DNA of 64,000 nucleotides from Holophagales bacterium. Lineage in GTDB: Bacteria > Acidobacteriota > Thermoanaerobaculia > Multivoradales > Multivoraceae. The position numbers and the translations under genes were made by a program. Shown here one piece after another: positions 1-64,000 of this stretch; position 1 is the first letter of the stretch; each line of letters opens with the position of its first letter. The notes below the pieces were generated by a model that saw only the letters and a program-made list of their open reading frames with translations, had not been told where the DNA came from and made no database searches. The DNA lies in the NCBI GenBank assembly GCA_009836625.1, contig VXVC01000004.1, positions 575,037 through 639,036 of the forward strand. The letters run 5' to 3'.

Positions 1-614
<614 letters not shown>

Positions 615-643
615 CGAGTTCTCCATGGGGATCGGGGCCGCGT

Positions 644-657
644 CCGTTCAGGAACGG
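644..657. repeat. 14-bp palindrome between DUF4159 and moxR genes
   Basis: CCGTTC, two bases, GAACGG forms a perfect inverted repeat in the 44-base gap between the DUF4159 stop codon and moxR. The two-base centre is too tight for a good hairpin and no T-run follows, so it is not a convincing terminator. It could be a small operator or chance. Confidence 0.3.
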
Positions 658-658
658 C

Positions 659-1477
659 TCAGTGGGTCATCCCGTAGATCAGGTAGTTGACCCCGAGCTT
701 GAAGCCCTTCTGGGTCACGTCCACCGGGTAGAAGGTGGTCTCCGACCACTCCCAGAAATCGCCGATGTCCATGTTGTAGTTGATGACGGCCATCAGCCGC
801 CGGCTCGGATCGTTGTTCTCGAAGACGCCGTAGATCCGGCCCCGCACCGGATAGAAGCGGGCGTCGTCGATGTCGAAGTTGATGTCCTCGAGCACGAAGA
901 AGGAGCGGAAGACCGGGTGATCGACCGTGAGCGGCACGAGTTCGTAGCCGGGCAGGAGCCGCCCCATCTGCCGCTCGAAGTTCTCCCACTGCACGGGATA
1001 GCCGCGCACGTCGAAGAAATCGTCGAAGACCAGGAAGCCGCCCTTGAACAGGTAGGAGCGGAGGTTCTCGAGCTCCTCCTCCGTCGGGTTCCAGAAGCCC
1101 GGCTCGCAGAGATAGGCCCAGGGATGCTCGAACAGCCGGGGATCGGTCAACTCGAGGACGTTGCCGCCTTCCGTCTGCACCTCGACGTCGGTGATCTCGT
1201 CGACGATGCGCGTGAAGTTCTCCTCGGCGAACGGGTAGTCGTGGTTCCACTTCAGATCGAGTCCCCACATGAAGGGGCCGCCGCCCCAGATCGTCGGCTC
1301 GAAGCGGATCCGGGCGAACGTGAAGCCGCCCGAGTAGGGGAACGACGGGGTTTCCACCCTGGGCGCGGCAGGGCGCCAGTTCTCGTCGCGCGCGGACAGT
1401 CCGCCCGCCAACAGGGCGAGCGCCAGAACGCCCGCCAGGGCGGTAAACGTCCGACGTTTGCTGCGCGCTCCGGTCAC
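659..1477 (-). CDS. DUF4159 family exported protein (copy 1)
   Basis: 272 aa. A hydrophobic N-terminal segment after a basic start (RSKRR, then a leucine/alanine-rich stretch) indicates export or membrane anchoring. The rest matches DUF4159, related to glutamine-amidotransferase-like folds of unknown activity: an NHDYPFAEENF block, YLFKGGFLVFDDFF, and VDHPVFRSFF followed by GVFENN and LMAVINYN. The GTG start at 1477 overlaps the stop of the upstream TPR-peptidase gene by 4 bases (GTGA), so a longer upstream reading is unlikely. Two more DUF4159 proteins occur in this window. Placement between a TPR-peptidase and moxR suggests a role in the same envelope complex (inference). Confidence 0.85.
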   Translation of the reverse strand: MTGARSKRRTFTALAGVLALALLAGGLSARDENWRPAAPRVETPSFPYSGGFTFARIRFEPTIWGGGPFMWGLDLKWNHDYPFAEENFTRIVDEITDVEVQTEGGNVLELTDPRLFEHPWAYLCEPGFWNPTEEELENLRSYLFKGGFLVFDDFFDVRGYPVQWENFERQMGRLLPGYELVPLTVDHPVFRSFFVLEDINFDIDDARFYPVRGRIYGVFENNDPSRRLMAVINYNMDIGDFWEWSETTFYPVDVTQKGFKLGVNYLIYGMTH

Positions 1478-4239
1478 GGCCCCTCTACTCCCGGCTGCCT
1501 TCCCTCTCTCGCGGGTCCCTTCCCGACCAGGTCGAGCAGCAGTTCCTGCGCCGGATCGTACCCCGGCGCCACCTCCAGGGCTCGCAACACAGCGCGCCGG
1601 GCCTGCCCAGGCCGACCCGCGTCCCGTTCGGCGAGAGCCAACTGGTAAAGCGCCTCCGCGCGGTCGGGCGGGTCCAGCGCGATCAGGGCGGCCCGCTCGC
1701 GCACGGCGACGTCGAACCGGCCGTCGGCGGAGGCGAACTGGGCGAGCCGGCGGTGCACGTCGGCGTCGAAGGGCGAGATGTAGAGCGTCCGCTCCAGGAT
1801 CGCCGCTTCTTCCCCGCTCCGGCCGGCCTCCGCCAGGAGATCGGCCAGCGCCAGGTGCTCGTCCCATGCCGTCTCGTTGTGCTGGAGCAGACTCTGCAGC
1901 GCCTCGATCGCCTCATCCTCGCGTTCCAGCTCCCGGTAGATCTCGGCCAGCAGCGTGTAGGCGTTGCCGGGTCCGACGAACTCGGGGAAGAGGTCGCGGC
2001 CCCGCAGCAGAGGAGCTTCCGCCTCGGCGTAGCGCTCTTCCGCGAAGAGGGCGTTGCCGTAGGTCATCTGAATCCGGAAGTCGTCGGGGTTCTCCCTGGC
2101 CGCCTCTTCGAGCGCCGAGAGATCGGGGGCCTGGCCCGCGAACAGGTTCCGCCTCGGCGCCCTGGACGGTCCTCCCTCGCCCGATCCGTCCTCGTCCTCC
2201 GCCGCTTCGCCGCCCGGCCCGGGAGCGTCGCCCAAGGCCGCCATGGCGGTGCCGAAACGCTCGCGCAGATGCTCGAAGAACCGCTCGTCGAAGCTCGAAA
2301 GCGTCAGCCCCATCGCTTCCTGGAACACTTCTTCCGTGTTCTTGCCTTCCCGGTAGCCGGCGAGCATGACGAGGATCGCGTCGAAGCCGTAGTTCTCCTC
2401 GATCCAGTCGCAGATCAGCGAGGCCTGGTAGTAGGAGAGGCCGATCTGGTTGGGGAACTTCGGCCGCATGAACCCGTCGTTGAGCTCGGCGATCCCCAGC
2501 AACTCCCCGTCGCGCAACGACGTGATGAAGGGGACCTGGACGTCGTCGCCCCACCCGGGACGCGCCCGACGCTCCTCGAACACCGAGAGACCCTCGGTCA
2601 GCCAGCGCGGGATCTTCGCGTCCGTGACCAGGAGGGTGAAGGTGTGGGCGAGTTCGTGCCAGAGCGTGGCGCCCCAGTTGAAGTGACCGACCTGACGCGC
2701 CGAGGGCGAATCGAGGGCCAGCACCGGACCAAAGCACACGCCGAGGGCGCCCAGTCCGGCGAGCCCGACGGTGCGGACCGAAAAGTCGGCATGCGACGGA
2801 TAGACCTCGACCCGGACCGGCGCTGGGGGCTCGAACCGGTAACGCTCGACCAGCACCGCCCAGGCCTCCTCCGCCAGTTCCACCATGTAGGGCGCCAGCA
2901 GCTCCGCCTCGCTCTCATGGATGTGGAACTCGAAGTGCTCGCTCTGCACTGTCCGGTACTCCACGAAGGTATCGACCAGATCGAGCGTGTTCTTGATCCA
3001 GACGTTGTACGGATCGCCCGAGAAAGCCCTCTCCAGGTTGGCTTTCCCCGCTTCGATGTCGCCCAGCCGAAGCTGGTTCTGGCCAAGGAGCCCGTAGCCG
3101 CGCCAGGACTTCGGGTCCAGCCGCACCGCCTCCGCCGCGAAGTCCCGCGCCTGGGGGTAGAGCCGGTTCTCGACGCTGGCGTCGGCGAGTTCGTTGAAGA
3201 GGTCGGCGTAACGCGGATTGTCGGCCAGAATGCCGTCGCGCACGCTGGCGAACTCGTCGTCCCGGCCCTCGAGGAACTCGACCGCCGCCAGCACCGTCCG
3301 GGCGGTGAGCGATTCGGGATCGGCCTGGATCGCCTTCTCCACCTCTTCGCGGGCCTCGGCGAACCTCTCCGACGCCAGGCGAAGTCGGGCCTGGAACACC
3401 CGGGCCGCGATCAGGTTCGGATTCACCTCCAGGGCCGCGTCAAGGGTCGCGACCGCCCGCGGATCGCCGTCAAACCGCATCGTCCGCGCCATCGCCAGCA
3501 GGGCCTCGGGGTGCCGCGGGTTCGACCGCAGTACGTCGGCGATCGCGGTGCGGGCCTGGGAGCTGTCGTACTTCTCGAGGAAGAGCTCCCCGAGCCGGAT
3601 TCGGGGCACGGGCCACGAGGGGTCGAGGGCCACGGCCTCGTCGTATGCCCTCAACGCGTCCTTGAACAACTCCGGATCGTCCCGCCCCAGTAGCTGGCAC
3701 GCGTGGGCGACCGCGACGAGTTCTTCGGCCGTGTCGGCCGTGCCCCGGTTGTAGGCGTCGATCATCGCGTAGAAGCCCGTCGTGGCTTGCCCGATCGCGC
3801 CCTCGTCCCAGGCCAGCCGCGCGAGTTCGAACGAGGCCACCAGGGCCTCTCCGCCCCGGGCCAGGCGCGCCGACTCGAAGGCCTGCCGAGCCCCCTCGCG
3901 GTCACCGCCGAGCAACGCTGTCCGGCCGCGCAGAACGCCGAGTCCGACCTCCGCGGCGTCGACGCCCTCGAACGCCTCGCCGGCTTCGTCGTAGCGTCCC
4001 GTTGCGATCAACGCCTCCACCAACGACCTCAGTGCGCGCGGCGCCAGCGTCTCTCCGGCGCTTGAAGGCGCTTCCAACCGGGAGATGACGTCCTCGTACC
4101 GGCCGGTCCGGAGCATCGACTCGATCTCGTCGAGCGCTGCCGGGTCCTGGGCCCCGGCCGGCCACACCCCGAACGACCAAGCGACTGCCAGCGCCAGGGC
4201 GCCCGCCGCGGCCCCGATCCGGCAGCGCCGGCGGATCAT
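1474..4239 (-). CDS. Exported TPR protein with gluzincin (peptidase MA-type) domain
   Basis: 921 aa with an N-terminal signal peptide ending near GAQ. The N-terminal half contains tetratricopeptide repeats. A zinc metallopeptidase domain follows, with HELAH near residue 528 and a downstream glutamate in WLTEGLSVFEE, the HExxH...E arrangement of gluzincins (peptidase MA-like). More TPR units form the C-terminal part. An acidic, glycine-rich linker (GGEAAEDEDGSGEGG) separates the peptidase from the C-terminal repeats. The ATG start overlaps the stop of the caspase-like gene (ATGA), and its own stop overlaps the next gene's GTG, so the three are probably translationally coupled. The zinc ligands look intact, so it may be an active periplasmic protease; the substrate is unknown. 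Confidence 0.88.
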   Translation of the reverse strand: MIRRRCRIGAAAGALALAVAWSFGVWPAGAQDPAALDEIESMLRTGRYEDVISRLEAPSSAGETLAPRALRSLVEALIATGRYDEAGEAFEGVDAAEVGLGVLRGRTALLGGDREGARQAFESARLARGGEALVASFELARLAWDEGAIGQATTGFYAMIDAYNRGTADTAEELVAVAHACQLLGRDDPELFKDALRAYDEAVALDPSWPVPRIRLGELFLEKYDSSQARTAIADVLRSNPRHPEALLAMARTMRFDGDPRAVATLDAALEVNPNLIAARVFQARLRLASERFAEAREEVEKAIQADPESLTARTVLAAVEFLEGRDDEFASVRDGILADNPRYADLFNELADASVENRLYPQARDFAAEAVRLDPKSWRGYGLLGQNQLRLGDIEAGKANLERAFSGDPYNVWIKNTLDLVDTFVEYRTVQSEHFEFHIHESEAELLAPYMVELAEEAWAVLVERYRFEPPAPVRVEVYPSHADFSVRTVGLAGLGALGVCFGPVLALDSPSARQVGHFNWGATLWHELAHTFTLLVTDAKIPRWLTEGLSVFEERRARPGWGDDVQVPFITSLRDGELLGIAELNDGFMRPKFPNQIGLSYYQASLICDWIEENYGFDAILVMLAGYREGKNTEEVFQEAMGLTLSSFDERFFEHLRERFGTAMAALGDAPGPGGEAAEDEDGSGEGGPSRAPRRNLFAGQAPDLSALEEAARENPDDFRIQMTYGNALFAEERYAEAEAPLLRGRDLFPEFVGPGNAYTLLAEIYRELEREDEAIEALQSLLQHNETAWDEHLALADLLAEAGRSGEEAAILERTLYISPFDADVHRRLAQFASADGRFDVAVRERAALIALDPPDRAEALYQLALAERDAGRPGQARRAVLRALEVAPGYDPAQELLLDLVGKGPAREGRQPGVEGP

Positions 4240-5255
4240 GGTTCGGGCTCCCCGTCGTCGGCGGCCGCCTCCTCCAGCTCGCGATCGACCAGCGCCAGTT
4301 CGACCATGAGCTCCTGGAGTTCACTCAGGTAGACCTCCTCGTCCAGCGTTTCCCGCTGCAGGCGCAACTCATCGATTCGCCGCTGAATCCCGGCACGCCG
4401 ATCCGTCAGTTCCCGCGCCTCCGCGGTGAGCGTCGCAGGATCTGCCTCCTGCCCCAGGTACAGAAGGCTCGCGAGCCGGCCGTCGGTCGCTTCGGACGCC
4501 TCCACGCCTGCCGGTTCCGGACTGCCCAAACCGTCGCCGTCGTCGTCGAGCAGCGCGTTCTCGGTGCGCAACAGGCCATTCTGCCGGTAGTAGCGCTCGA
4601 TCTCGCGCTGAGCGAAGGCGAACGCCTCGAGGGCCGATGTCCGGCCGTCCTTGTTCGCGTCTCCCGCGGCGCCGTCGAAGGCCTCCGCCAGATAGCCACC
4701 GAACAGCGACTCGTTGCTCTGGCCTCCCGACTTGGTCGCCGTGATGACGACCCGGCCTTCCCCCGACAGCGGCCCGATGAAGCCGCCGGACGCGGAACTC
4801 GCGTTGATGAACACGACGCGGCGATCGCCAAGCCGTTCCAGCGCCGCGGCGTACTCGTCGGCGACCAGGTCGCGACCGGGCAGATTGAACCGCGGCGGTC
4901 CGGCGGCGCCGCTGCCGTGGCCGAACAGGACGATCCACACGTCGTCTCCCACGCTTGACCGCTCGGCAAGGGCCGCGATCTCCGCCAGCACGTTTTCGCC
5001 GGTCGAACGCCCGTTGATCCGCTCGGGATCGAGGTTCTCGCGCTCCCCCAGGTAGACGACGTTCTCCGGAGGGAGCCCGGCGGCGACCGCCGCGTCCACG
5101 ACGCGCGTCGACCACAGGTGGAAGCGTCCCGTGTACGCCTCCTCGCCGCCGACCCCGGCCACGACCAGCAGGTGAGTGTCGGCGCAGAGCGGCGCCACCG
5201 TTAGCAGGCCCGCCACTGTCAGGCGCAAGGCCAGGGCGGCGCCGCGGCGCTTCAC
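4236..5255 (-). CDS. Caspase-like (clan CD fold) exported protein lacking the catalytic cysteine
   Basis: 339 aa. The GTG start at 5255 overlaps the upstream stop (GTGA) and gives a plausible signal peptide. The core resembles C13/C14 caspase-haemoglobinase folds: a strand ending in FGHGSG carries the expected histidine (His113), and the next strand FINASSASGGF (149-159) occupies the site where a nucleophilic cysteine normally sits. Cysteine is absent there and serines fill the position. GDANKDGRTSALEAF looks like an EF-hand/dockerin-type calcium loop. The C-terminal ~60 residues are Glu/Leu/Arg-rich and probably coiled coil, ending in an acidic tail. It lies between a VWA membrane protein and a TPR-peptidase. 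It may be an inactive scaffold or a serine-using variant; I infer the former as more likely. Confidence 0.8.
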   Translation of the reverse strand: MKRRGAALALRLTVAGLLTVAPLCADTHLLVVAGVGGEEAYTGRFHLWSTRVVDAAVAAGLPPENVVYLGERENLDPERINGRSTGENVLAEIAALAERSSVGDDVWIVLFGHGSGAAGPPRFNLPGRDLVADEYAAALERLGDRRVVFINASSASGGFIGPLSGEGRVVITATKSGGQSNESLFGGYLAEAFDGAAGDANKDGRTSALEAFAFAQREIERYYRQNGLLRTENALLDDDGDGLGSPEPAGVEASEATDGRLASLLYLGQEADPATLTAEARELTDRRAGIQRRIDELRLQRETLDEEVYLSELQELMVELALVDRELEEAAADDGEPEP

Positions 5256-7567
5256 GCCATCCCCAGGCGGCGCCGGACGGCCCACTCACCACCCAGCAGC
5301 GCTACCAGCACCAGGAACAGGATCGGCATGTCCCAGAGGTCCCTGGCCTCCCGCACCAGGGTTCCCTCGCGGCTCACCGAAAGGTCCTCCACCAGGCGGT
5401 CCGCCCGGCCGAGTTCAACCTGGCGTCCGCCCGTCTCGCTCGCGATGCGCTTGAGCACGGAGTCCCGGCGGGCGGCGCCGAACAGTTCCTCGTTCAGTTC
5501 GTCCACGGCGAAGCGCGAGGTCGCAACGCCGAGCAATTGGCCTTCTGCCCTCGCGTCGACCTCGACCCGGTAGAGGCCGGACTCGCCTGCCGTGAACGTG
5601 CCGACGAACTCCCCGTCGCGTTCCACCGACCAGTCGAGCGGTACCTCAACCTCCTCGCCGGACGGCTGTTCGATCGCCGCCACGACCTGAGCCCGGTTCA
5701 CTTCCTGGAAGGCCTCGTCCCGCACCGTCGCGCGCAGTGTGACGATGCTCCCCGGTTCGAACCGGTCGTGGTCCGCCTCTATCTCGATCCGATCCGGAAC
5801 GTAGGACACCAGCCAGCGCAGCATCTGCCGCCAGAGGCGCTCGTGGGTCTGGTCCTCGAGCGGAATGTCGGCGCTCATCTGCCAGTGCCAGGAATCGTGA
5901 GGCGTGAACGCGATCGCCCGGCCACGGCCGATCCGGTGGTGCGCAAGGACGATCATCGGATCGCTCACCATCGGACTCTCCGCCTGGAGCAGCGCGGTGG
6001 CGCCCGCCTTGAGTTCCGTCGCCCGCTGGTAAGCCGAGAGCGGCGGCAATGTCGGCCAGAGCTCGTTCGCCTCCTCCCGTTCGTCGCGCAGGAGCGTCGC
6101 CGGATGGGCTCGCCCCTGAGGCGTCAACTCGAGCCGCAGATCAGTCAACAGTTCCGGGCGCCCCTGTTCGGACGGCCGGTCATAGAGCACGACCGGCGAC
6201 AGTTCGGCGAGCGGAGTCCCGGCGAAGCCGCCCTCGGAGAAAGCCCGCCGGCCTCCCAGGAGCAGCACGCCGCCTCCGCGCTGGGCGGCGAAGTCGACCA
6301 GCATCCGCATCTGGTCGTGGGTAAAGAAGCTCGCCTCCATGCTTCCGAGGATGACGCCGCTGTACTCGAACAGCTCCTCACGCCGGGTCGGAAACCCCTC
6401 GAAGCGCCGCGTGTCCTCGTCGAAGTTCATGCCGTAGAACTTGTTGGCCGCCTGCCTCGTCATCGACACGACGTGCAGATTCTCGTCCTGACTGACGGCC
6501 CGCCGCAGGAACTTCGACTCGTCGCGCGGCTCGCCCTCGAAGAAGAAGATCTTCTCCCGCCGCTTCAGCACTTCCACCAGGGCGGTCCGCTCGTTGTTCA
6601 GCAGCAGTTCCTCGCCCGGCTGGCCGGCGACCTGGAACCGGAACTCCCTGGCTCCTTCATCGTTCGCGGCGAACATGACGCGGGCGGTAACCGCTGAGCC
6701 GCCGCGCGGGAAGGTCACCTGTTCCACGTTGACGATCCTGCCGTCGTCCTCGACCTCCAGGTCCACGGTACGACCGCCGAAACCCGTCTGGGACAGCGTG
6801 ACCTCGACCTCCACCGTCGAACCCTCGAGCACCCGTCTCGGCGCGACCACCCGGGAAACCTCGATGTCCTTGCGCAGCCGCGGCAGGCCAAGGCCGACCG
6901 TGTACACGGGGGTCCCGGCGGCCTTCAGGGTGAGCAGGGCGTCACCGAGTTCGGCCGGCGCGGAATCGGCCCCGTCCGAGAACAGAACCAGGCCGGAGAG
7001 CGGCAGTCCGGCCAGCTCGTCTCGAGCAGCAACCAGCGCCTCACCGATCCGGCTGTCGGCGCGCGCAAAGCGGAGCTGTTCCGTGGACTCGATCCGCTCG
7101 GCGCTGCGACCGAAGGCGAGGAGCCGGACCTGGAAGCGCTCGGCAAGGCGATCCAGCATCGAACCGGGTTCGCCGGACAGGGCCTCCAGCACGGCTCCCG
7201 CGCGCGTGCCGTCGGCGGCCGACGCCTCATCCGGCATGGCCATGCTGCGTGAATCGTCCACCACGACGCCGACGAACGTCTCCTGCGGCACCACGGTCGA
7301 CAGGACCAGGGCCGGTTGCAGCAGGCAGAAGACGATGACGGCGATCGCCAGCGACCGGAACACCGGCGGCAGCCAGCGCAGGCGTTCAGCGCCGGCCGTG
7401 CGGTCGGCCGCGCCGCCTGTCCGGCGGTAGCTGAAGGCGGCGACGACGAGCAGCGCGCCGGCGAGAAGGGCCGCGACCTGCATCCAGCCCGGGCTGACGA
7501 AGGTGAACCGGCCCTCCTCGAACAGCGCCGGCCGGTACTTGAACAGGAACTCGAACAGGCCAACCAT
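5252..7567 (-). CDS. Membrane VWA / glutamine-amidotransferase-like protein (BatA-like)
   Basis: 771 aa. Two hydrophobic segments lie near the N-terminus (about 30-50 and 85-105) and one at the C-terminus (MPILFLVLVALLGG). A von Willebrand A-like domain follows the second segment; its metal-binding motif is recognisable as VVDDSRSM (DxSxS type). The middle contains a glutamine-amidotransferase-like region (GVLLLGGRRAFSEGGF) found in this class of large membrane VWA proteins. The architecture matches proteins encoded beside moxR, DUF58 and DUF4159 genes in Planctomycetes and Acidobacteriota. The ATG at 7567 follows the DUF4159 gene by about 50 bases. The likely role is as the membrane partner of the MoxR ATPase (inference from family and context). 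Confidence 0.85.
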   Translation of the reverse strand: MVGLFEFLFKYRPALFEEGRFTFVSPGWMQVAALLAGALLVVAAFSYRRTGGAADRTAGAERLRWLPPVFRSLAIAVIVFCLLQPALVLSTVVPQETFVGVVVDDSRSMAMPDEASAADGTRAGAVLEALSGEPGSMLDRLAERFQVRLLAFGRSAERIESTEQLRFARADSRIGEALVAARDELAGLPLSGLVLFSDGADSAPAELGDALLTLKAAGTPVYTVGLGLPRLRKDIEVSRVVAPRRVLEGSTVEVEVTLSQTGFGGRTVDLEVEDDGRIVNVEQVTFPRGGSAVTARVMFAANDEGAREFRFQVAGQPGEELLLNNERTALVEVLKRREKIFFFEGEPRDESKFLRRAVSQDENLHVVSMTRQAANKFYGMNFDEDTRRFEGFPTRREELFEYSGVILGSMEASFFTHDQMRMLVDFAAQRGGGVLLLGGRRAFSEGGFAGTPLAELSPVVLYDRPSEQGRPELLTDLRLELTPQGRAHPATLLRDEREEANELWPTLPPLSAYQRATELKAGATALLQAESPMVSDPMIVLAHHRIGRGRAIAFTPHDSWHWQMSADIPLEDQTHERLWRQMLRWLVSYVPDRIEIEADHDRFEPGSIVTLRATVRDEAFQEVNRAQVVAAIEQPSGEEVEVPLDWSVERDGEFVGTFTAGESGLYRVEVDARAEGQLLGVATSRFAVDELNEELFGAARRDSVLKRIASETGGRQVELGRADRLVEDLSVSREGTLVREARDLWDMPILFLVLVALLGGEWAVRRRLGMA

Positions 7568-7618
7568 GGGAACGGAAACAGGAAGAACGCGGGAGCCGGG
7601 AAACGACGCCGCGCCGCC

Positions 7619-8521
7619 TCAATGCGACATCGCGTAGACGACGAAGTTAACCCCCATCTGGTACGCGTAGTGGGAGAACCGCACCGGATACCACTCGTCT
7701 TCCGCCCACTCCCAAGCGTCGCCGAGGTCCGTGTTCCAGTTGATCACGACCATCAGGCGGCCCTGCTCGTCGAAGATGCCGCGAACGTGAGGCGTGAAGC
7801 CGTCCTGCTCCCAGGTCGGACCTCCGTACCGCCCCTGACCCACGTTCGGCACCTGGAGAATCTCCTCCACGTCATAGAAGCAGTGGAAGATCGGGTGGTC
7901 GAGGGGGAGCTCGACGATCGGATACTCCGGCAGCAGCAGGGACAGTTCGCGCTCCAGGTTCGCCCATTCCCATGAGCCCCAGAAGTCGTCGATGACCCAG
8001 AAGCCGCCGGCGAGCAGGTACCTGCGCAGCGCCTCACGCTCCGCCGGACTGAGCGCCATGTAGCCGACCTCGACCGAGTACAGGAAGGGAAAACGGAAGA
8101 GGTCCGGGTCCGTCGCCGGCAACGCGTGGTCGTAGTCGTAGGCGTCCAACTGGTCGAGCAGCCGCTTGAGTCCGATCATGAACTGGCGGTCGGCCTTCGG
8201 ATAGTCGATCGACCAACTGCCGGCGAATCCCCTGTACATGTGGCCGCTATAGGCCAGACGCGTGAAGTAGAACTCTCGCTGGACTTCGTACGGGTCCACG
8301 GGCCGATACAGATACCTCTCGTAGGTCCGCATCGCCTGGGGCGGCAGCGGGCCCCGGTGACGGCCGCGAAAGGTCCTTCGATCGTCGGAGGCACCGACCT
8401 GCGGCTCCGCCGCCGGCGCCGCGCCCCTGCCCACCAGCGCCGCCGCTCCACCTGCCAGGAGGGCAGCAACAAGGACCAGGAGAGCTGTTCGCCTGCTCGG
8501 CACGGCGGGATCGTACCGCAC
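7619..8521 (-). CDS. DUF4159 family exported protein (copy 2)
   Basis: About 300 aa. A signal or anchor segment (SRRTALLVLVAALLAGG) is followed by a DUF4159 domain: WSIDYPKADRQF, RYLLAGGFWVIDDFWG, PLDHPIFHCFYD and RLMVVINWNTDLGD. The start is uncertain: GTG at 8521 or GTG at 8503 both give an export signal, and neither has a clear Shine-Dalgarno sequence. It lies 23 bases downstream of the NTF2-like gene. It is more similar in its core motifs to the third copy (47.4 kb) than to copy 1, judged by eye only. Confidence 0.85.
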   Translation of the reverse strand: MRYDPAVPSRRTALLVLVAALLAGGAAALVGRGAAPAAEPQVGASDDRRTFRGRHRGPLPPQAMRTYERYLYRPVDPYEVQREFYFTRLAYSGHMYRGFAGSWSIDYPKADRQFMIGLKRLLDQLDAYDYDHALPATDPDLFRFPFLYSVEVGYMALSPAEREALRRYLLAGGFWVIDDFWGSWEWANLERELSLLLPEYPIVELPLDHPIFHCFYDVEEILQVPNVGQGRYGGPTWEQDGFTPHVRGIFDEQGRLMVVINWNTDLGDAWEWAEDEWYPVRFSHYAYQMGVNFVVYAMSH

Positions 8522-8544
8522 CGAAACGCCGGCGCCGCTCCCGG

Positions 8545-9231
8545 TCAGCGATCCTGCGATTCCCAGACCTCGGGCAGCACCTCGACGCCGGTCAGGGACT
8601 CGACCAGCGTGAAGATGAGGTCGTCCTCGTCCGTGTTGAGCTGCGCCGCGAGATTCCGCATCACCCCGTCGATCGACATAACGAGAGCACTGAACCGGAA
8701 CTTCCACCGGCCGTCCTCGTTCACGAAGCGGTACGCCAGTTCGTCCATCCCGCCCGCGAGTGAGGGGTCCTCGAGCGACGCCCGGGTTCGGGCCTCGGCC
8801 ACGGCCTCGGTTCCCTCGATCCCGACGGTACCGACCGCGAGCTGCTCGATCGCCGCGGAGTTGATCCAGCCGATCTCCATGGCGCGCACGATCACATCCG
8901 CGAGTTCCATCTCCGCCAGTTCGTTGCCGGAAAACTGGTGGCGGAAGGCGACGACCAGGAAACGGTCCACGAACGTGCGCTGACGAACCTCCTCCTCGCT
9001 TCCTTCGAGCACCAGCCGCTTGAGCTGCCGGTAGTACTCCTCAGTTTCACGATCGACCAGGGAGGCCGCCGCCTCGCCGTCGCCGGCCATCAACGCCTGG
9101 CGGTAGGCCTCGAAGGTCGCGCGGACCGCGGCCTCGCCATCGCCCGTTTCCCCGGGCGTCTGCGCGCCAGCCGGGAGGCATAGCAACGCCGGCAGGACGG
9201 CCCGGACGAGGCGCGGGCCGGCGAGCTTCAC
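8545..9231 (-). CDS. Exported protein, possibly NTF2/SnoaL-like
   Basis: 228 aa. The GTG start at 9231 overlaps the isochorismatase stop (GTGA) and begins a signal peptide ending near PAGAQT. The region after it (FEAYRQALMAGDGEAAASLVDRE) is the type of N-terminal helix seen in SnoaL/NTF2-like folds, and a YRFVNEDGRWKFRFS strand near the middle fits the same fold. No catalytic residues can be assigned. Function unknown; it is co-transcribed with the MoxR/VWA run by its position. Confidence 0.65.
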   Translation of the reverse strand: MKLAGPRLVRAVLPALLCLPAGAQTPGETGDGEAAVRATFEAYRQALMAGDGEAAASLVDRETEEYYRQLKRLVLEGSEEEVRQRTFVDRFLVVAFRHQFSGNELAEMELADVIVRAMEIGWINSAAIEQLAVGTVGIEGTEAVAEARTRASLEDPSLAGGMDELAYRFVNEDGRWKFRFSALVMSIDGVMRNLAAQLNTDEDDLIFTLVESLTGVEVLPEVWESQDR

Positions 9232-9881
9232 GCGATCTGACCCTCCCGCAGCAGCCGGTTCACGCCCCTGAACTGCGGGTGGTTCTTGTCTCTGGCGAGT
9301 TCGAAGGCGACGGACTCGTGGTTCGTGATCTGGGCGCCCGCATTGCCCATCCGCTCGAGCGCGTGGCGACGGTACTCCTCCCCACGCGAGCTGACACAGT
9401 CCCAGCAGACGTGGACGTCGGTCCCCCTCGCCATCAGGTCGAGCACTGTCTGCACGACGCAGATGTGCGCCTCGATCCCCGCGACGACGACCTGGCGGTC
9501 GGGCGCCGGCAGTCCCGGCCTGGCGGCATCCAGGGCCTCCTCGAACGCCGGAACGCCGCAGCAGCCGAAAGAGTCCTTCTCCACCCTCCACGTGCGGCTG
9601 CCGTCCGGATCCGTCTGCAGAATCGCCGCCTCCACCTCCTCCCGGGTCGAACCCAGGCCCTGCGGATACTGCTCGGTGACGATCACCGGCAGGTCGAACA
9701 ACTGCGCCAGCCGCAACAGCCTCGCGGTTCCGTCGAGCAGCATCCGGGACCGGTCCATCAGGTCCACCAGCCGACCCTGGAGATCGATGACCAGAACGAT
9801 GGCGCGCTCCCGATCGAGAGTAGCAATGGCGGCCGTGTCGCCGGCGGCCCTGTTGCCGACGGAGGTGGGGACTGCGGTCAT
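9228..9881 (-). CDS. Isochorismatase-family cysteine hydrolase
   Basis: 217 aa. The Asp-Lys-Cys catalytic set of isochorismatase-like hydrolases is visible: LVIDLQ near the N-terminus, RVEKDSF in the middle, and GIEAHICV for the nucleophilic cysteine. A cis-peptide-type VxGIE motif precedes the cysteine. These enzymes hydrolyse amides or enol ethers; the substrate cannot be read from sequence, and members of this subgroup (YcaC-like) are often of unknown specificity. ATG 9881 is 11 bases after the upstream stop and is preferred over an in-frame start at 9968 inside the previous gene. No signal peptide, so probably cytoplasmic. Confidence 0.88.
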   Translation of the reverse strand: MTAVPTSVGNRAAGDTAAIATLDRERAIVLVIDLQGRLVDLMDRSRMLLDGTARLLRLAQLFDLPVIVTEQYPQGLGSTREEVEAAILQTDPDGSRTWRVEKDSFGCCGVPAFEEALDAARPGLPAPDRQVVVAGIEAHICVVQTVLDLMARGTDVHVCWDCVSSRGEEYRRHALERMGNAGAQITNHESVAFELARDKNHPQFRGVNRLLREGQIA

Positions 9882-9892
9882 CAGAATGAAGG

Positions 9893-10888
9893 TTACTGAA
9901 TCAGATGCAGCGTCCGTCGCAACGCTTCCACGGCTTCCGTCCCCGAGATCGCCCGTTCCGGGCGGCACTCCGCCGGCTCCGAGATGAGTCGGCAGCGCAG
10001 GGCGGCCGCACAGACGGCTTCCACGTCCTCCGAGGCCGGCCCGCCCGCATCGCCGACGCAGGCGGCGCCGCCGCCGATCCGGCCCGGCATGCGGAGCAGC
10101 GTTGCCAGCGCCGGACCGCGCCGCATGTAGTTGTCCGGGGCGAAACGGCGCACCGCCGCGTCCACCGGCTCCATCAGCCCCAGGTTCAGGAGCCAGGCGA
10201 TCTCGCGACGATGCGGATGCTCCAGGATGTCGCTGACGATCACCGTGCTGCCGGCCGGTCCGGTCCTGACTCCGGGCACGAGCCAGGCGGTGAGCGCCGC
10301 GAAATCGCCTCGCAGGAGGCTCGAGGCCTCGAACAGCTCGCGCACGCTCTCCGGCAGCAGCCTGGTTCGCCAGGTGAAGCGAGCCGCGGTGAGGCCCGCC
10401 GCGATCTCGCTGTTCCCGGGATGCCGTTGGGCGAGCTGTTCGTAGAGTTCCAGCCCGCGGCGGGCGTCACCCGCCTCGAGCTCCAGCGCCGCCTGGCGAT
10501 GGAGCACTCCCAGGGAAGCGCTGCCGGCGGCGACGAGTTCACGTATCGCCGCCAGTTCGGCCCCGGTATCCCCGCGGGCTCGCGCCAGGCGCCGTCCCAG
10601 GTCCACGACCGCCGTGTCGCCCGGCGCCCGCAATCGGAGCACCTCGAGGTGCGTTGCGGCTTCGGCGAGTTTCCCGGCGTCAAGTGCCGCGAGGACTCGG
10701 CGCCTGACCTCCCCGATGGCCTCCTCCTCGCTCACCGCTTCGGGCGCCGAAGCAACCTCGTCGACCGTCCGGATGCCGGCGTCGAGTTCAGTGACTCGCG
10801 GCGGCGGTTCGACAATGGCGGTCGTCATGCAGGCGGTGCCCGCCAGGGTGGCGACCAGCGCCCCAGCCAGGACGCGGGAAACGCTCAC
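9893..10888 (-). CDS. TPR-containing exported protein, possible lipoprotein
   Basis: 331 aa. The GTG start at 10888 overlaps the miaA stop (GTGA). The N-terminus has a hydrophobic segment ending in GTAC, which may be a poor lipobox. Alanine/leucine-rich helical repeats in the first two thirds (EAATHLEVLRLRAPGD and GLELYEQLAQRHPGN) are TPR-like. The last third has paired cysteines and a segment with an S-layer-homology flavour (HRREIAWLLNLGLMEP, then RRFAPDNYMRRGPALA); that resemblance is weak. Probably an envelope scaffold of the downstream gene set (inference). Confidence 0.65.
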   Translation of the reverse strand: MSVSRVLAGALVATLAGTACMTTAIVEPPPRVTELDAGIRTVDEVASAPEAVSEEEAIGEVRRRVLAALDAGKLAEAATHLEVLRLRAPGDTAVVDLGRRLARARGDTGAELAAIRELVAAGSASLGVLHRQAALELEAGDARRGLELYEQLAQRHPGNSEIAAGLTAARFTWRTRLLPESVRELFEASSLLRGDFAALTAWLVPGVRTGPAGSTVIVSDILEHPHRREIAWLLNLGLMEPVDAAVRRFAPDNYMRRGPALATLLRMPGRIGGGAACVGDAGGPASEDVEAVCAAALRCRLISEPAECRPERAISGTEAVEALRRTLHLIQ

Positions 10889-11892
10889 GGCGCCACCTCC
10901 AGGGGCCGGCCGCCGACCAGCGCCTCGACGATCCGCTTTCGCGCCCGCTCCGTTTCGCCGGTCTTCGACGCGTCGATCCAGCGCACGCGCGGCTCCTTCC
11001 GGAACCACGTCTCCTGCCGCTTGGCGTAGCGGCGCGTCGCGCGGACCGTTTCTTCCAAGGCCTGCTCCAGCGTCAAGTTCCCATCCAGGTGATCGGCAAG
11101 CTGCCGGTAGCCGATGGCCTGGAACGCCGGCAACTCCCCTAGGGAGCAACCGCCACGCCCGCGCGCATGTTCCGGGAGATAGCTATCCCGCAGGCGCTCG
11201 ACCTCGGCCAGCCAGCCGCGCTCCAGCATGCGTCCGGCCCGCTTCTCAACGGCATCGTACAGAACGGTTCTCGGCAGGGTCAATCCAATCTTCAGCAGCC
11301 TTCGCTCGAGCCGGCCCTCCGTCCCCAGCCGCTGCCACTCGGACAGCGGCCGGCCGGTTGCGCGTACCACCTCGAGCGCGCGCAGGACGCGCTGGGTATC
11401 GCCCGGAGCAAGAGTCTCGGCGCTCTCCGGATCCACTCTCCGCAGCTCCCGGACGAGACGGCAGAGGCCATGAGAGCGAAGGTCGGCCCGCAACGCCTCG
11501 CGCACGTCGGCGCCGACCGGCGGCACCGGCGCGAGTCCTTCGAACAGGGCGCGCAGATAGAAACCGCTGCCGCCCACCAGTACCGGCAGCGCGCCGCGCG
11601 CCTCGACCTCTGCGACCGCCACCGCCGCGCGGCGAGCGAACTCCCCGGCCGAGAACGCCTGGTGCGGCTCGATGACGTCGATCAGGTGGTGGCGAACCCG
11701 GGTTCTCTCCCTCGGTCCGGGCTTCGCCGTGCCGATCGTCAACCCCCGGTAGGCCTGCAGGGCGTCGGCGCTGATCAACTCGGCGGCGAGCCCCTGTCCG
11801 GCGAGATCGCCCGCCAGCGCCATCGCGAACGCGCTCTTGCCGGTAGCGGTCGGGCCGAGCACGGCGATCACCTGCCAGGAAGGCGAGGACAT
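10885..11892 (-). CDS. miaA: tRNA dimethylallyltransferase
   Basis: 335 aa, normal for the family. It transfers dimethylallyl to N6 of A37 in tRNAs reading UNN codons. Seen: P-loop GPTATGKS (13-20), the substrate-binding SADALQAYRGLTIGTAKP block, HHLIDVI, the VGGSGFYLRALF motif, and the C-terminal RRYAKRQETWFR. It is the first gene of the long leftward run. A TATCCT box lies 6 bases before the ATG, so it is probably transcribed from its own promoter as a near-leaderless message even though comEC lies just upstream on the same strand. Confidence 0.97.
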   Translation of the reverse strand: MSSPSWQVIAVLGPTATGKSAFAMALAGDLAGQGLAAELISADALQAYRGLTIGTAKPGPRERTRVRHHLIDVIEPHQAFSAGEFARRAAVAVAEVEARGALPVLVGGSGFYLRALFEGLAPVPPVGADVREALRADLRSHGLCRLVRELRRVDPESAETLAPGDTQRVLRALEVVRATGRPLSEWQRLGTEGRLERRLLKIGLTLPRTVLYDAVEKRAGRMLERGWLAEVERLRDSYLPEHARGRGGCSLGELPAFQAIGYRQLADHLDGNLTLEQALEETVRATRRYAKRQETWFRKEPRVRWIDASKTGETERARKRIVEALVGGRPLEVAP

Positions 11893-11898
11893 GGTTGC

Positions 11899-11904
11899 AG
11901 GATA
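11899..11904 (-). promoter_or_regulatory. Candidate -10 box for miaA (leaderless-type)
   Basis: TATCCT read leftward, 6 bases before the miaA ATG. No clear -35 element. The spacing would place transcription start at or next to the start codon. Confidence 0.5.
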
Positions 11905-11921
11905 GCCCCGAAGCGCCGACG

Positions 11922-14150
11922 CTAGCCCGCCCGGCGCCGCGGCCAGGCCGCGACCCGCAGCACCGGGCGCCGGCCGCCGGAACCGTCGCGCCGGAAGCGA
12001 ACCTCGATCCGGCCGTGAAGGTCCGTGCGCAGGACCCGGACTCCCCGGCGTTCGATCCTTGTCACGACCTCCGGCGAGGGGTGGCCGTACGGGTTTCGTC
12101 GGCCGGCCGACACCAACGCAAGATCCGGGTTCACAGCCGCCAGCAGCGCCGCCCCGGTCGAGGTCCGGCTGCCATGATGCGCCACCTTCAGCACCTCGCT
12201 TCGAAGCGGGATCCCGCGCCGTCGCGACCGGGCGAGGAGTTCCCGCTCGCCCATGAGATCGAGGTCCCCGGTCAGCAACACGCAGGAGCCGCCGGCGCAG
12301 GCGCGTACGACCATTGATGCGGAGTTGCCGCCCTCCGGGCGGTCCGCCCCGGGATGAAGGACCTCCAGGTCCCAGGCCCCCACCCGGTCGGCGTAGCCGC
12401 GCCCCACTCCACGGACCCGCCCGCCCAGCCGATCAGCCAGGGCACGGCCGCATCCGTCGCGCAGTTCGACCGGCACCGCCCACAGCCGCTCGATCCTCAG
12501 ATAAGAGGTCAACTCGAGGAGACCCCGGCAATGGTCCGAATCCCCATGCGACAGGATCCCCAGGTCGATGCGATGGACACCTTCCGCCGCGAGAGCCTGG
12601 AGCAACGCCGCCTCCGCGAAGTTGCCGCGCCGGAAACCGCCGCCGTCGACCAGGATCACCGGTCCGCGCTCGCCGCTCCGAAGCAGCACCGCCTCGCCCT
12701 GTCCGACATCGAGCATCGCCAGCACCGGCTCGTCCTCCGGCGACGCGGGAGTACAGATCAGGACCAGCGCGAGTGCCCAGATCGCCCGGCGGAAACCCGA
12801 CGCCAGGACTCCAAGCCAGGTCGCCAGCGCAAGCGCAGCCGTCCCGTCGACGCTGACCGGCGGGGCGAGCCACAAGCCCGGCGGCAGGTGCGCTAGCGAG
12901 GCGAAGGGCACGCTGAGCAGATCGAGAATCGTCTGGACGGCCCGGGCGCACGGTCCCGCAGCCGCCGAAAGCACGGGCGTCGAGGCGAGGGCCGCCAGAG
13001 CAACCCAGACCAACGAGAAGCCGAGCACGAGGGCAGTGAGGGGCACGAACGCCAGGTTGAGCAGCGGCGACAGCGGCGTGAGAAGGCCGATCTCGACAGC
13101 GGTGATCGGCAGGGTGGCAAGCTGGGCCGCGAACGTCGCGGCCAGCGCAGCCGCCACCGGTTTCGGCGGCCGGGTCTCCGGCCCTCCTCGCCACCAAGTC
13201 AGCAGGCGAGGCGCCAGAACCAAAATCCCGGCCGTGGCCAGAAAGCTGAGCCGAAAGCCCAGATCGCCGCCGGCATCGGGATCGAGCGCAAGGATCAGGA
13301 TCAACGCGGCGCAAAGCGAGTTGAGCGCCTGCGGCGGCCGTTCGAGCGCCATGGCCAGAAACACCAGCAGCGCCATCACCGCCGCCCGGAGAAACGAGGG
13401 CCGCGGGCCGACGAGGCAGCCGTAGAGCAACAGGATGGAAACGGCCCCGGCCCAGGCAAGACGCCCGGACAATGCCCCGAAGATCCACCAGAACCCGGCC
13501 AGGAGCAGTCCGACGTGCAGTCCCGACACGGCGAGCAGGTGGGAGAGGCCCGCCCGCCGCAACCCCGTGCGCCACTCCGGCGGCACCCGGCGCGCGTCGC
13601 CGAAGACCAGAGCCCGGGCCAGCAAAGCGCCGGGCCCCACCGCCTCGTCGACGGGCCGCAGGAGCCACTGCCGCAGCCCGGCCAGCAGTCGAAGGCCTCG
13701 GCCCGGAGCCCTGCCGACCGCGAGCATCAACCCGCGACTCTTCACGTTGAAGCCCCACTCGCCCGGCCGGGAGACGTGCAGATTGCGGTACGCAGGCCGC
13801 CGCGAGAAGTACCCGCGCACCCGGAGCCGCGTCTCCTGCGGCGGCGCCCCATCGCCGCCCAGCCGTAGCCAGACACGCCCGGGGCCGGTGACCCGCCGTC
13901 CCGACTGCTCGATCACGCGCACTCTCGCCCTCGCGGTCCACCCGTGGTCGGCACGCTCCCAGGCCGCGGCCCCGAGCACCGGCACTGCCACTTCGACCGT
14001 AGCCGGACGCTCCGGATCGAGATCCAGGACTCGCGAGCCCCCAGGACCTTCGGCGAGAAGAACCACCGACAACGCTGCAGCCAGAGGCAACAGCGGCGCC
14101 CGGCGAAGCGCCGTGGTCCAGTCGAGCGGCCCAGCAGCCACAAGGACCAT
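11922..14150 (-). CDS. comEC: ComEC/Rec2 family DNA uptake channel protein
   Basis: 742 aa. The N-terminal part is an OB-like soluble region following a short hydrophobic stretch. The central competence domain has many membrane helices (for example LLAVSGLHVGLLLAGFWW, the hallmark SGLH motif). The C-terminal metallo-beta-lactamase-like domain has LSHGDSDHCRG (about 535) and VLKVAHHGSRTSTG. The family transports single-stranded DNA across the inner membrane during transformation. No other com genes are in the window. The ATG at 14150 has no obvious ribosome-binding site. It is 29 bases upstream of miaA on the same strand. Confidence 0.92.
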   Translation of the reverse strand: MVLVAAGPLDWTTALRRAPLLPLAAALSVVLLAEGPGGSRVLDLDPERPATVEVAVPVLGAAAWERADHGWTARARVRVIEQSGRRVTGPGRVWLRLGGDGAPPQETRLRVRGYFSRRPAYRNLHVSRPGEWGFNVKSRGLMLAVGRAPGRGLRLLAGLRQWLLRPVDEAVGPGALLARALVFGDARRVPPEWRTGLRRAGLSHLLAVSGLHVGLLLAGFWWIFGALSGRLAWAGAVSILLLYGCLVGPRPSFLRAAVMALLVFLAMALERPPQALNSLCAALILILALDPDAGGDLGFRLSFLATAGILVLAPRLLTWWRGGPETRPPKPVAAALAATFAAQLATLPITAVEIGLLTPLSPLLNLAFVPLTALVLGFSLVWVALAALASTPVLSAAAGPCARAVQTILDLLSVPFASLAHLPPGLWLAPPVSVDGTAALALATWLGVLASGFRRAIWALALVLICTPASPEDEPVLAMLDVGQGEAVLLRSGERGPVILVDGGGFRRGNFAEAALLQALAAEGVHRIDLGILSHGDSDHCRGLLELTSYLRIERLWAVPVELRDGCGRALADRLGGRVRGVGRGYADRVGAWDLEVLHPGADRPEGGNSASMVVRACAGGSCVLLTGDLDLMGERELLARSRRRGIPLRSEVLKVAHHGSRTSTGAALLAAVNPDLALVSAGRRNPYGHPSPEVVTRIERRGVRVLRTDLHGRIEVRFRRDGSGGRRPVLRVAAWPRRRAG

Positions 14151-14284
14151 GACGGAAGGGACCGACCCGAACCCGGTTCGAGCGCTTGCGCTGGCCCGCG
14201 GCCGGTGCGAAGCTAGGTCCCGTCAGCGTCCGGCCGGGAGCGTTCGAGGCTGCCGGTCGAGGCGCAGGCTCTTCGCACCCAAGC
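14151..14284. other. Divergent intergenic region comEC / dnaE
   Basis: 134 bases between two outward-facing genes. It must hold both promoters, but I find no convincing -35/-10 pair on either strand. A short inverted repeat AGCGC/GCGCT lies near 14181-14192. Confidence 0.4.
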
Positions 14285-17200
14285 ATGGCGCCCGACTTCG
14301 TCCACCTGCACCTCCACTCCGAGTACTCGCTGCTCGACGGTGGCAACAGGATCGGGCCCCTGGTCGACCGAATCGCCGACCTCGGCATGGACGCGGTCGC
14401 CCTTACGGACCACGGCAACCTGTTCGGCGCGGTGGCCTTCTACGAGGCCTGCCGGAAGAAGGGTGTCAAGCCCATCCTCGGGATCGAGGCGTACGTGGCG
14501 CCCGATGTCAGGACGGAGACGTCCGACCGCCGGTTCAAGGAGACTCAGGGCGTCGCCGACGGCGGCTTCCACCTCGTGCTGCTGGCTCGTAACGAGGCGG
14601 GTTGGAGCAACCTGGTCAAGCTCTCGTCCGACAGTTACGTCGAGGGCTTCTACTACAAGCCGCGGATGGACAAGGACACGCTCGAGCAGTGGAACGAGGG
14701 CCTCATCGCGATCAACGGCCACCTCGGCTCCTCCCTCGCCTACCACCTGAGAAAGTACATCGAGACCGGGGGCAACGCTCACTACGAGCGGGCCGGGCAA
14801 GAAGCCGAGTGGCACCGGCGCACCTTCCCGGCCGACGAAGACGGTGAGCCCTGCTTCTACCTCGAACTGCAGCGCCACGACACGCCCGAGCAGGAGGAAG
14901 TCAACGAACAGATCCTGCGCCTCGCTTCGGACCTCGACCTGCCCGTCGTCTGCGACAACGATTCGCACTTCCTCACCGCCGAGGACTGGGACAGCCACGA
15001 CACGCTGATCTGCGTCTCGACGAGCAAGTCGAAGCAGCAGGAGGACCGCCTCCACTACCCGAAGGATCTCTACGTAAAGAGCCCCGAGCAGATGGGCGAG
15101 CTCTTCGGCGCTCCCGAGACGGCCGACGCGTTGGTGAACACCCGGCGAATCGCCGACCGCTGCAACGTCGAACTGGACTTCTCCGCCAACCACGCTCCGC
15201 TGGTGCGGGTCGAACGACTCGAGGCTCCGCCACTTCCGGCGGGAGCGACGGAGCCCGCACCCGGCAGCGGGGCCTGGTTCGATCGTTTCTGCGCCGGCTA
15301 CCGCGTGGAGCCGCTGGCGGACCAGCCAGGCGAGGAGGAACTGGACGCACTCCACGCCGACTGCGACCGGGCGTTGCGCGAACTCAGCGAAGCCGGCCTC
15401 GCCTGGCGCTACGGCGACCGGGTCGAGGACGCCCACCGCCACCGTCTCGACCATGAGCTCTCGGTCCTCGCCGGCAAGCGGATCAGCGCCTACTTCCTGA
15501 TCGTCTGGGACTTCGTGAACGAAGCCAGGAAACGCGACATCCCCGCGACGGCGCGCGGTTCAGGCGTCGGCACGATGGTCGGCTACACGCTCGGGCTTTC
15601 GCACGCCTGCCCGGTGCGCTACGGCCTCCTGTTCGAGCGCTTCACCGATCCGGACCGCAGCGAGTACCCCGACATCGACATCGACCTCTGCCAGGACGGC
15701 CGAGCCGAGATTCTCGAGTACGTCCGGCAGAAGTACGGCTACGTCGCCCAGATCATCACCTTCGGCACGATGAAGGCCCGCGCCGCGATCCGGGACGTCG
15801 GCCGCGTGCACGAGCTCCCGCTCGCCCAGGTCGACCGCATCTCCAAGTTGATCGGGTCCGAACTCGGCGTGACGATCGAGCAGGCCCTGGGTCGCGAGAA
15901 GGAACTGAAGGAGCTGTACGAGAGCGACGAGCAGGTTCGCGAGGTGATCGACACGGCGCAGGAGCTCGAGGGGATCACCCGGCACAGCGGCGTCCACGCC
16001 GCCGGGCTGGTCATCGCGACCCAACCACTGGCGAACCTCGTGCCGCTCGCCACCAGCCGTGCCCAGGGGTCGAAGGACGTGCTGGTAACCCAGTGGGACG
16101 GGCCCACGGTCGAGAGGATGGGTCTGCTCAAGATGGACTTCCTGGGCCTGACGACCCTGTCCATCATCGAGCGCTGCCGTCAGCTCGTGCGCGAGACCTT
16201 GCCGCGGGAGGCGATCGCCGCGGCGGTTCCGGATTGCCCCGAGGGCCGGGAGCCGCTCGACCTCGACCACATCGACCTTGCCGACCCCAAGGTACTCGAG
16301 GTCTTCGCCAGCGCCGACACCGCCGGCACCTTCCAGTTCGAATCGGAGGGCATGCGCAACCTGCTGCTGCAAATGAAGCCCGACCGGCTGGAGGATCTGG
16401 TGGCCGCCAACGCCCTCTTCCGCCCCGGACCGATGGCGCTCATTCCCAGGTACTGCGATCGCAAGCACGGTCGCGAGGAGACCCCGCAGGTCCACGAGAT
16501 CGTCGACCGGCACACCGCCGACACCCACGGCATCATGGTCTACCAGGAACAGGTCATGCAGATCGTCCACGAGCTGGGCGACGTGCCGCTCCGCGAGGCG
16601 TACACGCTGATCAAGGCGATCAGCAAGAAGAGCCGCAAGACGATCAACGCGGCCCGGCAGCGCTTCGTCGCCGGCGCCCGGGACAAGGGTCTCGCCAAGC
16701 AGCAGGCGACCCAGCTGTTCGGACTGATCGAGGAGTTCGCGGGCTACGGCTTCAACAAGTCCCACTCGGTCGGCTACACCCTGCTCGCGTACCAGACGGC
16801 TTACCTCAAGACCTACTTCCCGGTGCAGTACATGGCGGCCGTCCTCACCTACGCCGCCGACAGCACGGACAAGCTGGTTCACTACGTTGACGAGTGCGCG
16901 CGCGTGAAGCTTCCCAACGGCCGCTCCGGTATCGAGGTCGGAACGCCCGACATCGACCGCTCCGGCGTCCGCTTCCATGTCGTGTTCGAGCCCGGCGAGG
17001 AGCAGGCGAGCGGCAACGGACACATCCGCTTCGGCCTGTCGGCGGTCAAGGGCGTCGGCGAGAAAGCGGTCCGCGCGATCCTCGGGGTCCGCGAGGAGGG
17101 CGGACGCTTCCGCAGCTTGTGGGACTTCTGCCGGCGCGTGCCGCTACAGACCGTCAACCGCTCGACCGTCGAGGCGCTGATCAAGTCGGGCGCCTTCGAC

Positions 17201-18088
17201 CGCGTCCACGGCAAGGACCAGCGCGCGGCGATGGTCGAGGCGCTGGGCCCGGCGATCAAGGCCGGCCAGCGAGCGGCAGCTGACCGCGAGAGCGGCCAGG
17301 CCAGCCTCCTGTTCGCCGGTCGTTCGAAGGACGCGCGCGAGCCCGACGACTCTGGCCAGAAACTGCCGTCGGTACCGCCATGGAGCGCCAGTGAACTGCT
17401 GACGCACGAGAAGGAAGCGCTCGGTTTCTTCGCCTCCAGCCATCCACTCGACGACCACCGGGAACTCCTCGAACGGTTCGGCAACGTGAACGTCGAGCAG
17501 TTGAAGGCCTTGCCGGCCGACACGGAAGTCGTGCTCGGGGCGCTGCTCGGCTCGCTCCGAACCACCCGCACCCGGAAGGGGCGCAATCCCGGCCAGAAGA
17601 TGGCGATGATCCAGCTCGAGGACAAGAGCGCACGCGTGGAGGGCGTGCTGTTCGCCGACGCCTACGCCGAGTACGAAGAGCAACTGGAACGAGGCGCCGT
17701 GCTGTTCTTCACCGGCCGCGTCGACCGGCGCCGCGAAGAGCCGAACCTGGTGGTCAGCAAGGTCGTGCCGGTCGAAGAGGCCCCGGTGAATCTCGCCCGG
17801 CGCCTGCGTATCCACCTCGATCTCCGGTGCGAGGCCGGAACCTCGGACGACGGCCTCAACGATGACCTGGAGCGTTTACGCGACCTGCTCGAAAAGCGCC
17901 GCAGCCGGGGCCGGAACGGCGGTGTCGAAGTCGAGTTCGAGCTGGAGCTCCAGGACCGCACGGTCCTGGCCGGCGCCAACGGCTCCCGCGCGCCCGTCGA
18001 CGATGCGGTGGTTTCCGAGATCGACGATCTGCTCGGCGCCCGTGGCCATTGCCGGTACATCGGCGCACCGCCGCCCTCCCGGCCTTGA
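14285..18088 (+). CDS. dnaE: DNA polymerase III alpha subunit
   Basis: 1267 aa, slightly longer than E. coli DnaE. It is the replicative 5'-3' polymerase. Domains in order: N-terminal PHP domain starting HLHLHSEYSLLDG; palm with the metal-binding aspartates in PDIDIDLCQDG (about 462-466) and KMDFLGL (about 618); fingers; helix-hairpin-helix region; an OB fold (VVLGALLGSLRTTRTRKG to FTGRVDRR, about 1080-1155); and a short C-terminal tail. ATG 14285 gives the canonical PHP start; an in-frame ATG 99 bases upstream would add an unrelated arginine/alanine-rich stretch. It is followed after 11 bases by the PIG-L gene. Confidence 0.97.
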   Translation: MAPDFVHLHLHSEYSLLDGGNRIGPLVDRIADLGMDAVALTDHGNLFGAVAFYEACRKKGVKPILGIEAYVAPDVRTETSDRRFKETQGVADGGFHLVLLARNEAGWSNLVKLSSDSYVEGFYYKPRMDKDTLEQWNEGLIAINGHLGSSLAYHLRKYIETGGNAHYERAGQEAEWHRRTFPADEDGEPCFYLELQRHDTPEQEEVNEQILRLASDLDLPVVCDNDSHFLTAEDWDSHDTLICVSTSKSKQQEDRLHYPKDLYVKSPEQMGELFGAPETADALVNTRRIADRCNVELDFSANHAPLVRVERLEAPPLPAGATEPAPGSGAWFDRFCAGYRVEPLADQPGEEELDALHADCDRALRELSEAGLAWRYGDRVEDAHRHRLDHELSVLAGKRISAYFLIVWDFVNEARKRDIPATARGSGVGTMVGYTLGLSHACPVRYGLLFERFTDPDRSEYPDIDIDLCQDGRAEILEYVRQKYGYVAQIITFGTMKARAAIRDVGRVHELPLAQVDRISKLIGSELGVTIEQALGREKELKELYESDEQVREVIDTAQELEGITRHSGVHAAGLVIATQPLANLVPLATSRAQGSKDVLVTQWDGPTVERMGLLKMDFLGLTTLSIIERCRQLVRETLPREAIAAAVPDCPEGREPLDLDHIDLADPKVLEVFASADTAGTFQFESEGMRNLLLQMKPDRLEDLVAANALFRPGPMALIPRYCDRKHGREETPQVHEIVDRHTADTHGIMVYQEQVMQIVHELGDVPLREAYTLIKAISKKSRKTINAARQRFVAGARDKGLAKQQATQLFGLIEEFAGYGFNKSHSVGYTLLAYQTAYLKTYFPVQYMAAVLTYAADSTDKLVHYVDECARVKLPNGRSGIEVGTPDIDRSGVRFHVVFEPGEEQASGNGHIRFGLSAVKGVGEKAVRAILGVREEGGRFRSLWDFCRRVPLQTVNRSTVEALIKSGAFDRVHGKDQRAAMVEALGPAIKAGQRAAADRESGQASLLFAGRSKDAREPDDSGQKLPSVPPWSASELLTHEKEALGFFASSHPLDDHRELLERFGNVNVEQLKALPADTEVVLGALLGSLRTTRTRKGRNPGQKMAMIQLEDKSARVEGVLFADAYAEYEEQLERGAVLFFTGRVDRRREEPNLVVSKVVPVEEAPVNLARRLRIHLDLRCEAGTSDDGLNDDLERLRDLLEKRRSRGRNGGVEVEFELELQDRTVLAGANGSRAPVDDAVVSEIDDLLGARGHCRYIGAPPPSRP

Positions 18089-18099
18089 GCGCGCCGGCA

Positions 18100-19515
18100 A
18101 TGACCCGCGAACGGCGACGTATCGCCCTGATCCTGACCGCGATCCTGGCGGTCGGGTTGTTCGGACACTGCCGAGGCAGCGGCTACCGGAACTTCTTCCG
18201 CCACGATCCCAGGCAGGCCCACGACTACGGACTCGACCGACGCGACGGCACCAACTGGGAGGTTCGCCTCGGCCGCGACGGCTTCGACTGGCCGGGCGAA
18301 GCGAAGCGCCGCAACGTCACCGCCCTGCTCGAGTTCCACGCCAGGACCAGGCCCCTGCTGCCGGCGCTCTCCCCCAGCATCGAGTTCCGCGCGGAGGGCC
18401 GGAGCTTCACCCAGTCCTTCGCGCCCCGCTCGACCGGCCGCCGCTACCTGAACGTCTCACCGGCGGCGGGCGCCGACCGCATCGAGATGGTCGGCCGGCA
18501 GATCGGCTGGCAGCTCGGACCGACCCGACTGGTCGTGTTCGAGAACCCGCCGATCGACGAGGCGACCCGTGTACTCGTTCTCGCGCCCCACCCGGACGAC
18601 GCCGAGATCGCCGCCTTCGGCCTCTATGCGACGACCCATTCCGACGTCGTCACGGTCACGGCGGGCGACTACGGCGGCATGAACTACGGCGGTCTGTTCC
18701 CGGACGTCGGCGAGCATTACCGGGTCAAGGGCTGGATGCGAACCTGGGACAGCCTGACGGTGCCGTTCCTGGGCGACGTTCCGTTCAACCGGGCGCGGAA
18801 CCTGGGCTACTTCGATGGCACCCTCCGCCGCCTGTACGAACAGCGGCCCGAGATCGTCGATTCGATCCTGACCGACCTCGAGGAACCGGGCCATTTCCGC
18901 CGGCTGAACACCGAACCGCAACTGGCCACGCGGCCTTTCACGTCGAGCTGGCCCGAACTCGTGGCTGACCTGCGCCGGGAGGTGGACTGGACGGGCGCAG
19001 AACTGATCGCGACGGCGAACCCGCTGCTCGACAGCCATCCGGACCACCAGTACACGACGGTCGCCCTGATCGAGGCGATCGAACAGAACGGCTGGGACGG
19101 TCGCCTCCTGCTCTACACGAACCACGCGACCCGCGCCGAGCCCTATCCCCTGGGGCCGAACACGGCGCTCGAGTCGTTGCCGCCCTGGTTCGGCGATCCG
19201 ATGCCCTTCGGTTCCGTCCTGTCCTATCCGGTCGACGAAACGATCCGCCGGTTGAACTACCTGGCGCTCGAGGCGATGCACGATCTCCGGCCATTCGAGC
19301 ACAGGGTCGTGACGCCCTTCTCCGAGCGCGCCCGCGGCCTCGCGACCGAAGCGTTCTGGCGCATCCTCGGTCGTCACGACAAGCTCCCCGGCTATCTCTA
19401 CGACTATCTCCGCCGCGGACCGAGGCCGAACGAGATCTACCTCGTGCTGGACCGGGACCACGCGGTCCGACTGAAGGAGCGATTCCTCGAGATCGAGGCG
19501 CTCCGCAGGCGCTAA
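18100..19515 (+). CDS. PIG-L family deacetylase with N-terminal membrane anchor
   Basis: 471 aa. The N-terminal hydrophobic segment (RIALILTAILAVGLFG) is a signal peptide or anchor. A beta-rich region of about 130 residues precedes the LmbE/PIG-L domain, which starts with LVLAPHPDDAEIAAFG (about 162), the HPDD metal-binding and catalytic motif, and has a later HPDHQYT motif. The family removes N-acetyl groups from GlcNAc-containing compounds. The appended N-terminal region and membrane location suggest a cell-surface glycan substrate (inference). Its stop codon shares bases with the stop of the convergent PVC-type gene (overlap 19512-19515). Confidence 0.85.
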   Translation: MTRERRRIALILTAILAVGLFGHCRGSGYRNFFRHDPRQAHDYGLDRRDGTNWEVRLGRDGFDWPGEAKRRNVTALLEFHARTRPLLPALSPSIEFRAEGRSFTQSFAPRSTGRRYLNVSPAAGADRIEMVGRQIGWQLGPTRLVVFENPPIDEATRVLVLAPHPDDAEIAAFGLYATTHSDVVTVTAGDYGGMNYGGLFPDVGEHYRVKGWMRTWDSLTVPFLGDVPFNRARNLGYFDGTLRRLYEQRPEIVDSILTDLEEPGHFRRLNTEPQLATRPFTSSWPELVADLRREVDWTGAELIATANPLLDSHPDHQYTTVALIEAIEQNGWDGRLLLYTNHATRAEPYPLGPNTALESLPPWFGDPMPFGSVLSYPVDETIRRLNYLALEAMHDLRPFEHRVVTPFSERARGLATEAFWRILGRHDKLPGYLYDYLRRGPRPNEIYLVLDRDHAVRLKERFLEIEALRRR

Positions 19516-22500
19516 CGGCTGAGGAACGCCAGCAGGTCCGCCATGTCGGCGGGTTCGAGCCCCGCCTCGAGTTCCTCCGGCATCATGGACAGGCTGTCGC
19601 TGCGGACTTCCCGGACGCGCTCGGCGGGCACTTCGATCAGGAGATCCTCGGCCGCCCGCAGGACGATCCCGCCGCCGGCGCTCTCCACCAACAAGCCGGA
19701 CTGGATCTCGCCGTCCGTCGTCTCGACGATGTAGTTCACGTAGGCGGCGTCGACCGCCGCGTTCGGATCCAGGATGTCGTGCAGAAGGGTCTCCGCGCTC
19801 TTGCGGGCGATGCCGGACAGGTCCGGGCCCGGCCCGCTGCCGGCGCCACCGCTCCGGTGGCATCGGGCGCAGAGTTCGAGGAACAGGCCTTCTCCGCGTT
19901 CCGGATCACCGTCGATTTCGAGCGCCGGCCGCATCGCCTCGATCGCCTCGGCACGGGTGACGACGCCGGCGTCGTCGAAGAGGGCCCGCGCCCGCCGGCG
20001 GATCTCCGGCTCGGGCGAACGCAGCAGGAAGCGCCGCCGCTCCAGGATGAAGTTCATCTCCCCAAGCCCGATCCGTCCGCTCTCGAGCGCGTCGAGAAGA
20101 GCCCCGTGCCGGCTCCGGCTTCGAATCAGGTAGCTGGCCGCATCGCGCCGGGCGTCCGTTCCCAGATACGGCCAGCCCTCGACCAGGTACGCCGTGACCG
20201 TCTCCTCGTCCGCCGAAGCCAGCTCCGCCATCGCCGCTCGCTGCACAGGTCGGGGCTGCTCCGCCCCGAGCAGGGCGCCCATTCGTTCCAGCCAGGTTCC
20301 TCCGAGCGGGACCGCTTCGGCGGCGCGAGTTGCGGCGGAGTTTGAGGCCTCCCGGCACCGCGGGACGACGTCTTCCGACGCCGTCGGCCAGTGCCGGCGA
20401 AGACCGAAGAGGGCCAGCGCCTGGAGCCTCTCCTCCAGACCACCGGCCGGGTTCGCGGCCCGGACGCCGGCACAGTCGAGAAGCTGGACTTCGACTGCCG
20501 ACGCCTCGACTCCCAGGGCGGCACTCAGACGCCAGGCGGCGGCCGAGAGAACATCGTCGGCGGATTGCCGCAGGCGCCTCAACGGTCCGGCCAGGGCCGA
20601 GTCATCGACCGTGCGGCCCCCGCCGCCGGTGGCCGCGGCCGTCAGCCCGCCGAGCAGAGCGTCGCCAATCCCCGAAGGGCCGCCGGCGGAATCGGACAGG
20701 ACCCTGAGCACGAGGTCGCCGGCCATCACCTCGCCCAACCGTTCCGCGGGCAGCAGACTGACGATCCGTTCGACGACCACACCGTCGGTCAGGTCCGATG
20801 TCAGCAGCAGCTCGAGCGAACGAACCGGATCTGCCGCGAGGACGGAGACCGCGGCGAGCCGGAGCCAGCGCTGTTCAGTCGCCGCCTCCGCCGGCAGCGG
20901 CGCCTCGCCTGCCGCGGATGTGAACCCGGCCACCACCGCCGACATCGCCGCGCCCCGAAGCGCCGCCGCGCCCCCGACCTCCGACCGGAGGAGAAGTCCG
21001 GACGTCAGCATCGCCTGAAGCCGCACGCCCGGATCGGGATCGCCGATCAGGGCCACGACCTCGGGCGCGAGCGCCATCCGCGGACCCACGGACGCGTCGA
21101 CCCGAAGCGCCTCCTCGAAAGCCAGCACGGCATTGCGCCGAAGCTCCGGGTCGGGATCGTCGAGCGCGGCTCCGAGCGACTCCCGGTCGAGTTCACCGAG
21201 GCCGCTCAGGGTCCAGAGCGCGTGGAGCCTCCCGAACGGCCGCCCGGAATCGCCAAGGCGCTCCCGGAGATCCCGGACCACCACCTCCGGCGGGTCCGCC
21301 CCGAACTCCTCGACGAGTAACCGCTGCGCGGTCAACCGCCGCCACCGGTTCGGGCCGGCCAGGGCAAGGACCAACTCCTCGGGGCGCGAGCGGTCGAACC
21401 CCGCGAAGTCCTCGAGATCCCCTGGCAGTCCGCCGGCGGGCACGATCCGGTAGATGCGGCCCCGGTCGTCGCCTTCGTAGAGATCGAGTTCCACCTCCAT
21501 CGGGTCCGGGATCCACTCCGGGTGTTCGACGACGCCGCGGTGCATGTCGAGAACGTAAAGCGCGCCGTCAGGTCCCACCGTCAGGTTGACCGGCCGGAAC
21601 AGCGGGTCGGTCGAGGCCAGGAACTCCACTCCGGACCGGCCCCTGCCCGCTTGCGCCGCCGCGCCGGCCGTGTCGACGACCGCGCGATGAACCACGTTCG
21701 CGGACGGGTCGGCGACGAATACCTGGAGTCCTTCTTCCTCCAGTCCGGCACTGCCGAAGGCGCCGCCAGCGTACACGGTGACCGCGCAGGCGGCCGAGAA
21801 GCGGCTGGACTGCTCCGGGTGGTTCGGCCGCGTCTGCCGCACGCCGATCGGAAACAGCTCGGCCGGCCCGCCCTCCGGAGGCGCCGCCAGCCGCAGCCGG
21901 CCGTTCCGCCAGGCCGCCGGCAGCCGATCGAGATAGCGGCGCGGGACGACGACCTGGCTCAGGTGGTCCAGGTTGTGGGTGCCGAAAGCGCGGCCCCACG
22001 GACCGAAGGTCATGCCGAAGCCACCGGCGCCGCGGCCGGTGCGCTCGAAGCGCCGCGCGCCGAAGTCGACCCGGAAGTCGTCCTGCCCGATGTCCTCTTC
22101 CGCGCGCGGGAACTCGACCTCGTCCGGCGCTTCCGGCCAGAAGACGCGAGCGCCGTTACCGCCATTGACACCGTAGATCCAGTTGTCCAGGCCGTAGCGG
22201 ATCGCGTTCACGTTGTGCTGGGGGTTGCCCTCGGCGAAGCCGCTCAGAAGCACGTCCCGCCGGTCCGCCCTGCCGTCGCCGTCCGTGTCCTCGAGGTACA
22301 CGATGTGCGGCGGCGCCGCCACCAGCAGGCCCCGCCGCCACGGCAGGATCGAGTCCGCCATGCCGAGATCATCCGCGAACAGGCGCCGCTCGTCCCAGCG
22401 GCCGTCGCCGTCGCCGTCCATCAACTCGACGATCCGCGCCGGCCGCTCCATGTCGGGGTAGCCCGGCAGTTCGAGAACGAACGCACGCTCCTTCTCGTCG

Positions 22501-22727
22501 AACGCAAGGTCGATCGGATCGACCGTGACCGGCTCGGCAGCCGCGAGCTCGAGCGTGAACGCCGGGTGGAGTTCGAACCCGGCCGGCACTCCATCGAGGG
22601 CCGGCCCGTCGAGCATGGGCCCAGCGCAACCGGCGACCGCCAGCACGGCAACCGTCAGCGCCGCGGTGGCCGCCGCGTGCGGCCGGCGACCCGGCGCGCT
22701 ACTCGCCGCCGGCGGATGCTGCGGCAT
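19512..22727 (-). CDS. PVC-type membrane-bound dehydrogenase with HEAT repeats and cytochrome c domain
   Basis: 1071 aa lipoprotein: the signal peptide ends in VLAVAGC (lipobox). The N-terminal six-bladed propeller-type region contains VELMDGDGDGRWDERRLF, LEDTDGDGRADRR and NPQHNVNAIRYGLDNWIYG, typical of TIGR02604-type putative membrane-bound dehydrogenases. The middle is HEAT-like helical repeats (DPDPELRRNAVLAFEEAL). The C-terminus carries one c-type haem site, CARCH (about 953), then the family's C-terminal domain (DILDPNAAVDAAYVNYIVET). It probably oxidises sugars or alcohols at the surface and passes electrons to the haem; the substrate is unknown. The ATG at 22727 overlaps the upstream gene by 29 bases and gives the lipoprotein signal. 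Confidence 0.88.
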   Translation of the reverse strand: MPQHPPAASSAPGRRPHAAATAALTVAVLAVAGCAGPMLDGPALDGVPAGFELHPAFTLELAAAEPVTVDPIDLAFDEKERAFVLELPGYPDMERPARIVELMDGDGDGRWDERRLFADDLGMADSILPWRRGLLVAAPPHIVYLEDTDGDGRADRRDVLLSGFAEGNPQHNVNAIRYGLDNWIYGVNGGNGARVFWPEAPDEVEFPRAEEDIGQDDFRVDFGARRFERTGRGAGGFGMTFGPWGRAFGTHNLDHLSQVVVPRRYLDRLPAAWRNGRLRLAAPPEGGPAELFPIGVRQTRPNHPEQSSRFSAACAVTVYAGGAFGSAGLEEEGLQVFVADPSANVVHRAVVDTAGAAAQAGRGRSGVEFLASTDPLFRPVNLTVGPDGALYVLDMHRGVVEHPEWIPDPMEVELDLYEGDDRGRIYRIVPAGGLPGDLEDFAGFDRSRPEELVLALAGPNRWRRLTAQRLLVEEFGADPPEVVVRDLRERLGDSGRPFGRLHALWTLSGLGELDRESLGAALDDPDPELRRNAVLAFEEALRVDASVGPRMALAPEVVALIGDPDPGVRLQAMLTSGLLLRSEVGGAAALRGAAMSAVVAGFTSAAGEAPLPAEAATEQRWLRLAAVSVLAADPVRSLELLLTSDLTDGVVVERIVSLLPAERLGEVMAGDLVLRVLSDSAGGPSGIGDALLGGLTAAATGGGGRTVDDSALAGPLRRLRQSADDVLSAAAWRLSAALGVEASAVEVQLLDCAGVRAANPAGGLEERLQALALFGLRRHWPTASEDVVPRCREASNSAATRAAEAVPLGGTWLERMGALLGAEQPRPVQRAAMAELASADEETVTAYLVEGWPYLGTDARRDAASYLIRSRSRHGALLDALESGRIGLGEMNFILERRRFLLRSPEPEIRRRARALFDDAGVVTRAEAIEAMRPALEIDGDPERGEGLFLELCARCHRSGGAGSGPGPDLSGIARKSAETLLHDILDPNAAVDAAYVNYIVETTDGEIQSGLLVESAGGGIVLRAAEDLLIEVPAERVREVRSDSLSMMPEELEAGLEPADMADLLAFLSR

Positions 22728-23799
22728 CCGCCTCGAGCAGCCGGGCACCGCGCATGATGTTGCCCATCGCATAGTTGCCTTCGTGGCAGGCGTACTCGTA
22801 GACCCTGCCATCCGCGGCCGGCCACGGGAACTCGCCGCTCCAGGCCGTCTCCCAGGTCGTCGGATCCTCGACCGTGAAGTTGTAGTTCAGCGTGTCTTGG
22901 TCGATGCGGCTGAAGCGCTCCGTGACCTTGAGGCTCTCGCCGGCGCCATACGTGTACATGCCCGGCTTCTTGCCGAAGTTCCTCGTCTCGACGACCAGGG
23001 TGTCGCCCTCCCAGCGTCCCACCGAGTCACCCATGTAGGCCGTCATCCCGTCCGGCAGGTGCTCGCCGCCGATCCGGATGATCCGGGCGTCGTGGATCAT
23101 CTCGGCCAGGATCATCACGTAGTCCTCGGTCTGCACGACCCGCTTCAGGTTGTTGTAGGCGGTCGGCAGCATCGGCGGGCCGGAGGTCGAACCGAATCCG
23201 AGGATGCAGCGCTCGCCCAGAGGCCGCTGCTCGATGTCGTCGTAGGGGCCGGGCCCTTCGTTCTCGAGCCACCACGCGGTGCCGGTGTTTTCGCGGAAGA
23301 GGGTGAAGAAAGCCATCCGCTTCTGTTGCGCCGCCGACGTCATCTCCGGCAGTCGGCCGTTGGGCGGATCAAACACGAGGGACGTGCGGAACCGGCCGTC
23401 GATCGAGATCGAACGGCTGCCGTAGTCGAGCCAGAAGTCGTTGTAGCCGCCGACGTTGCCCGCGGCGCCCGGGGAGCCGTCGCCACCCGGCGGCGGCGCC
23501 TCCCGAGTCGGGTCGCTGGCCTCGAGGTCGGCGGCCCGGCGGTCGGCGACCGTCCGCGCGATCTCCTCTGCCTCTTCCGGCGACAGGTACAGATTGTCCT
23601 CGAACTTGGGATCGCGCTCGAGCGGCGTCAGCGTCGCGATGTCGTAGACGCCGGTGAGATCCGGTCGTCCGCTCGCCGTCCGCGGAATGTCGCCGTCGCC
23701 GTCGGCGGCGGGCAGAGCGGCGGGCAGGAGCAGCGCCGTACTCAACAGCGCGGCGGCGCCCGCAGGGGAAGCGATGCGATATCCGGTCGTCTTCATCAT
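22699..23799 (-). CDS. Secreted protein of unknown function
   Basis: 366 aa. A strong ribosome-binding site (AAGGAGGG) precedes ATGATG; the signal peptide ends near LPAADGDG. The mature start GRPDLTGVYD, a central QTEDYVMILAEMIHDARII and GRWEGDTLVVETRNF are features of a family of secreted proteins common in Acidobacteriota and some Proteobacteria that is annotated only as hypothetical. The C-terminal YEYACHEGNYAM contains one of its two cysteines. I do not recognise an enzyme fold. It overlaps and probably precedes the PVC-type gene in one transcript. Confidence 0.75.
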   Translation of the reverse strand: MMKTTGYRIASPAGAAALLSTALLLPAALPAADGDGDIPRTASGRPDLTGVYDIATLTPLERDPKFEDNLYLSPEEAEEIARTVADRRAADLEASDPTREAPPPGGDGSPGAAGNVGGYNDFWLDYGSRSISIDGRFRTSLVFDPPNGRLPEMTSAAQQKRMAFFTLFRENTGTAWWLENEGPGPYDDIEQRPLGERCILGFGSTSGPPMLPTAYNNLKRVVQTEDYVMILAEMIHDARIIRIGGEHLPDGMTAYMGDSVGRWEGDTLVVETRNFGKKPGMYTYGAGESLKVTERFSRIDQDTLNYNFTVEDPTTWETAWSGEFPWPAADGRVYEYACHEGNYAMGNIMRGARLLEADAAASAGGE

Positions 23800-23927
23800 C
23801 TGCTCAACTCCCTCCTTGAAGGTCGGCTGCGACGGATTGCCACTCTAAGCTACACTCCCGCCGCCACGACCACCAAGCCACGCCGTCCGAACTCCAGAAG
23901 CAAGGCCGGCCCCGAAACGGAGAACCC
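23800..23927. other. Divergent intergenic region (secreted unknown / selenoperoxiredoxin)
   Basis: 128 bases. On the + strand a possible -10 box TACACT lies at 23851-23856, which would leave a leader of about 65 bases before the peroxiredoxin ATG. GGAG lies 6 bases before that ATG. On the - strand the region begins with the AAGGAGGG site of the leftward gene. Confidence 0.4.
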
Positions 23928-24449
23928 ATGAGAAGCCTCGTGCCAGCCGCAATGCTCGTTAGCGCTGTAACGCTCGCCCCGGCGAGTGCGGGCGCCGCGA
24001 ACCTCGCCGTCGGCGACGCCGCGCCGGACTTCACCCTGCCCAGCACCGACGGCAGCCAGGTGACCCTGTCCTCCTTCGCCGGCCAGAAGAACGTCGTCCT
24101 GGCTTTCTTCCCCAAGGCCTTCACCGCCGGCTGAACGATGGAAATGAAGGGATACCAGGCTGGTATCTCCGACTTCACGGGCAGTGATTCCGTCGTCTTC
24201 GGCATCAGCACCGACGTGCTGGACGAAAACAAGCGGTTCGCCGAGGAACTGGAGCTCGACTTCGCGCTCCTGAGCGACGCCGGCGGCGAAGTCGCCAAGC
24301 AGTACGGCGGCATGATGGAGAGATTCCCCACCGCCGCCAACCGCGTCACCTACGTGGTCGGCAAGGACGGCAGAATCGCCTACATCGGCGAAGGCGCCGA
24401 GGCGATGAATCCGGCCGGCGCGAAGGACGCCTGTCTGGGGCTCGAGTAA
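23928..24449 (+). CDS. Exported peroxiredoxin, putative selenoprotein (Sec69 encoded by UGA)
   Basis: 173 aa if UGA at 24132-24134 is read as selenocysteine. The signal peptide ends near ASAGAA. The AhpC/TSA (Prx) fold starts with [15 protein letters not shown]. The peroxidatic motif of Prx proteins is PxxxTxxC; here it reads PKAFTAG followed by the UGA codon and TMEM, so UGA sits exactly at the catalytic cysteine. The same frame continues for 104 codons of good Prx sequence ([16 protein letters not shown], the conserved arginine in ANRVTYVV, then [10 protein letters not shown]). An 8-bp hairpin with an AGGCU loop begins 14 bases after UGA. Cys169 near the C-terminus is the only cysteine and could be resolving. 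If UGA were a stop, a 68-residue fragment without an active site would result. It reduces peroxides in the envelope (family knowledge). No sel genes are in the window. Confidence 0.85.
24149..24169 (+). promoter_or_regulatory. Bacterial SECIS-like hairpin
   Basis: GGGATACC (24149-24156) pairs with GGTATCTC (24162-24169): eight pairs including one G-U, with apical loop AGGCT (24157-24161). The loop begins 22 bases after UGA, inside the 16-37 base range for bacterial SECIS elements, and carries G at the first two positions of the inner loop; the E. coli fdhF loop is AGGUCU. Folding was done by eye. Confidence 0.75.
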
Positions 24450-24455
24450 CGACGC

Positions 24456-24911
24456 TCAGGCCTGCGCGGCGCTGAGAGCCGCTTCCACGCGGGGCTGGTA
24501 CAGCTCGACCCGGTTCCCGTCTCCGTCCAGGATCCACGCGAACAGGGCGTAGCCCTCGTCGTCCCTGCGCAGCGGCTCGACGCCCCGCTCGTCGAGGTGC
24601 GCCAGCAGGGCATCGAGGTCCCGAACGCGCAGGTTGACCATGAATGGCTGATCGCCGTACATGTCGTCCTGCTCCACGCCCTCGTTGCGGGTCATCCGCG
24701 GCACCGGACGCTTCGCCTTCATGATCGCGAAGGTCGTGTCCATGACCCATGTGGGATCGTCGGGGTCCGCGGCCACGTAGCGCATGTAGAACGCGCCGAA
24801 CTCCTCGCTGCCCTCGAACTGGATGCCGAGGTACTCCGCGTACCAGTCGGCGAGCCGTTTCGGGTCCTCGCTGAAAACGAAGGCGCCGCCGAGGCCGTCG
24901 ATCAGGCTCAA
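24456..24911 (-). CDS. VOC (glyoxalase/bleomycin resistance) superfamily protein
   Basis: 151 aa with two beta-alpha-beta-beta-beta modules: GGAFVFSEDPKRLADWYAEYLG at the start and MVNLRVRDLDALLAHLDERG in the second half, ending in DGDGNRVELYQP, the usual terminal metal-ligand strand. It has no signal peptide. Substrate unknown. The TTG start at 24911 overlaps the stop of the upstream VWFA-related gene (TTGA). It converges with the peroxiredoxin gene, with only 6 bases between the two stops and no terminator visible. Confidence 0.85.
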   Translation of the reverse strand: MSLIDGLGGAFVFSEDPKRLADWYAEYLGIQFEGSEEFGAFYMRYVAADPDDPTWVMDTTFAIMKAKRPVPRMTRNEGVEQDDMYGDQPFMVNLRVRDLDALLAHLDERGVEPLRRDDEGYALFAWILDGDGNRVELYQPRVEAALSAAQA

Positions 24912-26575
24912 GGCGACCCGCCCGTCGTCGTCGGTTCCATCCGCGACCTGACCTGCATCCGAGTGCTGACGGTCTGGCGGCTCACCGGGTCGTGCACCGA
25001 AACAAGGAGGTCATGTGGCCTCCGGCGCAGGGTCAGGACGGTGTCGTAGGGCACGACGGCATCCGGCGCCGGCTGTGTGCTGCCCGCCAGGCTGAGCGGA
25101 ATGACCGGGATCCGCGCCTGCTGGCCGTTGCGGTCGACGACGGCGAAGCGGAGTTCCAGCCGGGCCAGGAACCGGTCCTCGAAGGGAAACACGGGGAAGT
25201 GGCCCACCGGGATGTGGACGGTCACCGGCACTAGCATCTTGCGGCGAAACGGTCCGGTCGGTTCCGGCTCGCCGATCTCCACCACGAGTACCGGCTCGCC
25301 GTAGGTTCGGGTTTCATCGGGGAACAGCAGCCGACCCTGCGTCTCCATGTCGGCTTCGGCCCGGCGCGAGAGATCGACGTAGCCACTGCGCGAACGCACC
25401 CGCAGGCCGGGCCGCCGGAGCTCGACCCGCACGTCGTGCGCCCGATCGTCGCGGCGGTACTCCGGCACGAAGCCGAGCCAGTAGTAGTTCGAGGTGTCTT
25501 CGCTGACCCTCCGGAGCGCACCGAGATTCGCCCCGGCCATGTAGGCCCTGCCGCCCGTCTGCTCGGCGAGCTGCCGCAGGTTCTGCCAGCGCATCAGGCT
25601 CGGCCGAGTCTGCTGATCCACCGGATAGACGGTGTAGCCGAGGACGTTGGCGGTGTCGATGAGCGCGTCGAGGATGCTCCAGTCCGAGCGGAGTCCGATC
25701 CCCTGGCCCGCCAGCCGAAACGAACCGACCGGCCAGTCGCCCGCCAGCAGCAGAAGCACCTTGCGACCTTCCGGCACGTCGAGCGACCGCATCGTCGAAC
25801 TGACGGCGGTGACGGAGAACTCGAGATCCCGCGCCAGGCTTTCGGCCCGCGCTTCGCTCACCGCGCTCGGCAGGTCCATCGCCGCGAACGGCAGGTCGGC
25901 GGCTACGGAGGTCAGGTCTTCGTCGAATCGGGCGCCCGGCGCCAGACCGCCCTCCGCGTTCCGGGCGAAGCGCGACTGGTCGATCAGCCGGGGCGACCTC
26001 AGCAGACCGCCGAAGGAACGGCCGCGTTCGAGTTCCGCCAGCGCGGCGCGGGTCCGCCGGCGGTCCGTCGTGAACGGGCTGAGGACCTGCAGCCGGCGGC
26101 GGCTCTGCACGACGACAGCGACCTGATCGCGCAGGCCGAGGTTCGCCAACTGGTTGGCGAATCCGCGGACCACGGGCCGCCTGAACGTGACGTGGGTGTG
26201 GTCGTCGTCGACGAACAGGAGGTAGTTCGTCGGCACGGAATCGCCGTCGCCGATCGCCGGCGGCGCCTCGCCGTCGCGCGACTCCACCGCGCGGCTCTCC
26301 AGGATCTCCGTGAAGTAGTCCACACCGATCTCGACGCCATCCACGAAGATCCGGAAGTCGTCCGCTTCGAGGCCATGAACCCGGTTGCCCGACCGGTCCT
26401 CGACGACGACCTCCAGATTGACCACCCGGACGTCGATCTCCTCGCCGAAGAAGAGGTCGGGCGGCGGGGTATCAGTCTCTTGGGAAGGAGGCTGCGCTCC
26501 TGCCGGCTGCGCCCAGACGAGGATCAGAGTAGCCGCAAGTACGAGCGAAGACCTACTGAAGCTCGAGTACTCCAC
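24908..26575 (-). CDS. VWFA-related acidobacterial-type exported protein (tandem copy 1)
   Basis: 555 aa. The signal peptide ends near PAGAQ. Features shared by all four copies here: an N-terminal DVRVVNLEVVVEDRxGNRVHGLEADDF strand pair (an immunoglobulin-like region), a VWA-like core with FVDDDHTH in place of a full MIDAS, SPFTTDRRRTRAAL, STMRSLDVPEGRKVLLLLAG, and the C-terminal NYYWLGFVPEYRRDDRAHDV and RSGYVDLSRR. This matches TIGR03436-like proteins, whose function is unknown. GTG start at 26575, no clear ribosome-binding site. It is the third gene of a leftward tandem of three. Confidence 0.85.
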   Translation of the reverse strand: MEYSSFSRSSLVLAATLILVWAQPAGAQPPSQETDTPPPDLFFGEEIDVRVVNLEVVVEDRSGNRVHGLEADDFRIFVDGVEIGVDYFTEILESRAVESRDGEAPPAIGDGDSVPTNYLLFVDDDHTHVTFRRPVVRGFANQLANLGLRDQVAVVVQSRRRLQVLSPFTTDRRRTRAALAELERGRSFGGLLRSPRLIDQSRFARNAEGGLAPGARFDEDLTSVAADLPFAAMDLPSAVSEARAESLARDLEFSVTAVSSTMRSLDVPEGRKVLLLLAGDWPVGSFRLAGQGIGLRSDWSILDALIDTANVLGYTVYPVDQQTRPSLMRWQNLRQLAEQTGGRAYMAGANLGALRRVSEDTSNYYWLGFVPEYRRDDRAHDVRVELRRPGLRVRSRSGYVDLSRRAEADMETQGRLLFPDETRTYGEPVLVVEIGEPEPTGPFRRKMLVPVTVHIPVGHFPVFPFEDRFLARLELRFAVVDRNGQQARIPVIPLSLAGSTQPAPDAVVPYDTVLTLRRRPHDLLVSVHDPVSRQTVSTRMQVRSRMEPTTTGGSP

Positions 26576-26590
26576 GTACAGCCGATTCTG

Positions 26591-28285
26591 TCAGGGATTC
26601 GGCTCGGCCTCCTGTGGCGCTACCCGCATGCGCGTGCTGGCGGTCTCTCGGGACAGTGGATCGTGCACGGTGACCACCAGGTCGTGGGCGAGGCGGCGCA
26701 GCGCGAGCGATGTCCGGTAGAGCACCACCTCGTCCGCGGCCGGCAGGGATGGCCCTCCCAGTCGAATGCGTTGCACAGGAACACCAGTCCGCCGTCCCCA
26801 GCGGTCGACGGCCGCGAAACGGACTTCGAGGTCCTGCACGAACCGCCCGTCATGCGGGACCGCCAGAAACCGGCCCACCGGAAGGTAGACACCGACGGGC
26901 ACGCTCATCATTCGTCGCTTCAGCCTGTCCGTGTCCCCGATCTCCACCAGGAGGGCTCCGCCGGCAGGCTCCGATTCCGCCGGAAACAGGAGCTCGCGCA
27001 GAGCCTCCATATCCGCCTCCGTGCGACGGGAGAGGTCCAGGTAGCCTCGGCGCGAGCGGACGCGAAGGCCGGGCCTCTCCACCTCGATTCGGACATCGTG
27101 GGCCTCGTCGTCGCGCTGGTAGCGAGGCACGAACCCCAGCCAGTAGTAGTGCGACGTGTCCGCGTTCACGATGTCCAGAGCCCCGACGTTGGTCCCGGCC
27201 ATGAACGCCCTGCCGCCCGTGCCGCGGGCAACGTATCTCAGGTTCTGCCAGAGCCATCCGCGAGGCTGGCGCTGCTGGTCCATCGGATAGAGCGTGTAGC
27301 CAAGCAGGTTCGCTGTGTCGATCAGGGCGTCGAGGAGGTGCAGGTCCGTCGACTTCCCGCTACCCAGGCCGGTCCGCCCGAAGTTCCCTGACGGCCAGCT
27401 CCCGGCCAGGAGCAGGAACACCTTTCGCCCGGGCGGCGGTTCGAGAGCTCGCATCGTCGAAACGACCGCGTCCACCGAGAACCGGAGGTCCCTGAAGGCG
27501 ATCTCGGGGCTGCGCAGGCCGTCCAGCCCGAACGAACCGATGCCCTCGGCGTAGACGGCGCCCATCCTGCCGCCGCCGCTGCCGGGCCAACGGGCCGGAA
27601 AGGCCAGAGCGCCGGCGCCAAGATAGGACCCCGTCGGAACCAGCGGCTCGGAGTCGATCGCGCCACGAACCGTCCCGGCCAGCGGAACCGCGCCAGAAGG
27701 GCCGGCGTCCCCGCGATGCCGCTGCCGGGCCCGCAGGAACCCAGCGAATCGACCGCCCTTGTCGAACTCCCGAAGTGCCGCTCGCGTCGCCTCCCGGTCC
27801 GTCGTGAACGGACTCACGATCTCCAGTTGGCGGCCGCTCTGGGCAACGACCGCCACCTGATCGGCGGCAGGCAGGCGGGCAAGCCGATCCCGGAAACCGA
27901 ACAGCACGGGTCGCCGGAACGTCGGATGAGTGTGGTCGTCATCGACGAACAGGACGTAGTTCGTGGCAACGGTCTCGCCCTCTCCAATCGCCGGGGGCGT
28001 TCCTGCGCTGCCGCTGGTGCGAGCGCGCCTGCCGGCTACTTCCGTGAAGTACTCGATGTCCACCTCGTGGCCGTCAACCAGCAGCCGGAAGTCATCGGCC
28101 TCGAGCCCGTGCACCCGGTTGCCCGCGCGGTCCTCGACCACGACCTCCAGGTTGACCACCCGAACGTCGACCTCCTCGCCGAAGAAGGTGTCCGTCGGCT
28201 CCTGCGCCCCGGCGTGCCAACCGAATCCCATGACGGCTGCGAGCGCCGTCCCCAGACCGCGAGCGACTCGACCGTCCGGTCTCAG
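26591..28285 (-). CDS. VWFA-related acidobacterial-type exported protein (tandem copy 2; probable CTG start)
   Basis: About 564 aa. Same architecture as its neighbours: EVDVRVVNLEVVVEDRAGN, FVDDDHTHPTF, STMRALEPPPGRKVFLLLAG, HYYWLGFVPRYQRDD. No in-frame ATG, GTG or TTG lies where a signal peptide would begin. A CTG at 28285 overlaps the upstream stop by 4 bases (CTGA), the same geometry as the other coupled genes, and yields a good signal peptide (RPDGRVARGLGTALAAVMGF, then HAGAQ). The first ATG (28231) would leave only nine residues before the cleavage site. I infer a CTG start with translational coupling; the ATG remains possible. Confidence 0.8.
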   Translation of the reverse strand: MRPDGRVARGLGTALAAVMGFGWHAGAQEPTDTFFGEEVDVRVVNLEVVVEDRAGNRVHGLEADDFRLLVDGHEVDIEYFTEVAGRRARTSGSAGTPPAIGEGETVATNYVLFVDDDHTHPTFRRPVLFGFRDRLARLPAADQVAVVAQSGRQLEIVSPFTTDREATRAALREFDKGGRFAGFLRARQRHRGDAGPSGAVPLAGTVRGAIDSEPLVPTGSYLGAGALAFPARWPGSGGGRMGAVYAEGIGSFGLDGLRSPEIAFRDLRFSVDAVVSTMRALEPPPGRKVFLLLAGSWPSGNFGRTGLGSGKSTDLHLLDALIDTANLLGYTLYPMDQQRQPRGWLWQNLRYVARGTGGRAFMAGTNVGALDIVNADTSHYYWLGFVPRYQRDDEAHDVRIEVERPGLRVRSRRGYLDLSRRTEADMEALRELLFPAESEPAGGALLVEIGDTDRLKRRMMSVPVGVYLPVGRFLAVPHDGRFVQDLEVRFAAVDRWGRRTGVPVQRIRLGGPSLPAADEVVLYRTSLALRRLAHDLVVTVHDPLSRETASTRMRVAPQEAEPNP

Positions 28286-30054
28286 GGCTTCACCTCGATG
28301 CGGGCGCTCGCCGTCTGGCGCGACACGGGATCGTGAACCGTGACTACCAACGAATGCGGCAGGTGTCGCATCTCGACGTCGGCGCGGAACCAGTGCACGC
28401 TGTCCGGGGAAGGAGCGGTGTCGTGACGCAAGTCGAGGGGAATCGCCGGCTGTTCCGCCCGCCAGCCGTCGTGATCGATGGTGGCGAAGCGAACTTCCAA
28501 TCGCTGCACGTACCGGCCGTCCCACGGCACCGCGGTGAAGGTCCCGATGGGGATCGCGACATCCACCGGCACGTTCATTCTCTTCCCGCGCAGGGACCTG
28601 GTCGCGCCGGTTCTCACCCTCAGCCGAGCCACGTCCTCTTCCGTCTGCTGCGGAAAGAGGAGATGTCGCTGAGCCTCCATGTCGGCTTCGGTAGCCCGCG
28701 ACAGGTCCAGATAACCGCGGCGGGCCCGCACCTGGACACCCGGGTGCTGGACCTGGACCTCTATCTCGCGCACGCGATCGTCGCGCCGGTACTCGGGCGC
28801 GAAACCCAGCCAGTAGAAGTTTGACGTGTCGCTGGCGACCAGCTCGAGAGCCGAGATGTTGCTCCCGGCCATGAACGCCATGCCGCCCGTGTCGCGCGCG
28901 ACGTAGCGCAGGTTCTGCCACAACCTCATGTTCGGCGAACCGGTCTGCTGGTCCATCGGGTAGATCGTGTAACCGAGCAGGTTGGCGGTGTCGATCAGAC
29001 CGTCCAGCAATTGGAGATCGGTGCGCAGCCCGGCACCCCGACCGGAGGGCCGGAACTCCCCGGTCGGCCAGTAGCCCGGCAGGAGCAGGAGCACCTTGCG
29101 TCCCTCCGGCGGATCGAGCGCGCGCATCGTCGAGACCACGGCATCGACCGACAGGCTCAGATCCTGTTCAAGGATCGAGGCCCTGGCTTCCTGCTCGAAA
29201 CTGTCGGGCTTCATGTTGGCGAACACCAGGTCGGACGCGACGATCGCTCCCGCGGCTCCCAGGCCCTCGGAAACGACCGCACGGCTGTCGAGCAGCGCCT
29301 CCCCTCCTGCGTTGCGGTCCACGTGTGCTGAGATGCCACCACCTCGAGCCACCAGGTCGGCCGCGGCTTCGGACGCATGGCTCTGCGGCCCGGCATCGCG
29401 GAAGTACGCGGCCGTTCCACCACCGCCTCCGGTGAATGTCCTGAGGATCCGCCGGGAATCCAGGAGGCCTCGAAAACGTCGACCCCGATCGAGCTCCTCG
29501 AGCGCAGCCGACGTGGCACCGCGATCCGTCGTGAACGGACTCAGGAGCGCCAGGCGCCCGTCGTTCTGGACGACCACAGCCACACGGTCGGCCGGATCCA
29601 GCAGGCCCAGCCTGTCCGCAAAACCCCGCAACACCGGCCGTCTCAGCGCCCGCAGCGAGCGCTCATCGTCTACGAAGAGGACGTAATTCGTGGCCACGAC
29701 TTCGCCATCGCCCACGGCCGGAGGCACGTCGGCGCCAGACGTCGGTCGCGCACGTCCCCGCGAGACCTCGGTGAAGTACTCGACCTCGACCTCCTCACCG
29801 TCGACCAGCACCAGGAAATCGTCCGCCGCGAGCCCTGACACGCGGTCACCCTCACCGTCCTCGACGACGACCTCGAGATTGACAACACGGACGTCGATTT
29901 CCTCGCCGAAAGCGACCTCAGATGAGGACAGGGCGTCCGGCTCCTGGCCTGCCGCGGGATACCCGAACGCCAGGGCGGCCACCAGGAGGGTCAGTAGGCA
30001 CCAACAGTAACTCCGTCTTCCGTCGGGCCTTGAACAGAGGTTCCCGATCGTCAT
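28282..30054 (-). CDS. VWFA-related acidobacterial-type exported protein (tandem copy 3)
   Basis: 590 aa and first gene of the tandem. The ATG at 30054 is preceded by GAGGAG at good spacing; an alternative upstream GTG (30087) has none. Signal peptide ends near PAAGQ. Core motifs: EIDVRVVNLEVVVEDGEGD, FVDDERSLRAL, STMRALDPPEGRKVLLLLPG, NFYWLGFAPEYRRDDRV, RRGYLDLSR. It has an extra glycine-rich insertion of about 60 residues (TFTGGGGGTAAYF onwards) between the VWA core halves. A possible -10 box TATGGT lies at 30076-30081 on this strand. Divergent from the amidase gene. Confidence 0.87.
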   Translation of the reverse strand: MTIGNLCSRPDGRRSYCWCLLTLLVAALAFGYPAAGQEPDALSSSEVAFGEEIDVRVVNLEVVVEDGEGDRVSGLAADDFLVLVDGEEVEVEYFTEVSRGRARPTSGADVPPAVGDGEVVATNYVLFVDDERSLRALRRPVLRGFADRLGLLDPADRVAVVVQNDGRLALLSPFTTDRGATSAALEELDRGRRFRGLLDSRRILRTFTGGGGGTAAYFRDAGPQSHASEAAADLVARGGGISAHVDRNAGGEALLDSRAVVSEGLGAAGAIVASDLVFANMKPDSFEQEARASILEQDLSLSVDAVVSTMRALDPPEGRKVLLLLPGYWPTGEFRPSGRGAGLRTDLQLLDGLIDTANLLGYTIYPMDQQTGSPNMRLWQNLRYVARDTGGMAFMAGSNISALELVASDTSNFYWLGFAPEYRRDDRVREIEVQVQHPGVQVRARRGYLDLSRATEADMEAQRHLLFPQQTEEDVARLRVRTGATRSLRGKRMNVPVDVAIPIGTFTAVPWDGRYVQRLEVRFATIDHDGWRAEQPAIPLDLRHDTAPSPDSVHWFRADVEMRHLPHSLVVTVHDPVSRQTASARIEVKP

Positions 30055-30145
30055 GCCTGTCTCCTCTGAGGCGACACCATAGTCCACGTCCTGATTCGAT
30101 CACGCCAGTGTGTTGCAAGCGGGGTGCCACCAGGTCTGCCGCTGC

Positions 30146-30151
30146 TACCCT
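30146..30151 (+). promoter_or_regulatory. Candidate -10 box for amidase (leaderless-type)
   Basis: TACCCT with 7 bases to the ATG at 30159 and no Shine-Dalgarno sequence between them. The arrangement suggests transcription begins at the start codon. Confidence 0.5.
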
Positions 30152-30158
30152 CCGCGCC

Positions 30159-31646
30159 ATGAGCGAACCCTCTCCCGTCATCTCCACCGATCCGGCGCCG
30201 GCTCTGGACGCGGCGTACTGGTCCGCCATCGCAGCGGCCACCGCTATCCGGACCGGCCACGTCTCTTCTCGCGAGTATCTCGAGCACCTGCTCGACCGCG
30301 TCGAGCGCCTGAACCCGCCGCTCAACACCGTCGTCACCCTGGACGCCGAGCGCGCCCGCCACGAAGCGGACGCCGCCGACCAGGCGCTGGCGGAGGGCCG
30401 GTCTCTGGGGCCGCTCCACGGCGTGGCGATCACGATCAAGGACTCCTTCCAGACGATCGGCATGCGCACGACCTCCGGCGCCCCCGAGCTCAGCGGCCAC
30501 GTCCCGGAGGTCGACGCCCTGCCCGTGGCCCGGCTCCGCGCCGCCGGCGCCGTCGTCTTCGGCAAGACGAACCTGCCGATCTACGCGGGCGACACGCAGA
30601 GCTACAACGAGGTGTTCGGGCAAACGAACAACCCCTGGAACCTCGAGCGGACGCCCGGCGGTTCCTCGGGCGGTTCCGCCGCCGCGCTCGCCGCGGGACT
30701 GACTCCGTTCGAACTCGGCAGCGACATCGGCGGCTCGATCCGCGGCCCCGCCTCGACCTGCGGCGTCTTCGGGCACAAGCCGAGCTACGGCATCGTGCCG
30801 GCGCTCGGCCAGATACCGGGACCGCCCGGCACCCTGACCCAGGCCGACATCGCGGTCGCCGGTCCGATGGCGCGCACCGTCGAGGACCTGGAGCTCGGCC
30901 TCGACATCCTCGCCGGACCGGACGAGTGGCACGCGCCCGGCTACCGGTTGGACCTGCCGCCGCCTCGCCACGAGGACATCTCCGACTACCGGGTCGCGGT
31001 GTGGTTCGACGAAGACTCCTGTCCCATCGACGACCGCGTGCGAGAACGCCTCGAGGCCGCCGCGGAGACCCTGGAGGCGACCGGGGCCACCGTCGACCGC
31101 GCGGCCCGGCCCGACTTCACGTTCGACTACGCGACGCGCGTCTTCGGCCAGCTCCTGGGCGCCGCCATGTGCGGCGGCTTCAGCCACCAGGAGATCGAGG
31201 AACTGGCCGTGCGCGGCCTGCGCGAAGAGGAGGAAGGCGCGCTCGCCGCGCGCTGGGCCTCGCAACGCCACCGCGCGTGGCTGTCGGCCAACGAGCGCCG
31301 CCTCCAGATGCGCCGCAAGTGGCGCGAGTTCTTCAAGGAATGGGACGCCGTGCTCCTGCCCTCCCTGCCGACCACCGCGATCCCCCACGACCACAGCGAA
31401 CCGATGGGTGCGCGCCGGATCACGGTCAACGGCGAAGAGCGCGCCTACGGCGAGCAGACACTCTGGGTCGGCCTCACCGGAGTCGCCTACCTGCCGGCGA
31501 CCGTCATCCCGGCCGGCGCCGCGGCGGACGGCCTGCCCGTCGGCCTTCAGATCGCGGGGCCGTTCCTGGAAGACCGCACGACGCTCGACCTCGCCCGGCG
31601 GCTGAGCGACCGGATCGGCGGTTTCGAGCGCCCGCCAGGCTACTGA
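30159..31646 (+). CDS. Amidase-signature family amidase
   Basis: 495 aa. The Ser-cisSer-Lys catalytic set of amidase-signature enzymes is visible: lysine in AITIKDSF (about 94), the GGSSGGSAAALAAG glycine/serine stretch (about 168-181), and the nucleophile region GSDIGGSIRGPAS (about 187-199). It has no signal peptide, so cytoplasmic. It is not a GatA by context: no gatB or gatC nearby. Substrate unknown. It ends by overlapping the 3' end of phhA (31640-31646). Confidence 0.92.
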   Translation: MSEPSPVISTDPAPALDAAYWSAIAAATAIRTGHVSSREYLEHLLDRVERLNPPLNTVVTLDAERARHEADAADQALAEGRSLGPLHGVAITIKDSFQTIGMRTTSGAPELSGHVPEVDALPVARLRAAGAVVFGKTNLPIYAGDTQSYNEVFGQTNNPWNLERTPGGSSGGSAAALAAGLTPFELGSDIGGSIRGPASTCGVFGHKPSYGIVPALGQIPGPPGTLTQADIAVAGPMARTVEDLELGLDILAGPDEWHAPGYRLDLPPPRHEDISDYRVAVWFDEDSCPIDDRVRERLEAAAETLEATGATVDRAARPDFTFDYATRVFGQLLGAAMCGGFSHQEIEELAVRGLREEEEGALAARWASQRHRAWLSANERRLQMRRKWREFFKEWDAVLLPSLPTTAIPHDHSEPMGARRITVNGEERAYGEQTLWVGLTGVAYLPATVIPAGAAADGLPVGLQIAGPFLEDRTTLDLARRLSDRIGGFERPPGY

Positions 31647-32578
31647 CGCCCGGCGTCCAGGAAGGAGCGCAGGTCCTCCCGGCTGACCGCCGGCTCGCCG
31701 GGGGCGACGTTGTCCAGACGACCCTCGCCAAGCCAGCGCTCCAGACGTCGCACTTCGCCCTCGAGGTGGCGGAAGCCGTCGACGACGAAGAGCAGCGGCT
31801 GCAGCGAGTCGATCTCGAAGCTCTGGTTCATGACCCATTCGAGCTGGAAGGGCGCCCGCTGCACTCTGCGCGACTCGAGCGAGTGTGCGATCTCGCCCGC
31901 CGAACTCAGGAGGCCGCTGCCGTAGGCGCAAAGGCCGGCGCCGCCCGGACGGCGCATCAGGCCGAACTCGATCGTGAACCAGAAGAACCGCGCCAGCGCC
32001 CTAAGCGCGCTCTCGACGCTTCGGCAGTCGCCGTCCCGGACACGGAGCGCGGCCGTCCGCGCCGCCTCTCCGAAGCGGACCAGCACGTCCGCGAAGGCGG
32101 GGTCCGTGTGCATCGGTACGTGTCCGGCCAGGTCGTGGAAGATGTCCGGCTCGGGCAGGTAGTCGAGCCGGTCGCCGTCGCGCACCGTGATCGTCGTCGG
32201 GAACTCCCGGCGGCGCAGGCAGTCGAAGAACAGGTAGGCCGGGACGTAGCCGCTGACCGCCCGCGCCTTGAACCCGCTCAGCGGCTCGAGGAAGCGGTTG
32301 ATGTCCTCCAGCCGGGGAATGCGATCCGGATCCAGGCCCAGTCGCGCCACGCCGTCGAGGAAGCGGGGATGGGCGTACCGCTCCCACTTGCCGGCAAGCG
32401 CCTGGTACAGACGCCTCCAGGTCTCCTGGTTCGCCTCGCTGTAAAGACCGTAGGGCTGCTCGACGAACAGGTCGCCGCGGGTCTGCGCGCGCTCGATGAA
32501 GGCGGCCCGGCCCGTCGTGAGGTCCCCGCCGGCAATCGAGCGCCCCGCCGAGGTCTCAATCGCGCCGGCTACAGGCAT
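31640..32578 (-). CDS. phhA: Phenylalanine 4-monooxygenase
   Basis: 312 aa. It hydroxylates phenylalanine to tyrosine with a tetrahydropterin and non-haem iron. Iron ligands: His148 and His153 in FHDLAGHVPMH, and Glu204 in FTIEFGL. The His-to-Glu spacing is about ten residues longer than in the classical enzymes because of an insertion around RVRDGDCRSVES. A strong AAGGAGG site lies in the 13-base gap after hppD, so phhA is the third gene of the aminotransferase-hppD-phhA operon. The pterin-recycling phhB gene is not in the window. Confidence 0.95.
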   Translation of the reverse strand: MPVAGAIETSAGRSIAGGDLTTGRAAFIERAQTRGDLFVEQPYGLYSEANQETWRRLYQALAGKWERYAHPRFLDGVARLGLDPDRIPRLEDINRFLEPLSGFKARAVSGYVPAYLFFDCLRRREFPTTITVRDGDRLDYLPEPDIFHDLAGHVPMHTDPAFADVLVRFGEAARTAALRVRDGDCRSVESALRALARFFWFTIEFGLMRRPGGAGLCAYGSGLLSSAGEIAHSLESRRVQRAPFQLEWVMNQSFEIDSLQPLLFVVDGFRHLEGEVRRLERWLGEGRLDNVAPGEPAVSREDLRSFLDAGRQ

Positions 32579-32591
32579 TGCTCTCCTCCTT

Positions 32592-33752
32592 TCACAGGTT
32601 TCCCCGCGCCGCCTGCTCGCGCTCCAGCGCGACGAACAGGCTCTTGAAGTTGCCCGCGCCGAACCCGGTGGCCCCGTGCCGCTCGATGATCTCGTAGAAC
32701 AGCGTCGGCCGGTCCTCGACCGGCTTGGTGAAGATCTGCAGCAGGTAACCGTCCTCGTCGCGGTCGGCGAGGATGCCGAGCTCCGCCAGACGATCGATCG
32801 GCTCGTCGATCTTCCCGACCCGTTGCTCCAGGTCCTGGTAGTAAGCCGCCGGCACGTGGAGGAACTCGACGCCGTTCTCGCGCAGCCGCGCGACCGTGCC
32901 GAGCATGTCGTTCGTCCGGCAGGCGACGTGTTGCACGCCGGGCCCCTCGTGGAACTCGAGGAACTCCTCGATCTGCGACTTCTTCCGGCCCTCGGCCGGC
33001 TCGTTGATCGGGAACTTGATCGTGCCCGTGCCGTCCTGCATCACCTTCGACATGAGCGCCGAGTACTCGGTCGAAATCGCCTCGTCGTCGAAATGGACGA
33101 GCTGACTGAAACCGAGCACCTGCGAGAAGAAGGCCGCCCACTCGTTCATCCGTCCCAGTTCGACGTTGGCCACCACGTGGTCGATCGCGACCAGGCCGCA
33201 GTCCCGGCCGGCAGCCGCTCCGGGTATCACGGGCGCAGCCTGGAAGCCGGGACCGAAGACGCCGCCGTAGCCCCGGCGATCGATGAACTGAAGCACGCAG
33301 TCGCCGTAGAGACGGATCGACGCGTGCCGGAACCGGCCGTGCTCGTCCGCGGCCGTCGCCGGCGCCGCGGCCACCTCCGCGCCCCGGGCCACGGCGGCGT
33401 CGAACGCAGTGTCCGCGTCCGGCACGGACAGCGCGATGACCGCGACCGAATCGCCGTGCCGGCTCACCGAGCGCGCGGCGTGATGCGAGGAGTGGAGACC
33501 GCTGGTCAGCAGCAGCCGGATGTCTCCCTGCTCGACGAGGTAGGACGCGCGTGCCCGCTCTCCGGTCTCCAGACCGCGGACCGCGGTGCACTCGAAGCCG
33601 AAGGCGTGGCAGTAGTAGGCGGCCGACTGTTTCGCGTTGCCCACGTACAGCTCCAGATGATCGAAGCCGAGGATGGGACAGAAGTCCTCGTCCGCGACAG
33701 CGCTCGCCGCCGGATAGCCGGTCCCCTTGGTCTCCGTTGCCACCAGACTCAT
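32592..33752 (-). CDS. hppD: 4-hydroxyphenylpyruvate dioxygenase
   Basis: 386 aa. It converts 4-hydroxyphenylpyruvate to homogentisate. It has two vicinal-oxygen-chelate halves; the Fe(II) ligands are His192 (IDHVV), His275 (GVQHVACRTND) and Glu354 (LFYEIIERHG), with the family motif LLQIFTKP. The ATG at 33752 overlaps the aminotransferase stop (ATGA) and is preceded by AGGAGG; a longer reading from 33788 would lie within that gene. Homogentisate dioxygenase and later steps are not in the window. Confidence 0.97.
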   Translation of the reverse strand: MSLVATETKGTGYPAASAVADEDFCPILGFDHLELYVGNAKQSAAYYCHAFGFECTAVRGLETGERARASYLVEQGDIRLLLTSGLHSSHHAARSVSRHGDSVAVIALSVPDADTAFDAAVARGAEVAAAPATAADEHGRFRHASIRLYGDCVLQFIDRRGYGGVFGPGFQAAPVIPGAAAGRDCGLVAIDHVVANVELGRMNEWAAFFSQVLGFSQLVHFDDEAISTEYSALMSKVMQDGTGTIKFPINEPAEGRKKSQIEEFLEFHEGPGVQHVACRTNDMLGTVARLRENGVEFLHVPAAYYQDLEQRVGKIDEPIDRLAELGILADRDEDGYLLQIFTKPVEDRPTLFYEIIERHGATGFGAGNFKSLFVALEREQAARGNL

Positions 33753-35041
33753 CTTCCTCTTCCTCCTGTTGTCTGTTCCCGCCGCCATTCCCGTAGGCAG
33801 GCCGCGAACTTCGCCACCGCTACGCGCAGCGACTCCGGCTCCAGTGTCGAGAAACTCAACCGGACCGCGTTGGCCGGCGCGTCAAGGTCATGGACGTCGG
33901 CAAAAGCCGCCGACGGAACGAAAGCCACGCCGTGCTCGGCCAAAGCCCGCTCGAGCAGTCGCTCTCCATCCGTGTCAGGAGGCAGCTCGACCCAGACGAA
34001 CATGCCACCGGCCGGTTCGGAGAACGCGCAACCGTCCGGGAGTTGATCCTCGAGCTCTTCGAGCATCGCGTCCCGGCGTCTCCTGTACGTGGACCGCAGG
34101 AGCTCGAGATGGCGGTCGAAATCGAGGTCGGCCAGCAGACGTCCCACGGCAAGCATCGTCAGTCTGGAGCATTCGAGATCGCCCGCCTCCTTGACGGCCG
34201 CGAACCTGTCGACCAGCGGTGCCGGCAGGCGCATCCAGCCGACGCGCAGGGCCGGCGCCAGGATCTTCGAGAACGTGCCGACATGGATGACCCGCTCCGA
34301 ATCGAGAGCGGCGAGCGGCCGCTCGAACTCCCCGTCGCAGCAAAGCAGGCCGTAGGGGTCGTCCTCGAGAATCGCGAAATCGTAGTCCCTGGCCAGGACG
34401 ACGAGCCGCTCGCGTTTCTCCCAGGTCAGACTCACTCCGAGCGGGTTGTGAGCGTCCGGGATCACGTACACGAGACGCGGCCGTTCCCCGGCAAGCAGGC
34501 ATCGCTCCAGGGCCTCTACGTCGAGCCCGTCGTCCAGGCTGCTGGGCAGGGTGAGAAGCCGCGGAGAGTGCGGCGCCAGCGCCTCGCGGACGCCGGTGTA
34601 GACGAAGCGCTCCAGCGCGACGCACTCGCCCCTCGCCACCAGGGCTGCGACCGCCACCTGAAGCGCCTGCTGGGCCCCCGCGGTGATCAGGATCTCTTCC
34701 GGGCGACACGGAACTCCGCGCCGCCGCATCAACAGAGCGATCTGTTCCTTCAAGTCTCCGCTGGGCGGCCCGTACTGCACCGACCGCGGGTCCGCCAGCA
34801 GCTCGCGCAGCTTCTCGCCATAGGCGTCGCGCGGAAACAGATCGACCGCCGGCAAGCCACCGGCCAGCGACGTCACGTCGCGTCGAGCAACCCGGTTCAC
34901 CAGACGCCGCAGCAGGGAGCGTTCGCGGCCGCGAAGCCAGGGCGCCAGCAAGTGCGCCATCACGGGCTGCCCGGGCACCCGACCCCCGAGCGGTGGGCGA
35001 AGGTCAGCGTTCGTGGTGTGATGATGTATCTCTACGTCCAT
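33749..35041 (-). CDS. PLP-dependent fold-type I aminotransferase (probable aromatic aminotransferase)
   Basis: 430 aa. Class I/II aminotransferase: SLAGGLPAVDLFP at the N-terminus, GAQQALQVA, the aspartate in PDAHNPLG, the DDPYG strand, PLP lysine in GTFSKILAPALRVGW, and a C-terminal arginine in NAVRLSFS. The subgroup resembles 2-aminoadipate/aromatic aminotransferases (LysN/MocR-like catalytic domain without the DNA-binding part). As the first gene of an operon with hppD and phhA, it most likely makes 4-hydroxyphenylpyruvate from tyrosine. The start is uncertain: ATG 35041 (chosen), a TTG at 35077, or ATG 34960. None has a clear ribosome-binding site. Confidence 0.88.
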   Translation of the reverse strand: MDVEIHHHTTNADLRPPLGGRVPGQPVMAHLLAPWLRGRERSLLRRLVNRVARRDVTSLAGGLPAVDLFPRDAYGEKLRELLADPRSVQYGPPSGDLKEQIALLMRRRGVPCRPEEILITAGAQQALQVAVAALVARGECVALERFVYTGVREALAPHSPRLLTLPSSLDDGLDVEALERCLLAGERPRLVYVIPDAHNPLGVSLTWEKRERLVVLARDYDFAILEDDPYGLLCCDGEFERPLAALDSERVIHVGTFSKILAPALRVGWMRLPAPLVDRFAAVKEAGDLECSRLTMLAVGRLLADLDFDRHLELLRSTYRRRRDAMLEELEDQLPDGCAFSEPAGGMFVWVELPPDTDGERLLERALAEHGVAFVPSAAFADVHDLDAPANAVRLSFSTLEPESLRVAVAKFAACLREWRREQTTGGRGR

Positions 35042-35077
35042 TGTTTGGACTATATCGGAACCAACCAAGCCAAACAA
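35041..35077. promoter_or_regulatory. Candidate Lrp-type operator in divergent promoter
   Basis: TTGTTTGG (35041-35048) and CCAAACAA (35070-35077) form a perfect 8-bp inverted repeat spaced by 21 bases, in a region much more AT-rich than its surroundings, between the aminotransferase operon and the Lrp-family gene. Probable autoregulatory and operon-control site (inference). Confidence 0.5.
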
Positions 35078-35141
35078 GTTCAGATTCCACTCTCGCGGCT
35101 CTCATCCGGGCCGACTCCCACTCTGTGCAAGAATCCGCGCG

Positions 35142-35705
35142 ATGGAACCCAAGAGCAACCACCAAAGCACCGAGTCCCAGCGCTCGGTCCGCCGCCCCCT
35201 CGACGCCACTGACTACGCGATCCTCGGGTTGCTGCAGGAGGACTCGAACCGCACCGACGCCGACCTGGCGCGGCGCGTCGACCTGTCCGCCTCGGGCCTG
35301 AAGAAGCGCCTCCGCAAACTCGAAGACCGCGGCGTGATCCAGCGCCAGGTCACGCTGCTGGATCGCAACGCCGTGAACCTCGGCCTGCTCTGCTTCGTCC
35401 AGGTCTTCCTCAGCCACCACCAGGCGGACGCGGTGCGCCACTTCAGCAAGGTGATCAGCGAGCTCCCCGAAGTGCTCGAGTGCCACTTTCTGACCGGTGA
35501 GCACGACTACCTGCTGAAGATCGTGGCCCGCGACTACCGGCACCTGGAACACATCCTGGCGGACGAACTCGCCGCGATCCCCGGCGTCGACCGTCTGCTC
35601 ACCAGCATCGTGCTGAACGAGATCAAGCGGACCACCGCGCTGCCGCTCGAGTCCCGGACTCCGACCGTGGTAGCGGCCACGGCGGACGAAGACGAACGCC
35701 GTTGA
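35142..35705 (+). CDS. Lrp/AsnC family transcriptional regulator
   Basis: 187 aa. The N-terminal winged helix-turn-helix (LDATDYAILGLLQEDSNRTDADLARRVDLSASGLKKRLRKLEDRG) is followed by a RAM ligand-binding domain (VFLSHHQADAVRHFSKVI to VLNEIK). A 20-residue basic/polar N-terminal extension and a 25-residue C-terminal tail are unusual additions. Divergent from the aminotransferase-hppD-phhA operon, so it probably senses an aromatic amino acid or related compound and controls that operon (inference). It may also lead the ThDP-IDH genes that follow on the same strand, though a separate -10 box lies before them. Confidence 0.92.
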   Translation: MEPKSNHQSTESQRSVRRPLDATDYAILGLLQEDSNRTDADLARRVDLSASGLKKRLRKLEDRGVIQRQVTLLDRNAVNLGLLCFVQVFLSHHQADAVRHFSKVISELPEVLECHFLTGEHDYLLKIVARDYRHLEHILADELAAIPGVDRLLTSIVLNEIKRTTALPLESRTPTVVAATADEDERR

Positions 35706-35715
35706 GCCCGCTTGC

Positions 35716-35721
35716 TACCCT
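35716..35721 (+). promoter_or_regulatory. Candidate -10 box before ThDP-enzyme gene
   Basis: TACCCT, preceded by TTGC, 9 bases before the ATG at 35731; same element as before the amidase gene. Confidence 0.4.
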
Positions 35722-35730
35722 CCCGCTCCG

Positions 35731-37287
35731 ATGAACGGCGCCCAGGCCATGCTCCGGACCGCGGCCAACGCGGGCGTCGAAGTCTGCTTCGCGAATCCCG
35801 GCACGTCCGAGATCCACCTCGTCGCCGCGCTCGACGAGATCCCCGGCGTGCGCGGCGTCCTCGCCCAGTTCGAAGGGGTGGCCACCGGCGCCGCCGACGG
35901 GTACGGCCGCATGACCGGCAAGCCCGCCCTGACTCTGGTTCATCTCGGACCGGGCTTCGCGAACGGATTCGCCAACCTTCACAACGCCCGCCGAGGACGC
36001 ACTCCCCTGGTCAACGTGATCGGTCACCACCCGACATGGCACCGGAACTACGATCCGCCGCTCAACACCGAGGTCGAGAGTCTGGTCCGGGCTGTGTCCG
36101 ACTGGCAGCGCACCGCGGCCTCCGCGGAGCACATCTCCCGCGACATGGCGGACGCCATCTCGGCGGCGCGCCGCCATCCCGGACAGATCGCCACCCTGAT
36201 CGTGCCCACCGACTGCCAGTGGAACGAGGCGTACGGTCCGATCGTCGAACCGACTCCGCCACCGGCCGCACTCGTCGGCCCCGAGGCGGTCGAGCGGGCG
36301 CGCATCGCCACGTCGAAGGGTGAGCGAACGATGCTGATGCTCGGCAGCTCCGGCTTCACCGAAGCCGCCCAACGCCAGGCCGCCCGGGTGCAGGCGAAGA
36401 CCGACTGCCGGCTCACTGCCGAGACCTTCTGCGGACGCATGGAGCGCGGCCCCCATCTGCCGGCGCTGCCGCGAGTGCCCTACTTCCCCGAACAGGCGGT
36501 TGAGTTCTTCCGCGGCGTCGACACGGTGGTCCTGGCCGGCGCTCTCGATCCGGTCGCCTTCTTCGGCTACGAGGGTGGAGTCAGCCGTTTGATCCCGGAG
36601 TCGACGGAGGTCGTCGTCCTCAGCCATCCAACCGAGGACAGCGGCCACGCCCTCCGCGAACTGGCCGGCGCGCTCGACGCGAAGGAAGAACCGCCGGCCC
36701 GGAACATCGAGAGACCGCCGGTGCCCTCCGGCCCGATCGGAGTCCGCGTCGCCGCTCAGGCGATCGCCGCCACCCTGCCCGAGCAGGCGATCGTGATGGA
36801 CGAGGGGATCACCGCCGGCGCCGGCTTCTACCCCGCCACGATGAACGCACCGGCCCACACCTATCTCCAGGAGAACGGCGGGGCGATCGGCATGGGCCTG
36901 CCGGCTTCCCTCGGGGCCGCGATCGCCTGTCCGGACCGCAAAGTCCTGAATCTCGAGGGCGACGGCAGCGGCCTCTACACGATCCAGGCGCTGTGGAGCC
37001 AGGTCCGCGAGGGCGTCGACGTCGTCAACCTCGTGTTCGCGAACGACGTCTACCGCATCCTCCAGGTGGAGCTGCACCGCGCCGGGGTCGAGGAGCTCGG
37101 GCCGCAGAGCGTCAACCTGACCGACCTCTCCGGCCCCCGCGTCGAGTGGCTCGATCTGGCCCGGGGCTTCGGCATGCCGGCGGTCCAGGTGCGGACCGGC
37201 GAGGAGCTCACGGAGGCGCTCGAGCGCGGCTTCGCCGAACCGGGTCCCTGCCTGATCGAGGCGATGGTCGACGACAGAGCCTCCTAG
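35731..37287 (+). CDS. ThDP-dependent enzyme, acetolactate synthase/benzoylformate decarboxylase-like
   Basis: 518 aa. The N-terminal ThDP-binding half includes the activating glutamate in AQFEGVATGAADGYGR. The C-terminal half holds the diphosphate-binding GDGSGLYT motif with a downstream asparagine (FANDVYRI). The FAD-type central domain is shortened. It is usually annotated as an acetolactate-synthase large-subunit-like protein; the shape fits 2-oxoacid decarboxylases such as benzoylformate decarboxylase equally well. No small regulatory subunit gene is adjacent. In the context of aromatic genes, a phenylglyoxylate- or phenylpyruvate-type 2-oxoacid is a reasonable candidate substrate (inference). 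Confidence 0.8.
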   Translation: MNGAQAMLRTAANAGVEVCFANPGTSEIHLVAALDEIPGVRGVLAQFEGVATGAADGYGRMTGKPALTLVHLGPGFANGFANLHNARRGRTPLVNVIGHHPTWHRNYDPPLNTEVESLVRAVSDWQRTAASAEHISRDMADAISAARRHPGQIATLIVPTDCQWNEAYGPIVEPTPPPAALVGPEAVERARIATSKGERTMLMLGSSGFTEAAQRQAARVQAKTDCRLTAETFCGRMERGPHLPALPRVPYFPEQAVEFFRGVDTVVLAGALDPVAFFGYEGGVSRLIPESTEVVVLSHPTEDSGHALRELAGALDAKEEPPARNIERPPVPSGPIGVRVAAQAIAATLPEQAIVMDEGITAGAGFYPATMNAPAHTYLQENGGAIGMGLPASLGAAIACPDRKVLNLEGDGSGLYTIQALWSQVREGVDVVNLVFANDVYRILQVELHRAGVEELGPQSVNLTDLSGPRVEWLDLARGFGMPAVQVRTGEELTEALERGFAEPGPCLIEAMVDDRAS

Positions 37288-37291
37288 CAGC

Positions 37292-38329
37292 TTGAAGTAC
37301 TCGGTCACTCTCCTCCCGGGAGACGGAATCGGCCCCGAGGTCAGCAAGGCGATGGTCCGCGCGGTCGACTTCGTCACCGGCGGCCGCATCGACTGGGAGC
37401 CGGTCGTTGCCGGCAGCACGGCCGTCGACCAAGGACTCTCGCCGCTCCCTGACGAGGCGATCGACTCCATCCGCCGCAACCGGATCGCGATCAAGGGACC
37501 CCTGCAGACGCCGGTCGCCGGCGGCTGGCGCAGCGTGAACGTACTCCTTCGCCAGTCGCTGGAACTGTTCGCCTGCGTCAGACCCGTGCGCTCGATGCCG
37601 GGGAACACGCTGGCCCGCTACCAGGGCGTCGACCAGGTCATCGTGCGCGAGAACACGGAAGGGCTCTACAGCGGCCGCGAGCACGAAGTCGTCGACGGTG
37701 TCGTCGAGGCGCTCAAGATCGTCACGAGGGACGCGTCGCGGCGGATCATGCAGTTCGCCTTCGAGTACGCCCGCAGCCATGGCCGCAAGAAACTCACGAT
37801 CGTCCACAAAGCCTCGATCACGCCCCTCTCGGACAACCTGTTTCTGGATTGCGCACGCGAGTGCGAGCGGAACTACCCCTTCTTTCAGGTCGAGTACCTG
37901 CCGCTCGACAATCTCGCGCTCGACCTCGCCACCGACCCGACCCGCTTCGACATGCTCGTGATGGGCAACCTGGACGGCGACCTGATCAGCGACCTCTGCG
38001 CCGGACTGGTCGGCGGCCTGGGTGTCGTTCCGGGCGCGAACTACGGTGAGGGCTGCGCCGTCTTCGAGGCGGTCCACGGCACGGCGCCCGACATCGCCGG
38101 CCGCGACCTGGCCAACCCGATCGCTCTCATCCTGTCGGCCGAGTTGATGCTCCGCTATGTGGGCGAAGCCGACGCGGCCGACCACCTGCGCGCCGGGGTC
38201 GAGCGGCTGCTGGTTGCCGGCAAGTCGCTCACCCGGGACCTGGGCGGATCGGCGAACACCTCCGAACTCACGGACGCGCTCCTGGCCGAACTTGACGCCG
38301 TCGCCGGGGAACGGGACGACGCCCGATGA
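37292..38329 (+). CDS. Isocitrate/isopropylmalate dehydrogenase family protein, probable NAD-isocitrate dehydrogenase catalytic subunit
   Basis: 345 aa. Canonical beta-decarboxylating dehydrogenase: LLPGDGIGPEVS at the N-terminus, the isocitrate-type substrate loop RSVNVLLRQ (SxN), VRENTEGLYSG, catalytic lysine in VHKASI, aspartates in DNLALDL and DGDLISDL, and the nucleotide loop HGTAPDIAGRDLANP. The loop sequence favours NAD over NADP (no downstream Lys/Tyr pair; inference). TTG start at 37292, four bases after the ThDP gene stop. It is directly followed by a paralogue with a 4-base overlap. Confidence 0.88.
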   Translation: MKYSVTLLPGDGIGPEVSKAMVRAVDFVTGGRIDWEPVVAGSTAVDQGLSPLPDEAIDSIRRNRIAIKGPLQTPVAGGWRSVNVLLRQSLELFACVRPVRSMPGNTLARYQGVDQVIVRENTEGLYSGREHEVVDGVVEALKIVTRDASRRIMQFAFEYARSHGRKKLTIVHKASITPLSDNLFLDCARECERNYPFFQVEYLPLDNLALDLATDPTRFDMLVMGNLDGDLISDLCAGLVGGLGVVPGANYGEGCAVFEAVHGTAPDIAGRDLANPIALILSAELMLRYVGEADAADHLRAGVERLLVAGKSLTRDLGGSANTSELTDALLAELDAVAGERDDAR

Positions 38330-39369
38330 CTGCCTCCGACAAGACCGCTGCCCGGCCCCGGGTCGCCCTGATCGTGGGCAGTATCGGCATCGGCGCCGAG
38401 ACCGCGCCGCCGGTGCTCGAGATCCTGGAGTCCGTTGGCGCCGACTTCGACTTCGTCCGCGTCGACGTGCCGACCGCGGTGCGCCGCAACACGGAGAGTG
38501 TCCTGGGCGAAGCGGCCGACACGATCCGCGAGTGCCGGGTGGCGCTGAAGACCCGCCTCATCGGCCCGGGTCGCGACGCCGTGCGGGTGGGGCCGGGACC
38601 GCAGAACCCGAACGTCGCCCTGCGGCAGATGCTCGGGCTCTGGGCCAGCGTGCGTCCCGTGCGTTCGATTCCGGGGCTGCCGACCCGCTATCCCGACCTC
38701 GACGTGCTGCTCATCCGCGAGATCACCGAGAGCGTCTACCGCGGCATCGAGCACGAGATCGTGGACGGCGTGGTCGAGAGCATGAAGGTGGTCAGCCGCG
38801 CGGCGTGTGAACGCATTGCCGACTATGCCTTCCGCATCGCCCAGCGTCACGGACGCCGGAAGGTCACCGCCATCCACAAGGCGAACATCATGAAGCAGAG
38901 CGACGGCCTGTTCCTGGACACGGTCCGGTCGATCGCCGCCGGCTACGCCGACATCGAGGTGGACGACTGCATCGTCGACGCGGCCTGCATGCGTCTCGTG
39001 CTGAATCCGTACGACTTCGACGTGATGCTGATGGAGAACCTCTACGGCGACATCCTGAGCAACTTAGGCGCCGGCCTCGCCGGCGGCATCTCCACCGGCC
39101 ATGCGATCAACGTCGGCGACGACTGCCACGTCTTCGAGGCCGTCCACGGTGACGCCCCGCACCTGATCGGCACCGGCCAGGCGAACCTGCTGCCGCTGCT
39201 CACACCGGCGATCGCGCTACTCCGGCACTTCGACCTCTACGACGAAGCGAACCGGATCGATCAGGCGGTGACCAACGTCCTCGAGGAAGGCCGGAGCCTG
39301 ACACCCGATCTGGGCGGCAAGTCGTCCACCTGGCAGATGGCGCGCAGCATCATCGCGGCGATGAACTAG
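38326..39369 (+). CDS. Isocitrate dehydrogenase-like paralogue, degenerate substrate and nucleotide loops
   Basis: 347 aa, overlapping the previous gene by ATGA. Same fold, but key loops are changed: the glycine-rich N-terminus reads GSIGIGAETAPP instead of GDGIGPEV, the SxN loop reads NPNVALRQ, RENTEG is REITESVY, and the nucleotide loop reads HGDAPHLIGTGQANL. The catalytic lysine (IHKANI) and the aspartates (ENLYGDILS) remain. I infer a non-catalytic or regulatory partner of the upstream protein, analogous to heteromeric eukaryotic IDH3. Its end overlaps the convergent fusion gene by 20 bases. Confidence 0.82.
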   Translation: MTASDKTAARPRVALIVGSIGIGAETAPPVLEILESVGADFDFVRVDVPTAVRRNTESVLGEAADTIRECRVALKTRLIGPGRDAVRVGPGPQNPNVALRQMLGLWASVRPVRSIPGLPTRYPDLDVLLIREITESVYRGIEHEIVDGVVESMKVVSRAACERIADYAFRIAQRHGRRKVTAIHKANIMKQSDGLFLDTVRSIAAGYADIEVDDCIVDAACMRLVLNPYDFDVMLMENLYGDILSNLGAGLAGGISTGHAINVGDDCHVFEAVHGDAPHLIGTGQANLLPLLTPAIALLRHFDLYDEANRIDQAVTNVLEEGRSLTPDLGGKSSTWQMARSIIAAMN

Positions 39370-41665
39370 GTCTCAGCCCGGCCAGTAGCCGCGCCAATCC
39401 CGCGCGCACACGCTCCACTTCCGCACTGCTCAGATACGGGGCGAGGACCTCGAAGTCCGCACCGTCGGGCTCATCGACACTTCCGGCTGCCAGCACCCGT
39501 AGCGAACGCACCTGGCGCTCCCCCAGTCGGATCAGGGCCGGGCGGATCTCCTCCAGCTCCAGTGTGGGCGCCGCGGCCGGCGTCCGGCGCTGGACCGCCT
39601 TGGCCAGGTCGATCTGAAGCGCGAACCAGTCGCGTACCGGCTGCGGATCGAGGCCGAAGCGGGCAGCGTTCCGTTCGGCCGCCGCCAGCACCGCGCGTTC
39701 CCGTTCCAGGTCCTCTATCGGCGCACCCCGCGCCGACTTCCACGAGGCGACAACCGGCATGAAGGCGAGCCGGCGAGCCGTCAGGTCGAGCAGATGGTCC
39801 AGCTCGTCCCGCTCCTGGCCGCTGCCGAACCACTCCTCGCGGCGGGCCTCGAGCCAGCGCTCGCTGCGCTGGACCCAGCGGTCGACCGCGGGCCCGAGAT
39901 CATCCGCCCGTTCTGGAGCAACCCAGAACACCTTGCGGTCGAGCGATGGTTCGCAGCGACGCCGCCATCCGTCACGGCCGAAGTGCTCGACCTCGAACGA
40001 ATCGGTGACGAAGGCGTCCACTTCGTCCCGTTCCAGGCGGCCGGGCAGCGAGAGGTTGTCGTCGACCGCGGTGATCCCGGTGGCGCCGTCTCCAAAGCGC
40101 TCCCGCGTCCAGCTCTCCAGGATGCCGCCGCGATTGACGGCCACGCGGCGCGGCGGCTCGGGCGCGGACGTCGCGCTGACCACGCAGGGACCGCCCGCCG
40201 CGACCGCCCGGCTCATCCACCCCACTGCGGCGCGCCCGGGCCGCCAGGTAACGCCGCTCATCGCGAGGTCGAAGTCATCCGCAGCCATCGACGCCGCCAG
40301 GTCCGGCCAGTCGAAGGGGCGGAAGTCCAGGTCGAAGCCGAGGTCGGAGGCGAGTCGTTCGGCGACCTCGATGTCGAAGCCCAGGCGGGCCGTCTCTTCG
40401 TCCACGGCCCCCTCGACGGTCGAGAAAGGGGGATAGTCGCCACTGGTCCCGACGCGGAGCACCGGCTTCGCGGGCACGGCGGACTGCGCCGCCGAGGAGG
40501 CCTCGTCCAGTTCCGCGGCGGTGAAGCGCACCGAAGCGATCCAGGGCTCCTCCCCCGGCGTGAAGTGGCCGTACGTCGTGGCAACGAAGGTGCCGTCCGG
40601 CAGCAGTTCGAGGCCCGGGTACGCCGTGTCCGCGGCATACCTGTTGTCCATCAGCCGCACCCGCGCCTCGCCCGCCCAGGGCTCACGGCCCCCGCGCCGC
40701 AGGTCCTGGTACTGGCCCAGCCAGCCCACCCAGTCGCCGCGCCAGGGGCTGGACGGCTCCTGGTCGCGGAACGTGATGAAGAGGCGGCCGTCCGGCGTGT
40801 AGCGGCCGACATGCCGATCCCCGGTCAGCGAGGACGGCAGTTCGATCGGCCGGCTCCAGGTGCGGCCCTCGTCGGGCGAGAAGACGACGAAGGAGTTGAA
40901 CTGGCGGCTGTTCTCCCGCAGCAGCACGGCGATCTCGCGGCCGTCGGGAGACCGGATCAGACCCGGCTCGCAGAGGTGCGCCTCCGGGTGCTCGGCGATG
41001 ATCTCGGGTTCCGACCACGTGAGACCGTCGTCGAGCGAGATCGTCTTGTAGACCTTGAACTCGGGTTCGAAGCCGGGAATCCGCTCGTAGCGGGACGTCG
41101 GCCGGCGGAAGAAGCGTCCGTCGTCGTGGAACAGCGCCATCAGCTCTCCGTCCAGGCTGCGCAGCCGTTCGACCGACGACATCGCGACGACGCCGCCGAA
41201 GTGACCGATCGGCTCGAGCCCGGTCCAGGTCGCGCCCTCGTCCTCCGAGCGCGCCATCCGCACCGGGTAGAGCCCCGAGAACATGATGAGGCGCCGCCGG
41301 CCGTCCGCGAGATCGACCGGAAAGACGGTCGGCGTCTCCATCGATGTCGCCCAGCTCGCCGGCGTCGGCAACCGCCCGCTCCACGTGAGCCCGCCGTCCT
41401 CGCTCCGCTTCATGACGATCGGGCCAGCGCCGTGGCCCTTCGGGTAGACGGTCAGGATCGAGCGCTGGTCGGAGAGGAGAACCGTCGTCGGATGGCCGAG
41501 GTACTGCCCCGGTTCCCGGTCGACAACGACCTGGCGATGGGTTTCGCCCGCCCAGTCGACCCAGCGGAGCGGCTCGTCGCCTGCGCCCCGGCAGGCCAGC
41601 GCCGCCGGCAGCAGGAGCGCCGCGAGCAGCACGACGATCCGGGGCTGGACCGAAGCCGAGGTCAC
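39350..41665 (-). CDS. Secreted fusion: sialidase-like propeller + cyclohexadienyl dehydratase (PheC-like) + chorismate mutase (AroQ-type)
   Basis: 771 aa in one open frame. The GTG start at 41665 overlaps the alkD-like stop (GTGA) and gives a signal peptide ending at LPAALAC (possible lipoprotein). Residues about 26-395 form a BNR/sialidase-like propeller with four Asp-boxes (SEDGGLTW, SEDEGATW, SLDDGLTW, SPDEGRTW). Residues 403-612 resemble periplasmic cyclohexadienyl dehydratase: LRVGTSGDYPPFS, DFDLAMSGVTW, VNRGG and TDSFE, where the glutamate matches the catalytic one in that family. Residues 621-705 resemble secreted AroQ chorismate mutase: LLDLTARRLAFMPVVASWK, PIEDLERE, and ALQIDLAKAVQRR. 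The last two domains would turn chorismate to prephenate to phenylpyruvate (or arogenate to phenylalanine) outside the cytoplasm. A sialidase activity is not supported: no FRIP motif. Confidence 0.85.
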   Translation of the reverse strand: MTSASVQPRIVVLLAALLLPAALACRGAGDEPLRWVDWAGETHRQVVVDREPGQYLGHPTTVLLSDQRSILTVYPKGHGAGPIVMKRSEDGGLTWSGRLPTPASWATSMETPTVFPVDLADGRRRLIMFSGLYPVRMARSEDEGATWTGLEPIGHFGGVVAMSSVERLRSLDGELMALFHDDGRFFRRPTSRYERIPGFEPEFKVYKTISLDDGLTWSEPEIIAEHPEAHLCEPGLIRSPDGREIAVLLRENSRQFNSFVVFSPDEGRTWSRPIELPSSLTGDRHVGRYTPDGRLFITFRDQEPSSPWRGDWVGWLGQYQDLRRGGREPWAGEARVRLMDNRYAADTAYPGLELLPDGTFVATTYGHFTPGEEPWIASVRFTAAELDEASSAAQSAVPAKPVLRVGTSGDYPPFSTVEGAVDEETARLGFDIEVAERLASDLGFDLDFRPFDWPDLAASMAADDFDLAMSGVTWRPGRAAVGWMSRAVAAGGPCVVSATSAPEPPRRVAVNRGGILESWTRERFGDGATGITAVDDNLSLPGRLERDEVDAFVTDSFEVEHFGRDGWRRRCEPSLDRKVFWVAPERADDLGPAVDRWVQRSERWLEARREEWFGSGQERDELDHLLDLTARRLAFMPVVASWKSARGAPIEDLERERAVLAAAERNAARFGLDPQPVRDWFALQIDLAKAVQRRTPAAAPTLELEEIRPALIRLGERQVRSLRVLAAGSVDEPDGADFEVLAPYLSSAEVERVRAGLARLLAGLRPSSSPR

Positions 41666-42393
41666 GCCTCGTTCCTCAAGTTCTTCAGCGCCTCCCGCCG
41701 GCTGAGCGGACTCAGTCCCTCCTCGTGCTCCCGCACGAAGCGCCGCACTTCGTGAGGATCGTGCCAGGCCAGGTCGCGCAGCGCCCAGCCGATCGCCTTG
41801 CGGATGAAGAACTCGCCGCCGAAGCGGGACCCCAGCAGGTTCTCGCCGATCGTCGCGTGCAGAAGCTCCAGGTCCGTCGCGCCCTTGCGGCCGAGCTGGC
41901 AGATCATCGACGCGCGCCGCTTCCACATGTCGGGGCACCGGCTCCACACGTTCATCCGTTTCGCCATCGTCTTCGGATACCGCTCGACGAGTTCCCGTAG
42001 GCGGTGGCTCGCAACGGCGTCCACGTAGTCCCACCAGGCGCCGGTCACGATCATCTCCTCGAAGACCGGCAGAGCCTTCATCGTGCGCAGGGGCTTGTAC
42101 GCCCGGTAGCCGCTGAGGTCGACCGCGGCGTGCCGTTCCTCGCGGCGGCCGGCGGTCCGCCAAAGCGTCAGAACGGTCGAGCGCCACTCCTCGAAGCCTT
42201 CCAGCGGGTGGTTCCGGAAAGCCGCGCGGCCGATCTTCCGCAGTTCCGGCGTCTTCACGCCCCAGAACGGAATCTCCGACTTCATGTAGGCCTGCTGGCC
42301 CTTTGCCCGCTCGGGGTCTCCGGCGGCCTTCAATTCGCGCCGCAGTTCCAGAATCAGCTTCCGGCCCGCCGGCGGGGGCCGCAGTTCAGACAT
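41662..42393 (-). CDS. AlkD-like DNA alkylation repair protein
   Basis: 243 aa of HEAT-like helical repeats: [47 protein letters not shown] and [19 protein letters not shown] are hallmarks of the AlkC/AlkD glycosylase family, which excises alkylated bases, with the catalytic aspartate in WDYVD. Cytoplasmic. The ATG at 42393 lies 8 bases after a TACGAT box. It overlaps the downstream fusion gene by GTGA, an unexpected pairing with a secreted enzyme. Confidence 0.9.
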
Positions 42394-42401
42394 CGCGTCG
42401 A

Positions 42402-42407
42402 ATCGTA
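42402..42407 (-). promoter_or_regulatory. Candidate -10 box for alkD-like gene (leaderless-type)
   Basis: TACGAT read leftward, 8 bases before the ATG at 42393; no Shine-Dalgarno sequence in between. Confidence 0.5.
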
Positions 42408-42430
42408 CAGGCGGTGGGTTTCGCGGCGGG

Positions 42431-42436
42431 TATCCT
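42431..42436 (+). promoter_or_regulatory. Candidate -10 box for DUF255 gene (leaderless-type)
   Basis: TATCCT, 7 bases before the GTG at 42444; supports that start over the longer upstream reading. It faces the alkD-like box 23 bases away on the other strand. Confidence 0.5.
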
Positions 42437-42443
42437 CGATGCC

Positions 42444-44912
42444 GTGCCTGTTGCCGCCTGGATCGCAGGGGGCCTTACCGTCGTCTGGCTGTCCGTGTCG
42501 AACGCCCCCGCCCTCGCCGTCCCGCCTCCGGGCGCCGGAGCGCGCCCGCCGAAGCTCCAGGCCAGGCTGGAAGCGGCCCTGACGGCGATGCCGGACGACT
42601 ACGAGCCCCGGACCGAGCATCTGGATCCGGACGGCCGACCACTGTTCCTGAATCGGCTCGTCCTCGAAACCTCGCCCTATCTCCGACAGCACGCTCACAA
42701 CCCCGTCGACTGGTTCCCCTGGGGCGAAGAGGCCTTCGAACGGGCAAAGGCGGAGGACAAGCCCGTCTTCCTCTCGATCGGCTACTCCACCTGCCACTGG
42801 TGCCACGTGATGGAGCGCGAGAGCTTCGACAACGTGGAAGTCGCGCGCCTGATGAACGAGCTGTTCATCTGCATCAAGGTGGACCGGGAGCAGCGGCCCG
42901 ACATCGACGACATCTACATGACCGCGGTCCAGGTCACCCAGCAACGGGGCGGCTGGCCGATGTCGAGCTTCCTGCTCCCCGACCGGCGGCCCTTCTTCGG
43001 CGCCACGTACTTTCCGCCCCAGCAGTTCGTCAACCTGATGCGTCAGGTCGACGCGGCGTGGCGGGAGCGCAGAGCCGACCTCGAAACGAGCGCCGCCCAG
43101 ATCACGGACCTCGTTCAGCAGATCACCGCGGCCCGCGGCGCTGCCAAGAACCTGGGTCGGGCGGTGATCGGCGAAGCGGTTCAGGGCCTCGTGGCCAGCA
43201 CGGACCGGGTCCACGGCGGCTTCGGCGGGGCGCCCAAGTTCCCCAACGAAACCAACCTCCTGCTGCTGCTCGAGGAGGCGCTCCGCACCGGCGACCGGGC
43301 GCCGCTCGACGCGGCCCTGCTCACCCTGCGCGCGATGGCGCGCGGCGGCATCCACGACCAGGTCGGCGGCGGTTTCCACCGCTACTCGGTGGACGGGCAC
43401 TGGCTGGTGCCCCACTTCGAGAAGATGCTCTACAACCAGGCCCACCTGCTCCGCGCCTACGCGCTGGCCTACCGGCTGACCGGCGATCCGCTACTGGCGC
43501 GGGTGGCCCGCGAGACCGCGGACTACGTCCTGCGCGACATGACCTCCCCGGCGGGCGCCTTCTACTCCGCCACCGACGCGGACAGCGAGGCCGAGGACGG
43601 CGAGTCGGTCGAGGGCGAGTTCTTCGTCTGGACCAAGGACCAGTTACGGGAGGCCCTGGAGCCCGCCGACGCCGAACTGACGATTCGCCTCTTCGGCGTT
43701 ACTGACGCGGGGAACTTCGAACACCGGAACATCCTCTTCCTCGACCGGCCGCTGGACGAGAGCGCCGCCGACTTCGGACTGCCGCTGGACGGGCTGCTCA
43801 ACCGGCTCGACGACATCCGCGAGCGCCTCTACCAGGTCCGCGAGCATCGTCCCCATCCGCTGCGCGACGACAAGGTACTCACCTCCTGGAACGGGATGAT
43901 GATCCACGCCCTGGCCGAGGCCGCCGACGCGCTCGCCGAGCCGTCCTACGCCGAGGCCGCCGCGCGGGCGGCGGAGTTCCTCTGGCGCAACAGCCGCCGC
44001 GAGGACGGCGGCCTGTGGCGCGTCTGGCTCGACGGTCAGGCCTCGACTCCTGGCCTGGTCCAGGACTACGCCCACCTGGCTCACGCGTTCGTCGCTCTTT
44101 ACGACGTGACCTCCGGCAGCAAGTGGCTTGAACGGTCGGCGACCGTCGCGGCGGAGATGGTCGATCGCTTCTGGGATCCCACTCCCGCTCCGGTGGAGGA
44201 AGGCAGCCCCAGACAGCCGAGCCCCGGCAGCGGTTTCTTCATCGCCGAGCGGGAGAAGGCCAACCTGCTGATCGCCCAGCCCAAAAGCCCGACCGACGGC
44301 GCCGTTCCCTCCGGCAACTCGGTGGCCGTCCGCGCCCTGGCCGAACTCGGCCGCCGCACCGGCGACCGGAACGTCACCGACCGCGCCCTCGCCACCGTCG
44401 CCGCGTTCGCCACCAACATCGAGAGGATGCCGGCTGCCTACACCTACATGCTGACCGGACTCGCCGTGGCCCTCGACGGCAACGCCGGTCCCCGGGCCAC
44501 CGCCGGCAACGGCGCCGTCCTCGCCGCCGCCTCCCTGCGACCCGCCGACGATGCCGGCGAGTACGAAGTCGACGTCGACCTCGTGATCAAGGAAGGCTGG
44601 CACCTGAACGGCCCCGAGCCGCTCCAGGAAGACCTGATCGGCACCACCGTCGAAGGCACCGGCGGCCGCTTCGACATCACCAACCTCCGCTACCCGGAAC
44701 CTCGGCTAACCCAGGTCAGCACCCAGTCCGGTGACGTTCTGATCTACGAAGGCCGGCAGCGCATCTCGTTCCGGCTCCGCCCGACCTCGACCTCTGATCC
44801 GCGACCCGTATCGATCCCGATTTCTCTCCGACTCCAGGCCTGCGACGACCAGCTCTGTCTACTCCCCGAGACGGTCGTCCTCGAGGTCCCCCTGGGTGCG
44901 CGGGTCTTCTGA
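42444..44912 (+). CDS. DUF255 thioredoxin-domain protein (YyaL/SPATA20-like), exported
   Basis: 822 aa. The GTG start gives a signal peptide ([20 protein letters not shown]). The N-terminal DUF255 thioredoxin-like domain has [21 protein letters not shown] and [14 protein letters not shown] with a CxxC pair (about 116-119), then TGGWP-like [10 protein letters not shown]. An (alpha/alpha)6 barrel resembling AGE/glycoside hydrolases follows ([37 protein letters not shown]). The last ~110 residues are an added beta-rich domain ([18 protein letters not shown] onwards) resembling the N-terminal domain of DsbD-type proteins. Activity unknown for the family. The last codons and stop lie inside the left arm of a 143-bp inverted-repeat element. 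Confidence 0.88.
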
Positions 44913-45034
44913 CCCGCCCTCGGGCGGAGCCGCGAAGCGGCGCAGCCCGAAACAAAGCAGCCGCCGGCCAAGGCCGGCGACGAATGCTGGACGCCGCCTC
45001 CGGCGGCAGCGGGTCAGAGGACCCGCGCACCCAG
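44892..45034. repeat. 143-bp element with 26-bp terminal inverted repeats (MITE/REP-like)
   Basis: The left arm (44892-44917) and the right arm (45009-45034) are reverse complements at 25 of 26 positions. Each arm itself contains a 7-bp hairpin, GCGGGTC/GACCCGC around a 4-base loop. Inside are more hairpins: GCCGGCC/GGCCGGC near 44970 and GCCGCC/GGCGGC near 44993-45007. The left arm includes the stop codon of the DUF255 gene. It may be a mobile miniature element, a BIME-type repeat, or a bidirectional terminator. No flanking direct repeat is clear. Confidence 0.65.
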
Positions 45035-45144
45035 AGCACGCCCCCACCCGGCGCGAGAGTCTCTACTCCAGCCCGTCCGGGGGCCGGTAGAGAGGGTCCC
45101 GGCGGGCTCTGAACGAGCGACGCCGCTCAGCCGCGCCGCCGCCG
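45035..45144. other. Intergenic stretch after the inverted-repeat element
   Basis: About 110 GC-rich bases between the repeat element and the convergent PQQ-propeller gene's stop. No reading frame or clear T-run terminator seen. Confidence 0.4.
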
Positions 45145-46497
45145 TTACGGCGTAGCGATGCAGTACAGGTTGCGACGGCCGCGCAGGTAGATCTCGTCGC
45201 CGACGATGGCCGGTGAGGCGTCGAAGCGGTCGTCGAGTTCGTTCTCGGCGAGGACCTCGAAGGTCGGTCCCGCCTTCGCGACCAGGAACTCTCCGTCGCG
45301 GCTGGCGAAGTAGACACGGTCGCCGACCCCGACCGGCGACGCGTAGACGTTGCGGACCGCGCCGAGGCGCTGGTTCGCGTAGAGCGCCTCACCCGTCCCG
45401 GCGTCGAACGCCGAGAGGATGCCGTTGTTCGACTTCGTGAAGTAGATGACGCCTTCGTGCAGCAGCGGCGAAGGCACATACGGCGTGTCCCGGTCCACCG
45501 ACCAGACGACCTGCTCAGTGCCTGTGACATCGGCCTCGGCGCCGTCGAGACGCACCGCCAGCAGCTTGCTGCCGCGGAAGCCGCTGGTCAGGTAGACGAC
45601 GCCGTCGGAGTAGACGGGCGACGGGATCGCGTTGAGGGTCATGCCCGTCGCCTGCCAGATCGGTTCGCCGGTGTCCGCGTCATAGGCGCGGACGCGGTTC
45701 GTCGCGCTGGTGATCACCTGCGTCCGGCCGCCGTGCTCGACGACCAGTGGAGTCGTCCACGCCGTCATCTCGTCGCGGTCGCGACGCCAGATCTCTTCCC
45801 CCGTGTTCTTGTCGAGCGCGACCATGAAGGACTCGTCCTCGTGGTCCCAGATGACGTACACGCGGTCGCCGTGGAGCGCCGGCGAACTCCCCTCGCCGAA
45901 TCCGAGCCGGGTCCTCATGTCGCCGAAGTCGCGGCGCCAGAGCTCGGTCCCGTCGAGATCGAAAGCGTAGAGCCCCTGCGAACCGAAGAAGGCGATCAGC
46001 ACTTCACCGTCCGTGACCGGCGACCCGGAGGCCCAGGTGCCGTCGGGATGAGTGCTGCCGTGGGGCGCCTCCGTACGCACGGTCCGCTTCCACTCGGTCG
46101 ATCCATCCGCGCGGTTCAACGCGTGGACCTCGTAGCTCAGGACCTGATCCGGAGGGATGCCGTCACGTCTTCCGGCCGACCGCGGGTTCGCGACTTTCTC
46201 GCCGGTGGGCACTGCCGTGGTCAGGTAGAGACGATCGCCCCACACGATGGGCGAGGACAGTCCGAGACCCGGAACCGCCTTCTTCCACCGCACGTTCTTC
46301 GTTTCGGACCACTCGATCGGCGGATTCCCCGCCGGCGCCGATCCGGTGCGGCTCGGGCCGCGCCACGCCGGCCAGCCGCCTTCCACATCCGAACTCGCGG
46401 GCGGCGCCGCCAGCGCGATGCCGGCCGGAAAGGCCAGCGCGGCCGCCAGTACGACGTGCTTCGAGCGCAACACTCCATCCAGACGCATGACCGGCAC
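45145..46497 (-). CDS. Exported PQQ-binding-like beta-propeller protein
   Basis: 450 aa. Signal peptide ends near IALAAPPA. Repeated blades of the PQQ/BamB type follow: WPAWRGPSRTGSA, VPGLGLSSPIVWGDRLYLTTAV, YEVHALNRADGSTEWKRTV, ALDKNTGEEIWRRD, AYDADTGEPIWQ. This is the outer-membrane-protein-assembly-like propeller common in Planctomycetes and Acidobacteriota. No calcium/PQQ catalytic residues of methanol-dehydrogenase type can be recognised, so it is probably a binding or scaffold protein. The GTG at 46497 has AGGAGGG 6 bases upstream and is preferred to the ATG at 46488. It follows the metallohydrolase gene by 10 bases. Confidence 0.88.
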   Translation of the reverse strand: MPVMRLDGVLRSKHVVLAAALAFPAGIALAAPPASSDVEGGWPAWRGPSRTGSAPAGNPPIEWSETKNVRWKKAVPGLGLSSPIVWGDRLYLTTAVPTGEKVANPRSAGRRDGIPPDQVLSYEVHALNRADGSTEWKRTVRTEAPHGSTHPDGTWASGSPVTDGEVLIAFFGSQGLYAFDLDGTELWRRDFGDMRTRLGFGEGSSPALHGDRVYVIWDHEDESFMVALDKNTGEEIWRRDRDEMTAWTTPLVVEHGGRTQVITSATNRVRAYDADTGEPIWQATGMTLNAIPSPVYSDGVVYLTSGFRGSKLLAVRLDGAEADVTGTEQVVWSVDRDTPYVPSPLLHEGVIYFTKSNNGILSAFDAGTGEALYANQRLGAVRNVYASPVGVGDRVYFASRDGEFLVAKAGPTFEVLAENELDDRFDASPAIVGDEIYLRGRRNLYCIATP

Positions 46498-46507
46498 GGC
46501 GACCCTC

Positions 46508-47407
46508 CTACAGGCTCTCGTGAATCGAAGTGATGAAGACCGACTCGTTGATGAAGCCGGAGCCCCAGCCGCTCCACTCCTCGGGCAGTCCGCCGGCCTG
46601 AATCTCCTCGACCGACTTGCCGGCGTCCTTGCCCGCCTTCACGGTCGCCACGCACTCGGTGAGCATCCGGTGGTACGTCTTCAGATCGTCCACCGACGAC
46701 AGCGGGCCGTGGCCGGGAATCACCTTCGCGTCGGCCGGCAGGTGGTCGAGCGCCCAGCCGATGCTGTCCCGCAACCCGACCGCGTTGCCGCCGTTGCCGA
46801 CGTCGATGAAGGGGAAGCGTCCGGCGAAGAACTGGTCTCCCAGGTGAACGACGTTCGAGTCCGTGAAGTAGATGTAGCTGTCGCCGTCCGTGTGGCCGCC
46901 GGTCAGGTGACCGATCATGATCTCCTCGCCGTTGAAGTGGATCGACACTCCGTCGTCGTAGGTCACTACGGGGAGAGCCTCCTTCGGCGCCGGGTCGGCT
47001 GGCCGGCCGCGCACGCCGGCGCCTTCCGCCAGGCGCTTGCGCACGTTCGTATGCGCCACGATCAACGCCTCCTTGCCGAAGATCACGTTGCCGCCCGTGT
47101 GGTCGAAGTGGAAGTGGGTGTTGACGACGAACTCGAGGTCGCCGGGCGAGATCCCCGCGAGCGCCGCCCGGATCTTGTCGGCCAGGGGCGCGAACTGATC
47201 GTCGACGATCAGGATGCCGTCCTCGCCGGCCGAGACGCCGATGTTGCCGCCGGCGCCGGTCAGCATGTGGACGGCGCCGGAAACGTGTTCGGCGGTCACT
47301 TCGACGGCCGAAAAGTCCTGCTGGGCCGCGGCGGGCGCGGCGAGGAGCATCGCGGCCATCCCGGCGGCGAAGACGAGCGAACGGATGCGAGGCGTAGCAA
47401 GGGCCAT
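46508..47407 (-). CDS. Exported metallo-beta-lactamase-fold hydrolase
   Basis: 299 aa. Signal peptide ends near APAAAQQ. Zinc ligands: THFHFDHTGGN (about 96-106, HxHxDH), HTDGDSYIYF, the aspartate in HLGDQFF and the terminal PGHGP. The domain resembles the SoxH/quinoprotein-relay and B3-like subgroup of secreted MBL proteins; it need not be a beta-lactamase. AAGGAGG lies upstream of the ATG. It is followed by the PQQ-propeller gene in what is probably one operon with the DUF4159 gene upstream (16-base gap). Confidence 0.9.
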   Translation of the reverse strand: MALATPRIRSLVFAAGMAAMLLAAPAAAQQDFSAVEVTAEHVSGAVHMLTGAGGNIGVSAGEDGILIVDDQFAPLADKIRAALAGISPGDLEFVVNTHFHFDHTGGNVIFGKEALIVAHTNVRKRLAEGAGVRGRPADPAPKEALPVVTYDDGVSIHFNGEEIMIGHLTGGHTDGDSYIYFTDSNVVHLGDQFFAGRFPFIDVGNGGNAVGLRDSIGWALDHLPADAKVIPGHGPLSSVDDLKTYHRMLTECVATVKAGKDAGKSVEEIQAGGLPEEWSGWGSGFINESVFITSIHESL

Positions 47408-47423
47408 GTCCTTGTCCTCCTTG

Positions 47424-48266
47424 TCAGTGCGAGAGAGCGTACAGAACCAGGTTCACGCCGAACGGATAGGACTTCGTCAGCGAGAAACGCTCGAAGAACT
47501 CCCGCGACTCGCCTTCCCGCTCCCAGCCGTCGGCGATGTCCGTGTTGTGGGTCATCGCGACCATGAGCCGGCCGTTCTCGTCGAAGATGCCGCGGAAGTG
47601 CGGCTCGGCGGAGCGGTGTCCCCGTTCCGACGTGTCCGCCCGGCCGGTCATGTTCCAGTACTGGATCGACGGGATCTGCGGCACTTCCTCGACGGTGAAG
47701 AAGGTCCTGAAGATGGGGTGGTCCAGCGGAATGTCCACGATCGGGTACTCACCCGGCGGCAGCACCCGCCCGATCTGAGCCGCCCAGCGGTCCCAGGCCT
47801 GCGGGCCCCAGAAATCGTCGACGTAGAGGAAGCCTCCGGCCAGCAGGTACTTCCGCAGGTTCTCCGCCTCGACATCATCGATGCCGATCGTGCCGACGTC
47901 CGACATGAACAGGAACGGAAACTCGAACAGACGCGGATCGTCCAGCGTCAGAACCAGATGCTCCGGGTCGCCGTAGGCGGTGCGCTGGATCTCGACCGTC
48001 GTCAACTGGGCCAGGCGGGTCATGAAGTTGTACTCGGAGTCGGGATAGTCCGTGAACCAGCCTTGCCCCAGCCACTCGTCCACGACCTGGCGGTACTGGC
48101 CACGGCAGAACACGAAGCCCTCGAGGTACTGGCGTCCTTCCTCCGGGTAGCGCGCGGGCACCGGGCGCCACCACTGGGCGGGCAACAGGGAGGCGAGGAG
48201 CAGGGCGAACGCGGCCACGCCCGTCGGCGCCAGCCATCTTCTTCGCGTCCCTGCCTCGGACTTCAT
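47424..48266 (-). CDS. DUF4159 family exported protein (copy 3)
   Basis: 280 aa. An N-terminal hydrophobic segment (VAAFALLLASLLPAQWW) is followed by a complete DUF4159 domain: WFTDYPDSEYNFMTRLAQLTTVEI, RLFEFPFLFMSDVGTIG, YLLAGGFLYVDDFWGPQ, PLDHPIFRTFFTVEEVPQIPSI, RLMVAMTHNTDIADGWE. The ATG at 48266 lies 7 bases after a TACGAT box; an upstream start at 48287 would lie upstream of that box. Unlike the other two copies, it sits with an MBL hydrolase and a PQQ-propeller protein instead of a MoxR/VWA set. Confidence 0.87.
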   Translation of the reverse strand: MKSEAGTRRRWLAPTGVAAFALLLASLLPAQWWRPVPARYPEEGRQYLEGFVFCRGQYRQVVDEWLGQGWFTDYPDSEYNFMTRLAQLTTVEIQRTAYGDPEHLVLTLDDPRLFEFPFLFMSDVGTIGIDDVEAENLRKYLLAGGFLYVDDFWGPQAWDRWAAQIGRVLPPGEYPIVDIPLDHPIFRTFFTVEEVPQIPSIQYWNMTGRADTSERGHRSAEPHFRGIFDENGRLMVAMTHNTDIADGWEREGESREFFERFSLTKSYPFGVNLVLYALSH

Positions 48267-48273
48267 CGCGACG

Positions 48274-48279
48274 ATCGTA
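48274..48279 (-). promoter_or_regulatory. Candidate -10 box for DUF4159 copy 3 (leaderless-type)
   Basis: TACGAT read leftward, 7 bases before the ATG at 48266. Confidence 0.5.
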
Positions 48280-48295
48280 CCCCGCAAACGGACAG

Positions 48296-48301
48296 TACAA
48301 T
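48296..48301 (+). promoter_or_regulatory. Candidate -10 box for TIM-barrel gene
   Basis: TACAAT, about 50 bases before the GTG at 48352. This gene has a conventional leader with GGGAGG 7 bases before the start, in contrast with the divergent DUF4159 gene. Confidence 0.45.
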
Positions 48302-48351
48302 CGAAACTCCCTCTTCACTCCAGGCAACGACGTCCACCGGGAGGACTATCC

Positions 48352-49218
48352 GTGAACCCAGAGTCCCTGTCCCGCCGCACCCTGATCGCCGGCGCCGCCT
48401 CGGTCGCCGCGGCCGCCGCCGTTCCCACCGCTGTTCCCGCCCAACAGGAGCGGGTCATCAGGAACGGGAGGATCCGCCAGTCGGTGTGCCAGTGGTGCTA
48501 CGGCCGCATGCCGCTCGAAGAACTCGCCGCTGCTGCCAGCGCGATGGGCCTCGAGTCGATCGAGATCCTGGGCCCCGAGGCCTTCCCGACCCTGCGGGAA
48601 CACGGTCTCTCCTGCGCCATGACGAACAGCCACGGCATCACCAGGGGAATCAACGATCCCGCCAACCACGAGGCCTGCCTGGAGGCGATCACGGCCGCCA
48701 TCGACGCCACCGCCGAGGCCGGCTTCCCCAACGTGATCACCTTCTCGGGCAACCGCGACGGCATGCCCGACAGCGAAGGCCTCGAGAACTGCGTCACGGC
48801 CCTGAAGCAGGTCGTCGGCCACGCCGAGCAGAAGGGCGTCACGATCTGCATGGAGCTGCTCAACTCCAAGGTCAACCACGCCGACTACATGGCCGACAAC
48901 ATGCCCTGGCTGGTCGAACTCGTGGACCGCGTCGGCTCCGACCGCTTCAAGATCCTCTACGACATCTACCACGCGCAGGTCATGGAAGGCGACGTCATCC
49001 GCACCATCCGCGACTACCACGAGCACATCGGCCACTACCACACGGCCGGCAATCCGGGCCGCAACGAACTGGACGAGGACCAGGAGCTGTACTACCCGGC
49101 GATCATGCGCGCGATCCTAGAGACCGGCTACACGGGCATCGTGGGCCAGGAATTTATCCCCAAGAGCGAGGACAAGCTGGCCGCACTGGCTCACGGCGTT
49201 CGGGTCTGCGACGTCTGA
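48352..49218 (+). CDS. Tat-exported TIM-barrel protein, hydroxypyruvate isomerase-like
   Basis: 288 aa. The twin-arginine signal LSRRTLIAGAAS (Arg8-Arg9) ends near AVPAQ. The AP-endonuclease-2-type TIM barrel follows: QSVCQWCYGRMPLEELA, CMELLNSK (metal-binding glutamate), ILYDIYHAQVMEGD, HIGHYHTAGNPGRNELD, GYTGIVGQEFIP. The pattern matches hydroxypyruvate isomerases (Hyi), though export by Tat suggests a sugar or sugar-acid substrate outside the cytoplasm. GTG start with a good ribosome-binding site. The last 28 bases overlap the convergent MFS gene. Confidence 0.88.
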   Translation: MNPESLSRRTLIAGAASVAAAAAVPTAVPAQQERVIRNGRIRQSVCQWCYGRMPLEELAAAASAMGLESIEILGPEAFPTLREHGLSCAMTNSHGITRGINDPANHEACLEAITAAIDATAEAGFPNVITFSGNRDGMPDSEGLENCVTALKQVVGHAEQKGVTICMELLNSKVNHADYMADNMPWLVELVDRVGSDRFKILYDIYHAQVMEGDVIRTIRDYHEHIGHYHTAGNPGRNELDEDQELYYPAIMRAILETGYTGIVGQEFIPKSEDKLAALAHGVRVCDV

Positions 49219-50477
49219 TCCCGGAACAGCGCGCCAAACCCCAACATCGTGACCAGCGCCAGCGCCGACAGCGAGTACCACAGCGCCGAGTAGTCCAGCA
49301 CGCCTGCGTCGTTCGTGAACGCCTCGGACAACACCTGGAGCACCGGCGCCGCCAGGACCGGACCGAGACCGAGAATCACGATCCCGAACACCGTCTGGGC
49401 CGAGTGGCGGACATCCGGCTCGGCGATCCGGTCGACGTAGATGAAGGCGGCGGCGAAGAAGCACGCGTAGCAGAGGCCGTGGAGCGCCTGGCTGGCAACG
49501 ATCACTTCAACTGGCAGGAAGTCGCTGCCGAAGATCGCGTAGCGGGCGCAGTAGGCGAAGGCCCCGATGACGATCACGCCGCGGAACCCGAGCCGCGCCA
49601 GCAGCCAGCCGGTGGCCACCATGACCGCGATCTCCGCGAACTGGCCGATGCTCATAGCCGGTCCGATCCGGCTGTCCGGGAGCCCCAGCACCTCGCTCAT
49701 GAACGGCGCCGTCTGCATGAAGTAGATCTGGTGGATTACCGCGATCGGCAGGCTCGCCGCGACGAGCACCGCGAACGATCGCTGACGGAATAGCCCGAAG
49801 GCCTTGGCGAAGGCGAGCTTCTCCTCCGCGTCCCGCCGCGGCGGCGTCGGCGGCAGCACGAGGCAGAACAGGGCGTAACCGAACGCCAGCACGCCGCTCC
49901 AGATCAGCGAGTCGACGAGCCGGGCGGTCGCATCGGCGGCCTCGACGCCGACATAGAAAGGCGGCAACCAGGAAAACCGGACGTCGGAGAGCAGCCAGAA
50001 CAGCGGAAACGCCCAGCTTGCCGCGATCCAGCCAATCGTGCCCCAGACCCGAACCTTCGGGAACTGGCTGTCGGGATCGTCGAGATGCGCGAAGGCAAGG
50101 GAGTTCGAGAGCGCCAGGGTCGGCGTGTAGAGCACCGAGTACGCCACGGAGAGCCAGAGCCACGCCGAGAACGTCGTCTGGTACGCGGTGACGATCTTGA
50201 TCGCGCCACCGGCCAGCAGCAGTACGGCCAGGACGCGCTGGGTCGGGAACGACCGGTCGGCGAGCTGGCCGGCGATGAACGGTGCGGTGACGGCGCCGAT
50301 CGAGCTCGCCAGGCCCAGAATCCAGCCGACCTGTCCGGGACTGAACCCCAGGCCTCCCTCGACCTGATCGGCCTGGAGGTAGCGGGCCAGAACGGGTAGC
50401 CAGACGCCCCAGACTCCGTACTGCAGGAGCATCATGACGGACAGCCGGAGGTATGTCTGGCGTTTCACCCGGGGCAT
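49191..50477 (-). CDS. MFS transporter, nucleoside:H+ symporter-like
   Basis: 428 aa with about 12 membrane helices. The N-terminus RLSVMMLLQYGVWGVWLPVL and the motif VRVWGTIGWIAASW after the fifth helix are features of the NHS family (NupG/XapB). It would import nucleosides or a related sugar using the proton gradient. It is next to a hydroxypyruvate-isomerase-like protein, so a sugar-type ligand is also possible (inference). ATG 50477, with GGAAGG shortly upstream. Divergent from the CoA-transferase gene. Confidence 0.85.
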   Translation of the reverse strand: MPRVKRQTYLRLSVMMLLQYGVWGVWLPVLARYLQADQVEGGLGFSPGQVGWILGLASSIGAVTAPFIAGQLADRSFPTQRVLAVLLLAGGAIKIVTAYQTTFSAWLWLSVAYSVLYTPTLALSNSLAFAHLDDPDSQFPKVRVWGTIGWIAASWAFPLFWLLSDVRFSWLPPFYVGVEAADATARLVDSLIWSGVLAFGYALFCLVLPPTPPRRDAEEKLAFAKAFGLFRQRSFAVLVAASLPIAVIHQIYFMQTAPFMSEVLGLPDSRIGPAMSIGQFAEIAVMVATGWLLARLGFRGVIVIGAFAYCARYAIFGSDFLPVEVIVASQALHGLCYACFFAAAFIYVDRIAEPDVRHSAQTVFGIVILGLGPVLAAPVLQVLSEAFTNDAGVLDYSALWYSLSALALVTMLGFGALFRDQTSQTRTP

Positions 50478-50518
50478 CCTACGCCTTCCGATCTACACTC
50501 CCGCCTCCATCCACGTCC

Positions 50519-52999
50519 ATGCAGAACGAGAACACCAGTGCCGGAGCCCTGGCCGGGATCCATGTCGTCGACCTCGCCGGCACGGTCGCCACCGCCTACT
50601 GCGGCAAGCTCTTCCGCGATCTCGGCGCGTCGGTGACGAATCTCGAGCCCCCGGACGAAGGCCATCCGATCCGCCGACTGCGGCCCTTCCATCCCCAGGC
50701 GTCGGGGCCCGAGGCCAGCGCGCTCGCGACCTGGCTCTCGCTCGGCAAGCGAAGCGTCGCCGCCGGACCGGAGGACCCAGTGGCCCGCGGCCTGCTCCAC
50801 GGCGCCGATCTCATCCTCGACGCCGACCCCGCCCACGAAAGGCGATTGTTCGAGGGCCAGATCCGGCTCTCCATCTCCTGGTTCGGCGCCTCGGGTCCCT
50901 ATGCCCGCCGCGCCGCCACGGACCCCGTCATCAGCACCCATACCGCCGCGGCCAGGGCGATCGGACCAGCCGACGGACCGCCCATCCTGGCCACGGGGCA
51001 CACACCGCAGGTGGTCGCCGGCACGCTGGCCTACGTAGGCGCCGTCGGCCACCTGCTGGCACGGGAGACGGGGCAGCTCGCCCGCCCGTTTCACCTGGAC
51101 GTCTCGATCTTCGAGGCGGCGATGTGCATCACCGAGCCCGGTCCTTCGGGAACCCTCGCGACGGGCGAGATCCGTCCCCGGATCGGCATCAACCGCTTCT
51201 GGCCCACCTATCCGGTCGGCATCTATCCCTGCCGCGACGGATGGCTCGGCGTGAGCACGGTGACGCCCTCCCAGTGGCGGAGCCTGTGTGCGCTCCTGGG
51301 GCTGGACGAACTCGCGACAGAGCCCCGCTACCAGGTATCGATCAATCGTCTCGAAGACGCCGACCGGATCGACGCCGCGTTCGGACCGCGCCTCCTCGAA
51401 CGCACCGCCCGCGAGTGGGTCGAGGCCGGTCAGGCCGCACGCGTCCCCCTGGCGCTCGCGCCGACACCGGCGGAGCTGTTCGACCTCGAGCAGTTCCGCG
51501 ATCGCGGCGCCTGGGTCAAAGCCGAACACCCCGACCAGGGCAGCTTCGTCGCGCCCGGCGCTCCGTACCGCCTGCACCGCACGCCCGCCACGCCAGGGGG
51601 CTCTGCGCCGCGCCTGGGCGAACACAACGGCGCGGCGGCAGCCGGGGACCACGGGCCTGCCGCGCAGACGCCGCTCGACGCCGGGCAGCCGGCGGACCGG
51701 ATGCCGGCCAGAGGGCCGGCGCACCGACAGGCAGCGCACCGACAACAGACCCCCCGGCGAACGGATCTCCTCCAGGACATCCGCATCGTCGATCTGACGA
51801 TGGGCTGGGCCGGCCCACTCGCCACCCGCCAGCTCGCCGATATGGGCGCCGAGGTGATCAAGGTGGAGTCCTGCCAGTACTTCGACTGGTGGCGAGGCTG
51901 GGAGTCGACGCCGGAGTCGATCACCCAGAAGCTCTACGAGCAGTCGACCGCCTTCAACACCACCGGCCGCAACAAGCTGGGGATCACTCTCGACCTGACC
52001 AGCCGGCGCGGCGTCGATCTCCTGCTGCGCCTCGTCGCGAAGGCCGACGCCGTGATCGAGAACTACACCGCCAGCGTCCTGCCCAGGCTTGGCCTCGACT
52101 ACGACCGGCTCCGCCAGGTGAACCCCGAGCTGGTCATGGTCTCGATGCCGCCCTTCGGCGCGAGCGGTCCCTGGATGAACCATCGCGCCTACGGCTCGAC
52201 CGTCGAGCAGGCGTCCGGACTCCCCCACCTGAACGGCCACGACGGAGACCCGCCGACCATGCAGCACGTCGCCCTCGGCGACCCGATCGCCGGCATCAAC
52301 GGCGCCGCGGCGCTCCTCACCGCTCTCCGGCACCGCCGCCGAACCGGCGAGGGCCAGTACGTCGACCTCTCTCACGTCCAGTCCATGTTCCCGCTCGCCG
52401 CCCACGGCCTGATCGAGCAGGCGGTCCGCGGCGCCCCGCCGGAGCGTGCAGGCGGCCGCCACCCCCAGTTCGCGCCGTGGGGCGTCTATCCGTGCATCGG
52501 CGCGGAACCCTGGATCACGGTCACGGTCGAGACCGAGGACCAGTGGCGGGCGCTCTGCGACGTTCTGGGCATGGACGCGGAAGACCACGGCTTCGCCGAC
52601 GGTCCGGGCCGAAAGCGGCGCGAGGACGAACTCGACCGGGCGCTGGCGGCCCGCACCACGCTTCACGACGGTCTGGCCCTGGAACGGCGCCTGGCCGCAG
52701 CGGGCGTGCCGGCGGCCGTGCTGCGCAACACGCTCGACGTGCTTTACGACCCGCATCTCGAGGCCCGCGGCTACTGGCAGTGGCGCGAGCGCGCCTACGT
52801 CGGCGACCAGCCCAACCCGTCGGCGCCCTTTCGCCCGGCCAGCGAAGATGGCCCGAGCCGCCCCTACGCCGTCGAGTGGCCGGCGCCCACGCTTGGGCAG
52901 CACAACCGCGAGGTGCTGACGCGCCTGCTCGGCCTGAGCGAGGATGAACTGAAGGTACTGGAGCGGGACAAGGTCATCGGGACCGAGCCGGTCGTATGA
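50519..52999 (+). CDS. Double CoA-transferase (CaiB/BaiF class III, two fused domains)
   Basis: 826 aa, about twice the length of a single family III CoA-transferase. The first domain (about 10-370) begins LAGIHVVDLAGTVATAYCGKLFRDLGASV with its catalytic aspartate in LDVSIFEAA (about 194). A proline/alanine/glutamine-rich linker follows (about 370-415). The second domain begins DIRIVDLTMGWAGPLATRQLADMGAEVIKVE with its aspartate in YVDLSHVQ (about 617). Both look active. A possible -10 box TACACT lies at 50494-50499. The acyl substrate is unknown. Confidence 0.92.
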   Translation: MQNENTSAGALAGIHVVDLAGTVATAYCGKLFRDLGASVTNLEPPDEGHPIRRLRPFHPQASGPEASALATWLSLGKRSVAAGPEDPVARGLLHGADLILDADPAHERRLFEGQIRLSISWFGASGPYARRAATDPVISTHTAAARAIGPADGPPILATGHTPQVVAGTLAYVGAVGHLLARETGQLARPFHLDVSIFEAAMCITEPGPSGTLATGEIRPRIGINRFWPTYPVGIYPCRDGWLGVSTVTPSQWRSLCALLGLDELATEPRYQVSINRLEDADRIDAAFGPRLLERTAREWVEAGQAARVPLALAPTPAELFDLEQFRDRGAWVKAEHPDQGSFVAPGAPYRLHRTPATPGGSAPRLGEHNGAAAAGDHGPAAQTPLDAGQPADRMPARGPAHRQAAHRQQTPRRTDLLQDIRIVDLTMGWAGPLATRQLADMGAEVIKVESCQYFDWWRGWESTPESITQKLYEQSTAFNTTGRNKLGITLDLTSRRGVDLLLRLVAKADAVIENYTASVLPRLGLDYDRLRQVNPELVMVSMPPFGASGPWMNHRAYGSTVEQASGLPHLNGHDGDPPTMQHVALGDPIAGINGAAALLTALRHRRRTGEGQYVDLSHVQSMFPLAAHGLIEQAVRGAPPERAGGRHPQFAPWGVYPCIGAEPWITVTVETEDQWRALCDVLGMDAEDHGFADGPGRKRREDELDRALAARTTLHDGLALERRLAAAGVPAAVLRNTLDVLYDPHLEARGYWQWRERAYVGDQPNPSAPFRPASEDGPSRPYAVEWPAPTLGQHNREVLTRLLGLSEDELKVLERDKVIGTEPVV

Positions 53000-53011
53000 T
53001 CCCGACCATCC

Positions 53012-54748
53012 ATGTTGGCCACTCTGGCGCTAGCCGCCATCCTCGCCACGGCGCCTGGAAGCCCTGAGGACGCCTCGCCGGCATTCGTGGAAGTCGGTGC
53101 CGACGTAGGGATCGACTTCGTCCACTACAACGGGATGACCGGGCAGCTCTACACAGCGGAAGTCGTGGGCGCCGGGGTCGCCCTGTTCGACTACGACAAC
53201 GACGGCGATCTAGACGTCTACCTGGGCCAGGGCCGCTCCTTCGAGGGCGACGAGAACCGGCAGCCCGTCTTTCCGCCGCCGGCGGCCGAACCCACCGACC
53301 GTCTGTTCCGGAACGGTCTCGCTGAAACCGGAGAACTCCGCTTCACCGATGTCACCTCGGAGATCGGAGTCCACGCGCCGGGCTACAACATCGGGGTCGC
53401 GACCGGCGACTACGACCGCGACGGCTGGGTCGATCTCTACCTGACGAACCTGGGCCCGAACCGACTCCTCCGCAACCTCGGGGGCCGCGGCTTTGAAGAC
53501 GTCACGGAGACCGCCGGCGTCCACGACCGCAGGTTCAGCGTGCCGGCCGTCTTCTTCGACTACGACGCGGACGGCTGGCTCGACCTCTACGTCGGCAACT
53601 ACCACCGCTTCCACCGCGCCAACCGCAAGCGCTGCTACCTGACCAGCGGCCAGCCGGACTACTGCGGCCCGTTGAGCCAGCCGGCGGAGGCCGACCGGCT
53701 GCTCCGCAACCTCGGCGACGGAACCTTCGTCGACGCCACGGTCAGCTCCGGCCTGGGCGCCGACTCGGTGGAAGCCGGCACGGCCCTGGGCGCGATCGCC
53801 GACGACTTCAACGGCGACGGGCTCGTCGATCTCTATGTCGCCAACGACCAGATGGCGAACCACCTGTGGCTCAACCAGGGCGACGGCACGTTCCTCGAGG
53901 ACGCGGTCTTCGCCGGCGCCGCGTTCGACCGCGACGGACGCCCGCAGGCCAGCATGGGGGTCGCGGTCGCCGACTTCGACGGCAACGGCGCGCCTGACAT
54001 CTTCCTCTCCCACCTGGTCCGCGAGCACAACACGCTCTACCTGAACGACGGCGACGGACTCTTCGACGACCGCAGCCGCGAAGCCGGCCTGATCGACGCG
54101 AGCTGGCCGATGACCGGCTTCGGCGCCGCCAGCCTCGACGTCGACGGCGACGGAGCGCTGGACCTGTACGTCGTGAACGGGGCTGTCCGGCGGATCGAAG
54201 CCCAGGTCGACGCCGGCGACCCGCACCCGCTACGGATGGAGAACCAGCTCTTCCGGGGCCTCGGCGGCGGCCGCTTCGAAACGGTGCCGGCCGAACGCCG
54301 GGAGCAGCCGGTCCACGTCGAGGTCAGCCGCGGCCTGGCGGTCGGCGACCTGGACAACGACGGCGATCCGGACCTCGTCATCTCCAACAACGCCGGACCG
54401 GCCCGTGGGCTCCTGAACCAGCGCCGCCCGGGACGCGACTGGGTCGGCCTGAGGCTGGTCGAGGCTGCAGGCGACGACGGGCAGGGGATCGTGGACGTCT
54501 ACGGCGCCCGCGCCCGCCTCACCGACGGAGGCGGCTGGCAGAGAGTTCACACCGACGGCAGCTACGCCGCGGCCCGCGATCCGCGGCTGCTGTTTCCGCT
54601 ACCCGGCGACGGCGCGCCGGCCGGGGAAGGCGCGAAACGAGCGGTCGAGATCCGCTGGCCCGACGGAACCGCGCAGACAGTCACGCTTGAGACTGGCCGC
54701 TACCACGTCGTGCAGAGGGGCGCCGAGGACCGAGGAGCGCCGCCTTGA
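53012..54748 (+). CDS. CRTAC1-type exported protein: FG-GAP propeller + ASPIC/UnbV domain (copy 1)
   Basis: 578 aa with a short signal peptide (LATLALAAILATAPG). FG-GAP/VCBS blades with calcium-binding DxDxDGxxD loops follow: FDYDNDGDLDVYLGQG, DYDRDGWVDLYLTN, FDYDADGWLDLYVGNY, DFNGDGLVDLYVAND, DVDGDGALDLYVVNG, DLDNDGDPDLVISNN. The C-terminal ASPIC/UnbV domain ends RWPDGTAQTVTLETGRYHVV. The family has no established enzymatic role. It opens a repeating series with TPR genes; its stop overlaps the next gene's TTG. Confidence 0.9.
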   Translation: MLATLALAAILATAPGSPEDASPAFVEVGADVGIDFVHYNGMTGQLYTAEVVGAGVALFDYDNDGDLDVYLGQGRSFEGDENRQPVFPPPAAEPTDRLFRNGLAETGELRFTDVTSEIGVHAPGYNIGVATGDYDRDGWVDLYLTNLGPNRLLRNLGGRGFEDVTETAGVHDRRFSVPAVFFDYDADGWLDLYVGNYHRFHRANRKRCYLTSGQPDYCGPLSQPAEADRLLRNLGDGTFVDATVSSGLGADSVEAGTALGAIADDFNGDGLVDLYVANDQMANHLWLNQGDGTFLEDAVFAGAAFDRDGRPQASMGVAVADFDGNGAPDIFLSHLVREHNTLYLNDGDGLFDDRSREAGLIDASWPMTGFGAASLDVDGDGALDLYVVNGAVRRIEAQVDAGDPHPLRMENQLFRGLGGGRFETVPAERREQPVHVEVSRGLAVGDLDNDGDPDLVISNNAGPARGLLNQRRPGRDWVGLRLVEAAGDDGQGIVDVYGARARLTDGGGWQRVHTDGSYAAARDPRLLFPLPGDGAPAGEGAKRAVEIRWPDGTAQTVTLETGRYHVVQRGAEDRGAPP

Positions 54749-56457
54749 CCCGACTCCGCTTCCTGCTCAGCCTCTCGCTCGCCGCCGCGGTGCCCACACC
54801 GGCCGCCGCCCAGGAGTCGCCGCCGAGCGACGACGCCCGCCGGGTGCGCGCCCTGCTCTCGCTTGACGCCGTGCCGGAGCCGTCGCTTGGCCACCTGGAA
54901 GCCGAGACCCGAGAACAGATCGCCGCCGACCGCCTTGCAGCAACGGACGCCCTCGCCGACGCCACAACGGACGAGCAGGCACAACACGCAGCGAACATCT
55001 TCGGCGATCTCTGCCTGCAGTATCTCCACCACGAACTCCACGGCGCCGCCGCCGTGTGCCTGGCCCAACTCCGCCTGCTGGCGCCGAACGACTTCCAGTG
55101 GGCCTACTACGAGTTGCTCCTCCACGACGCGACCGGCAGCCTGGAGCGCGCCCGGCTCGCGGCACGCGCCGCCCTCGAGTTGCGCCCCGACGACACGGCC
55201 ACCCTGATCCGCGCCGGCGATCTCTACCTCGACGCCGGCGATATCGAGACGGCCGCGGCGGCCTATGCACGAGCGCTCGAGGTTCGGCCCGAGAGCGCAG
55301 CCGCGCGGTTCGGTCTCGGCCGGGTGGCGATGGACCGGGGCGAGACCGGGCAGGCGATTGCCGCCTTCGAGGAGGTGCTGGCATCGCAGCCGGAAGGAAG
55401 TGTCGTCCACCACCACCTCGGAATGGCCCTGCGGGCGGGCGGTGACACGACACGGGCCCGCGCCGAGCTGGCGCGCAACCGCCAGGTCCCGATCGCGATC
55501 GGCGATCCCCTCCGCGACCGGCTCCAGATCTACGGCCTGAAGACCGAGGCCCGGTTCGACCGCGCGGTGCGCGCCGCCCGGTCCGGCCGGAACGACGAAG
55601 CGATCGCCCTGTACCGGGAACTGCTGGTCGAAGACGGCGGCGACCCGGAGATCCACTTCAACCTCGCTCGCGCCCTGATCGAGACCGGCGACCAGGCGGG
55701 CGCCGAAGAGCATCTCCGGCGCGCGATCGAAGCGAACCCCGCGCACGGAGGGGCGCACTTCAATCTCGCCCTTCTGCTGGGACGGACCGGGCGGATCGGG
55801 GAGGGCGCGAGCCACCTGGAGCGGGCCGCCGACATCGACCCGGAGAACCTGCAGTGGCGGATGATGCGGGCCCAGGCACGTGCCGACGCCGGCAACGCCT
55901 CCGGCGCCCGCTCTGAACTCGAGGAGATCGTCCGGCTCGACCCTGGAGCGATCGAGGCGCACCGGCTGCTGGCGGCCATGCTGCTCGAGGCAGGCGAACC
56001 TGCCCGAGCCGCCGATCACCTGGAGGCCCTGGCCGCACTGACCCCGAACGACCTGCGGGTCCACTTCAACCTCGGTCTGAGCCGGTTCGGGACCGGGCAG
56101 TTCGCCGCCGCTCGCCAGGCCCTGGAAACCGCGCTCGAGCGCTTCCCCGGCGACCTCGCCGTGAGACACCTGCTCGCCCGCCTCCTCGCCACCAGCCCGG
56201 AGGCCGCCGTGCGCGACGGCGAGCGCGCGGTGGAACTCGCCCGCTCCGTCGTCGATGAGCAACCGGCACTGGACCACCTGGAGACGCTGGCGATGGCCCT
56301 GGCCGAGGCCGGCCGCTTCGAGGAAGCCGTCTCCTGGCAACAGCGGGCCCTGGACCGCGAACGCGAAACCGCCGGCGGCAACTCGCCCCAGCGTCTCGAC
56401 CGTCTCCGCCTCTACCAGGCAAGGCAACCCCTCCGCGCCCCCGGCGGCGCCCGATGA
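54745..56457 (+). CDS. Exported TPR protein (partner of CRTAC1 copy 1)
   Basis: 570 aa. TTG start overlaps the CRTAC1 stop (TTGA). Signal peptide ends near AAAQESP. About ten tetratricopeptide repeats fill the rest, for example AAYARALEVRPESAAARFGLG, HLGMALRAGGDTTRAR, HFNLARALIETGDQAGAEEH and HFNLALLLGRTGRIGEGASH. Probably a periplasmic scaffold for the adjacent FG-GAP and VWFA proteins. It overlaps the next gene by ATGA. Confidence 0.9.
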   Translation: MTRLRFLLSLSLAAAVPTPAAAQESPPSDDARRVRALLSLDAVPEPSLGHLEAETREQIAADRLAATDALADATTDEQAQHAANIFGDLCLQYLHHELHGAAAVCLAQLRLLAPNDFQWAYYELLLHDATGSLERARLAARAALELRPDDTATLIRAGDLYLDAGDIETAAAAYARALEVRPESAAARFGLGRVAMDRGETGQAIAAFEEVLASQPEGSVVHHHLGMALRAGGDTTRARAELARNRQVPIAIGDPLRDRLQIYGLKTEARFDRAVRAARSGRNDEAIALYRELLVEDGGDPEIHFNLARALIETGDQAGAEEHLRRAIEANPAHGGAHFNLALLLGRTGRIGEGASHLERAADIDPENLQWRMMRAQARADAGNASGARSELEEIVRLDPGAIEAHRLLAAMLLEAGEPARAADHLEALAALTPNDLRVHFNLGLSRFGTGQFAAARQALETALERFPGDLAVRHLLARLLATSPEAAVRDGERAVELARSVVDEQPALDHLETLAMALAEAGRFEEAVSWQQRALDRERETAGGNSPQRLDRLRLYQARQPLRAPGGAR

Positions 56458-58337
56458 ACATGCACTCCGCCGCTATGGTCCAGGCAAGTCGCTCCATGAC
56501 AACCCTCCGCGATCCCCTCGACGCCGCCCGCTGGCTAGCGGCACTGCCGCTGCTCGTCGCGGCGCTCGCGACCGCGGTCCCGGCCCAGGAGAACGAGCTG
56601 CCCGCCGTGTTCACGGAGACGATCGACGTTCGGGTGGTCAACATCGAGGTCGTCGTCACGGACGGGGACGGCAATCGCGTCCACGGCCTGGAGGCGCCGG
56701 ACTTCGAGCTTCTGGTGGACGGCGAGCCGATGCCGATCAGCTACTTCACGGAGATCGAAGAGAGCATGGCCCGAGCCAGCGGCGGCGCCGCGGTGGCCGG
56801 CGTGCCGAACCTGGAACCGAACGCCCCGGTCGGCACGAACTTCCTCGTCTTCGTCGACGATCTGTTCGCCATGGAGCGCGATCGGAACCGCGTGCTCGAC
56901 CGTCTGGAGGAGGACCTGTGGCGCGTCCACCCGACAGACCGCGTGGCCGTTGTCGCCTTCGACGGTCGAAGCATCGAGACCCTGACCGGCTGGACCGGGT
57001 CGCCGGAGCGGTTGGCCGCGGCGCTCGACCGCGCGCGCGAACGGCCGACCTTCGGCTGGCAACGGCTCGGGGAGCGGATGATCCTGGCCGACGATCGGGC
57101 AGCCGAAGCGGTGCTGGAGGCGGTTGCCGACCAGGCGTTCTCCGGCGATCGGCTGAGGCCGGGGGACATCGCCGCCCCCGCCGACGCGGTGCCGGCCGGA
57201 TTCGCCGATCCCGACGCCGAACTGCGGGAAGCGGACGCGAGGCTCCCGCAGGACACCGGCAGCTCCCAGGACGTGCTGGGCTCTTCCCTCTCCGGCCTCG
57301 AACGCCGGTTCGCGAGGAGCCTGGAGGAGCGATTGCGCCGCTCGGTGCTGGCCGCGGTGGCGAGCATGCGCAGTTTCGGCAACCAGCCCGGCCGCAAGGT
57401 CATGTTGCTGCTGGCGGGAGGCTGGCCGCGATCGCCGGCTCTCTTCACCGTGGCCGACGCGAGCGAAAGCACCGTGAACGCCGCCGCGGTCGCGGACGGG
57501 TTCCTGGCGACCGAAGACCAGCTCTACGGCCCGCTGGTGTCGGCGGCGAACCTGATCGGCTACTCGCTCTATCCGGTGGACGTGCCGGCCGTAAGCGCGG
57601 AGTTCACGGGCGACGCCTCCCTGTCGTTGGGGCCGGAACCGGGGCCGGACAGTCTCGGCGTCGTCGCCGGTTCGACAAACCGCGAAGACCTGCTCCACGG
57701 CACCCTGCAGTTGCTGGCGCGGGCGACGGGCGGCGTGCCGTTGCTCAACGCCCGGCGGGACGCGGCGTTGGCCGGAGCGGTCGAGGACACGCGCTCCTAC
57801 TACTGGCTCGGCTTCGAGCCGAGGCGGCGGGAGGACGACGCGTTCCATGACGTCGAGGTTCGCCTGGTCGGGCGCCCCGGCCTGCGCGTGCGCACCCGCG
57901 AGGGCTACGTGGACATGTCGCGCGATCGCGAGGTCGCCATGACGGTCGAGGCCGCGCTGCTGTTCGGCGGCCAGCCCGCCGCCCAGTCCCTCGAAGTTCG
58001 CTTCTCCGATCCAGTGCGCGGCCGCCGCCGGGGCAGGATCTCGGTTCCCGTGGAGGTCGCGATCCCGCTCGACGAGATCCAGCTTCTTCCCGTGGCCGGG
58101 GGGTGGCTCAGCGAAGTCGAGGTGCGCGTCACGGCGATGGACATGAACGGCGCACGCGCCGACATGTCGGTCGAGAAGATCCGCATCGCCGGCCCCGAGA
58201 AGCCCGGCCCAGGCCAATTCTTCTACTACCAGACCGCCCTGCAACTTCGCCGCCGCGAACACTCCTACGTCATTGCCGTTTACGACCCGCTGACTGGCAC
58301 CGTCCTGACGTCGACGGGAAACATCGGCCCGAAGTAG
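56454..58337 (+). CDS. VWFA-related acidobacterial-type exported protein (copy 4)
   Basis: 627 aa. Same family as the 24.9-30.1 kb tandem: TIDVRVVNIEVVVTDGDGNRVHGLEAPDF, FVDDLFAMERDRN, RVAVVAFDG, SMRSFGNQPGRKVMLLLAGG, YYWLGFEPRRREDDAFHDV, REGYVDMSRD. It is sandwiched between two CRTAC1-TPR pairs. The start overlaps the TPR gene by ATGA; internal ATGs at codons 3, 8 and 15 could also serve, the last giving the best signal peptide. Confidence 0.87.
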   Translation: MNMHSAAMVQASRSMTTLRDPLDAARWLAALPLLVAALATAVPAQENELPAVFTETIDVRVVNIEVVVTDGDGNRVHGLEAPDFELLVDGEPMPISYFTEIEESMARASGGAAVAGVPNLEPNAPVGTNFLVFVDDLFAMERDRNRVLDRLEEDLWRVHPTDRVAVVAFDGRSIETLTGWTGSPERLAAALDRARERPTFGWQRLGERMILADDRAAEAVLEAVADQAFSGDRLRPGDIAAPADAVPAGFADPDAELREADARLPQDTGSSQDVLGSSLSGLERRFARSLEERLRRSVLAAVASMRSFGNQPGRKVMLLLAGGWPRSPALFTVADASESTVNAAAVADGFLATEDQLYGPLVSAANLIGYSLYPVDVPAVSAEFTGDASLSLGPEPGPDSLGVVAGSTNREDLLHGTLQLLARATGGVPLLNARRDAALAGAVEDTRSYYWLGFEPRRREDDAFHDVEVRLVGRPGLRVRTREGYVDMSRDREVAMTVEAALLFGGQPAAQSLEVRFSDPVRGRRRGRISVPVEVAIPLDEIQLLPVAGGWLSEVEVRVTAMDMNGARADMSVEKIRIAGPEKPGPGQFFYYQTALQLRRREHSYVIAVYDPLTGTVLTSTGNIGPK

Positions 58338-58342
58338 TCGCA

Positions 58343-60085
58343 GTGCTGGCTGCCCGCCGACTTCACGAGGGGACAACACCCGCCGCCCTCTTCATCGCGG
58401 CTCTCGCCTGGGCCTGCGACGGCGGCAACGACACTGCGCTCCCTGCTGCCGACCCTGTGCAACCGTCCAGATCCGCGGAAGCGTCGATCTTCGAAGAGCG
58501 CGCCGCCGCCACCGGTCTCGACTACGTCCACCGGAACGGCGCCGAAGGCGAGCACTACCTGCCCGAGATCATGGGCGCCGGCGCCGCCCTGGTCGACTAC
58601 GATGCCGACGGCGACCTCGACGTCTTCCTGGTCCAGGGCGGGCCCGTCTTCGGCGACGGCGCACGCGACCGCGCGAACTACCGCGACCGCCTGTTCCGCA
58701 ACGAGCTCGTCGAGTCCGGCCAGCTCCGATTCACCGACGTCACGGAAGCCTCCGGGCTCCGCTCCGACGGTCTTGGCATGGGGGTCGCCGCCGGCGACGT
58801 GGACGGCGACGGCTGGGTCGATCTGTACGTGACGAATCTCGGCTCGAACCATCTCTGGCGTAACCGAGGCAACGGCGGTTTCGAGGATGTGACGGCACGG
58901 GCCGGAGTCGACGACCCCGGCTGGAGCGTGCCCGCCCTCTTCTTCGACCCCGACGGGGACGGCGACCTCGACCTGTTCGTAGGCAATTACCTCGACTTCA
59001 ACCGCGGCACCCACACGGTCTGCGCCGCGGCGGTCGGGGGGCCGGACTACTGCAGCCCGCGGAGCTTCGCGCCGCAGCCCGACCGCTTCTTCCGCAACCT
59101 CGGCAAGGGCCGCTTCGAGGAGGCGACCGGGCCGGCCGGACTCGGCGGCGCCGACGCTTACACCCTGGGCGCCGTGGCTCTCGACGCGGACGCCGACCAC
59201 CGGCTGGACCTCTACGTCGCCAACGACTGGACGCCGAATCACCTCTGGCTCAACCGCGGCGACCGCTTCGAGAACGGAGCGCCTATCGCCGGGGTCGCGG
59301 TCAACGCCGGCGGCGTCGCCGAGGCCGGCATGGGGGTCGACGCGGCCGACTTCGACGGCGACGGAGACGAGGACCTTTTCCTCGCCCACCTGACGGGCGA
59401 GACGAACACGCTCTACCGCAACGAGGGGCGGGGTCTGTTCCACGACGCCACGCTGGCCGCCGGCCTGGGCGCGCCGAGCCTGCCCTGGACCGGTTTCGGC
59501 GCCGCCTGGGTCGACATCGACAACGATTCCCGGCTCGATGTCGTCGCCGTCAACGGCGCGGTGCGCCGCATGGCGAAGCCGGGAGGCCTGACGGACTTCG
59601 GCCAGCCCAACCAGGTCTTCCTTAACCTGGGCGACGGCTCCTTCGAAGAGATCTCGGATCAGGCCGGCTCCGCCTTCAACGACGACCTCGTCTCGCGCGG
59701 CGCCACGTTCGGCGATGTCGACAACGACGGCGACACCGACCTCGTCGTCAGTAACAACGGCGGCCCGGTCCAGCTCTTCCTCAACACGATTGGACAGGAC
59801 CGATCCTGGATCGGACTGCGGGTCGTGCACGGATCGCCGGAACGCGACGCTCACGGCGCCGTTGTCGAGCTCCGACTCGGCGGCGGCCGGACGATCACGC
59901 GCCGCGTCCGGACCGGCATGAGCTACGCCTCGTCGAGCGACCCGCGGGTCCTCTTCGGGCTAGCCGAAGCCGTAACGACGGACGAGATGCGGGTCCGCTG
60001 GCCGGACGGGGTCGAGGAGACCTTCGACGCTCTCGAGCTCCGCCGCTACCACACCCTGCGCCGGGGCGAAGGGAGCGCGCCGTGA
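58343..60085 (+). CDS. CRTAC1-type FG-GAP + ASPIC/UnbV protein (copy 2)
   Basis: About 580 aa. The GTG start, 5 bases after the VWFA stop, gives a signal segment ending in LAWAC, a possible lipoprotein site. Blades: VDYDADGDLDVFLVQG, DVDGDGWVDLYVTN, FDPDGDGDLDLFVGNY, DADADHRLDLYVAND, DFDGDGDEDLFLAHL, DIDNDSRLDVVAVNG, DVDNDGDTDLVVSNN. The C-terminal ASPIC/UnbV domain ends MRVRWPDGVEETFDALELRR. Clearly paralogous to copy 1, with the same order of blades. Confidence 0.88.
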   Translation: MLAARRLHEGTTPAALFIAALAWACDGGNDTALPAADPVQPSRSAEASIFEERAAATGLDYVHRNGAEGEHYLPEIMGAGAALVDYDADGDLDVFLVQGGPVFGDGARDRANYRDRLFRNELVESGQLRFTDVTEASGLRSDGLGMGVAAGDVDGDGWVDLYVTNLGSNHLWRNRGNGGFEDVTARAGVDDPGWSVPALFFDPDGDGDLDLFVGNYLDFNRGTHTVCAAAVGGPDYCSPRSFAPQPDRFFRNLGKGRFEEATGPAGLGGADAYTLGAVALDADADHRLDLYVANDWTPNHLWLNRGDRFENGAPIAGVAVNAGGVAEAGMGVDAADFDGDGDEDLFLAHLTGETNTLYRNEGRGLFHDATLAAGLGAPSLPWTGFGAAWVDIDNDSRLDVVAVNGAVRRMAKPGGLTDFGQPNQVFLNLGDGSFEEISDQAGSAFNDDLVSRGATFGDVDNDGDTDLVVSNNGGPVQLFLNTIGQDRSWIGLRVVHGSPERDAHGAVVELRLGGGRTITRRVRTGMSYASSSDPRVLFGLAEAVTTDEMRVRWPDGVEETFDALELRRYHTLRRGEGSAP

Positions 60086-61854
60086 AGGGCCGCAGGCGCT
60101 CGTCGCTGGCGGCCGTCCTCTTCGCTGGGGCCGCTCTCGGCTGTGCCGGAGAGGACCGTTCCGCACCGCAACTGCCGATCGCCGACCTCTCCTCGGCCGA
60201 CGAAGCGCTCCGGGTGCAGATCGCCGGGCACGAGGAGCAGATCCGGGCTCTGCACGCGGAACGCGCCGCCGCAGCGGAGGTCGCGGCCTCGGTCGGTGAA
60301 CTCGGCCGCCTCTACCACGGACTGCAACTCCTGCAGCCCGAAGCCCTCTACCTGCTCGAGAACGCGCTCGCCTGCTACCGCGAAGCGCAACGAATCGATC
60401 CGGGGGACTGGCGATGGCCCTATCTCGAGGCTTTCGCGCTCGACGCCCGCGGCGACCTTGAGCCTGCCGCGCGGAGGTACCGGGCCGTGCTCGCGTCCAC
60501 GCCGAACCGGTTGACCGTGCTGCTCCGTCTCGCGGAAGTCGAACACCGGCTCGGCCGGTCGTCGGCAGCCGAGGCGCTCTGGAGAGAAGCTCTTGCCCTC
60601 GACCCGGACCAGCCGGCCGCCCACTACGGACTCGGCCGCATCGCACTCGACGGGGGGGACGCGGCGGCTGCCGCGAAGGCGCTGGAACGAGCCGTCGAAC
60701 TGGCGCCCGCCGCCGGTCGTGTTCACCACGCGCTGGCACTGGCCTGGCGGGATCTCGGCAACCGCGATCGCGTCGGCCTCCATCTCGAGCGGGCAAACGA
60801 AACCCCGACCCCCATCGACGATCCCCTCGTTCAGGGTCTCGCCCTCCTTCCCTCCGGAAGCCGCGCAACCCTACAGCGCGGCCTGCTGGCCGTGCAGGCC
60901 GGCGCACTGGACGACGCCGTTCTGCTCCTCCAGCGCGCGACCGAGGAGGATCCGTCCAACCCGGCCGCGCACCGCAATCTGGCGCTGGCGCTCATCGACG
61001 CAGGCCGGCATGACCAGGCGATCGCCGCACTACAGGCCCTGGCGCGGCTCGACCCCGCCGACGCCTGGACGCAACTGGAGCTGGGCCGCCTGTTCGCCTC
61101 CCGCAGCCGTCTCGACCTGTCCCTCACGCATCTGGAACGCGCGGTCGAACTCGCTCCCCGCCACAAGCAGGCCCGGGTCGAGTTCGGCCTCGCCCTGGCG
61201 CGAAGCGGCAGGCCACGGGAGGCGCTCCCTCAGTTCGAGACCGCGCTGAACATCGATCCCTTCTTCACCGAGGTCCACAACCACCGGGCCGTCGTCCTCG
61301 CCGCCATGGGCAGACCGGACGAAGGCGCCCGCCTGCTGCGGCAGCGCCTGGGCACGGCCCCCGGCGACGGCGCCGCGGCGCGCGCCCTGAGCCGAATCCT
61401 GCGCCAGCAGCAACAGTTCAACGAAGCCCGCCGGGTGCTGGAAGGCGCGTTGGGGACGGCGCCCGACGACCCGCGGGAAGAAGGCGCACTGCGCCTGGAA
61501 CTTGGGCGCCTCTTCGCCCTGGGGAACCAGCCGGCCCGGGCACTCTCGGAACTCAACCGGGCGAGGCGGCTGGTGCCGGAACTGTTCGAGGCGGCGTTCC
61601 TTGCCGGCCTCGTCTACACCGAGCTGGGCCGGCTGGACGACGCCGGCGCGGCCCACGCCGCGGCGCTCGAGGCGCGGGCCGACTTCGGGCCGGCCCGGCT
61701 CGCCCTGGCTGAGGTACAAGCCCGGCGAGGCCTCTGCGACGAGGCGATCGAGACGATCGAGGCGGGACGCCGGTTGACTCCCGCGGACGGCAACCTCGGC
61801 CGCGCTCTCGCCGACCTGCGCGCGTCGTGCGTCCAGGCCGGCGCGCGCCAGTAG
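60082..61854 (+). CDS. TPR lipoprotein (partner of CRTAC1 copy 2)
   Basis: 590 aa. GTG start overlapping the CRTAC1 stop (GTGA). The signal peptide ends in GAALGC, a probable lipobox. It is almost entirely TPR repeats, for example AAALWREALALDPDQPAAHYGLG-like units, AHRNLALALIDAGRHDQAIAAL, QLELGRLFASRSRLDLSLTHL and LELGRLFALGNQPARALSEL. It duplicates the CRTAC1-TPR arrangement 3.6 kb upstream. Confidence 0.88.
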   Translation: MKGRRRSSLAAVLFAGAALGCAGEDRSAPQLPIADLSSADEALRVQIAGHEEQIRALHAERAAAAEVAASVGELGRLYHGLQLLQPEALYLLENALACYREAQRIDPGDWRWPYLEAFALDARGDLEPAARRYRAVLASTPNRLTVLLRLAEVEHRLGRSSAAEALWREALALDPDQPAAHYGLGRIALDGGDAAAAAKALERAVELAPAAGRVHHALALAWRDLGNRDRVGLHLERANETPTPIDDPLVQGLALLPSGSRATLQRGLLAVQAGALDDAVLLLQRATEEDPSNPAAHRNLALALIDAGRHDQAIAALQALARLDPADAWTQLELGRLFASRSRLDLSLTHLERAVELAPRHKQARVEFGLALARSGRPREALPQFETALNIDPFFTEVHNHRAVVLAAMGRPDEGARLLRQRLGTAPGDGAAARALSRILRQQQQFNEARRVLEGALGTAPDDPREEGALRLELGRLFALGNQPARALSELNRARRLVPELFEAAFLAGLVYTELGRLDDAGAAHAAALEARADFGPARLALAEVQARRGLCDEAIETIEAGRRLTPADGNLGRALADLRASCVQAGARQ

Positions 61855-61887
61855 AAGCGGTGCACGCCAATAGAGTTGAGCCTGATC

Positions 61888-64000
61888 GTGGCTCGACCCG
61901 GAAACAGCAACAGATCAGCCGGCCCCTGTTCGTGGCTGCTGGCCGTCGCACTCCTGGCCCCGAGCGTTGCCGAAGCCCGGCAATCCCCGGACCGGACCGC
62001 CGCCATCGACACGAGCCACGAGCGGATGCTCGAAGCGTTGGAGGTAATCCGCAAACAGGACCTTGACCGGAACCCCTGGCTCGGGGAGGCCCCGGCCCGG
62101 GCCGCGCGTGAAGCGCTCGCCGCGGCCGCGGACGCCCCCGCCGCCACGCGGTTCCGGCTGCTGGTCGACCTTGCCGAGCAGGAACTTCGACTCGGCGACG
62201 AAGCGGCCGCGCTGTCGCGCTTCGACGAGGCCCACGACCTCCTGACCGGTCGGTCCGGGTTGGCGGCCGAACTCGGAAGCGAGGCGACCGAGCTCCTGTT
62301 CCGGATCGCCGTCGCCTGGCTCAGATTCGGCGAGAGCCACAACTGCGCCGGGATGCAGGGCGCAAACGCCTGCATCCTGCCGATCCGCGGCGAAGCGATC
62401 CATCGCGAGCGCGAGGGCTCCGAGCAGGCGGCTCGCTTCCTGCGCGAGTACCTGGCGGCGGTGCCCCCGAACTCCGTGCAACAGGTCAAGGCGAGGTGGC
62501 TGCTGAACCTGGCTCACATGACCCTGGGCGACCACCCCGCGGCGGTCGAGGCGGAACACCGGATTCCTCTCTCGACCTTCGGTTCGGCGGCCGAGTTCCC
62601 CCGCTTCGTGAACGTCGCGCCCGAACTCGGAGTCGACAGCTTCAACCTCTCTGGCGGCGCCGTCGTCGACGACTTCGACGGGGACTTCGACCTCGACATC
62701 TTCACCACCACCTTCGATCCGGCGGGCTCGCCCCGGCTGTTCTTGAACAACGGCCGCGGCAAGTTCACGGACGCCTCCACCGCGGCAGGACTCGACGGGC
62801 TCTACGGCGGACTGAACGTCGTCCACGGCGATGTCGACAACGACGGTGACCTCGATCTGTTCGTGCTCCGGGGCGCATGGTTCGGGCCTCACGGCCGCCA
62901 TCCGAACTCGCTGCTGCTGAACGAATCGGCCGACGGCGACGAGGCGGGGCCGCCCGTCTTCCGGGACGTCACCTTCCTTTCCGGCCTCGGCGAGGCCCAC
63001 TACCCCACGCAAGCCGCCGCCTGGGCCGATTTCGACAACGACGGCGACCTCGACCTCTTCATCAGCAACGAGCACAGCCCGGCGGTCGAGGCGCCGTCCC
63101 AGCTCTTCCGCAACGAAGGGCCGGGCGCGAACGGCGTCGTCCGCTTCCGCGATGTCGCGGGGGAAGCCGGCGTCGCCACCCACGCCTTCGTCAAGGCGGC
63201 GGTGTGGGGCGACTACGACGACGACCGCTTCCCCGATCTCTACGTCTCCGTGCTGGGAGGTCCGAACCGCCTGTACCGCAACCGCGGCGACGGCTCCTTC
63301 GAGGACGTCGCCCTGCGCCTCGGCGTGACCGGGCCCCGGCAGAGCTTCCCGGCCTGGTTCTGGGACTTCGACAACGACGGCAACCTGGACCTGTTCGTCT
63401 CCAGCTACACGGGAGACCGCGGCGGCCTCGGCTTCGTCGCAGCCAGCTACCAGGGCTATCCCGGTCCGTGGGAGCCGGCACGGCTCTACCGGGGGGACGG
63501 CGAGGGCGGCTTCGAGGACGTGGCCGCGAGGAGCGGACTCAGCCGTCTGCAGCTTCCGATGGGATCGAACTTCGGCGACCTCGACTACGACGGCTACCTC
63601 GACTTCTACCTCGGCACCGGCTACCCCGACTACGAGGCGGTGATGCCGAACGTCCTCTACCGGAACCTGGCGGGCCGCCGGTTCGTCGACGTCAGCCTCG
63701 CCGCCGGGTTCGGCCACCTGCAGAAAGGCCACGCCGTCGCCTTCGGCGACCTCGACGGCGACGGCGACCTGGACGTGTTCGAGCAGATGGGAGGCGCCTA
63801 TCCCGGCGACCGCTTCGGCGACGCCCTGTTCCGCAACCCGGGCTTCGGCAACCGCTGGCTGGCGCTGAGGCTGGTGGGAACGGAGAGCAACCGCTCGGCG
63901 ATCGGCGCCCGCATCCGGGTCGACCTCGTGGACCCGGACGGCGCCCGGCGCTCCGTGCACCGACGCGTGAACGGCGGCGGCAGCTTCGGCGGCAACCCGT
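61888..64000 (+). CDS. CRTAC1-type protein with helical N-terminal domain (copy 3; runs off window)
   Basis: At least 704 codons; the C-terminus is beyond 64000. GTG 61888 gives a signal peptide (WLLAVALLAPSVAEA); a TTG at 61876 in the same frame is an alternative. Residues about 40-215 are alpha-helical, TPR-like (RFRLLVDLAEQELRLGDEAAALSRFDEA). FG-GAP blades start near 240: DFDGDFDLDIFTTT, DVDNDGDLDLFVLRG, DFDNDGDLDLFISNE, DYDDDRFPDLYVSV, DFDNDGNLDLFVSS, DLDYDGYLDFYLGT, DLDGDGDLDVFEQ. The window ends within the start of the ASPIC/UnbV region. It fuses the TPR-type and CRTAC1 parts that are separate genes upstream. Confidence 0.9.
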   Translation, partial: MARPGNSNRSAGPCSWLLAVALLAPSVAEARQSPDRTAAIDTSHERMLEALEVIRKQDLDRNPWLGEAPARAAREALAAAADAPAATRFRLLVDLAEQELRLGDEAAALSRFDEAHDLLTGRSGLAAELGSEATELLFRIAVAWLRFGESHNCAGMQGANACILPIRGEAIHREREGSEQAARFLREYLAAVPPNSVQQVKARWLLNLAHMTLGDHPAAVEAEHRIPLSTFGSAAEFPRFVNVAPELGVDSFNLSGGAVVDDFDGDFDLDIFTTTFDPAGSPRLFLNNGRGKFTDASTAAGLDGLYGGLNVVHGDVDNDGDLDLFVLRGAWFGPHGRHPNSLLLNESADGDEAGPPVFRDVTFLSGLGEAHYPTQAAAWADFDNDGDLDLFISNEHSPAVEAPSQLFRNEGPGANGVVRFRDVAGEAGVATHAFVKAAVWGDYDDDRFPDLYVSVLGGPNRLYRNRGDGSFEDVALRLGVTGPRQSFPAWFWDFDNDGNLDLFVSSYTGDRGGLGFVAASYQGYPGPWEPARLYRGDGEGGFEDVAARSGLSRLQLPMGSNFGDLDYDGYLDFYLGTGYPDYEAVMPNVLYRNLAGRRFVDVSLAAGFGHLQKGHAVAFGDLDGDGDLDVFEQMGGAYPGDRFGDALFRNPGFGNRWLALRLVGTESNRSAIGARIRVDLVDPDGARRSVHRRVNGGGSFGGNP

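What the first reader, a model, noticed from the sequence alone, without database searches (positions are those of the whole stretch)
23928..24449. Exported peroxiredoxin with in-frame UGA at the peroxidatic cysteine and a SECIS-like hairpin
Seen: the frame runs through a single TGA (24132-24134) located exactly where the Prx motif PxxxTxxC requires cysteine (PKAFTAG-UGA). Prx sequence continues to a normal stop, and an 8-bp stem with AGGCU loop starts 14 bases later, loop 22 bases from UGA. Known: bacterial SECIS elements lie just after UGA, 16-37 bases to the loop, with a G-rich small loop, and Sec-containing Prx proteins exist. Inference: this is a selenoprotein that an automatic gene call would split in two. 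A signal peptide would make it an exported selenoprotein, and Cys169 is its only cysteine.
Basis: partly seen in the sequence, partly recalled or inferred. Interest (0 to 1): 0.9.

Follow-up and report, generated by a model that had tools for sequence, protein, structure and literature searches.

The report
Exported selenium peroxidase with C-terminal cysteine
A bacterium of the phylum Acidobacteriota carries a gene whose internal 'stop' codon very probably encodes selenocysteine at the active site of an exported peroxide-destroying enzyme, and relatives with the same design, including one conserved cysteine near the protein's end, occur in many other members of the phylum.

Summary
Frame 23928-24449 (+) crosses one UGA (24132-24134) exactly at the peroxidatic position of a peroxiredoxin. 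A hairpin that meets published bacterial SECIS constraints starts 14 bases later. The genome has selA, selB, tRNA-Sec and selD. All 21 genus genomes searched carry the UGA at this codon. Across 57 related rows with a Tyr codon in the hairpin, its third base follows its pairing partner. Best reading: an exported Sec/Cys peroxiredoxin on an AhpE/Bcp-like fold, Cys169 being the likely resolving residue (inferred). Against: hairpins are weak in most distant relatives (2 of 38 reach -7.5 kcal/mol). Sec-containing peroxiredoxin is an established family (PMC13188914), so this is a new variant of a known kind. Selenium incorporation, activity and the Sec-Cys distance could not be tested.

The parts
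23928..24449 (+). Selenoprotein gene: exported AhpE/Bcp-like peroxiredoxin, 173 residues, UGA read as Sec69, stop TAA 24447-24449
   Evidence: (PF00578 E 4.7e-33, PF08534 E 2.7e-22)
23928..23996 (+). Probable signal peptide, residues 1-23 (hydrophobic core, AxA-type end); cleavage site approximate
   Evidence: Hydropathy rule: 19 of 19 genus rows pass; N-terminal 20 residues of the model have poor confidence. No trained predictor available
24111..24134 (+). Peroxidatic motif P62-K-A-F-T66-A-G-U69 (PxxxTxxU)
24132..24134 (+). UGA codon for Sec69 at the peroxidatic position
   Evidence: Same codon in 21 of 21 genus genomes; same alignment column as the Cys of CP-Cys homologues
24149..24169 (+). 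SECIS-like hairpin: 8-bp stem with loop AGGCU (or 9 bp with loop GGC), 22 (or 23) nt after UGA
   Evidence: covariation; synonymous codons
24342..24344 (+). Arg139, invariant; presumed catalytic Arg of peroxiredoxins (role recalled)
   Evidence: Invariant in 17 aligned sequences
24432..24434 (+). Cys169, only cysteine, putative resolving residue in the C-terminal helix (162-172)
   Evidence: C-terminal Cys in 64 of 94 Sec rows, never together with a Sec+4 Cys; helix

Best explanation
The gene encodes an exported selenoperoxiredoxin. During translation SelB reads the hairpin just after UGA 24132-24134 and delivers Sec-tRNA-Sec, so a full 173-residue protein is made instead of a 68-residue fragment. 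The signal peptide sends it out of the cytoplasm. In the AhpE/Bcp-like fold, Sec69 is held by Pro62, Thr66 and Arg139 and reduces H2O2 or organic hydroperoxides, becoming a selenenic acid. The single C-terminal Cys169 then most likely attacks it to form a selenenylsulfide, within one chain or between two, which a thiol reductant outside the cytoplasm reduces. SHOWN by sequence comparison: UGA at the peroxidatic column, conserved frame after it, hairpin with covariation, complete Sec machinery, conserved C-terminal Cys. INFERRED: Sec insertion itself, export, peroxidase activity, and the resolving role of Cys169. The confidence below is for the whole statement; for the selenoprotein part alone I put about 0.94.
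For: UGA at the peroxidatic codon: 21 of 21 genus genomes. Machinery in the own genome: SelB 326.5 bits (356.6 with its neighbour piece in the frame), SelA 444.8, SelD 256.3, tRNA-Sec 74.1 bits with anticodon TCA. Class: SelB over cut-off in 131 of 148 genomes, tRNA-Sec in 129 of 148; genus 21 of 21 and 19 of 21. Hairpin: all four published bSECIS constraints (PMC13188914, passage) are met here: loop 5 nt, stem 8 bp, G in the first two loop positions, spacing 22 nt, energy -10.1. Best perfect hairpin averages -6.5 kcal/mol in 94 Sec rows and -3.7 in 31 Cys rows. Codons 76-80 show no synonymous variation in 20 genus rows, where 54 of 88 invariant-residue degenerate codons vary. Covariation: in 57 Tyr rows, bases +21/+29 are C-G in 24, U-A in 28, U-G in 1, C-A (no pair) in 4. 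Cys169: 64 of 94 Sec rows have a Cys at Sec+97 to +105 and no other Cys from Sec-45 to the end, 16 have Sec+4 Cys, 0 have both. One homologue from the phylum of L080 (titled Planctomycetota), L178, has the C-terminal Cys together with a peroxidatic Cys.
Against: The single fold is modest (z -1.21) and Rfam has no match. Of 38 C-terminal-Cys rows from the phylum search only 2 have a perfect hairpin of -7.5 kcal/mol or better, mean -3.2, no better than the Cys rows, although 22 of 38 keep a GGC or GUC loop at +24; none of 7 f10 rows reaches it and they use a different fold. Codons 91-94 are also synonymously frozen in the genus, outside the hairpin. tRNA-Sec was not found in 2 of 21 genus genomes under stricter filters. 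No coordinates, so the Sec69-Cys169 distance is unknown. The AhpE chains are titled 1-Cys peroxiredoxin. Rows are related and hand-picked, so counts are not independent. No experiment.
Confidence: 0.6

Rival explanations
1. Selenoprotein as above, but Cys169 is not the resolving residue: the enzyme works as a 1-Sec peroxiredoxin (AhpE style) reduced directly by an outside thiol, and Cys169 has another role such as a dimer disulfide.
For: Best fold match by Z is AhpE, titled a 1-Cys peroxiredoxin, Z 24.7, rmsd 1.6 over 149 residues, 36% identity. Distance to Sec69 not measurable here.
Against: The C-terminal Cys and the Sec+4 Cys replace each other: 64 against 16 of 94, none with both. A CP-Cys homologue also has it (L178).
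Confidence: 0.33
2. UGA terminates translation and a second protein is restarted at AUG 24138, giving two separate polypeptides.
For: An AUG lies 3 bases after UGA and opens a 103-codon frame; the codon is ATG in 19 of 19 genus rows counted.
Against: 0 of 45 C-terminal-Cys rows, and 6 of 75 Sec rows of every kind, outside the genus have ATG, GTG or TTG there. The break would split the active site of one Pfam domain. The hairpin covariation and the Sec machinery would be unexplained.
Confidence: 0.03
3. Decayed gene or sequencing error: UGA is a nonsense mutation or a miscalled TGC/TGT.
For: Only that an isolated in-frame UGA can arise this way.
Against: 21 of 21 genus genomes carry it, purifying selection continues after it, and phylum relatives of about 40-50% identity share it.
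Confidence: 0.01
4. UGA is read as another amino acid (Cys or Trp) by natural suppression or an altered code.
For: None found.
Against: A complete Sec pathway is present. Of 340 UGA-bridged frames in the window only 4 look coding on both sides, so UGA behaves as a stop elsewhere in the window.
Confidence: 0.02

Closest known systems
Sec-containing peroxiredoxin family (PF00578, PxxxTxxU; first described from Eubacterium acidaminophilum)
   Same: Sec in place of the peroxidatic Cys in PxxxTxxU; listed in the selenoprotein table of PMC13188914 above the group 'Predicted with high confidence', with the 2001 E. acidaminophilum paper as reference (passages)
   Different: The NCBIfam PrxU model (that this is the E. 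acidaminophilum enzyme is recalled) scores 45.4 against a cut-off of 270. Here there is a probable signal peptide and a lone C-terminal Cys
AhpE of Mycobacterium tuberculosis (1xvw, 1xxu, 4xih)
   Same: Highest Z (24.7, 36% identity); has the Ala-Phe dyad of PxAF(T/S)xxC that PMC5302317 links to its AhpE group (passage)
   Different: Sec at the peroxidatic site; Gly instead of the Val/Ile that the same passage describes just before it; probable signal peptide; extra C-terminal Cys169
PrxQ/BCP (Sulfolobus Bcp1, Bcp4; M. tuberculosis BcpB)
   Same: Foldseek's two best E-values are Bcp4 and Bcp1, and Z 23.9-24.1 is tied with AhpE; PRK09437 is the best NCBIfam model
   Different: 87.5 bits against the curated cut-off of 140; Lys, not Cys, at +5, where 13 of 31 CP-Cys rows have Cys
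Related subfamily WFPKAFTGG(U/C)TxEC in the same phylum
   Same: Exported by the same rule (8 of 8 rows tested), same FTGGU motif, hairpin loop at +22
   Different: Cys at +4, no C-terminal Cys; both Sec (16) and Cys (8) forms among 110 rows
Prx5-type atypical 2-Cys peroxiredoxins (recalled, not tested)
   Same: Resolving Cys in the last helix, about 100 residues after the peroxidatic residue (recalled)
   Different: Different subfamily and peroxidatic residue; no comparison made here

Membership tests
Bacterial selenoprotein (SelB/SECIS dependent) | In-frame UGA where homologues have Cys | tested here: met
   In the alignment of 69 rows the column holds Sec in 45 and Cys in 24; two of the 24, L117 and L118, have their Sec three columns earlier
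Bacterial selenoprotein (SelB/SECIS dependent) | bSECIS: loop 3-9 nt, stem 4-16 bp, G in first two loop positions, 16-37 nt from UGA, energy <= -7.5 (PMC13188914) | tested here: met
   Window: loop AGGCU, 8 bp, spacing 22, -10.1 kcal/mol for the 9-bp form. Not met on energy by 36 of 38 phylum relatives with the simple measure
Bacterial selenoprotein (SelB/SECIS dependent) | SelA, SelB, tRNA-Sec, SelD in the genome | tested here: met
   all over cut-off
Bacterial selenoprotein (SelB/SECIS dependent) | Selenium found in the protein | not testable with these tools
   Needs 75Se labelling or mass spectrometry
Peroxiredoxin | AhpC-TSA/Redoxin domain with PxxxTxx(C/U) and conserved Arg | tested here: met
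   PF00578 E 4.7e-33; P62, T66, residue 69 and R139 invariant in 17 sequences
AhpE subfamily | Nearest structural neighbours | tested here: inconclusive
   The 7 best entries by Z are AhpE (24.3-24.7) but Bcp1, BcpB and Bcp4 are tied within 1 and Bcp4/Bcp1 lead by Foldseek E-value
AhpE subfamily | Active-site marks in PMC5302317: Ala-Phe dyad in PxAF(T/S)xxC, Val/Ile before the peroxidatic residue | tested here: inconclusive
   Dyad present (PKAFTAGU); residue before Sec is Gly
AhpE subfamily | No resolving Cys (1-Cys) | tested here: inconclusive
   Cys169 is present and conserved; whether it resolves is untested
PrxQ/BCP | Curated score cut-off of PRK09437 | tested here: not met
   87.5 against 140 bits
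PrxU (NF040737) | Curated score cut-off | tested here: not met
   45.4 against 270 bits
Exported protein | N-terminal signal peptide | tested here: inconclusive
   Hydropathy rule met by 19 of 19 genus rows, against 6 of 22 Cys homologues. No trained predictor

The most novel reading that the evidence does not exclude
Acidobacteriota use a widespread subfamily of exported selenoperoxiredoxins in which Sec is the peroxidatic residue and a lone cysteine in the C-terminal helix of an AhpE/Bcp-like fold is the resolving residue, forming a selenenylsulfide outside the cytoplasm. In respiring members this would be a selenium-based envelope defence against peroxide, contrary to the view that aerobic bacteria rarely keep selenoproteins.
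Probability: 0.5. Interest if true: 0.62.

Novelty: new variant of a known kind. Interest (0 to 1): 0.5.

Why it matters
Standard gene calling splits such genes at UGA (one search shows it for this one), so a family of exported peroxidases is easy to miss. A review states that aerobic bacteria rarely retain selenoproteins (PMC13188914, passage), yet 20 of 21 genus genomes have a heme-copper oxidase subunit I match, which suggests but does not prove aerobic life, and 4 of 13 AhpC-TSA matches of the own genome carry an in-frame UGA. The either/or pattern of Sec+4 Cys and C-terminal Cys gives a testable prediction about where the resolving residue sits in one protein family.

Tried and rejected
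Rfam found nothing. tRNA search of the selB locus L009 found no selC there; it lies elsewhere. A second tRNA-Sec-like hit over cut-off, L018, is tRNA-Ser by ARAGORN. Reinitiation at AUG 24138 was rejected. My first hairpin contrast (47 Sec rows -8.9, 22 Cys rows -3.8 kcal/mol) was made before the phylum rows were fetched; with all rows it shrinks to -6.5 (94) against -3.7 (31). One origin for all C-terminal-Cys rows: supported in a tree of 70 rows (97/94, with contig-end row L055 inside), but the quick tree of 110 rows needs 3 changes and has weak deep branches, so I do not claim it. 'C-terminal Cys only with Sec' held for the 110 rows, but L178 (CP-Cys) breaks it; L183 of the same search has Sec with Cys at +7, +86 and +104 and fits neither pattern. 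That search covered 294 genomes of the phylum of L080's genome, 34 with a match; 12 of its 37 listed matches were fetched. Sampling: class rows are 30 given automatically plus 40 picked by hand; phylum rows are 16 new ones given automatically plus 40 picked by hand, so proportions are not frequencies. Rows dropped before counts: L034 (near-identical to own; kept), L064-L078 (same genes as G rows), L081 (frame), L095 (duplicate); in the trees also L117, L118, L100 and 12 close genus rows, and L054. L054 loses its C-terminal end; L055 ends at a contig edge. Literature searches listed no paper whose title or abstract start describes an exported or C-terminal-Cys Sec-Prx; I saw listings, and passages only of PMC13188914, PMC9312934, PMC12013277, PMC5302317 and PMC1794560, so such a paper may exist. 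Selenoproteins in Acidobacteriota as such are known: PMC12013277 lists one organism of the phylum with 3 (passage). A search for the genus name gave only unrelated papers among the five listed. I also withdrew a clear AhpE assignment (ties with Bcp) and a statement that all 16 phylum rows look exported, which was not scored.

Full report
What is there. The window lies in a 4.3 Mb genome, 98.75% complete. Named near relatives are metagenome-assembled genomes titled Holophagales, Thermoanaerobaculia, Vicinamibacteraceae, Acidobacteria or Acidobacteriota bacterium, and Candidatus Multivorans thiocomprendens, the last placed in Acidobacteriota, class Thermoanaerobaculia. L075 of that species matches the genus row of G083 in coordinates, so the genus may be Candidatus Multivorans (inference). 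On the + strand, 23928-24449 encodes 173 residues with one in-frame UGA at 24132-24134. With the UGA read through, Pfam gives AhpC-TSA E 4.7e-33 (residues 28-153) and Redoxin E 2.7e-22. The UGA stands where the peroxidatic cysteine belongs: [10 protein letters not shown].

Is the UGA decoded as selenocysteine? The genome has selA (C12:184105, 444.8 bits), selB (C6:78374, 326.5 bits), tRNA-Sec (C14:71306, 74.1 bits; anticodon TCA) and selD (C10:26515, 256.3 bits). Among 148 genomes of the class, SelB passes its cut-off in 131 and tRNA-Sec in 129; in the genus it is 21 of 21 and 19 of 21. The best match in each of the 21 genus genomes carries one TGA, and in all 21 it is the same codon. After the UGA the sequence still evolves as protein: dN/dS over codons 70-165 is 0.04-0.57 in 10 chosen comparisons with the own row. 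Reinitiation at AUG 24138 is not conserved: outside the genus 0 of 45 C-terminal-Cys rows, and 6 of 75 Sec rows of every kind, have ATG, GTG or TTG there.

The hairpin. Alone it is modest: z -1.21 over 50 nt, and Rfam has no match. It satisfies the four bSECIS constraints quoted in PMC13188914 (passage). In 20 genus rows the five codons 76-80, all with invariant residues, never vary synonymously, while 54 of 88 invariant-residue degenerate codons do; codons 91-94, outside the hairpin, are frozen too, so this is support rather than proof. In the f17 rows the hairpin has an unrelated sequence, GUCGCUC[CGUGA]GAGCGGC, at nearly the same distance (loop at +22 against +24). Across 67 rows of the C-terminal-Cys kind (L034, L054 and L055 included), 57 have Tyr at Sec+7; the third base of its codon (+21) and its partner (+29) are C-G in 24, U-A in 28, U-G in 1 and C-A in 4. 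On 42 distinct sequences the counts are 11, 26, 1 and 4 (Fisher p 3e-6, not corrected for kinship). The C-G form is found in family f1 and again in L172 and L174 of f36. Against this: the other 10 rows have Phe or Leu there, the 7 f10 rows do not keep these pairs, and only 2 of 38 phylum rows and 0 of 7 f10 rows have a perfect hairpin of -7.5 kcal/mol or better. Still, 22 of 38 phylum rows keep a GGC or GUC loop at +24. By kind the mean best hairpin is -9.5 (19 genus rows), -8.7 (16 Sec+4 rows), -4.4 (7 f10), -3.2 (38 phylum) and -3.7 (31 Cys rows).

The protein. AlphaFold2 on 17 sequences gives mean pLDDT 88.2, poor only near the N-terminus. By Z the best 7 of 50 listed entries are AhpE of M. 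tuberculosis (best Z 24.7, rmsd 1.6, 149 residues, 36% identity), with Bcp1, BcpB and Bcp4 tied within 1; by Foldseek E-value Bcp4 and Bcp1 come first, and by sequence the best PDB chain is 2ywn/4g2e of Sulfolobus tokodaii. So 'AhpE/Bcp-like' is as far as the data go. PMC5302317 (passage) gives an Ala-Phe dyad in PxAF(T/S)xxC and Val/Ile before the peroxidatic residue as marks of its AhpE group; here the dyad is present but the residue is Gly. The 13 NCBIfam families listed all score under their cut-offs (best PRK09437, 87.5 of 140; PrxU 45.4 of 270). An N-terminal hydrophobic stretch meets a simple rule in 19 of 19 genus rows, 8 of 8 Sec+4 rows and 6 of 7 f10 rows, against 0 of 10 'other Sec' rows and 6 of 22 Cys rows; phylum rows were not scored.

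The lone cysteine. Of 94 fetched rows that encode Sec, 64 have a Cys 97-105 residues after it (28 at +99, 24 at +100), and none of these has another Cys from Sec-45 to the end. Sixteen others have Cys at Sec+4; none has both. In a 110-row set the labels are Sec/C-terminal Cys 52, Sec/+4 16, Cys/+5 13, Cys/+36 8, Cys/+4 8, and 13 others. Such replacement is what one expects of a resolving residue. A homologue from the phylum of L080 (titled Planctomycetota), L178, has a peroxidatic Cys and a C-terminal ...PAGALDAC 98 residues on, so the pairing is not tied to Sec. The careful 70-row tree puts 30 C-terminal-Cys rows plus contig-end row L055 on one side of a branch (97/94); the larger quick tree does not hold them together.

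How it probably works. Sec69 attacks the peroxide; Cys169 in the last helix resolves the selenenic acid as a selenenylsulfide; a reductant outside the cytoplasm closes the cycle. Only the sequence facts are shown. I could not measure the Sec69-Cys169 distance because no model coordinates are laid in the Python box.

Place among known things. Sec-containing peroxiredoxins with PxxxTxxU are in the catalogues of selenoproteins (PMC13188914, PMC9312934; passages), and an Acidobacteriota organism with 3 selenoproteins is in PMC12013277 (passage). So this is a new variant of a known kind. What may be new is the exported form with a lone C-terminal Cys and its breadth: of 396 phylum genomes, 126 have a match of any kind at E <= 1e-24; the 16 best matches outside the genus all have UGA and the C-terminal Cys, and 22 of 40 further hand-picked rows do. 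A heme-copper oxidase subunit I match in 20 of 21 genus genomes suggests oxygen respiration, which makes the find less expected given the statement that aerobic bacteria rarely retain selenoproteins (PMC13188914, passage).

Surroundings. The minus-strand gene upstream (22699-23799) is found in 14 of 18 named loci and the VOC-like gene downstream (24456-24911; the name is my reading of the sequence) in 15 of 18; L079-L081, distant homologues, lack both, and L077 lacks the upstream match. Both genes are on the opposite strand, so the peroxiredoxin is probably transcribed alone; I saw no partner reductant next to it.

Noticed in passing
L004 (G000:C3:742842-743282): Another Prx-like gene of the own genome with a signal-like start and UGA in a GGWUPYC motif.
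   Followed up: partly
L003/L028 (G000:C12:588991-589413, - strand): Prx-like gene of the own genome with a signal-like start and UGA in a VWUPYC motif.
   Followed up: partly
L027 (G000:C12:537588-537917, - strand): Prx-like gene with UGA in WAPYUGC; by motif it resembles NCBIfam's WAxxUGC family (name seen; not scanned).
   Followed up: no
L178, around 1501-1962: CP-Cys homologue with the same C-terminal Cys, 98 residues apart: a Cys twin of the window protein's arrangement.
   Followed up: partly
L183: Sec-type homologue (AFTPVU) with Cys at +7, +86 and +104, fitting neither cysteine pattern.
   Followed up: no
L138, L140-L144, L146, L147 and L149, L152-L156, L175, L177: Related subfamily WFPKAFTGG(U/C)TxEC with Cys at +4 occurs in both Sec and Cys forms, a good case for Sec/Cys exchange.
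   Followed up: partly
window 24908-30087, - strand: Three neighbouring frames share 'VDVRVVNLEVVVED'-like stretches (24908-26575, 26591-28921, 28282-30087), apparently tandem paralogues.
   Followed up: no
L054: One genus genome (G071) loses the C-terminal end of the gene, perhaps by a frame change or an assembly error.
   Followed up: no

Follow-up and report, generated by a model that had tools for sequence, protein, structure and literature searches.

A predicted lipoprotein joining a sialidase-like propeller, a cyclohexadienyl dehydratase-like domain and a chorismate mutase in a genus of Acidobacteriota

The window, by which we mean the whole 64,000-nucleotide stretch of Holophagales DNA analyzed here, encodes a protein in which a predicted lipoprotein signal, a sialidase-fold propeller, a solute-binding fold resembling cyclohexadienyl dehydratase (CDT) and an AroQ-type chorismate mutase (CM) follow one another in a single chain (Table 1). 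The domains and their conservation, the lipobox, a probable single origin of the propeller and the conserved catalytic residues are shown computationally. The reading we favor, at a probability of about 0.5, is that a lipid-anchored CM and CDT-like pair works on chorismate outside the cytoplasm, where the propeller places it at a glycan, and that it serves in sensing or scavenging. Exported fusions of CM and CDT are a published kind; what is new, within the literature searched, is the addition of a propeller, the change in the dehydratase site, the lineage and how widely the pair is distributed. Chorismate is normally a cytoplasmic compound, and this protein bears on why bacteria export enzymes that use it.

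Table 1. Features of the three-part gene, with positions in the window.
Feature	Position	Strand	Basis
Three-part gene (propeller, CDT-like domain, chorismate mutase), 771 aa	39350..41665	-	translation, profiles, orthologues
Predicted lipoprotein signal, residues 1-25, lipobox AALA-C	41591..41665	-	PS51257 pattern
Sialidase-fold (BNR/Asp-box) propeller, residues 28-397	40475..41584	-	BNR_2 and sialidase profile matches, low-confidence model
Asp-box 1, SEDGGLTW, residues 88-95	41381..41404	-	motif SxDxGxTW
Asp-box 2, SEDEGATW, residues 140-147	41225..41248	-	motif SxDxGxTW
Asp-box 3, SLDDGLTW, residues 210-217	41015..41038	-	motif SxDxGxTW
Asp-box 4, SPDEGRTW, residues 263-270	40856..40879	-	motif SxDxGxTW
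Cyclohexadienyl dehydratase-like solute-binding fold, residues 403-614	39824..40459	-	Pfam, PDB profiles, alignment, model
TDSFE (554-558); E558 equivalent to the essential Glu173 of PaCDT	39992..40006	-	alignment
I515-L516 replacing Thr132-Asn133 of PaCDT, a clade-wide change	40118..40123	-	alignment
AroQ-type chorismate mutase, residues 618-745 (R632, K643, D652, R655, V659, A688, K689, Q692)	39431..39814	-	profiles, alignment

The Three-Part Gene and Its Neighborhood

The frame runs without an internal stop from a GTG start at 41665 to a stop codon ending at 39350, and its translation bears out the one uninterrupted 771-codon frame that the sequence-only reading had described. The three domain assignments of that reading also hold, each with a Pfam match above its cut-off: BNR_2 from residue 44 (48.3 bits, cut-off 31.4), SBP_bac_3 at 403-614 (54.5 bits, cut-off 26.4) and CM_2 at 624-693 (38.4 bits, cut-off 27). 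A long plus-strand frame overlaps the same stretch; an antisense reading is disfavored, all profile matches having come from the minus-strand frame, the one to which separate searches were applied. A fusion made by the assembly, named at the outset as something that would overturn the proposal, is ruled out because the gene recurs as an intact single frame in 16 of the 20 other genomes of the genus, one copy being from a single-contig assembly and another from an assembly of three contigs. No copy was found in three of the 20, all of them drafts, two less than 90% complete and the third in 490 contigs. The 17th copy, in G014, is split by an insertion sequence, so the gene is not essential in that congener. 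The interrupting element is of IS1595 type (L144:3350-5810), has 26-bp inverted ends, and also bears cytosine C5-methyltransferase-like and HNH genes.

The median dN/dS is 0.11 for the propeller, 0.20 for the CDT-like domain and 0.23 for the CM; purifying selection maintains all three parts, the propeller most strongly. Synonymous divergence is uneven along some copies: between L037-L040 and the window gene it is 0.5-0.6 in the CDT and CM parts and 0.26-0.35 in the propeller, a roughly twofold gap that suggests recombination within the gene.

An upstream DNA alkylation repair gene (41662-42393) overlaps the start of the three-part gene by four bases, and a downstream gene (38326-39369, plus strand) converges on it with a 20-base overlap. 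The neighbors, which comprise the DNA alkylation repair gene, two isocitrate/isopropylmalate dehydrogenases, a thiamine-diphosphate enzyme and a DsbH-type protein, show synteny within the genus, and in the congener loci read with their flanks the three-part gene lies between the same ones. As an operon clue they give no pathway link: none of them hints at chorismate, transport or signaling, and no glycan gene cluster adjoins. The two-part forms and standalone propellers described below have no consistent neighbors either, these varying between lineages. Two features of the flanks are recorded in passing. The thiamine-diphosphate enzyme and the two adjacent dehydrogenase paralogues lie nearly end to end at 35731-39369, and the DsbH-type (DUF255) frame at 42303-44912 has GlcNAc-2-epimerase-like and DsbD N-terminal matches.

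The export signal, a hydrophobic stretch with a lipobox, is recognized by pattern only: residues 1-25 match PS51257 with the cysteine at position 25, and so do all 16 intact congener copies. The match agrees with the signal peptide proposed earlier and makes a lipoprotein anchored through Cys25 more likely than free secretion; the surface location proposed there is putative, a periplasmic one being the alternative.

Relationship to the Published Exported Fusions

In the PDB, the C-terminal half finds its best matches in enzymes that are exported and bifunctional (8cq6, 8cq4 and 8cq3, with E down to 5.6e-23), and its model, at a pLDDT of about 90, matches 8cq6 at Z 22.5. The inter-domain pose of the full model lies 23 Å rmsd from that of 8cq6. 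These entries are the crystal structures DsCDTCM (8cq6), JbCDTCM (8cq4) and AfCMCDT (8cq3) of exported CM/CDT fusions, a kind reported from nine beta- and gamma-proteobacterial species and called extremely rare (Stocker 2023, PMC10520331). The sequence-only reading had given periplasmic CM and CDT as known in the form of separate proteins, and these crystallized single-chain enzymes correct it. What does stand is its view that no example of the three-part arrangement had been described: a text search found no paper joining a sialidase-like propeller to either CM or CDT, within the literature covered.

The window protein resembles the published fusions in carrying CDT and then CM in one exported chain, which is the beta-proteobacterial order, in the CM site residues V76, A/S105, K106 and Q109, in the essential CDT glutamate, and in coming from a genome that also has a cytoplasmic P-protein. 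It differs in being about 26-31% identical to them by structure alignment, in having K100, T132 and N133 replaced, in its lipoprotein signal and N-terminal propeller, and in coming from Acidobacteriota. Nine active-site residues of PaCDT, the PheC of Pseudomonas aeruginosa, are conserved in the published fusions (PMC10520331). Because just six of the nine are found here, we describe the group to which the window protein belongs as a sister clade of those fusions and do not count it among them.

That the protein carries out ordinary phenylalanine synthesis relocated outside the cytoplasm is hardly credible, although the two reactions are consecutive in that pathway and Pseudomonas exports its PheC (PMC10520331). 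The P-protein mentioned above, a cytoplasmic CM-prephenate dehydratase-ACT protein, is encoded elsewhere in the same genome (by sequence reading and a CM_2 match), and so a phenylalanine-making housekeeping role is unlikely. Moreover, the characterized fusions, which have a low Km for chorismate and no feedback inhibition, were judged not biosynthetic, and a signaling role was suggested for them (PMC10520331).

The CM domain agrees with the AroQ-type helical domain predicted earlier, its PF01817 match being above the gathering score and the Arg, Lys and Arg of the AroQ site being present as R632, K643 and R655. Like the exported AroQ-gamma enzymes of the Mycobacterium tuberculosis type, it keeps R49, K60, I67, D69 and R72 in the alignment. 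Unlike them, it is part of a fusion and replaces Q76, T105, E106 and E109 with the fusion-specific V76, A105, K106 and Q109 (V659, A688, K689 and Q692 of the window protein), and against the NCBIfam AroQ-gamma model TIGR01806 it scores 50 bits, under the cut-off of 74.15.

The CDT-like Domain

The PheC-like domain with its TDxxE motif was correctly recognized from the sequence. The domain model matches PaCDT (3kbr, 5hpq) at Z 20.8 and rmsd 2.2 for 5hpq; for AncCDT-1, an ancestral precursor that binds amino acids, the match has Z 21.4. With JbCDTCM, DsCDTCM and AncCDT-3 as references, the active-site alignment has Glu173 and five other PaCDT residues kept (Y22, W60, N128, N152 and T169), and Lys100, Thr132 and Asn133 replaced; the window protein differs from PaCDT at these three positions and in being fused to CM and a propeller. 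Across the clade, Tyr22, Trp60, Asn128, Asn152 and Glu173 are present in every aligned member, and Thr169 is kept in most, with Ser or Ala in some. Lys100 has become Ala or Pro, Thr132 has become His, Ile, Val, Ala, Tyr or Phe, and Asn133 is always Leu. The equivalent of Arg112 of JbCDTCM is kept in the clade and that of Lys225 mostly so; both residues contact the ligand in JbCDTCM (PMC10520331). The domain also has two cysteines, C494 and C571, not aligned column by column with the disulfide-forming Cys pair of the Stocker 2023 fusions.

Changing the essential glutamate to glutamine abolished CDT activity in the characterized enzymes (PMC10520331). Since the clade keeps this residue yet replaces Lys100, Thr132 and Asn133, dehydratase activity is only probable, and with three of the nine PaCDT site positions differing clade-wide, dehydration may have changed or disappeared. 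The label CDT is thus one that we infer from sequence. As for the chorismate-to-phenylpyruvate enzyme proposed earlier, its domains and essential glutamate are there, both of its steps are putative, and the second may be affected by the three replacements. It is possible, though we regard it as doubtful, that the CM is active and the CDT-like domain no longer dehydrates, binding prephenate or another aromatic acid instead as a lipid-anchored sensor or scavenger. The clade-wide replacements would suit such a change, as would a fold that is common to amino-acid-binding proteins and the match to AncCDT-1. However, the general-acid glutamate, N128 and N152 are invariant in the aligned members, retention of the glutamate is not expected of a pure binder, and the CM in the same chain suggests that prephenate is the substrate.

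The Propeller

All four Asp-boxes expected from the sequence were found, beginning at residues 88, 140, 210 and 263. The propeller shares them with the GH33 sialidases and other BNR/Asp-box propellers (PF13088); the profile of its family matches sialidases at 2e-14. In this profile match its Arg250, Arg300 and Tyr349 each align with the same amino acid in the sialidase, which makes them candidates, at sequence level, for the nucleophile Tyr and the remaining Arg pair of GH33. The propeller model, made from a shallow alignment, has fold matches to Dfer_1899 (5hx0), a Pseudomonas pseudaminidase and a Porphyromonas sialidase, which are supporting only, the pLDDT being 48.6. Unlike the GH33 sialidases, it has no RIP motif before Asp-box 1, where GHPT is found instead, and its sole RIP comes after residue 190, within a stretch absent from the standalone relatives. 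We therefore do not file it as GH33; it belongs to an uncharacterized subfamily (GHPTT...YPKGHG).

No second copy of the propeller was found in the genus at the threshold used. Acidobacteriota of other families have standalone relatives with 58-66% identity, and this module also lies C-terminal to a sulfatase (L137, 2421-5030, plus strand) and to a GDSL hydrolase (L139, 5029-7005, plus strand) in other Acidobacteriota. The fused propeller retains the residues conserved across the standalone family; conserved positions include H58, H78, R184, E233, R250, R284, R300 and Y349. Whether alone or with sulfatase or GDSL hydrolase, these relatives point to carbohydrates, and the two kinds of fusion are our reason for considering that the propeller may have a catalytic function and not just a binding one. 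The sialidase-type fold within the earlier description, a carbohydrate-binding-like propeller, is upheld by the profiles; a role in binding only is in doubt given those fusions.

An unlikely extension of this line is that catalysis falls chiefly to the propeller, as a member of some undescribed glycoside hydrolase or lyase family, with the CDT-CM part as an accessory handling a released aromatic or enolpyruvyl product. It would account for the propeller being the most conserved part, at the dN/dS given above, for the kept family residues, and for the sulfatase and GDSL hydrolase fusions of its relatives. Propeller-less two-part CDT-CM proteins are common, however, and imply a role of the enzyme pair's own; we know of no glycan that yields chorismate, and the locus lacks an adjoining glycan gene cluster. 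A three-step extracellular enzyme is very improbable. In it the propeller, as a hydrolase of an undescribed family, would release from a glycan or glycoside some aromatic or enolpyruvyl compound, either chorismate or one of its conjugates, for immediate processing by the CM and CDT, as an aid to life in sponge tissue.

Returning to the favored reading of a glycan-placed CM and CDT-like pair, we infer both enzyme activities, the localization, the glycan target of the propeller and the biological role as follows. The lipoprotein would be anchored in the membrane, facing the periplasm or the outside, and would meet chorismate leaked by the cell itself or released from lysed neighbors. The CM would convert chorismate to prephenate, and the CDT-like domain would convert prephenate to phenylpyruvate, as in the characterized two-domain exported fusions. 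The propeller, drawn from a carbohydrate-active family and presumably inserted once between signal and CDT in the sponge-symbiont genus, would most likely bind or act on a sugar polymer and so hold the enzyme on the surface of a glycan. There the protein would most likely serve to sense or scavenge aromatic precursors, rather than for housekeeping synthesis of phenylalanine. The ligand of the propeller would tell where the enzyme works and would thereby give a handle on the question of export.

Distribution and Descent

Two short peptide patterns were run against 84,980 species genomes, which gives lower bounds: at least 15 three-part loci and at least 24 two-part CDT-CM loci. The sequence-only reading had called for a search for the architecture in other Acidobacteriota genomes, and there it is found, with all the three-part loci in one genus (named member Candidatus Multivorans), which we take to be sponge-living from isolate names and general knowledge. 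The two-part loci, one of which is truncated where its contig ends, are in Myxococcota, Binatota, unplaced Proteobacteria and Acidobacteriota. A profile search was run on phylum samples that include the seed genomes. In the phylum to which Sorangium belongs it gave matches in 42 of 237 genomes, about 40 of which span CDT as well as CM; for the Binatota phylum the figure was 4 of 148, three of them spanning the two domains and one of these three having an in-frame stop. Against the nine species published, then, this is a second, divergent clade of the exported pair, common in the phylum of Sorangium and reaching Binatota and Acidobacteriota. Two-part forms are present in named strains of Sorangium and Hyalangium, which makes them directly testable. 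Long Myxococcota frames were considered as candidates for other N-terminal fusions, and the readable ones are stop-to-stop overruns.

In the tree, all three-part proteins group in a single clade (100/99) that lies among two-part proteins, and this nesting makes one gain of the propeller, within the sponge-symbiont genus, probable. The next branch is a two-part protein of Thermoanaerobaculia (L044), with weaker support (93/82). One genus has kept a sugar-type propeller on the enzyme pair across at least 16 species. A different pairing occurs in the same order: in G043, a PQQ/BamB-like propeller has a chorismate mutase joined to its C-terminal side (PF13360 and PF01817; L143:6793-8685, minus strand), and among the matches listed this copy is the only one in the order to match over the CM part.
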